Virus record (IMG/VR): IMGVR_UViG_3300043823_000486
Location: 1 to 26,030 of that record
Length of the DNA: 26,030 nucleotides
Source of the DNA: a virus
Direction: 5' to 3' (one strand)
Made by a program: the position numbers and the translations under genes. Below are positions 1 through 26,030 of the stretch, piece by piece. How positions within the stretch are numbered: the stretch's first letter is position 1; every line of letters starts with the position of its first letter. Below the pieces are notes generated by a model. The model saw only the letters and a program-made list of their open reading frames with translations, was not told where the DNA came from and searched no databases.

Positions 1-1928
1 GAAACCGGGACAGTCCAATAAGTTGAATTATTGGTGGGGGTTCCTGTAATGCGCCAAGTTTGACTGTTTGCTACTGATGCTTGGTCTTGCAGAATAATAT
101 CTTCAGTTGCCGCCAGTAATGACAGGAACAGGCTGATATTGATACCAGTGTTTTCAAAGTTGCTGATATTCAGCGAAGTTGCGCTAGTTTGGGTAGCGTT
201 ATTCCAAAGAACTTTTCCAGAGCCGGGGTCGCCAGTTGTTGCGGCAGTATCGGCAGTATATTCATAATAGGTGCTTGAAACACCACTGGCTCCAGACATC
301 CCACTGTAGCCACTGATTCCAGAGAAACCAGAGTAACCGCTGATTCCTGAATACCCAGAGATGCCACTATAGCCAGAGATACCGGAGTATCCGCTAATTC
401 CACTATATCCGGAGTAGCCAGAAATGCCAGAGAAGCCACTATAGCCACTGATTCCAGACCAGCCACTATACCCACTGATTCCAGAATACCCAGAGTATCC
501 ACTAATTCCAGACCAGCCAGAAGTGCCAGAGTAACCAGAATATCCACTCCAGCCTGAAATACCAGACCATCCGCTAATGCCAGAATATCCTGAATATCCG
601 GAGGTACCCGACCAGCCGCTAATTCCGGAATAACCGGAATAACCAGAGATACCCGACCAGCCACTTATGCCGCTATAGCCGGAATATCCTGACCATCCGC
701 TTATGCCAGACCAACCAGAGAATCCGCTAATGCCCGACCAACCGCTGTAACCACTGATTCCGCTATAGCCACTAATTCCAGAGAACCCGGAGTAGCCGCT
801 GATTCCGCTGTAACCGCTGATTCCGCTGTAACCGCTGATTCCGGAGTAGCCAGAATAACTCGAATACCCGCTAATGCCACTAAATCCAGAGTAGCCAGAA
901 TAACCAGAATGGCCTGAATAACCAGACAGACCTGAATAGCCAGAGTAACCAGAAAAGCCAAGCCCGGAGTAACCAGAGTACCCAGAGATGCCGGAACCAG
1001 AGAACCCAGAATATCCAGATACACCAGAAAACCCGAAACCGGGTGCGCCAGAATATCCAGAGAAGCCGGACAAACCAAGGCCAGAATAGCCAGAGTAACC
1101 GCTTACGCCAGAGCCGGAATACCCAGAAGTGCCAGAATAGCCGGAGAATCCAGACTGTCCTTGACCGGATGTTTGAGTCCAATAGATAGGGGTAACATCA
1201 ATCGTGCCGATTTGCGGAACGATGGATGCCCAGCCAGTGTTGATATTGACTGTCCCGTTTTTCACAAAGGTCAGGGCATTAACGATTTCAGCCCAAGTGT
1301 TCATGTCGCTGGAGCGAGTCCATGCGCCAGTAGAGGCGTTGTAAATACCGTTTTGGCTGGGGTCGATTTGGTCTTTTACCAATACCCGGTCATTGGCTAA
1401 AGTTGTATAGCCATCAATCGTTTGAAGCCCAGACAGAACGATATTCGTAGTTGTGGCACATTGGCAGACAGCTTTAGGCTGAAAACCATAGGCCAGATTA
1501 TCCACATACTCTTTATTGGTAATATCTTCGGGGTTTACCGGAACTGCTAGAACTTGCCCGGTGTTTGCTTCCAAATTATCAAAATATGCGCTTAATTGAC
1601 CAGTGAGCAGTTGGTCAGGCTGAACGAAGTCATTACCCGTTCCTGCGGTCATCAGATTAGAGCAGAAAGAACCCTGCCCCCATGCTTGGGGAATGGTTCC
1701 TTCTTGCCCACGCAAAATGGTGAAAACATCCCCATTAACTGCCGTTACCAACATAATTTCGTTGATAAACGAATCTGTTGGGCTAGAAATAGTCAGTTTG
1801 AATGCTTCATTTGCGCCGGGATTAGGAAACTCAACGCCTGTTCCCCCTGCAACCGTTAAGGTTGTATCAGACGAGCCAATAGGATAGGCAAGCGTGGTTA
1901 CCGCCTGATTGGAGAACAGTAAAATCAT
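1..1928 (-). CDS. Tail fibre with long Gly-X-Ser repeat (C-terminus beyond window)
   Basis: The frame is open from an ATG at 1928 to the left edge, 642 codons, so the stop and true C-terminus are missing. Residues 1-110 begin MILLFSNQAVTTL and match the N-terminal domain of the neighbouring fibre (2196-3419), including the RGQEGT motif and a final DQL. Residues about 111-253 are a non-repetitive beta-rich linker. Residues about 254-549 are uninterrupted triplets in which Gly is followed by Tyr, Trp, Phe, Ile or Thr and then almost always Ser. A globular segment with no repeats follows to the edge. The start overlaps the upstream stop as ATGA. By analogy the N-terminus attaches to the virion, the repeat is a shaft and the unseen C-terminus binds the receptor; these roles are inferred. 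Other frames across the repeat are also open, but only this one gives a shared domain. Confidence 0.85.
   Translation of the reverse strand, partial: MILLFSNQAVTTLAYPIGSSDTTLTVAGGTGVEFPNPGANEAFKLTISSPTDSFINEIMLVTAVNGDVFTILRGQEGTIPQAWGQGSFCSNLMTAGTGNDFVQPDQLLTGQLSAYFDNLEANTGQVLAVPVNPEDITNKEYVDNLAYGFQPKAVCQCATTTNIVLSGLQTIDGYTTLANDRVLVKDQIDPSQNGIYNASTGAWTRSSDMNTWAEIVNALTFVKNGTVNINTGWASIVPQIGTIDVTPIYWTQTSGQGQSGFSGYSGTSGYSGSGVSGYSGYSGLGLSGFSGYSGAPGFGFSGVSGYSGFSGSGISGYSGYSGLGFSGYSGYSGLSGYSGHSGYSGYSGFSGISGYSSYSGYSGISGYSGISGYSGISGYSGFSGISGYSGISGYSGWSGISGFSGWSGISGWSGYSGYSGISGWSGISGYSGYSGISGWSGTSGYSGYSGISGWSGISGWSGYSGYSGTSGWSGISGYSGYSGISGYSGWSGISGYSGFSGISGYSGYSGISGYSGISGYSGISGYSGISGYSGFSGISGYSGMSGASGVSSTYYEYTADTAATTGDPGSGKVLWNNATQTSATSLNISNFENTGINISLFLSLLAATEDIILQDQASVANSQTWRITGTPTNNSTYWTVPV
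281..1165 (-). repeat. Tandem Gly-X-Ser coding repeat (9-bp period)
   Basis: This stretch of about 885 bases is built from 9-base units encoding Gly-X-Ser, read on the minus strand. Codon use for Gly and Ser varies from unit to unit, so the protein periodicity is conserved better than the DNA. Common larger words are GYSGIS, GWSGIS and GYSGFS. Proline is almost absent and aromatic residues are frequent at the X position, unlike typical collagen Gly-Pro-Hyp triplets. Confidence 0.9.
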
Positions 1929-2185
1929 AGAATCGAGTAGGTATCGTTAGCCGCCCCGGTGAATTTAATAGCCGCTACCGGAAACTGAAGGGTATAAACG
2001 ATTTGACTGGTTTCCGTATAGGTCGGAGAAACAGCCGCATAAAAAGTCGTACCATCAAATGAAAATTGAATAGCCCGACCCGATGCGGCAGAGTTCAGCA
2101 CTATCGAAACGGGGGTAGGGGTATTGGGCATATTGACCACAGCAGTAGTTCCAGTCAATGTTCCTTGTGCGTAAATGTAAGCCAT
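1925..2185 (-). CDS. Small hypothetical virion-associated protein
   Basis: This 86-residue protein starts MAYIYAQGTL and is rich in Thr, Ala, Val and Asn, with alternating hydrophobic residues that suggest an all-beta fold. There is no signal peptide, membrane segment or Cys. I do not recognise a family. It lies between two fibre genes; its stop overlaps the start of the Gly-X-Ser fibre by four bases (ATGA), so the two are probably co-translated. Position suggests a fibre-associated cap, adaptor or small adhesin subunit, but nothing in the sequence proves this. Confidence 0.7.
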   Translation of the reverse strand: MAYIYAQGTLTGTTAVVNMPNTPTPVSIVLNSAASGRAIQFSFDGTTFYAAVSPTYTETSQIVYTLQFPVAAIKFTGAANDTYSIL

Positions 2186-2195
2186 AATTTTTCCT

Positions 2196-3419
2196 TTAAT
2201 AAATTTCTACCCATTGGGCGAGAGAGGATAAAACGGCAGAATATGTCCCGCCACTTGGAACAATGGCAACCAAATTTGCCGCCCCGCCACTTGAACCGCT
2301 GTTGATATTACATACTTGGGTACCATCAATATAAAATACTATTGTTTCAAAGTTAGCCCCAGAGGTATAAATGCAAACTTGCATTGGTTTACCTGTTGAA
2401 TTTGTGTACCCGATTCCGCTTGCTCTAGACCCAGTAACAACATGAACAGAAGTAAATAACGCTCCAACAGCCGCTTGTATAAATGCCGTAGTTGCTAATT
2501 GTGCAGTATTAGTTCCAATAGTGGCTGTTGGAGCCGTGGGGGTGTTGGTAAAAGCAGGGGAGTTCAATGGGGCAAAAGAAGCCGCCACGAAAGCTGTGGA
2601 AGCAATTTGCGTGGTGCTAGTTCCAGCCGTAGCCGTTGGTACAGTCGGAGTTCCGGTCAATGCGGCGTTATAGAGAGGGGCATAATTGGCAACAGTATTT
2701 TGCACAAATGCCGTGGTAGCAATCTGTGTAGTATTAGTTCCGGTGGTCGCCGTAGGAGCCAGAGGAACCCCAGTAAATGTAGGGCTTGCCAAAGGCGCAT
2801 AGGAAGTCAAGATAATCGTAGGATTAGCCAATACCCATGCGTTATACGAATCACTATAAATCAGCAGAATTTGGGTTCCAGCCGCCGGAATAACCCCGGC
2901 AGTAATAGCCACATTCCCGCCAAAAACAATCGGCAATGCGCCAGTAACCGTAGAACCAAGAGTCAGGTTAAATGTAGCCGCCCCGGTGTTGGCATACGCG
3001 GCGTTTACAATAACCATCATGCCATCGGAAAGGGCGGTTAAATCAGAAGGGATAGCCCCCGTCAGCGCATTGGCAGTACCTCCCGCATCGGTGTAGGTAT
3101 AGTAATTCTGTTGAAGTTGGTCAGCCTGAACCAGAGTTCTCATGGTTCCGGCAGTAGGGAAACAGCTTGCAAAAGACCCCGCTACAAAACTTTGGGCGGC
3201 GGTTCCTTCTTGACCACGAATACAGGTGATTGTCGTACCAGATACATTCGTTACCCACACAATCTCATTGGTAGAACCGCTGGTAAAGGTCATCACGAAG
3301 TATTGACCAGAGGTAGGCGCAGGAAGCCCAGTAGCCGAAGCAAGGCTAATAGAGGTCTGTCCAGAAGTGATATTGGATGCCAGCGTGGTTTGGATGTTGT
3401 TTGCGAATAAAGCCAGCAT
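2196..3419 (-). CDS. Tail fibre protein
   Basis: I take the start at the ATG at 3419 (MLALFANN) because AGAGG sits six bases upstream; a TTG at 3425 in the same frame directly abuts that site and is less likely. The product is 407 residues. Residues about 1-105 form the attachment domain shared with the next fibre (TGLPAP, RGQEGT, then an ADQL). The middle carries three or four copies of a roughly 40-residue repeat of the type SPTFTGxPxAPTAT...TTQIATTAFV, a hallmark of phage fibre shafts that form trimers. The C-terminal 80 residues, ending QWVEIY, are non-repetitive and likely form the tip. It lies downstream of the baseplate genes, the usual place for fibres in contractile-tail phages. The host receptor cannot be guessed. 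Confidence 0.85.
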   Translation of the reverse strand: MLALFANNIQTTLASNITSGQTSISLASATGLPAPTSGQYFVMTFTSGSTNEIVWVTNVSGTTITCIRGQEGTAAQSFVAGSFASCFPTAGTMRTLVQADQLQQNYYTYTDAGGTANALTGAIPSDLTALSDGMMVIVNAAYANTGAATFNLTLGSTVTGALPIVFGGNVAITAGVIPAAGTQILLIYSDSYNAWVLANPTIILTSYAPLASPTFTGVPLAPTATTGTNTTQIATTAFVQNTVANYAPLYNAALTGTPTVPTATAGTSTTQIASTAFVAASFAPLNSPAFTNTPTAPTATIGTNTAQLATTAFIQAAVGALFTSVHVVTGSRASGIGYTNSTGKPMQVCIYTSGANFETIVFYIDGTQVCNINSGSSGGAANLVAIVPSGGTYSAVLSSLAQWVEIY

Positions 3420-3429
3420 AGGCAACCTC

Positions 3430-4260
3430 TTAATATGTCACATTGAAAACATACTGAAACGGCAACTGCAACACGCTTGAATTGATCAATGCTTGCAAAA
3501 TTGGAGCATTGGCATTAAGCGATGAACCTATGTGGATAGTAACAGCATTCCCGGATGAAAAGGAAACGCTTATGGCATAGGTATTGGGTATTGGCGCTGG
3601 CTGGCCATTGGCTTGGGCCAAGAACCGATATACCCGATTTTTAAGCCATGATACATTAAACTGGTATCCATCGCCACGGTAAAAGTTCCAAGTGATAACC
3701 CGTTGATAAATGTCATCCGAAGCCAGATTAGCGGTGGTTCCAAGTTTCCCTTCGATAGTTACTGCCCCCGGATTTGTAGCCAATGGATATGTAAATGTCG
3801 TAGTTCCAGTTTGAGTCAGGGAAAAAACTCCGTTATACCCCGCCGGAGTAACGCCAAAAATGCTTCCCACATAGACATTGCCGATGGCAATTCCGGGGGG
3901 AGCAGAAGCGGTTGTTGCGGTTACTACCCCCGCCGACCATGACATCGAAGTAATGGCTATTCCATTTTGAGCCAAAAGCCCCTGATTGTATGGCCGGGTA
4001 TCGTATGGGTCAGAGTCATAAACCCCTTTCGTCAGGGTTGAAGTACCAAAAGGAATGACGGGTCTTGCGATTCCATAAAGCCCATTTCCTACCCAATCCA
4101 GCATGGGGCCACTCTGAACAGTATAGATGGGCAAATTCAGATCATTAACATTGTCCAAATACTGTTGCGATGTGTTGTTATATGCAGTGAAAAACGCCAA
4201 TAAGTCAGGATCGTTGTTGTACTGCTGATATAAATATGCTGGAAGGGTCGTGGTCAGCAT
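3430..4260 (-). CDS. Baseplate/tail protein I-like
   Basis: This 276-residue protein follows baseplate J with a two-base gap, the place held by gpI in P2 and its Mu equivalent. The N-terminus (MLTTTLPAYLYQQYNNDPDL) and the segment LDWVGNGLYGIARP fit proteins that join the baseplate wedge to the fibres. Residues about 101-172 are an inserted beta module (with TPAGYNGVFSLT and a PGAVTIEG end) that also occurs in the sheath and in J of this phage. The C-terminal part after about residue 180 (DDIYQRVITWNFYRGDG) is the more typical tail protein. Assignment rests on order and general character rather than a diagnostic motif. The role is inferred to be connecting J to the fibres encoded just downstream. 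Confidence 0.65.
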   Translation of the reverse strand: MLTTTLPAYLYQQYNNDPDLLAFFTAYNNTSQQYLDNVNDLNLPIYTVQSGPMLDWVGNGLYGIARPVIPFGTSTLTKGVYDSDPYDTRPYNQGLLAQNGIAITSMSWSAGVVTATTASAPPGIAIGNVYVGSIFGVTPAGYNGVFSLTQTGTTTFTYPLATNPGAVTIEGKLGTTANLASDDIYQRVITWNFYRGDGYQFNVSWLKNRVYRFLAQANGQPAPIPNTYAISVSFSSGNAVTIHIGSSLNANAPILQALINSSVLQLPFQYVFNVTY

Positions 4261-4262
4261 GA

Positions 4263-5687
4263 TTAAGCCTGTGTAATGGTGATTGCGGCAGACGAGGTTT
4301 CAAAGAACGATTGCGGGTCGCCAAAAATCATAATACCGCCAGAGGAAGGCGAAACCGAAGCCCCGTTAATCGTAATTGCCACATTCATTTCAGAAATCAG
4401 CGTGGGGTCTAAAAGACTTTCAACCGCATTTTGGAACACATCCTGAATCTCAAACACGCTAATCGGTTGTCCCACAGTAATGCTGTTGATATATGACACT
4501 ATTGCGGGAATTCCAGCAGAAGCCACCGATATCGGGGATACGTAGTTCGGGGAAATGGTTGCCCAAGTCAGGGTCATAGCCACCGCTTGAGATGGGGGGT
4601 TAATGAAGGTAACCGAATAAGTATCAGGGTAATTATTGATAGAAACTACCACATTCCGGGGGTTGGGCGTTACCACCCCGCCAGAAACATAAGCCCCAAA
4701 AGCTGATGAATTGGTGCTAGTGGTAATGACAGAATTAACACCCGTTCCCGTATAGGTATAGGAAATACCCGTAATGGTATAGGTGGTGTTATACGCAGTC
4801 GGGGTTGCCCCCGCCACCGTGATAACTTCTCCGACTGTATAGCCAACATAGTAGGGAACGGTAATCACCGCGTCCGTTGCGGCGGTAATCGTGCTTGCGG
4901 TAAAGATAGAGCCTATTACATTGGATATATCAAACAGTCCGGTAAAGATAGCGTTAGCCACCTCATAAGGGTCGCCCCCACCACAAAGCACAGTCCAATT
5001 CGAGCCTGATTGTTGTACCGAAACAAGCCGAGATTGAACGCCTGAAACATTCTCTAATTGGGTTTTGAGGAATGTTGGCATCCCTTGAGCCACGGCTTGC
5101 CCAGCTTGAATTACTTGAGCCTGATAAGCAGGGAGAGTCTGAGCGGCGGCACCGGGCGTACCAGTGGATAGGTTCGTGCAGGTCAGAGTAATGCCAGAGG
5201 GAACCGAAGTAATGATCGTGGTTACAGTTCCTACAGGAACAGCCCAAGTGCCAGCGACAGTAGCCAAACAATACAGGGCGGCGCTTTGCCCGCTTGTTGC
5301 CACAATCCCGCCGTCCTGAACTACATACTGATAGGTTCCATCAGATACGATGAATCCAGCGGGGATAACAAAACCGGGGGTTTCTGAAGAAAAGGTTACA
5401 AAAACCGATGTATTAGAGCCTTGTCCTTGTGTAACGCCATAAACAGCCCCGAGTTGGTACAGAATGGACGCGTTGGCCGTCAAAGGGCTGATAGAGTTAA
5501 CCAAGTCCACATAGGCTTGGTCTTGCACAATCACAGCGCCAGCGGCAGTAGAAGCCATATCTTCAATCAGAGAACCGGGGAGGTTAGCTGTCAAGCCGGG
5601 AGAAAGAGCGGTTGCCGCCTCGATCTCTGCATTTAGAAGGGTTTGGGGGCTACTAGGAACAGCCCCGGCTGAAGTCATTATCGCCAT
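4263..5687 (-). CDS. Baseplate J-like protein
   Basis: This 474-residue protein shows the pattern of the baseplate J (gp47/gpJ) family: an N-terminal helix with LPGSLIEDM and the segment YQLGAVYGVTQGQGS, a beta domain with FSSETPGFVIPAGFIVSDG, and the conserved CTNLSTGTPGAAAQTLPAY region. It forms the outer part of the baseplate wedge and helps trigger sheath contraction. Residues about 264-340 hold an inserted beta module (VAGATPTAYNTTYTIT) that is not part of the core family and recurs in two other virion proteins here. The start has GAGG five to six bases upstream. The gene sits between the wedge protein and the I-like gene, in canonical order. Confidence 0.85.
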   Translation of the reverse strand: MAIMTSAGAVPSSPQTLLNAEIEAATALSPGLTANLPGSLIEDMASTAAGAVIVQDQAYVDLVNSISPLTANASILYQLGAVYGVTQGQGSNTSVFVTFSSETPGFVIPAGFIVSDGTYQYVVQDGGIVATSGQSAALYCLATVAGTWAVPVGTVTTIITSVPSGITLTCTNLSTGTPGAAAQTLPAYQAQVIQAGQAVAQGMPTFLKTQLENVSGVQSRLVSVQQSGSNWTVLCGGGDPYEVANAIFTGLFDISNVIGSIFTASTITAATDAVITVPYYVGYTVGEVITVAGATPTAYNTTYTITGISYTYTGTGVNSVITTSTNSSAFGAYVSGGVVTPNPRNVVVSINNYPDTYSVTFINPPSQAVAMTLTWATISPNYVSPISVASAGIPAIVSYINSITVGQPISVFEIQDVFQNAVESLLDPTLISEMNVAITINGASVSPSSGGIMIFGDPQSFFETSSAAITITQA

Positions 5688-5694
5688 ATCATCC

Positions 5695-6342
5695 TCAAGT
5701 CGCTACGACAGATTGAACAACTGTGCCGTTCAAGAACACAGCAGTTATATTGTAAGTCGGTTCTGTTGCATTGGGGTTTCTGACAACCGACAAACTGGAA
5801 AAATACTGGGCAAATTGGGCTTGCGTCCGGTTGATGGCCGCTGTAGGAGCAATTTGGCTGTTAACCGACTGTTGCCCGGGGATGCCATAGTTGGCATAAA
5901 AAGGGCTTTCATTTTGCGATAGACGCAAAGTTTGGGCCAAAGTAGCCAGCCAAATATAGCTAGCATCCACAATAGCCACTTCCCCTTGAGTTAGATCATA
6001 AGCGGTAAAAAACCCCTGTGTGCCATTTGCCAAAACATTGATGTACTGACTGGACGGGGCAGAAGCCAAAATCGCCCCGGTATCAATGTCAGTCCAAGTG
6101 TTAAGCGCCAAAGACCCATCCGGGTTAAATACTTGGTCATTCAGAAGAATATCGCCAACATTAACTGTTGATGGCCCATCAGAAAAAGAGGCCAGCGCAA
6201 CATAAAGCGTACTGGTTATGTACGATGTATTCCCAGTCACACTATTGATGGGCGTAGTAATGGGGTTGGAAGGCCCAACAATCGGCGCTTGGGTCAGCAC
6301 AGTCCAATTACCCGTACTTGGGTCTATTCCATAGGTTCTCAT
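5695..6342 (-). CDS. Baseplate wedge protein (possible gp25/W-like role)
   Basis: I choose the ATG at 6342 (MRTYGIDPSTGNW, 215 residues) because it overlaps the upstream stop as ATGA, like its neighbours; a TTG nine bases earlier is in frame but weaker. The C-terminal half contains GEVAIVDASYIWLATLAQTLRLSQNESPFYANYG, quoted here as overlapping pieces: WLATLAQTLRLSQNE and SPFYANYGIPG. This resembles small baseplate proteins that sit immediately before J in many myophages, where gp25/gpW nucleates the sheath. The domain match is from memory of the pattern only. Placement directly upstream of J supports a wedge component. Confidence 0.55.
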   Translation of the reverse strand: MRTYGIDPSTGNWTVLTQAPIVGPSNPITTPINSVTGNTSYITSTLYVALASFSDGPSTVNVGDILLNDQVFNPDGSLALNTWTDIDTGAILASAPSSQYINVLANGTQGFFTAYDLTQGEVAIVDASYIWLATLAQTLRLSQNESPFYANYGIPGQQSVNSQIAPTAAINRTQAQFAQYFSSLSVVRNPNATEPTYNITAVFLNGTVVQSVVAT

Positions 6343-6740
6343 AATGTGCAATAGGTCGGGTTAATTGGGGGAATGGTTATTGTAAAGTTTTTCTGCGATG
6401 CCACGGTATTTATTAGCGTGGTCAAATTTGACACTTGAATAGCCAAAGCCGCCAGTTGTGCTGTTTGGGTGATATAAGGTTGATACATGGGGGTCAACAC
6501 ATCTGTAATATAACTTGTTATCCAAGTAACGGCATCCGTAGGAGATGTCGGCGGAGTTAATAATGCGGCGATTGGGGCCAAATAATTTAATTGGCTATTC
6601 ATTGTGCTTTCAAGCGTAGATATATCTTGGAACACAGTATTCACTAAGGTCTGCAATTCATTTTGCGTGGAACAGTTCTGAATCTGTATCCCCAAAGCAT
6701 TAAATACAGCCGAATTCAGCAAGTTGTAACATTTGGCCAT
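6339..6740 (-). CDS. Hypothetical baseplate-region protein
   Basis: This 133-residue protein begins MAKCYNLLNSAVFNAL and is largely helical, with spaced Leu, Ile and Thr residues around 25-55 and 85-115 that could form coiled coils. It ends with IPPINPTYCTL. Three Cys residues (4, 23 and 131) are unusual for this phage. I do not recognise a family. It lies between the spike and the wedge gene and overlaps the latter by four bases, so a baseplate structural or chaperone role is likely from context. Confidence 0.65.
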   Translation of the reverse strand: MAKCYNLLNSAVFNALGIQIQNCSTQNELQTLVNTVFQDISTLESTMNSQLNYLAPIAALLTPPTSPTDAVTWITSYITDVLTPMYQPYITQTAQLAALAIQVSNLTTLINTVASQKNFTITIPPINPTYCTL

Positions 6741-6747
6741 AAATCAC

Positions 6748-7320
6748 CTAGTAGATATTGGTAATGATCCCATTCTCCACGGTGACTGTTTGACCAGTCG
6801 GAGTGGTGAATGAGGTTGTTATACCATTACCAGCAGACAAATTGCCAGTAACATCCATACTTCCTTCTATAGTTATACCACTAGGCGAGATAACTATGGA
6901 TGCTCCACCGTTCGGCGTGGATAAAACTAATGAATCGGGGTCTGTTTCGACCCACCCAGAATTACCGATAGGCACGAATACAAGCGCCCCAAGGTTGCTG
7001 GGGAGGCTCAAGGGGGCTACCCCATCTCCAAGCCCTGTAACCCCGCCCAAGCGCGTATCAGCCGCGATGACGATGCCATAATCGCCTACTTGCACCGGGA
7101 TGCGAATGTATTGGCTCCCAATGATGGGGCATTGTACTTGGGGGAGCGTCAATACTCCGCCCGTGTTGATTTCAAATTTTACTGTAACAATAGCGTTTAC
7201 AGGGTCAACCGCCGCCACAGAAACAGGCAAAATTTTCCCAAACAGCCCATTGAAGTTGTTTAAGCGGTCAGTAACGAAATTGTTAATCGAAACCGAAAAA
7301 GGTATTTTTTGGGCTGTCAT
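6748..7320 (-). CDS. Baseplate spike (gpV / Mu gp45 / Gp138 N-terminal-like)
   Basis: This 190-residue protein has an N-terminal OB-fold-like region (about 15-120) with the pattern GKILPVSVAAVDPVNAIVTV, then CPIIGSQYIRIPVQVGDYGIV, seen in Gp138-type and Mu gp45 spikes. The C-terminal 70 residues are short beta repeats (GGASIVISPSGITIEG, then VTGNLSAGNGI) that fit a trimeric beta-helical needle. It ends at NGIITNIY without an HxH iron-binding tip. The trimer would puncture the outer membrane on sheath contraction. Its start overlaps the hub stop by four bases, matching the usual hub-spike adjacency. Confidence 0.82.
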   Translation of the reverse strand: MTAQKIPFSVSINNFVTDRLNNFNGLFGKILPVSVAAVDPVNAIVTVKFEINTGGVLTLPQVQCPIIGSQYIRIPVQVGDYGIVIAADTRLGGVTGLGDGVAPLSLPSNLGALVFVPIGNSGWVETDPDSLVLSTPNGGASIVISPSGITIEGSMDVTGNLSAGNGITTSFTTPTGQTVTVENGIITNIY

Positions 7321-8297
7321 GAGGTCGGAGCCGGAATGATAACAGCGTTAATAATAGTTACCCAGCTATTTGCATCAGCTTGTCTACTATCTCCAGAATG
7401 ATGGATTAAGGTAATCATAAATACGCCTTGAAAAGACATATTATTTCTTGTTTGCACATACGTATTACTGTTGGTCGAAATTGGGAATCCTTTGGGGAAC
7501 GTAATGAATTGCCCCATAGATAAATCTGACCGCATGACTACTTTAGCCTGAATGGTAACAGCGTCAATCCAAGTTAAATTACCAATTACATCATAAATAC
7601 TGATAACAACAGGATTGTTATATGAGTTACTTTCACCCGAACTTGGTGTTCCGTCTGTCAATACAAACCCAGTAGAATTAGATGCGATATTTGCCCCCAT
7701 GTACGCTGAATCTATAATTATTGATTTACTTAATGAATAAACAAAGCGTGAAAACTGTTCCAGACTAGTATAGAGATATGGCTGGGTTTCTGGAAGCACC
7801 AAGTTGGGGGAGAAACTACCAATCAAGGATGATTTTGGAAATACGGTTCCAAGGACTGAATCTACATTATCACTTAATTTTGAGCCTTTAGCCCAAGTTC
7901 CGGATAAGTTAACCTCTTTAGTAGTATCAAAAATATACGGCAAAACGATTAAATCAAGGGTAACTAGATTTCCTTGCCAATTACCAAAAGCCTGAAATAT
8001 CGTGCCGATAACAATAGGCCCAGTAGGAGGCTGTGCAGAAGCCAAAGGGAGCCCCGGCGACATCCCCACAGAAATGGTTACGATTTGGTCGTTAAAATTT
8101 GTGGCTTGGCTTATTTGGGAATAATCAATCCCATAAATCTTGATGTATGAATTCTGAGCCGGGGTAGCAAAAAATGTTTGGAATACTTCCACTTCCACTT
8201 TTAGCGCGGCTCCATTGGTCTGGCCACCAGTCAAAGTAGAAAAATTGGCTAACTGAAGCCCATTGGTATCCGTAATGTCGATATTGTAATAGCGCAT
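7317..8297 (-). CDS. Baseplate hub protein
   Basis: This 326-residue protein begins MRYYNIDITDTNGLQLANFS and continues with a beta-rich pattern typical of the hub proteins of small myophages, whose N-terminal domain forms the ring around the tail tube. The segment NSYIKIYGIDYSQISQATNF and the later PIVIGTIFQAFGNWQGN are characteristic of this group. The C-terminus (FQGVFMITLIHHSGDSR) is also conserved in hub-like proteins, where it contacts the spike. It sits between plug and spike genes, the order seen in Pam3-like baseplates. The start overlaps the plug stop as TAATG. Confidence 0.75.
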   Translation of the reverse strand: MRYYNIDITDTNGLQLANFSTLTGGQTNGAALKVEVEVFQTFFATPAQNSYIKIYGIDYSQISQATNFNDQIVTISVGMSPGLPLASAQPPTGPIVIGTIFQAFGNWQGNLVTLDLIVLPYIFDTTKEVNLSGTWAKGSKLSDNVDSVLGTVFPKSSLIGSFSPNLVLPETQPYLYTSLEQFSRFVYSLSKSIIIDSAYMGANIASNSTGFVLTDGTPSSGESNSYNNPVVISIYDVIGNLTWIDAVTIQAKVVMRSDLSMGQFITFPKGFPISTNSNTYVQTRNNMSFQGVFMITLIHHSGDSRQADANSWVTIINAVIIPAPTS

Positions 8298-8566
8298 TAT
8301 GGCGTGATGATGAAGTTATTAGACGAAGCCCGATATACGAGCGAAGAAGTCGTAAAGTACCCCTTCAGCAAATTGATGTCATAGTTATCGGGGGAAGCAA
8401 TAATCGGACGGCTCATAACCAAAGTATTGAACGAATTGTAGATATTGACATAATATCGTTGCCCATAGATATTCCATGTGCAAGTAGCTACATAAGGAAG
8501 CCCATCAAGCGTGGGGTTGAATTGAAACGCTGAAGTGGCAGAAGGTGTGAAGTTTATAATCGTCAT
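8297..8566 (-). CDS. Baseplate plug protein (Pam3 gp18-like)
   Basis: This 89-residue all-beta protein has the pattern of small baseplate plug proteins: a hydrophobic N-terminal strand, then LDGLPYVATCTWNIYGQRYY, SRPIIASP and a final hydrophobic strand. It has no Cys pair, signal peptide or membrane segment. In Pam3 the plug closes the tube end within the hub. Family placement is from pattern recall. The gene is wedged between the Dit-like and hub genes, overlapping each by one to four bases, which is the expected position. Confidence 0.7.
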   Translation of the reverse strand: MTIINFTPSATSAFQFNPTLDGLPYVATCTWNIYGQRYYVNIYNSFNTLVMSRPIIASPDNYDINLLKGYFTTSSLVYRASSNNFIITP

Positions 8567-9180
8567 GGGTTATTCCAAGATAATGGGGTGTTAACAAATA
8601 CCCCATTGTTGATATTGTTCAAAGTATTGCTATAAATAGCCGCCGCCGCTTCAGTAGTAATCAACGGCTGAACAAAATCCCATTGGTACAAGAATTGCAC
8701 TTGCTTATCAGCAACACTGCTGATGTCACGCAGAGCAACCAAAAGGCAGTTTTCATAGGTATACGCCGGGGTCAAAACGGTAAAAGTACCCCCTAACAAA
8801 ACGTGTTGATTCAGTTGAGTCTTGAGATTGGTAATAATGGCGGATTTGGCCGGGTAAGTATTTCGATTTGTATTGGTCGAATTCTTGGCAGGGCAAGCCA
8901 TAATCAAACTGACTTTTAATGGCATCTGAATTACTGCATTTGCCGCCATCTGAACAGTAGCAAAGGGGTATTCGGCAATTTGCCATTCTTGCAGTGTACC
9001 GCCGCTTACGGGCTTAAAATGGGCAAAATAGTCATCAGGGTTGCCAAACACTTGGTCATAGCCTTCCGTCAGCACGGTTATGTTCATGGTGCTTCCAGAA
9101 CCAGCAATGCCATTGACCAGAACAATAGGATTTATTTCATAGTTCTGTTGAAATTGCGTTTGTTCGCTAAAAATATCCAT
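8563..9180 (-). CDS. Dit-like / baseplate initiation protein
   Basis: I choose the ATG at 9180 (MDIFSEQTQ, 205 residues): GGAGG sits six bases upstream and the start overlaps the tape measure stop as TAATG. An in-frame ATG at 9186 directly abuts the ribosome site and is unlikely. The N-terminus has YEINPIVLVNGIAGSGSTMN, which resembles the N-terminal strand pattern (YEISPIxLTxG) of Dit-like phage proteins. A basic, Asn-rich segment around 110-125 may be a loop. It follows the tape measure gene and precedes the plug, so it should link the tube to the baseplate. Homology is inferred and moderately sure. Confidence 0.6.
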   Translation of the reverse strand: MDIFSEQTQFQQNYEINPIVLVNGIAGSGSTMNITVLTEGYDQVFGNPDDYFAHFKPVSGGTLQEWQIAEYPFATVQMAANAVIQMPLKVSLIMACPAKNSTNTNRNTYPAKSAIITNLKTQLNQHVLLGGTFTVLTPAYTYENCLLVALRDISSVADKQVQFLYQWDFVQPLITTEAAAAIYSNTLNNINNGVFVNTPLSWNNP

Positions 9181-11036
9181 TACCATCCTCCGGATATGCC
9201 GGGGGAAAGAACACCCTGCATAGCGGTTGCGTTCATATTGATATTACCACCGGTGTTATTGGTCAACATAAGGTTAATTACGGTTTGCTGGGTATATCTC
9301 CGTGTTCCACTTTCAATGTTTGCCATAGCCGCCATGATGCTTGCCAATACTTGTGGGTTATTAAGACTATATTGGCCACCAAAACGTGCATCAGCATTAA
9401 AGCCAGTTTGTCGAACCACCTCTTTCACATAGGCTTCCACATCATTCTTATCCCCTTTAGGTGCATAGGCGGAGATTATTTCTCTTATGCTACTTAGCTT
9501 TTGAAAATGTGCCGCCTGAGAAGTACCAGCCGCATAGCTTTGCAACTGGCTTGCCGTAGCCTGAAATGCTTGTTGCGGGGTGCTGAATTTAGCAAAACCT
9601 TTTTCACCGAGTACAGCGCCGGGCTGATTAGCGAACTTGAGATTGACGGGGTTAACATTGCGGTCAGCTAAAGTGCCGCCAGTCGAGTCATCCCAGCCAC
9701 CAGAAACATTCGGCGGCTGAACAGGATTCCAATACTTTTCCATCCTATCCCAGAAAGACGGTTTATTAACCGTTTCTTGCCATGATTCAGACGGAGTATT
9801 TATGGCCCCCGGGTGCTTCAGAAAATTCCATACACTTTCAAGGTCGGATTCGCCACTTTTCAGGTCATTCGCTATTGCTAAAGCAGGGTCTTTTTTCCAA
9901 TCTTCAATGAATTTATTAAACCCGCCTATAGTGTTTGCAAAAAAGTCGACAAAAGGCTTAAAAAAATTGGCAAAAGGCAACAATACATTATTGGTAAGGA
10001 CTTGTAATGCTTCTTTTGCTGTATCAACCGCGTTTTTGAAGTCGGTTAACTTTTCATTCGAGGCATCCAAAGTATTCAGTATTGGAATGTCTTTTTCAAA
10101 CTTTTGAAGCCTTGCTTCTTGCTCCGGAATCTGCATAGCCCCAATACGCCGGATATTTTCCTCGGATAACGCTTGTGTCCACATACGACCTTTAGCATAT
10201 TCCATATAAGGATGGGCTTTATATTCACGCCCAACGGTTCTTATAAGAGTGGTCAGTATTTGTTCAACTGGAGTATTTTCATCAACACGCATTCCAGTCA
10301 TGGCGCTTAATTGTCCCCGCCCAGCGCCATAACTACGCAACGCAGCTATTTTTTCAAGCGTAGCTTTAGCATCAATAATGGGGGATAAATTAACTTCGGC
10401 TGAACGAAGCACTCCGGTAGAAACGCCAACCCCCAACGCTTCACGGCGAACACTGCTTGCTTCCTTAGCCGCCTCTGAAGTAGCCGAAAAAATAGCTGTT
10501 AATTGACCCGCTGGGCCACCAATAATTTTGAACAAATCTTTGGCCAATCCAAAAGTACCAGTAAAGTTATCTTTGATTTTTCCGGTTTTCTTTTCGGTAT
10601 CATCCAAGACCTTATTGCCATCTTTCAGGTCTTTGGTATGCTCTTTGGTCTTTTTGCCGAGTTTGTCCATCTCCTCTTGGGTTTTCTCGCGCTTACGCCG
10701 CCAAAAACCGGGAGAGCGGCTTTCATCTTCAGAAAAGGATTTGGAGAATTTTCGAGTAGCCCGCGCTGATTCTTCAGCCGCTTCACGAGCGGCTTGCCCA
10801 ATCTTTCTGAGTTTTTCGGGAATTTTATTGAGGACTTCGGTTTCCTTCTTGAAATCCTCATAAAACTTTTTGGTGGCCTTGGTGGATTCACCAGCGGCTT
10901 CATTGGCGGCTTTGGATACTTCTTTCCATTCCGCTTTCATCTCTTTTACTGCATCACGGTACTTATTAAAGACGACAAGAAACTCTTTGAATTTTTCGTC
11001 TTTTACTTCAATAGAGATGATTGATTTTGTTGCCAT
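9180..11036 (-). CDS. Tape measure protein with C-terminal P5-like domain
   Basis: This 618-residue protein sets tail length and is ejected with DNA. Residues 1-160 are highly charged, Ala/Lys/Glu-rich coiled coil (MATKSIISIEVKDEKFKEF onwards). Residues about 160-330 are helical, and 340-375 hold hydrophobic helices (LLPFANFFKPFVDFFANTIG) that could insert in membrane. Residues about 455-580 match the architecture of phage P5-type virion domains: NPVNLKFANQPGAVLGEKGF, AKFSTPQQAFQA, then SAYAPKGDKNDVEAYVKEV. These accompany peptidoglycan-processing or structural proteins; no catalytic residues are obvious. The gene directly follows the frameshifted chaperone, the canonical position. It is rather short for a tape measure, implying a short contractile tail. 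Confidence 0.85.
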   Translation of the reverse strand: MATKSIISIEVKDEKFKEFLVVFNKYRDAVKEMKAEWKEVSKAANEAAGESTKATKKFYEDFKKETEVLNKIPEKLRKIGQAAREAAEESARATRKFSKSFSEDESRSPGFWRRKREKTQEEMDKLGKKTKEHTKDLKDGNKVLDDTEKKTGKIKDNFTGTFGLAKDLFKIIGGPAGQLTAIFSATSEAAKEASSVRREALGVGVSTGVLRSAEVNLSPIIDAKATLEKIAALRSYGAGRGQLSAMTGMRVDENTPVEQILTTLIRTVGREYKAHPYMEYAKGRMWTQALSEENIRRIGAMQIPEQEARLQKFEKDIPILNTLDASNEKLTDFKNAVDTAKEALQVLTNNVLLPFANFFKPFVDFFANTIGGFNKFIEDWKKDPALAIANDLKSGESDLESVWNFLKHPGAINTPSESWQETVNKPSFWDRMEKYWNPVQPPNVSGGWDDSTGGTLADRNVNPVNLKFANQPGAVLGEKGFAKFSTPQQAFQATASQLQSYAAGTSQAAHFQKLSSIREIISAYAPKGDKNDVEAYVKEVVRQTGFNADARFGGQYSLNNPQVLASIMAAMANIESGTRRYTQQTVINLMLTNNTGGNINMNATAMQGVLSPGISGGW

Positions 11037-11039
11037 ATC

Positions 11040-11330
11040 TTACTGCCTATCGGTTAAGGATTTCAGAATGTAACGATGTCGAAACTCCTCTGCATCGGTG
11101 TATTCAGCACCATTTTCCTTCATAAACTCCTTAAAGCCAACCTTTGTCAGATGGTTCAGGATATAGGCGATGATATTTTCTTCTTCGTACTCTCTTTGAC
11201 GGTCAATGTCGGCAATCCATTCATGTATTCCGTAGAGTTCGAGGATATGAAATCCCAGTCGCGTAGGGAACCCGCCGCTTGCAAAAATGCCTCCTTGAAT
11301 TGGAGGGGCGCAACCAGCGATATTGACGTA
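11040..11330 (-). CDS. Tail assembly chaperone, -1 frameshift extension
   Basis: This is the downstream half of a gpG-T-like product, entered by -1 slippage at the T8 run (11330-11337). From codon TAC at 11330 the frame is open for 96 residues to TAA at 11042-11040, three bases from the tape measure ATG. It reads YVNIAGCAPPIQGGIF, then GFPTRLGFHILELYGIHEW, and ends RYILKSLTDRQ. It has no clear start of its own and fills what would otherwise be a 117-base gap. The fused product would be 228 residues. Such fused proteins link tape measure and tube subunits. Amino-acid composition in this frame looks like real protein rather than a shadow. Confidence 0.75.
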   Translation of the reverse strand, partial: YVNIAGCAPPIQGGIFASGGFPTRLGFHILELYGIHEWIADIDRQREYEEENIIAYILNHLTKVGFKEFMKENGAEYTDAEEFRHRYILKSLTDRQ

Positions 11331-11725
11331 AAAAAAACCAAGTCGCTCAACACCCTCCCTGCGTCATCTTCGCTAATCGTTTCCTGCTTGATAGCGGCAT
11401 CCATTGGTATGGTTTCCCATCCAGCATTTCCGGCGGTGACGATATTCGTAAGGCGTATGATTTCATTCACCAAGCCTGTACGCACATCTTCCCAAGTTCC
11501 AGCCTTCCTAGCCATCGACTTCAAGGCTGGATAAGCTAGTTGAGGAGCGGCAAGCGCCAAATGCGCTTCATTCATCCCCTCAAAACACTTGGTGAATACA
11601 CCACCAAGTTCAGAATAAAACTGCTCAAATACATCCCGGCTGATAGGAGCCGAATGGACATACATTTTCCGCTCATCATCCGTAACCAACGGAAAGACAA
11701 GGTTCAGCTTTTTATTTACTCGCAT
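11156..11725 (-). CDS. Tail assembly chaperone, zero-frame product
   Basis: This 189-residue protein (start ATG 11725; an in-frame GTG at 11728 is also possible) has AGGA about eight bases upstream. It begins MRVNKKLNLVFPLVTDDER and is mostly helical. It precedes the tape measure gene, the place of gpG-type chaperones that coat the tape measure during tail assembly. After residue 132 the codons GTT TTT TTT contain the heptamer T TTT TTT; a -1 shift there opens a second frame to a stop at 11040. Without the shift the protein runs to TGA at 11156 and ends in a basic tail, SPIS. The paired products are expected at unequal ratio. Confidence 0.8.
   Translation of the reverse strand: MRVNKKLNLVFPLVTDDERKMYVHSAPISRDVFEQFYSELGGVFTKCFEGMNEAHLALAAPQLAYPALKSMARKAGTWEDVRTGLVNEIIRLTNIVTAGNAGWETIPMDAAIKQETISEDDAGRVLSDLVFFTSISLVAPLQFKEAFLQAAGSLRDWDFISSNSTEYMNGLPTLTVKESTKKKISSPIS
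11330..11337 (-). promoter_or_regulatory. Programmed -1 ribosomal frameshift site
   Basis: Minus-strand sequence GGTTTTTTTTACG carries eight T. In the zero frame (start 11725) it reads GTT TTT TTT ACG, so T TTT TTT fits the X XXY YYZ slippery heptamer exactly. After slippage both codons re-pair as TTT and the next codon is TAC. A supporting downstream structure was not tested. The position and frame direction match known tail-chaperone frameshifts. Confidence 0.72.
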
Positions 11726-11737
11726 CACAGAGTTCCT

Positions 11738-11763
11738 AAAAAAGTCCTCCCCCGAAGGGGAGG
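11738..11763 (-). terminator. Rho-independent terminator after tail tube gene
   Basis: On the minus strand CCTCCCC and GGGGAGG form a perfect seven-pair stem closed by a TTCG tetraloop, followed by AC and six T. It lies eight bases past the tube stop and just before the chaperone ribosome site. It would trim transcripts from the highly expressed sheath-tube genes while allowing some read-through to the chaperone and baseplate genes. Confidence 0.85.
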
Positions 11764-11770
11764 GGAGTTA

Positions 11771-12214
11771 TTACGAAGCCGCGAACAGAGCCGCGTTGAT
11801 GCTGTATACGCCACGCAGACGAACAACCAGTCCGGCTTGGGTACCATCAAACATCACTTCTTGAATGCTTTGCAACACGCAATTATTGAGTTGAAAAGGC
11901 GACAAAGTTACGGAATCGGGGAAAACCGTTACCGAACCCAAAGTCGTATTGGTTTCAATTTGAGTTTTGTAAGCATCCGACAGCGCTTGGGAACGGAGCA
12001 AATGAATGGTACAAGTACCATAAATGTAAGGCTCCGGGCTTGTTACCGCACCAGTCAACGACCCAATCAGTTGAGAAGTATCGCCATCAAACGAGATGCC
12101 GAGGGCTTCTTTAGCCAGATAGGATGAAGTCACATTTAGTGCGGGGTAATCTGCGTAATAGACGCTCGCCAGCAGTCTATTAAGGGTACCTTGATATACT
12201 TGTGGATTGGACAT
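11771..12214 (-). CDS. Tail tube protein
   Basis: This 147-residue protein lies directly after the sheath gene with an 11-base gap and an AAAGGAG ribosome site, as expected for an abundant virion protein. It begins MSNPQVYQGTLNRLLASVYY and has the beta-rich composition of tail tube subunits. The region SYLAKEALGISFDGDTSQLI is followed by a strand-turn pattern with YIYGTCTIHLLRSQALSDAY. It would stack in hexameric rings inside the sheath and form the DNA conduit. Assignment rests on order (sheath, tube, chaperone, tape measure), size and strong expression signals. A terminator follows immediately. Confidence 0.8.
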   Translation of the reverse strand: MSNPQVYQGTLNRLLASVYYADYPALNVTSSYLAKEALGISFDGDTSQLIGSLTGAVTSPEPYIYGTCTIHLLRSQALSDAYKTQIETNTTLGSVTVFPDSVTLSPFQLNNCVLQSIQEVMFDGTQAGLVVRLRGVYSINAALFAAS

Positions 12215-12225
12215 TATTTACTCCT

Positions 12226-13524
12226 TTAGACCGGAATGTTAGATGCGGTCAGATAAATAGTGATTGCACTGAATCCACGCAGAGGAACGAAGGTAACACT
12301 CAGACCCTTATAGATACCAGCCGCATAATCCGTGGGGTTCTGGGTGGTATAAGTGACGAATGACACTGCGTTTACGGTGGCGGGCGAGAGAATCAACCCG
12401 AAGGCAATACCGCTATTGACCGTTGCTTGAGCCGCTTTTTGCAAAGTATTGATACCGGATTGGTTGTAATACAACGGATTTTGAGGAGTGTTGCTACCAT
12501 TGATTACAGCGGCGGCAAGAGCAATACCAACATTGATGGACAACCAATCAACCGTGTACCAATAGTTCCACGATTGAGTATCCATCGTGGTTCCACCATA
12601 GATGATGTCCAGACTGATTTGACCTTGTGCGCCAGTACCGATGAAGTTCACGCCAGCGTTGAGCAGGGTGGTTTGTTGGGTAGCGGTCAGAACGGGAGGA
12701 ATAACGCCATACACAAAGGTATATTCCAGCGGGGAAGCCAGATTGCTTGCGCTAGGATTGTAGGCCAAAGTTTGAGCAAAAATAGCGGCGGCATCCCATT
12801 GGGTTACAGGAGCCGTTGGGCTTTCGTAAGTGCAGACAATGGACTTAATCCCTTCAAACGAAGTGAAAGAAGTGGTGTCATTGACCGTTGCATAAAAATA
12901 CACTTGTGAAGTAGTAGATTCAAATGCGCTAGCCATTGACACAAAATTTGACGCGGAGGACATTTCAGTGGTCAAGCAATAGCTGTAGAACTGGGTAGTC
13001 GGTGAATTGATGTAGGCTTGCAAAGATGTATTGCCGCCAGCACCAGTGTTAGCGCCTAATTCCAGAACGTACACTGCCACGCCAGTATTTTGAGCGAAAT
13101 AGGTGGTAGCCATTGCCGTTAAGTCTTGAACCGACTCATTCAGGTAAGAGCCTTCGGTAGTTACTGCACCGGGGCTACCCGACAAGAGATAGGTAAAGGT
13201 ATTGGTTCCGGTAGCCGTTACTTGGTAAGTACCATTATAAGCGGTAGGAACTACGCCGGAAATAATGCCTGAAATCGTATCTCCGATGGGGATACCATGA
13301 GCCGTTGCAGTAGTAACAGTCACGGTTCCAGAGGATAAAACCATGCTGGAAATGGTGGTTGCAGGAGTCAGGATAGCCGTCAAATCTGCCATTTTGGTCA
13401 GAAGTTGAGTGCTACCCGTGGCCAGAATTGTTGCACCTTGGGACACCAAGGCTCCGGTACGCTGTAAGGTAGAAGGTGCGCTTGCTACCTGTTGCGATAC
13501 CGATACAGTTACGATATTAGCCAT
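12226..13524 (-). CDS. Tail sheath protein
   Basis: This 432-residue protein forms the contractile sheath. The N-terminus (MANIVTVSVSQQVASAPSTL) is the strand that interlinks subunits. The C-terminal half has the sheath pattern: WNYWYTVDWLSINVGIALAA, then GINTLQKAAQATVNSGIAFG, and ends with GFSAITIYLTASNIPV. The extended N- and C-terminal arms fit the interwoven mesh of other sheaths. Residues about 58-127 hold an inserted beta module (VPTAYNGTYQVTATGTNTFT, then PGAVTTEG) that recurs in baseplate J and the I-like protein; it probably sits on the outer surface. The gene has a purine-rich GGGGG site upstream. Confidence 0.88.
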   Translation of the reverse strand: MANIVTVSVSQQVASAPSTLQRTGALVSQGATILATGSTQLLTKMADLTAILTPATTISSMVLSSGTVTVTTATAHGIPIGDTISGIISGVVPTAYNGTYQVTATGTNTFTYLLSGSPGAVTTEGSYLNESVQDLTAMATTYFAQNTGVAVYVLELGANTGAGGNTSLQAYINSPTTQFYSYCLTTEMSSASNFVSMASAFESTTSQVYFYATVNDTTSFTSFEGIKSIVCTYESPTAPVTQWDAAAIFAQTLAYNPSASNLASPLEYTFVYGVIPPVLTATQQTTLLNAGVNFIGTGAQGQISLDIIYGGTTMDTQSWNYWYTVDWLSINVGIALAAAVINGSNTPQNPLYYNQSGINTLQKAAQATVNSGIAFGLILSPATVNAVSFVTYTTQNPTDYAAGIYKGLSVTFVPLRGFSAITIYLTASNIPV

Positions 13525-13536
13525 GACAGCCCCCTA

Positions 13537-13848
13537 TTAGGAATAGCTTACAGCGAGAGTTTGGCCAGTGCCGGGGGTCACAACGATGCCAACACTGCAA
13601 GGCAGGTCGATAGCATACACGCCCACGACATCGGGGATTACAGCCACTTCGTTAGCGGAAGCAACAGTACCAGTAGTGGCACAGTCATTCACGGAGCCAG
13701 TAGTAGAACCAGCTACCAGAACGCTGATACGAGCGATGCGGCCAGCAACAGGCTTAACCACGGTGGCGGCGGTGATATTTTTGACAATACTGGTACCGTT
13801 CCCGGTAATCAGCACGTTATTCTTGATGGGCAGATATTGTTGAACCAT
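13537..13848 (-). CDS. Small hypothetical structural protein
   Basis: This 103-residue protein starts MVQQYLPIKNNVLITGNGTS and is all-beta by pattern, rich in Val, Thr and Gly, with two Cys. The motif VKPVAGRIARISVLVAGSTT resembles short virion-decoration or head/tail proteins that present a strand swap, but I do not recognise a family. An AAGGAG site six bases before the ATG implies strong translation, equal to the tube and capsid. It sits just before the sheath gene. A decoration or tail-surface role fits its position and expression signals. Confidence 0.7.
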   Translation of the reverse strand: MVQQYLPIKNNVLITGNGTSIVKNITAATVVKPVAGRIARISVLVAGSTTGSVNDCATTGTVASANEVAVIPDVVGVYAIDLPCSVGIVVTPGTGQTLAVSYS

Positions 13849-13858
13849 GATTTACTCC

Positions 13859-14845
13859 TTATACGGGGTTAAAACTACAAAATGCTTCGGTTATCAACTT
13901 CCGTGCTACATTATTGACCGTAGTTTGATAGTAACTGACTTCAAATTCGATGGATTTTTTCATTGCAATAATCCCGAATTCCGGTTGGGTCAACTTTTCA
14001 TCCACCACTACAGGCAAGTTCATCATACCAAAGTTATCGGTATTTATGCTCGATTGAAACACATATTCCATGAAATTCAAAGCCTCGTTATTCCGGATAC
14101 CATAAATTGTTACTTTGACCGTATCCTTGACTAACTGGTTGGGGTTTGAATTTCTATCTACCAGCGGGAAAGATTGAATCGCCGTGGTATCTGTAATATC
14201 TATTGTTGCATAAGGAGGGGCGTAATTAAGCCCGCTCAGGAACGCCGGATACATCGGGAAATACTGATTTAGGGCCAACCATATCGGCAGACTATTGGAT
14301 ACGATGACGCTTGAAGTATCGAACCCAGACATTGAATCAATTAACTGGGTCGTCATCACCGCATATAGCGCATCGCCCTTGTAGTGGTACAAGTCGGCTT
14401 GCTTGAAGTAGTTATCCCGGCGGGAGAAGGCGAATTTGATCTCCTGATAGGAAGCCACATACATCAAATTGGGGCTAATCAGGTTGAAGTCCTGAATTAA
14501 CTGGGGAGAAGTGAATATCACATGGTTATGCGATACGTTTCTGTCCTCAAGCTGATGCAGGTCAGTGCTGAAATGAAATGCGCCGGGTACTGAAAGCGTT
14601 CTGGCCGGGAGCACCGCGCTATTGGGGTTGTTGAACATCCCGAAACCATAGGTCAGGGCGTTGTACAAGGCTGAATCATTGACCAAAGCGGCATTTACCC
14701 AGAACACATACCCATCAAGCGGTAGAACCAATTTCACATAGAGGGTGAAGGTGACTGTTTCATTGCCCGATAGGGTCAGCATCCCTTCCGTCAGGCCAGC
14801 CCCCAACTCTGGCTTCGCGCCGATAGTTTCTTGTACAGTAGCCAT
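13859..14845 (-). CDS. Hypothetical virion protein
   Basis: This 328-residue protein has many beta-strand-like segments and begins MATVQETIGAKPELGAGLTE. It contains HFSTDLHQLEDRNVSHNHVI and ATIDITDTTAIQSFPLVDRN. There is no obvious catalytic motif, signal or membrane segment. I do not recognise a family. It lies between the head-tail connector candidates and the sheath. Its start overlaps the upstream stop as TAATG. Size and position would suit a neck, tail-completion or collar protein, but this is inference only. Confidence 0.7.
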   Translation of the reverse strand: MATVQETIGAKPELGAGLTEGMLTLSGNETVTFTLYVKLVLPLDGYVFWVNAALVNDSALYNALTYGFGMFNNPNSAVLPARTLSVPGAFHFSTDLHQLEDRNVSHNHVIFTSPQLIQDFNLISPNLMYVASYQEIKFAFSRRDNYFKQADLYHYKGDALYAVMTTQLIDSMSGFDTSSVIVSNSLPIWLALNQYFPMYPAFLSGLNYAPPYATIDITDTTAIQSFPLVDRNSNPNQLVKDTVKVTIYGIRNNEALNFMEYVFQSSINTDNFGMMNLPVVVDEKLTQPEFGIIAMKKSIEFEVSYYQTTVNNVARKLITEAFCSFNPV

Positions 14846-15279
14846 TATTTTTCAACCCACGCTCTAAATGAGGCTTGGTAAAGCCCCGTGTCAATAAAAG
14901 ATGGTCGCCGTGAGCCTTCCTCAACAGGGGCGCGTTTTCCACGGATTTTTCGGGCTTGCTTGGTCAATTTACCCTTGGTGTACCGCCCTTTCAGCGCCCG
15001 TTCAGTAGGAACGCCCGGGATGCCCACCGATTCTACTTGTTGGTAGGACAAGAAATCATGGAAATCGGCTTGGGTGAACTTTGGATCAAAATTGAATTTC
15101 CCAGTTTCAAACTCGCCAACCATCGCTTGCGCTAGGTTATCTGCGGTGGTTTGGCCATACATATCGAAAAATGCCTGCATGATGCCGTAGTCTTTTTCCA
15201 ACCCGGCGGCTACTTCACCGGATGTTCTTTCGCCGTCAATGAAATAGACTACATCCTCAACGCCGAATTCGACTTTCAT
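14845..15279 (-). CDS. Head-tail joining candidate
   Basis: This 144-residue protein has an acidic N-terminal half (VEFGVEDVVYFIDGERTSGE) and a strongly basic stretch (KGRYTKGKLTKQARKIRGKR, residues about 98-117). It ends with PSFIDTGLYQASFRAWVEK; the DTGLY..S pattern recalls the end of virion morphogenesis (gpG/HK97 gp10-type) proteins that complete the head-tail joint. The relation is by pattern and position only. It overlaps both neighbours by one base (TAATG), so it is translated with them. Confidence 0.6.
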   Translation of the reverse strand: MKVEFGVEDVVYFIDGERTSGEVAAGLEKDYGIMQAFFDMYGQTTADNLAQAMVGEFETGKFNFDPKFTQADFHDFLSYQQVESVGIPGVPTERALKGRYTKGKLTKQARKIRGKRAPVEEGSRRPSFIDTGLYQASFRAWVEK

Positions 15280-15731
15280 TAAGTCAGCCCCCAGAGGGTT
15301 CCGATTTGTTGCATATAGGCCACGGCTTGTCGTCCATAAGGGTCTTTCACCTTCTGGAGCGACAACAAATCAAGATTTCGAAGCCCTTCGCCAATGGCAA
15401 GGCGCTCGCCTGTGGACACATCATTGGCTTCAGAAACTACGCCAGCCACGAAATTATTGATTCCATATGCGGCGCGAGCAACAGTAAAATAATTCTGCCC
15501 GGGGTAATCTTGCTGGAATTGAATGAGATTGCTTCCCGCCCAGTTGTACACCGTTATGGTGTAAATGTCGGGAAAAAGGAAGCAAGCTGGAACGACATCC
15601 GTTGCAATTTGAAAAGCGTATGCAAAACCGGGGTCGTCATCGGATATTGCGGTAGTGGGAACCCCCATCACAGCCCTTGACCATGCAATAAATCCCGCTA
15701 GGGTTGGAGGGTTCGTGATGGGGTCTGCCAT
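15279..15731 (-). CDS. Head-tail connector candidate
   Basis: This 150-residue protein starts MADPITNPPTLAGFIAWSRA. It is mostly helical with an acidic first half and has YTITVYNWAGSNLIQFQQDY at about 57-76. It is the second gene after the terminators that follow the capsid, where adaptor and stopper proteins of the portal-tail joint are usually coded. I see no diagnostic motif, so the call is contextual. The stop overlaps the next start. Confidence 0.55.
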   Translation of the reverse strand: MADPITNPPTLAGFIAWSRAVMGVPTTAISDDDPGFAYAFQIATDVVPACFLFPDIYTITVYNWAGSNLIQFQQDYPGQNYFTVARAAYGINNFVAGVVSEANDVSTGERLAIGEGLRNLDLLSLQKVKDPYGRQAVAYMQQIGTLWGLT

Positions 15732-15739
15732 ATATTACC

Positions 15740-16246
15740 TCATGCTGATTTACGAGGACGGCCACGGCGAGGAGCAATTCCTTCGTGGACTACCTCAATG
15801 GTCTGTTGGAACTTGGGCTCATTATCAGCCTGATTCTTCTTTTCTTCAACTACTTCAAACTCAATGCCAGACTTTACTTGCATCCCTGTTTCTTGTGCAG
15901 TGCGGGAGAAAATCTGATCTTGAGCGGCGGCAGTGATTTTCCGAGCCTCAAGTGATCTTTCGACCATTTCTTGTTCAGTCTGGGTAAAGCCGGACTTGAT
16001 CGCTTCAACGCTGATAGGCTTATCAAGGCGGTAACACAAGCCGCCAAATCCTTTGCCCACTTTATCTACAGGTTGCATCCCATAGATTTCGTGCTGTTTG
16101 ATGATTGCATCAATGGCATCTTGGCCGCCGGGGATTTCAATTTGACCGCCAGCCCGGATGCTATGCGAAAAAGGCCGAGGGACTTCGGGCAACATATAAG
16201 TGAACAAGTGTTCATTTTTGCTACAGTTTGCAATATACAGTTTCAT
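15740..16246 (-). CDS. Hypothetical protein with basic AT-hook-like tail
   Basis: I choose the ATG at 16246 (MKLYIANCSKNEHLF, 168 residues), preceded by GGGAGAGA; the frame is open further upstream, but that part crosses a hairpin and reads as a low-complexity leader. Middle residues are acidic and helical (EQEMVERSLEARKITAAAQ). The C-terminus RRGRPRKSA contains GRP flanked by Arg and Lys, like an AT-hook that binds DNA minor grooves. It opens the post-capsid gene run behind tandem terminators. A packaged DNA-contacting role or a connector is possible; I do not recognise the family. Confidence 0.65.
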   Translation of the reverse strand: MKLYIANCSKNEHLFTYMLPEVPRPFSHSIRAGGQIEIPGGQDAIDAIIKQHEIYGMQPVDKVGKGFGGLCYRLDKPISVEAIKSGFTQTEQEMVERSLEARKITAAAQDQIFSRTAQETGMQVKSGIEFEVVEEKKNQADNEPKFQQTIEVVHEGIAPRRGRPRKSA

Positions 16247-16282
16247 CGTTCTCTCCCAAGAGGGCGGGGGAACGGATGATGC

Positions 16283-16298
16283 GGGGTCTTTCGACCCC
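16283..16298 (-). promoter_or_regulatory. Leader hairpin upstream of 16246 gene
   Basis: On the minus strand GGGGTC and GACCCC flank a GAAA tetraloop, six perfect pairs and a stable GNRA cap. No T-run follows, so it is not a classic terminator. It lies about 37 bases before the ATG and may stabilise the processed 5-prime end or shape translation. Confidence 0.45.
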
Positions 16299-16342
16299 CC
16301 GCTCCCCCTTTGACTTGTTCCCGGCATCACACGGGTTCAGCC

Positions 16343-16348
16343 AGTATA
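16343..16348 (-). promoter_or_regulatory. Possible extended -10 promoter
   Basis: The minus strand reads TGCTATACT directly after the T-run of a terminator. TG-N-TATACT fits an extended -10 element; the -35 region at a 17-base spacer (ATATGG) is poor. It could restart transcription for the genes behind the capsid terminators. Evidence is a motif only. Confidence 0.35.
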
Positions 16349-16350
16349 GC

Positions 16351-16381
16351 AAAAAAAGAGGCGCACCATATAGATGCGCCT
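16351..16381 (-). terminator. Rho-independent terminator (second or third after capsid)
   Basis: Minus-strand AGGCGCA pairs perfectly with TGCGCCT across a nine-base loop and is followed by C and seven T. This is a canonical intrinsic terminator oriented with the capsid transcript. Confidence 0.85.
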
Positions 16382-16383
16382 AT

Positions 16384-16402
16384 AAAACCCACAGGGTGTG
16401 GG
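16384..16402 (-). terminator. Weak terminator-like hairpin
   Basis: Minus-strand CCCACA and TGTGGG form six pairs around a CCC loop, followed by TTTTATA. It lies between two stronger hairpins. Stem and T-run are short, so on its own it may be leaky. Confidence 0.5.
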
Positions 16403-16438
16403 CGGAGAGAGGAAATGAGATTGCATCATACCATAAGA

Positions 16439-16468
16439 AAAGCCCCGGGGTTTTATGCCCGGGGCTTT
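16439..16468 (-). terminator. Strong hairpin terminator after major capsid gene
   Basis: An eleven-pair perfect stem (AAAGCCCCGGG with CCCGGGGCTTT) encloses an eight-base loop, beginning 20 bases past the capsid stop. The stem ends in T-rich sequence on either strand, so it may act in both directions, but the capsid transcript is the one that meets it. Confidence 0.85.
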
Positions 16469-16487
16469 CTTTACCACTATCGACCTT

Positions 16488-17513
16488 TTAGTACGCGGCT
16501 GACAGCACAGTGAGTGCTTCAGGACGAATACCCCAGCCGGAAGTGCTACGCATCGTGAACAGAGTGGTCAGACCACCGTCAGCGATAGGAGTGGGGATTT
16601 CCATAGGAGCAGGCATATCGGTCAGCATCAGCGAAGTTGCAGTCTGATTGGGGGTCAGAGTAGCAAAAACGTTGGTGTTGATACGCTCGTTGGCCTTGGG
16701 AACCTTCAACTCAGGGGCGATCAGCAGAATGGCATCAGTGCCGCCAGCGCCTTGGCCGATGAGGGTGTCATCAGCGGCGAAGGAAACATCGTCACCACCT
16801 GCCCAGCTTGCTACGGTTTCCACCAGACCAGCGGCGGTTTCAACACCAGCACCGATACGTTGGAATTGGGTCAAAGACACAACGCCAGAGTAGGAGATTT
16901 GGCTGATGAACCGCTGGGGAGCAAGGAACACCAGACGCAGAGGAGAACCGATTTGCAAAGTGCGAACCTTCAAAGCACCAATCATGTTCAGCAGATACTG
17001 AGCAAGTTGGCCCGAATCCCAAGTGCTGTAGCCAGTGTTGCCATTGGAGTCAGCACCGAGGGTCTGGGTGGTAGCGCCAGCAGTGTTCAGCAGACCTTCG
17101 CCATTGGCGGGGTTGAAGCCGTACAACAGGGCGTTACGCATTTGCTGTGCGATACCTTGACGAGCGGCCAGACGCATGGCTTCGGGCAGAGAATAGCCCC
17201 ATGCGCCAGTGGCGGCGGTGTCAAAGTTATCGTACTGGGCGCGGGTCTGCATACGATAAGTCGCGGTGGACATCATCGAAGGAATCACAGAAGCCGAAGG
17301 CAGTTGGTTAACTTGGGACTGGCTGGCTTGCACTTGGGAAGTCAACTGAACCTTTTTTGCATACACATAAAGGTCAGCTTCACCCAGACGAGCCATAGGA
17401 TTCTCGGTAGCCAGAGTGGTGAACGCACCAGAAGCCAAACTGTATTGCATGATCAGTTCGGGCATCATGTAGTGCGGGTTAACAGTTACAAATGAAGGGG
17501 CGAAACTGGACAT
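16488..17513 (-). CDS. Major capsid protein (DUF2184-like)
   Basis: This 341-residue protein begins MSSFAPSFVTVNPHYMMPEL and has a good AAAGGAG site. It has the composition and order of HK97-fold capsid subunits: an N-terminal arm, an extended loop region (MQTRAQYDNFDTAATGAWGY), a helical spine (LPEAMRLAARQGIAQQMRNA) and beta-rich P and A domains ending GIRPEALTVLSAAY. There is no cleavable scaffold at the N-terminus, so scaffolding is supplied by the upstream protease fusion. The DUF2184 placement is from pattern recall. Position after protease and cement genes and before tandem terminators supports the call and very high expression. Confidence 0.85.
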   Translation of the reverse strand: MSSFAPSFVTVNPHYMMPELIMQYSLASGAFTTLATENPMARLGEADLYVYAKKVQLTSQVQASQSQVNQLPSASVIPSMMSTATYRMQTRAQYDNFDTAATGAWGYSLPEAMRLAARQGIAQQMRNALLYGFNPANGEGLLNTAGATTQTLGADSNGNTGYSTWDSGQLAQYLLNMIGALKVRTLQIGSPLRLVFLAPQRFISQISYSGVVSLTQFQRIGAGVETAAGLVETVASWAGGDDVSFAADDTLIGQGAGGTDAILLIAPELKVPKANERINTNVFATLTPNQTATSLMLTDMPAPMEIPTPIADGGLTTLFTMRSTSGWGIRPEALTVLSAAY

Positions 17514-17525
17514 AGCTTATCTCCT

Positions 17526-18161
17526 TTAGATCAGGACAACAGCAACAGCGGCGGGCGTAACGCCATCCGACAGAGTGCTAGTCCAGTTAGCGTTTCCGGT
17601 AGTACCGTTGTAAGACACAACCTTATTGCCGGAGGTGCTTACGCGGATGATCTTGACGGGCAAAGCGGCTTGTCCAGAAACAGGCTGGGTTGCAGTCAGA
17701 ATGTTGGTGCTGTAGTTCCAGTACACAGTTTCAGCAATGCTGGAACCGTCCAAAGATACCACGGTGGAATCGCAAGGCAGGGGGATGCGAGCGCCGCTAC
17801 CGAAACGGTAGAAGTTCACAGTCATGCCAGCGGAGAACAGCGGGGCAGTGCTTTGAGGGGTGGTAATTCCATTGAAGGCTTGGTTATACACCAAGATACC
17901 AGTAGAAGCCGCGCCGCTCAAGTCGGTGGCGTTCACGATGGTAGAGCCCAGCGGAGAAGAAACGGGAGGGATTTCTTCAGTGATGGGCATACCACCCCAG
18001 ACGGGAGTAGTTACAGAGGAGCCAAGATACCCACCAGCCAAAGCGAATTTGACTGCGGGATCGTCTTGGGCATCACCTTGGGTGTAACCTTGACTATTGG
18101 TGTTGAACAGACCATTGGCATTGGTAGTTGCCATCGGTTGCAAAGAGATTTGTGCTGACAT
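17526..18161 (-). CDS. Capsid cement / decoration protein (Gp24-like)
   Basis: This 211-residue protein starts MSAQISLQPMATTNANGLFN behind an AAGGAG site. It has VTTPVWGGMPITEEIPPVSS, the conserved strand of phage structural cement proteins, followed by NATDLSGAASTGILVYNQAF and a beta-barrel-like second half (FYRFGSGARIPLP, then VKIIRVSTSGNKVV). The family decorates mature capsids and stabilises them against DNA pressure. It precedes the capsid gene by 12 bases. The call is moderately secure; an alternative is a minor head protein. Confidence 0.75.
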   Translation of the reverse strand: MSAQISLQPMATTNANGLFNTNSQGYTQGDAQDDPAVKFALAGGYLGSSVTTPVWGGMPITEEIPPVSSPLGSTIVNATDLSGAASTGILVYNQAFNGITTPQSTAPLFSAGMTVNFYRFGSGARIPLPCDSTVVSLDGSSIAETVYWNYSTNILTATQPVSGQAALPVKIIRVSTSGNKVVSYNGTTGNANWTSTLSDGVTPAAVAVVLI

Positions 18162-18172
18162 AGCTTACTCCT

Positions 18173-18934
18173 TTAGCGTTGATTGTTAGCGGTATGGAAA
18201 GCAGTCACGCGCATGGAATCAACTTTGAAGTCATTCAACCAAGACGAGATTGCACCGCGATAACGGGTGATAGTACGGCCAGCGGCATCCTTTTCGTGAA
18301 TAGCGATCAGGTGGCCAGCAGGAGCGGCGTGAACAGCTTTGGATGCGGCAACTGCATCAGCAAAAATCTGTTTTTCAGCCATATCCAGCAGAACGGCATC
18401 GGTGATAGAAGCCAAGTTCACGTTCTTGAAAGAATCGGAATGGGCTTGCAGACCACGAAGCAGACGCTTGCGATAGGCAGTCAGGGTTTCGCCAACCAGA
18501 GGACGGGAAGCAGACTTACCGAAGCCAGCCATTACGCTGTCAGCTTTGGCTTGACAGTCAGCAAACGCGGCAGATTCTTCATCAGCTTTGCGGGCTTTGT
18601 CATCGTCATCATCATCATCGTCAGGCTTGATTTCACCAGCCGGGCCTTCAAACTCGCCTGCATCTTTGCGAGCTTTCTTGGCTTTCTTGGCCTTGGTATC
18701 GTCATCCTTACGATCATCTTCTTCATCATCGTCAGCGCGATCATCGTCATCGGAACGATCATCGTCATCATGTTTAGCATCGTCATCCTTCTTGTCAGCC
18801 GCCTTTACCAAGGGGGGAGCAGGAAGGTTCTTTTCCATGTCATCAACGCGAGCGGCCAGACCGTTCACGGCATTGAGAATGGCATCGAGTTTATCGCCTT
18901 GGGCATCTGCCTTCGGCTCGTTCAGTTTATCCAT
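18173..18934 (-). CDS. Nested scaffold protein from internal start
   Basis: An in-frame ATG at 18934 (residue 371, MDKLNEPKADAQGD) has GAGG eight bases upstream (18943-18946 on the plus strand as CCTC). It would yield a 253-residue protein made only of the coiled coil, acidic run and helical C-terminus, without the Nudix or protease parts. Lambda uses the same layout for its scaffold inside the protease gene (Nu3 in C). The case rests on the ribosome site, domain boundary and analogy. Confidence 0.6.
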   Translation of the reverse strand: MDKLNEPKADAQGDKLDAILNAVNGLAARVDDMEKNLPAPPLVKAADKKDDDAKHDDDDRSDDDDRADDDEEDDRKDDDTKAKKAKKARKDAGEFEGPAGEIKPDDDDDDDDKARKADEESAAFADCQAKADSVMAGFGKSASRPLVGETLTAYRKRLLRGLQAHSDSFKNVNLASITDAVLLDMAEKQIFADAVAASKAVHAAPAGHLIAIHEKDAAGRTITRYRGAISSWLNDFKVDSMRVTAFHTANNQR

Positions 18935-20044
18935 ATCAGATACCTCAAGGTTATTAAGAAGAACACCAGCGGGGTCGCCGCCTTTGTCCCAAACCCCTTT
19001 TGACCCTCTTGCTTTCGTAACGATTGCAATGTGGTCAAGGAGGAAGGGTACACCTTCAATCAAAAGCGGTTCCCCACTTTCAGTCGTAAGTGTAGTATTT
19101 CCAGCAGTATTGTCAAATACTACTGAAGGGGAAGTGCTGATTTCGCCTTCTAAAATTTCTTCTGACGCACTTTCATCATAAATCTTGGCAATTCCCCATA
19201 CTTCATCGCCTTTAATGTAGGGAAGCATGACGCTCCCTACGGCTCGATTCTTGAATTCTTCAGGTGTGAGAACGGAAGTTTCCGGGTGATCCATAATCAC
19301 CATCAGGCCATTGCAACGGCGCAGAAATTCATCGTTCAAATAAAGGGACGGGTCGCGCCAGACGTGTTCTCCAATGCTGGAGCGGTAGGCAAGGCCAGTT
19401 CCGGTAATACGAATAGCCAAAAGCATGATATTGGCATACATCTGAGGACTGGGGAGAATATCCTCCATCATCAAATCAGCAATATCGGTTTCAGTTCTGG
19501 CATTGGCGATACGCAAAGTAGCTTGAAGCCCCGGGTGCATAGGCATAGGCGCTTCATCAACCTTGCACCAAACATAGCCAGTAGATTCATCGCAGACTGT
19601 AACATCGAATTTTGCAACATCGCGGGCGATAAAAGAGGCAAATTGACCATCATCGTGTATCAATTCCAGCGGGCCTTCATAGTTGAAGCCCGTTTCTTCC
19701 AACGCTTCGCGCCGAGCGCAATCTTCCAGAGTTTCGCCTTCTTCTTGATGGCCACCGGGGAGGCCAAAAGTACCGGGGAAGTCCCCACCGTTGCCCCGGC
19801 GCATCAAGACGGTTTCAAACTCTTGGGTCAGAAAAAGGATACCCGCGGCACGACCTTCTGGCCCTGAATGGGGGGCAATAGGCGCTTCATCGGGAGTGCT
19901 GAAAATAGTGGGTTCGGCAGGAATTTCATCCTTGCCAATAAACTCTTTACCGACAGACTGGGGGATACCGACTTTTTTGGCAAAAGCAGGGTTATGAGCA
20001 ACCCCTTGCATCAATCTTTCTTGCGCTTTGCTTTTTGTCGGCAT
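18173..20044 (-). CDS. Nudix hydrolase - prohead protease (DUF2213-like) - scaffold fusion
   Basis: This 623-residue protein has four parts. Residues 1-40 are a short Lys-rich phage motif (MPTKSKAQERLMQGVAHNPA). Residues about 62-185 are a Nudix domain with a complete box from G98 to F120 (GHQEEGE, then REALEETGF). Residues about 205-365 resemble DUF2213-type prohead proteases, with MDHPE (His253) and EISTSPSVVF (Ser303/Ser305) as candidate catalytic sites. Residues about 371-623 are scaffold-like: a coiled coil, an Asp/Lys-rich acidic run (417-483), then a helical C-terminus. The gene lies between portal and cement genes, where the maturation protease and scaffold are expected. The protease role is inferred; the Nudix box is seen directly. 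Confidence 0.82.
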   Translation of the reverse strand: MPTKSKAQERLMQGVAHNPAFAKKVGIPQSVGKEFIGKDEIPAEPTIFSTPDEAPIAPHSGPEGRAAGILFLTQEFETVLMRRGNGGDFPGTFGLPGGHQEEGETLEDCARREALEETGFNYEGPLELIHDDGQFASFIARDVAKFDVTVCDESTGYVWCKVDEAPMPMHPGLQATLRIANARTETDIADLMMEDILPSPQMYANIMLLAIRITGTGLAYRSSIGEHVWRDPSLYLNDEFLRRCNGLMVIMDHPETSVLTPEEFKNRAVGSVMLPYIKGDEVWGIAKIYDESASEEILEGEISTSPSVVFDNTAGNTTLTTESGEPLLIEGVPFLLDHIAIVTKARGSKGVWDKGGDPAGVLLNNLEVSDMDKLNEPKADAQGDKLDAILNAVNGLAARVDDMEKNLPAPPLVKAADKKDDDAKHDDDDRSDDDDRADDDEEDDRKDDDTKAKKAKKARKDAGEFEGPAGEIKPDDDDDDDDKARKADEESAAFADCQAKADSVMAGFGKSASRPLVGETLTAYRKRLLRGLQAHSDSFKNVNLASITDAVLLDMAEKQIFADAVAASKAVHAAPAGHLIAIHEKDAAGRTITRYRGAISSWLNDFKVDSMRVTAFHTANNQR

Positions 20045-20046
20045 AT

Positions 20047-21453
20047 TCAGTCCTTGGACGGCGGTTCAGTTGGGGCCGTCAGTGGAACAACGAAGTCGGC
20101 GATGCTTTCAATATCCAAATGCAGGTCGCTTTTGAACGTATCGGGCATTTCAGCGAGGTTGTCTTGCGCCCATTGTATAGCCAAAGCACGGTTTTCGCCA
20201 TCCATAACTGGAAGAATTGTGCGTAAAACCTCGGTAATTCCCTTCAATTTGGTTTCATCTACCTTAACTTTCTCGGAAAGTGGTTCTTCCATGAGGCTTT
20301 GCCAAGTAGCAGTAAAGGCGTGTTGCCACTCGTAAAAAGCCTGTTCGTAGGTGTGTTTTCCGTAAATATCTGGGTGAGCGGCCTTCACAGCCTCAAAAAA
20401 CTCGGGTGTCCAAGCACGATGTTGCACGATTCGGTCAAAAAACTCGTACAGAACCCGCATATCGGCTCGGATACCCTCAACATATTGCACGATAGCTTTG
20501 GAATCTTCCGTACCTTCCCCGAAACCATTGGCAAATGCTTCGTCCTTAATCAAAAGGGCAGGAACATCAGAGGCGGCGGCGATATTGGCGATGATATTGT
20601 CACGGGCAGTTGTCATTGCCGTGTTGGTATTGGTCAAGTCAATGGACTCAATATCCTCATCGGTGTCGATGGACAGCACGTTGCCCGTAGTTCCTTGTTG
20701 CAGGAATGAGCGTTTCACCCCGGCGGCGGCTTGCATCACGCGATTTACGATAGAGCCAGACTGCTTTTGCTTGATAATCAGCAGACCAGCCTTCATTGCC
20801 ACCATGTCATCCGTGATCATCGACTGGATGAAGGACTTCATGGGGTAGAGCGCCCGCTGGAACACGGAACGGCCCGTATAACCAAAGGCCGAGGGCTGGA
20901 AGGACAAGTAAATTGGTGAATTATTGAACACCGTCACGCTACGGCTGGGGTGATATTGCTGACCTGCCGCTGTAATATATTGTAACGGTTTCTGAAAATC
21001 CGGCGCGTTGGGGTTTTGGTTGGTCACAATGGAACCAGCCAAGTTTAACGGGTCGAGGTGGTTAAAGTATAAGTTTAACTTATGCAAGTCCCACGGGCTG
21101 ATCGGGTCGGTAGTGGGGATGCCTTCCGCGCCATACACAATGGCCGAGGCTCCGTACACCCGCTTCAGATAGGTCACATCACGGATATGGTTGGTTGCCC
21201 CGATGTCATCCCACTCTTTGAGGAACGCTTTGATAAGCATATCCTTGGGATGGCAGTCCATATTGACTTCGCGGGGCTTGGACATTGCTAGCGTAATGGG
21301 CTTTTCGATCAGCTTACCGCCGAGGGGATGGAACTCCCACAGGGTTTTACACACCCCATAGCCTGCTGGAGTGCCGGGCTCAATAGTGCCGACACTCAAC
21401 AAGTCCATGAGTTCTGAAGGAAGCGTGGAACCTGAAAAAGTCACATCAGCCAT
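20047..21453 (-). CDS. Portal protein (DUF1073-like)
   Basis: This 468-residue protein forms the dodecameric portal at the capsid vertex. It shows LKRVYGASAIVYGAEGIP and a central stem-wing pattern, then GVKRSFLQQGTTGNVLSID and IIANIAAASDVPALLIKDEA, characteristic of anti-parallel portal cores in the DUF1073 group. A crown-like helical C-terminus follows (EFFDRIVQHRAWTPEFFEAV). The gene lies two bases after the large terminase and two before the protease fusion. It overlaps neither neighbour. Length is usual for the family. The call is secure by order, moderately so by family name. Confidence 0.85.
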   Translation of the reverse strand: MADVTFSGSTLPSELMDLLSVGTIEPGTPAGYGVCKTLWEFHPLGGKLIEKPITLAMSKPREVNMDCHPKDMLIKAFLKEWDDIGATNHIRDVTYLKRVYGASAIVYGAEGIPTTDPISPWDLHKLNLYFNHLDPLNLAGSIVTNQNPNAPDFQKPLQYITAAGQQYHPSRSVTVFNNSPIYLSFQPSAFGYTGRSVFQRALYPMKSFIQSMITDDMVAMKAGLLIIKQKQSGSIVNRVMQAAAGVKRSFLQQGTTGNVLSIDTDEDIESIDLTNTNTAMTTARDNIIANIAAASDVPALLIKDEAFANGFGEGTEDSKAIVQYVEGIRADMRVLYEFFDRIVQHRAWTPEFFEAVKAAHPDIYGKHTYEQAFYEWQHAFTATWQSLMEEPLSEKVKVDETKLKGITEVLRTILPVMDGENRALAIQWAQDNLAEMPDTFKSDLHLDIESIADFVVPLTAPTEPPSKD

Positions 21454-21455
21454 AG

Positions 21456-22733
21456 TTAGAATCCGAATTTATCCCCGACACCGATTGCGATAGAATATAC
21501 CACAGCATCCAAAAGGTCATCACTTCGTTTATTTGCGTCAGGATCACCAATACGGAAGGTCGCTATCTGGGATAGTAAATGGTTCCGGGTTGCCCCTTTG
21601 AACGGCACTACTTTCTCATACGCATATTGCGACATTTTCACCTTCTCTTGGTGAACATAGCCCGAAATGTTGATAACCCGCTCATCTTTTCCATATTGGG
21701 TCAGCTTACTATCAATCGCGTGAACATTCCACCCCCGGTTGCGGCCCTGCTGGAGCAGGATACTCCCGGCGGCGGTATCTTCAATGAACACGCCGATATT
21801 GCCATGCGCCGCTTTGGTATTTGTAGCCAGTTCGTCCAATCTCGAAAAAACACTCGGCATCCAATTCTCAAGCAACGCACCGTCAATTTGCACAATGTCC
21901 CAGTCAAGAATAGTAAGGGGGTTGTCGCTCATGCCCGTGATTGAACAGTACACCACCGCCGTGCCATCATGCTCTTTGCCGCCCTTAACCGCGCAGTCCA
22001 TAACAGCAAACACACCCGAACAATACTTGGGGTACTCAACCGGGGGTAGCATTTTGTCGATGGACAGAATGGATACGCCCGACCAGTCCACAAATTCAGC
22101 CATGTACTCCTGCTTAAACACTAGAGGGTGGTTGCGTTTCTCCTCTAAGTCCAGTTCTTCCAGCGGGATGAACGGATTGGTATTGGTGGGGGCATGGAAT
22201 GTTTTGAACGCCATGTCATCTTCATTGCAAGCGGCATAGAAGAAGTTGTCATGGTCAACGCCATTGGGGGTGGAGAATATCCAAGTCGAACCGCGAGTCA
22301 CCAAAAGGGTAGGCTTGATGGACTTGAACCAGATTTCTTCCTTCATCTGGGGGCTTTTGGTAAATGCCGCTTCATCAATCAACACGAGGTCATATTCACG
22401 CCCCCGGCCCGCCAGTTCATTATCATTTAGCGTCCAGAAGTCAATCTTGCCGCCTGTAATAAGTTTTATTGTGCCGTCATTACGATTGGCGGTTTTGACA
22501 ATGGGGTCTAGTGTAGCCCGCAGATTATCCCAAGGCTCGGCCAGTTGCTTGTGTTCCGGAGCAAAGATTCCAACCGAGCCCCCAAAAGACGATTCCCGAC
22601 CAGCCAGCCATTCCATGAACCGGGTTTTTCCCCATCGCCGCCCGCATCGCACGGCATTGTTGCGATCACGCTGGTCGAATAGGGCTTGTTGTCCAGAATG
22701 TAATTTTTGGAGTGCAACTCGTTTAATTCGCAT
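21456..22733 (-). CDS. terL: Terminase large subunit
   Basis: This 425-residue packaging motor has an ATPase domain and an RNase H-like nuclease. Residues 30-37 hold the Walker A motif (CGRRWGKT), residues 116-121 the Walker B strand with D120-E121 (LVLIDE), and residues 154-158 the coupling motif (STPNG). The nuclease carries FAVMDC (D246), VFIEDT (E318-D319) and a C-terminal DDLLDAVVY (D405-D406 and D409) as likely metal ligands. It starts MRIKRVALQKLHSGQQALFD and overlaps the small terminase by 11 bases. It would package DNA through the portal encoded next. Confidence 0.92.
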   Translation of the reverse strand: MRIKRVALQKLHSGQQALFDQRDRNNAVRCGRRWGKTRFMEWLAGRESSFGGSVGIFAPEHKQLAEPWDNLRATLDPIVKTANRNDGTIKLITGGKIDFWTLNDNELAGRGREYDLVLIDEAAFTKSPQMKEEIWFKSIKPTLLVTRGSTWIFSTPNGVDHDNFFYAACNEDDMAFKTFHAPTNTNPFIPLEELDLEEKRNHPLVFKQEYMAEFVDWSGVSILSIDKMLPPVEYPKYCSGVFAVMDCAVKGGKEHDGTAVVYCSITGMSDNPLTILDWDIVQIDGALLENWMPSVFSRLDELATNTKAAHGNIGVFIEDTAAGSILLQQGRNRGWNVHAIDSKLTQYGKDERVINISGYVHQEKVKMSQYAYEKVVPFKGATRNHLLSQIATFRIGDPDANKRSDDLLDAVVYSIAIGVGDKFGF

Positions 22734-23094
22734 TTTCTACGAGAACTCGAACCTCGGTTACATCGTTGTCGGGTTTGGCGGGCATATACCCGTGGAAATG
22801 CGTAAGCCCAAAAATAGCCGCTTTGGTATCACCAGCAGCAGCATTGTCGTTAATGGTCTTAGCATGAAGATAATGATTTTCAGCACGGGCTTCTAAAATG
22901 GCTCGACCTACATTTGGGTCATGCTCAAGCAAAGTGGCAAAGGCTTGCGGAGTAAATCCAGCCTTAACTGCCAAAGCATCTTTTGTCAGTCCGTTGTACG
23001 CCGCATCATAGATTTTGTGAAGGTCGTGTTCAGTCGCCTTGATTTCACTCAAGGTAACGGTTACTTCAAAAAATTCTGATGGCAGTTTTTTCAT
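22723..23094 (-). CDS. terS: Terminase small subunit
   Basis: I choose the ATG at 23094 (MKKLPSEFFEVTVTLSEIKA, 123 residues). The frame is open upstream to a GTG at 23316, but that part is AT-rich and has low-complexity composition, and no good ribosome site is seen at either. The segment LTKDALAVKAGFTPQAFATL fits a helix-turn-helix, followed by a helix with AENHYLHAKTINDNAAAGD. Size and linkage to the large subunit fit a DNA-recognition subunit. It would bind the packaging site, likely the phased and repeated DNA just upstream. Confidence 0.75.
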   Translation of the reverse strand: MKKLPSEFFEVTVTLSEIKATEHDLHKIYDAAYNGLTKDALAVKAGFTPQAFATLLEHDPNVGRAILEARAENHYLHAKTINDNAAAGDTKAAIFGLTHFHGYMPAKPDNDVTEVRVLVENAN

Positions 23095-23099
23095 GGCTC

Positions 23100-23345
23100 G
23101 AAAATAACCCCTTTTTTGATTTTGTGCAAGTAAGTTATTTTGCAATAAGTTGTGTTGCAGATTTGAAAATTGAAAATTTTTGTAGGCAGGTAGGGAAGTG
23201 CAAAATAATATATTGCAGATTGAAATTTTGCATTTTTGTGTGAGTGGGTGGGGCACCCTAAAACCCGTTTTTGGATAGGCGAAAAAACCCCTAGCAAAAT
23301 CAACGACTTGCACCACGCACCACGCGAGCCGCTACTAGCACGCCG
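23100..23345. promoter_or_regulatory. AT-rich leader with phased TGCA sites
   Basis: About 246 bases before the small terminase hold no convincing gene. Six TGCA sites occur as two triplets: 23125, 23141, 23156 and 23199, 23214, 23229, each spaced 15-16 bases. Two copies of TTGCAGATT followed by GAAA lie at 23155 and 23213. A -10-like TATATT is on the minus strand at 23207-23212, without a matching -35. The stretch may contain the late promoter and terminase-binding sites. Confidence 0.5.
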
Positions 23346-23364
23346 CCGCAATGCACAAAGGCTA

Positions 23365-23817
23365 GGTGCAGGCGGCTAGGTGCAGGTGCGGCCAGCAGGT
23401 GCAGGCGGCTAGGTGCAGGTGCGGCCAGCAGGTGCAGGTGCGGCCAGCAGGTGCAGGTGCGGCCAGCAGGTGCAGGTGCGGCCAGCAGGTGCAGGCGGCT
23501 AGGTGCAGGTGCAGGCGGCTAGGTGCAGGTGCAGGCGGCTAGGTGCAGGTGCAGGCGGCTAGGTGCAGGTGCAGGCGGCTAGGTGCAGGTGCAGGCGGCT
23601 AGGTGCAGGTGCAGGCGGCTAGGTGCAGGTGCGGCCAGCAGGTGCAGGTGCGGCCAGCAGGTGCAGGTGCGGCCAGCAGGTGCAGGTGCAGGCGGCTAGG
23701 TGCAGGCGGCTAGGTGCAGGTGCGGCCAGCAGGTGCAGGTGCGGCCAGCAGGTGCAGGTGCGGCCAGCAGGTGCAGGTGCAGGCGGCTAGGTGCAGGTGC
23801 GGCCAGCAGGTGCAGGC
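23365..23817 (+). repeat. Modular GC-rich direct-repeat array
   Basis: About 450 bases are made of three modules: GGTGCA (a), GGCGGCTA (b) and GGTGCGGCCAGCA (c). They combine into 24 units of 14 (ab), 19 (ac) or 20 (aab) bases: four ab, twelve ac, eight aab. The order is ab, ac, ab, four ac, ab, six aab, three ac, aab, ab, three ac, aab, ac. Copies are essentially identical, so homogenisation is recent. There are no unique spacers, so it is not a CRISPR. It lies between divergent transcription units, upstream of the small terminase, and may be the packaging site or an origin. Confidence 0.92.
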
Positions 23818-23849
23818 TTATTAAGCCGCCTGCACCTGCTGGCCGCACC
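23796..23849. repeat. Terminal inverted repeat of the array
   Basis: The last array copy (23796-23817) and its exact reverse complement (23828-23849) form a 22-base perfect palindrome with a ten-base centre. Within the centre, GGCTTA and TAAGCC can pair in an alternative way. The inverted side continues as two c modules in tandem to 23862. The DNA could form a cruciform, or the RNA a long hairpin. Confidence 0.9.
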
Positions 23850-23870
23850 TGCTGGCCGCACCTATGCCAC

Positions 23871-24230
23871 ATTGTCACCTTGTCACCAATAAACAGGCGG
23901 CCATGTAATAGTGCGCGGTGTGCATTTTGGGGGGTGCAGAGCGGGGACGGGGTGTTACATTGTCAAACGTGACAATTTACACCCTAGCATTGGCGCGGGT
24001 TTCAAGGCTAAATTGTCAAAAATCAGATTGTCACGCAAATAAAATCCGTCTGGCGTTTACAGGATTTTTGGGCGTTTTGCGCTAAACCCTAAATTTTCAT
24101 ATTTATATCCCTTACTATTTATATATAAATGACAATCTGGCATAAAACAGGGCCACCCCGCGCCACTGCTAGGGCTCGCGGTTGTCACCCGCCGTCATTT
24201 TCGCGACAATCCGCGACAACGTTTGACAAC
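23871..24230. repeat. Eleven TTGTCA-type half-sites (iterons or operators)
   Basis: Sites with TTGTCA or its complement (one-base variants CGACAA included) occur on the plus strand at 23871, 23880, 23959, 24012, 24027 and 24182, and inverted at 23970, 24130, 24204, 24214 and 24224. The pair at 23959-23976 is a perfect 7-4-7 inverted repeat, ATTGTCA-AACG-TGACAAT. The last sites overlap a promoter. This clustering fits binding sites for a repressor or replication initiator. Confidence 0.75.
24089..24136. other. AT-rich island (possible DNA unwinding element)
   Basis: This segment (aaattttcatatttatatcc onward to atatataaatgacaat) is almost free of G and C and contains two copies of TATTTATAT. 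It sits among the TTGTCA sites. An AT-rich block beside iterons is typical of a replication origin, but composition alone does not prove it. Confidence 0.45.
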
Positions 24231-24251
24231 CGCAAAACAGTCTTTTACTAT
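24223..24251 (+). promoter_or_regulatory. Sigma70-type promoter of the rightward operon
   Basis: TTGACA at 24223-24228 and TACTAT at 24246-24251 are separated by exactly 17 bases. The predicted start near 24258 gives a short leader before the ATG at 24296. The -35 hexamer is part of a TGACAA repeat site, so a protein bound there would block transcription. Confidence 0.78.
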
Positions 24252-24295
24252 GCCCCTTGCTGTACCCTTTTTTAATAACATCGGAGAATTTGAAA

Positions 24296-24472
24296 ATGAC
24301 CAATCATCTTGGAGAGCGTGAATACTTCACTTTCGGCAAGTGGATAAAGGCTTGCCGGGCCGCTTGCGACTATGTGCGTTTTGAAGGCAATTCCGAAATA
24401 TGTAATGCCCTACCCGGTGTAGGTGAATGGGACGGGGAAAAGGGCGTTATTTACAATAAGGAGGGCAAATAA
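24296..24472 (+). CDS. Small hypothetical protein (58 aa)
   Basis: This protein starts at the ATG at 24296, with GGAG about nine bases upstream; a longer frame reaches the promoter and is unlikely. It reads MTNHLGEREYFTFGKWIKAC and has three Cys residues (20, 24 and 36), two of them in CRAAC. No family is recognised. It is the first gene of the rightward operon and its stop overlaps the amidoligase start as TAATG. A small regulator or cofactor of the ligase is conceivable, without direct support. Confidence 0.7.
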   Translation: MTNHLGEREYFTFGKWIKACRAACDYVRFEGNSEICNALPGVGEWDGEKGVIYNKEGK

Positions 24473-25737
24473 TGGAAACCTATTCATGCGATGTGGCGAT
24501 GGAATACGATTCTGAAGGTTATAACGCGGACGGCTATAACATGGCCGGGTTTGATCGCGAAGGTTACAACCCGGCGGGGTTTGATGCGGACGGGTACGAC
24601 CGCGAAGGGTACGATCATTGGGGGTTTGATCGCGAAGGGTACGACAGTGACGGCTATAACAGTGACGGCTATAACAGTGACGGCTATAACAGTGACGGCT
24701 ATAACGCGGACGGCTATGACAGGTACGGCTATAACGCGGACGGCTATGACAGGTACGGCTATAACAGTGACGGCTATGACGAGGACGGCTATGACCGCAA
24801 CGGCTACAACGAGGACGGCTATGACCGCAACGGCTACGACAGTGACGGCTACGACAGTGACGGCTACGACAGTGACGGCTACGATAATGACGACAATCAT
24901 CGCAACGGCGGCACGCGCGCAGATCGCGAGATTATCGGCGAGTATCACACAAGCCGCCGCATATTGGGCCACATCCCAAGTGATGCGGACAAGGAAACAC
25001 CCCGCGTACTGGTAGGGTTGGAACTAGAATTGGAAACAACAAACAGATTAAACGCCGCCCGCTATGTGATAGACCGCGCCGGGAAAACCCCGGATGGCTA
25101 CAGGTACGCGCTCTGCGAAAATGACGGTTCTTTGGATGACGGTTTTGAGATTGTCACTGGCTATTCCGGCATATCCACACACCGCGCCATGTTAGAGCGT
25201 TTGTTGGTATCGGGCAAAATTCCCAATGCCCAAAGCCACAACACTACCACGTGCGGATTGCACGTCCACGTTTGTAAGGCGAGCATGACGATGTACCACG
25301 CGGCCAAGTTGATCATGTTCATCCATGCGCCGGAAAATCAGGATTTTATTCGCCTACTGGCCCGCCGCGCATCAAATGGCTATGCGGAAGTGTGCGACAA
25401 AAAGAATGATAAATACTGGCTACAGCGAGCACATAACAGAACCAAACAGGGATATTCCAGAATGGATGCGCTCCAGTCATTAAACGAGGCCTCACGTTAT
25501 GAAGCCCTGAATTTTCGGAACTATTCAACAATCGAGTTCAGAATGTTTCGCGGCACGTTGAAAGCCTCTACTGTTTTGGCCTGTTTAGAGTTTGCCCGTA
25601 TCTGTTGGTTCTTTTCCCGCGATACTAGCGCTAACAATCTCACGGCCCTGGCCTTCATGGAATATATCAACCGGCCCGAAAATCGCGCCGATACCGCCGC
25701 GCTCCGCGCCTACTATAAAGAAAAGGGGGCCATGTAA
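24472..25737 (+). CDS. Amidoligase with 25 acidic Gly-Tyr pentapeptide repeats
   Basis: This 421-residue protein has two halves. Residues 16-140 are 25 tandem five-residue repeats, Gly-Tyr/Phe-Asp/Asn-x-x, with Asp or Glu often fifth. Residues about 178-400 match the Amidoligase_2 (COOH-NH2 ligase, glutamine-synthetase-like) family: VGLELELE (181-188), ENDGSLDDGFEIVT (216-229), CGLHVHV (261-267), and NFRNYSTIEFRMFRGTL (347-363). Glu and His in these motifs fit the metal and ATP site. Such enzymes join a carboxylate to an amine using ATP. Acidic repeats and the neighbouring amidotransferase suggest a peptide-tagging or ligation pathway. The actual substrate is unknown; the repeat could be self-substrate, docking arm or ligand. 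Confidence 0.88.
   Translation: METYSCDVAMEYDSEGYNADGYNMAGFDREGYNPAGFDADGYDREGYDHWGFDREGYDSDGYNSDGYNSDGYNSDGYNADGYDRYGYNADGYDRYGYNSDGYDEDGYDRNGYNEDGYDRNGYDSDGYDSDGYDSDGYDNDDNHRNGGTRADREIIGEYHTSRRILGHIPSDADKETPRVLVGLELELETTNRLNAARYVIDRAGKTPDGYRYALCENDGSLDDGFEIVTGYSGISTHRAMLERLLVSGKIPNAQSHNTTTCGLHVHVCKASMTMYHAAKLIMFIHAPENQDFIRLLARRASNGYAEVCDKKNDKYWLQRAHNRTKQGYSRMDALQSLNEASRYEALNFRNYSTIEFRMFRGTLKASTVLACLEFARICWFFSRDTSANNLTALAFMEYINRPENRADTAALRAYYKEKGAM
24517..24891 (+). repeat. 15-bp tandem coding repeat of the amidoligase
   Basis: Twenty-five 15-base units encode GYNSD-type pentapeptides. Central units (24652-24711) are nearly identical in DNA, while outer ones differ, suggesting recent expansion of the middle. 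The GC-rich repeat opens long frames on both strands, which are artefacts. Confidence 0.92.
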
Positions 25738-25880
25738 TGACTGCCGAACAATTAGCAGTAAAGATTTTAATGGAAGCTGTTTTAGACGATGACAGCGAAA
25801 ACGGTTTTATTCAAGTAAATCCGGATGAACTATTCCGGTTTTACGTTTTGCACAATTTAGCCAAAGCGGAGGCCAAATAA
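25737..25880 (+). CDS. Small hypothetical protein (47 aa)
   Basis: Its ATG overlaps the amidoligase stop as TAATG, and its stop overlaps the next start in the same way. It reads MTAEQLAVKILMEAVLDDDS and ends VLHNLAKAEAK. It is acidic in the centre, helical, and has no signal or membrane segment. No family is recognised. Tight coupling on both sides shows it is translated with the ligase and membrane peptide, so a partner role is plausible. Confidence 0.7.
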   Translation: MTAEQLAVKILMEAVLDDDSENGFIQVNPDELFRFYVLHNLAKAEAK

Positions 25881-25960
25881 TGACTGCCATTAAAATGATG
25901 CTCTACGCGCTCGCGCTCTCTGCAATTATCCTTGCCACTTACTTACTTTGGAGCATTTGA
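25880..25960 (+). CDS. 26-residue single-span membrane peptide
   Basis: The peptide begins MTAIKMMLYALALSAIILAT and ends YLLWSI. Residues 7-25 form one hydrophobic helix behind a single Lys, so it should insert in the inner membrane. Its start overlaps the previous stop (TAATG) and its own TGA is two bases before the next ATG. It is shorter than typical holins. A membrane anchor or small toxin-like peptide are options. Confidence 0.6.
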   Translation: MTAIKMMLYALALSAIILATYLLWSI

Positions 25961-25962
25961 TT

Positions 25963-26030
25963 ATGTGCCTGCTAATTACTCAAAACGAAAACAGCGATAA
26001 CCTTGGCAAAAGTTGGCTTGCCGATTTCTT
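25963..26030 (+). CDS. Class II glutamine amidotransferase-like protein (partial)
   Basis: The first 22 residues, MCLLITQNENSDNLGKSWLA plus DF, lie before the right edge. A Cys directly after the initiator Met is the mark of class II (Ntn-type) glutamine amidotransferases, in which Cys becomes the N-terminal nucleophile; phage members often begin MCLxx and continue with an Asp-Gly-(I/W)-G-V-M segment, not visible here. Such genes are known next to amidoligases in phages and would supply ammonia or act as a peptide-cleaving partner. The fragment is short, so the call is moderate. Confidence 0.6.
   Translation, partial: MCLLITQNENSDNLGKSWLADF

Follow-up and report, generated by a model that had tools for sequence, protein, structure and literature searches.

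Iteron-type or box-flanked origins of replication, such as P4 ori and lambda ori, occur in phages and plasmids. The region described here resembles them in its repeated short boxes, its AT-rich core and its non-coding location, as well as in the SF3-type primase-helicase of related genomes, and differs in that its boxes are mirrored around the core, its long GC-rich array is unlike iterons, and the window (the whole 26,030-bp viral contig that was analysed) carries no replication gene. Packaging sites provide a second comparison. The pac region of SPP1, which spans the terS promoters and the terS start, holds three sets of direct repeats at terS (PMC4737164). The SPP1 and SF6 pac sites (PMC4737164) share with the window the presence of direct repeats near terS and its promoters, poorly conserved between relatives, whereas the window array is much longer, lies 271 to 721 bp from the terS start, and has a comparable counterpart next to an unrelated TerS. 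The arrays of GCTA-core heptamers that we find in related contigs (L105, L112, L115, L116, L134, L137, L139) occupy the same interval upstream of terS, turn over quickly and in some cases combine two flavours of module (GCTAACA/GCTAAGG), as in the window; in contrast, the window units are GC-rich and 13, 14 and 6 bp long rather than 7 bp, and no dif-like site accompanies them. Our literature search found no paper that deals with the terS-upstream region or with phage origins carrying heptamer arrays. Repeat-bearing control regions as such are already known; the GC-rich modules add a new variant.

The window is a fragment from a contractile-tailed phage and encodes TerL, portal, capsid and sheath proteins. 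We read it as a freshwater myovirus, the freshwater (humic lake) origin of the related contigs being our own reading of the data set. Head genes are distantly common to its relatives and to the Felixviridae, in which homologues of TerL (54%) and portal (48%) are found (Klebsiella RothC/D, Chronis; PMC12451628); RothD differs in having an integrase, CI and a RecT/exonuclease module. A blastn search with positions 23000–26030 gave no match in phages.

Composition and growth of the array

The array lies in a divergent non-coding region upstream of the putative terS gene (Table 1), whose ATG start at 23094 is supported by homology. The initial annotation placed it directly upstream of the small terminase; the side is right, and the gap to the start codon is 271 bp at the near end and 721 bp at the far end. 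The identification of TerS itself is provisional, as it rests on gene position, one PHROG match in a homologue (phrog_309, E = 1e-4) and a predicted HTH-type structure (mean pLDDT 77) whose best PDB matches are weak and include the small terminases of PaP3, NV1 and Sf6.

Table 1. Coordinates of the features in and around the non-coding region of the window.
Feature	Position	Strand	Details
Large terminase subunit gene	21456..22733	-	
Putative small terminase subunit gene	22723..23094	-	123 aa, HTH-type model
Divergent non-coding region	23095..24295	.	1.2 kb; encloses array, boxes, AT core and block
Conserved block between repeats and terS	23262..23295	-	GCTAGGGGTTTTTTCGCCTATCCAAAA on - strand
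Two-flavour tandem array	23366..23815	+	12 B, 12 C, 21 a
Exact 33-bp tandem duplication (BaC BaC)	23366..23431	+	23366-23398 = 23399-23431
Exact 91-bp tandem duplication (BaCaCaCaB BaCaCaCaB)	23609..23790	+	23609-23699 = 23700-23790
Terminal inverted repeat	23793..23852	.	25-bp perfect arms 23793-23817 / 23828-23852
Inverted copy of array modules	23824..23861	-	Partial B then C C, without a spacers
Nine TTGTCA/TGACAA boxes	23872..24229	.	Both orientations; TTGTCA on + at 23872, 23880, 23960, 24013, 24028, 24182; TGACAA on + at 23970, 24130, 24224
AT-rich core	24090..24139	.	82% A+T, starts at a box
Sigma-70-like promoter	24223..24251	+	Upstream of 24296, overlaps TGACAA box; consensus match only
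Small ORF, first gene beyond non-coding region	24296..24472	+	58 aa

All 450 bp of the array are tiled end to end by three modules with zero mismatches, in agreement with the 24 long units drawn from three modules that had been noted at first. As assembled in this metagenome contig, module B (GTGCAGGCGGCTAG, 14 bp) occurs 12 times, module C (GTGCGGCCAGCAG, 13 bp) 12 times and module a (GTGCAG, 6 bp) 21 times. With a TRF score of 512, far above chance, the head-to-tail copies make the interval a tandem repeat array or minisatellite. The module order reads BaC BaCaCaCaC BaBaBaBaBaBaBaCaCaCaB BaCaCaCaBaCa, where a missing a spacer marks each border between four blocks, all of them starting with B. 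The exact tandem duplications coincide with two of the three junctions between blocks, and the sole B–B contact in the array is the junction of the 91-bp duplication; a tandem duplication of such length appears in 8% of shuffled module orders. The runs of four, six, three and three units that had been described are present in this order, and their reading as a non-random grouping did not hold up, the clustering of flavours (10 runs) not being significantly different from random (P = 0.15).

Module order indicates that the 33- and 91-bp duplications were left by unequal exchange or slippage, a view supported by their exactness and by the turnover of units between near relatives, and one in line with the initial suggestion that the order of the modules may record unequal exchange. 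The absence of mismatches implies that amplification was very recent. The array is real, well described and one case of a family-wide pattern. How it grew is fairly clear; its function we can only infer.

The array was said to end in a perfect palindrome. What is present instead is an inverted repeat whose 25-bp arms are separated by a 10-nt loop (TTATTAAGCC), which can alternatively be parsed as a 13-nt GGCTTA-T-TAAGCC core, the right arm then carrying 3 inserted nt. Because it continues with C C without an a spacer, the inverted side does not mirror the main array; a fold-back (template-switch) event may have given rise to this inverted copy. As single-stranded DNA, the inverted repeat folds stably (z = −7.6 vs. 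shuffles with DNA parameters). A protelomerase (telRL) site was considered and rejected, as the long palindrome is imperfect and its centre asymmetric, and a CRISPR array was rejected since there are no unique spacers between the repeats. Searches of viral contigs gave no match to an array 25-mer and only three single copies of a 16-mer, all outside arrays; blastn of the array gave no match in phages or plasmids.

The terS-upstream region in related genomes

Relatives were collected as viral contigs from public metagenomes by TerL, TerS and capsid searches, and the stretch upstream of terS in 23 non-redundant relatives was examined for arrays with a TRF score of at least 70. Tandem arrays were found there in 15 of these 23, all with the same TerS family, so the initial statement that such arrays are uncommon is wrong here. 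The region is mostly non-coding and divergent in these relatives, and in most of the family the arrays sit 0.2–0.8 kb upstream of terS. Their units vary widely (GCTAACA, AGCTAAC, GCTAGTT, ACCGGCT, 14-mers, 20-mers and 22-mers), with two-flavour GCTAACA/GCTAAGG arrays in L112 and L116. The array unit changes even between near relatives with similar flanks: the 22-mers differ between L015 and L016, and the copy number of TTTAGGG is 15.6 in L175 and 14.6 in L177. Whichever function applies, such turnover between close relatives is consistent with slippage and unequal exchange. Pooled relatives show a 7-bp period from −650 to −180 relative to terS (z = 27 at lag 7, 20 at 14 and 18 at 21), which persists in 13 regions without obvious arrays (z = 16) and from which the window array departs.

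As a separate observation, the TTTAGGG heptamer is repeated 6–16 times in L166, L175 and L177, about 1.3 kb upstream of terL and just upstream of the left-hand genes; L175 and L177 are otherwise near-identical contigs despite the copy difference. TTTAGGG has the same letters as the plant telomere unit.

The order of elements in the relatives is fixed: mirrored TGACAA/TTGTCA boxes with an AT-rich core between them, then the repeat arrays, then a conserved block near GGGGTTTTTTCGCCTATC, then terS. The window retains boxes, AT core, array and block, and its boxes number nine in the non-array spacer against 0.33 expected for TGACAA. Taken together, 24 non-redundant regions show boxes in mirrored orientation on the two sides of the AT core (49/12 vs. 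12/49, Fisher 2e-11, where boxes from related phages are not independent events), and a similar arrangement of boxes and core is found in the relatives. The alignment of the core DNA itself is weak (mean column identity 49%), and TGACAA boxes are absent from the sublineage relatives L087 and L016. For AATTGTCA, most genome copies fall in the terS-upstream region in G001, G003, G006, G007 and G008, with less concentration in G016 and G009; several of these relatives are complete or near-complete. In G007 and G008 the two contig ends overlap almost identically, over 169 and about 115 bp, which suggests that both are complete at about 50 kb and were opened at different points. A conserved dyad, TTAGTNNNNACTAA, lies about 100 bp upstream of terS or the preceding gene in L087, L015, L105, L108 and L134, and is probably an operator or promoter element.

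A DUF5906 primase-helicase and a family A polymerase are encoded in the relatives; the window record covers no early genes. The region is present in all seven of the sampled genomes with the PolA/SF3-primase/helicase module, and both array and box cluster are missing from the eight 43–49-kb records without this module. As the sampled genomes combine this TerS family with the replication module, the effects of the two are inseparable there, with the exception of G014, where an array lies upstream of an unrelated TerS.

A Xer/dif-like site of 28 bp (11-6-11, RTTTGACATAA-N6-TTATACGCAAN), in which the arms are conserved and the 6 bp between them vary, is found in 16 of the 23 non-redundant relatives, at −225 to −451 from terS in L137, L139, L112, L105, L115, L104, L114, L108, L122 and others, with weaker sites at G014:2973 and G016:2732. 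It is the best such site genome-wide in G006–G009. The idea of a segregation or Xer-like site thus holds for most relatives and fails for the window, where the best score in the non-coding region for 11-6-11 arms around ATAA-N6-TTAT is 1.9 vs. 20–37 in the relatives. No tyrosine recombinase was found in the thirteen relatives searched for one, and no ParA in six. The dif-like site raises the question of whether host XerCD serves phages that encode no recombinase themselves.

Possible functions of the region

We tentatively favour the array being the recently amplified repeat component of an origin-like control region that, in this freshwater-myovirus family, has the divergent left-hand genes on one side and the packaging operon on the other. 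This is supported by the mirrored boxes and AT core, and by the PolA/SF3-type replication module of the family; the window has both a cluster of short boxes and, adjoining it, an AT-rich core of the unwinding type, as in box-flanked origins. Also in favour are the concentration of AATTGTCA in this region, the tandem arrays in the same interval of 15 of 23 relatives, the family-wide 7-bp period, the duplications inside the array and the turnover of its units. The plasmid-like origin first proposed for the array gains support as far as the surrounding DNA is concerned. A phage protein would bind the boxes and open the AT core, the simplest candidates being the replication initiator and the SF3-type primase-helicase of the relatives. 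The repeats might offer additional binding sites or act as a spacer, their presence counting for more than their exact letters, in which case the GC-rich 13-, 14- and 6-bp modules would be a lineage-specific replacement of the GCTA-core heptamers. The lack of a replication gene in the window speaks against the origin, GC skew shows no consistent switch at the region, and the same anatomy of boxes and AT core could serve divergent promoters. The departure of the window array from the 7-bp period, the missing boxes of L087 and L016 and the weak alignment of the core count against it as well. If the region is an origin, the replication locus would be easy to recognise throughout a large family of uncultured lake phages, with repeats that evolve far faster than the frame around them; the importance of array presence versus sequence would become testable, and the arrays would offer fast markers for strain tracking.

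The joint occurrence of the region and the PolA/SF3 module in the sampled genomes fits an origin, and the TerS family that the same genomes share is compatible with packaging as well. The array would then belong to the site where packaging starts (pac or cos), and the small terminase, whose gene begins 271 bp away, would bind it, a reading that we regard as doubtful but worth keeping. The repeats do lie next to terS, as they do in most of the family, beside a conserved block; three direct-repeat sets mark pac in SPP1 (PMC4737164), and the predicted TerS is an HTH protein with its nearest solved folds, weakly, among small terminases. The array next to an unrelated TerS in G014 weakens a TerS-specific site, since arrays do not accompany one TerS type only. 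Among the contigs compared, ends near terS do not fall on a common nucleotide and do not cluster, and neither mirrored boxes nor an AT core are necessary for packaging.

It seems unlikely that the array is a neutral minisatellite without a function of its own, one that polymerase slippage and unequal exchange produced because the non-coding spacer tolerates such changes. Such a history would account for units that differ among near relatives, for the very recent amplification implied by zero mismatches, and for a flavour order indistinguishable from random. It is harder to reconcile with an array position that stays constant between the boxes and the conserved block, and with a 7-bp period kept across strongly diverged regions even where arrays are not obvious, although a shared period could still be what is left of a single ancestral heptamer array that decayed.

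An extension of the origin-like reading, to which we give equally little weight, is that these integrase-less myoviruses have a plasmid-like maintenance locus here, in which an SF3-type origin and its mirrored boxes are combined with a dif-like site and a fast-diverging heptad array; the window would be a variant without the Xer site, in which a GC-rich array replaces the heptads. The dif-like site would borrow host XerCD, either to separate multimers of the genome or for integration at the host dif.

De Bruijn assemblers usually collapse repeats rather than expand them. We therefore find it very unlikely that assembly has distorted, even in part, the number or order of the repeats, the more so as two flavours follow each other irregularly between unique flanks on both sides and the relatives carry arrays too. 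Contigs L015 and L016 do begin inside arrays, and the copy number is uncertain, coming as it does from 450 error-free bases of short repeats in a metagenome contig. A transcribed RNA element, whether the sponge initially proposed or a structured RNA, is scarcely credible despite the strong fold of the terminal inverted repeat with DNA parameters, as the array has no Rfam match, folds no better than shuffles in its main part (z = −1.1) and has no terminator-like site.

Repeats also occur within genes of the window. After the small ORF at 24296 comes a putative amidoligase gene (24472–25737), about 130 N-terminal residues of which are pentapeptide repeats of DGYNS/DREGY type encoded by a 15-bp array (24643–24892). 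Its homologue in L087 (52%) belongs to a phage contig that was placed in a Mucilaginibacter MAG, probably by mistaken binning since the relatives of L087 are free viral contigs. At the other end, a tail-fibre-like gene (3–1928) codes for long collagen-like repeats of SGYSGISG type, and several tandem arrays that overlap one another (306–1100) encode them.
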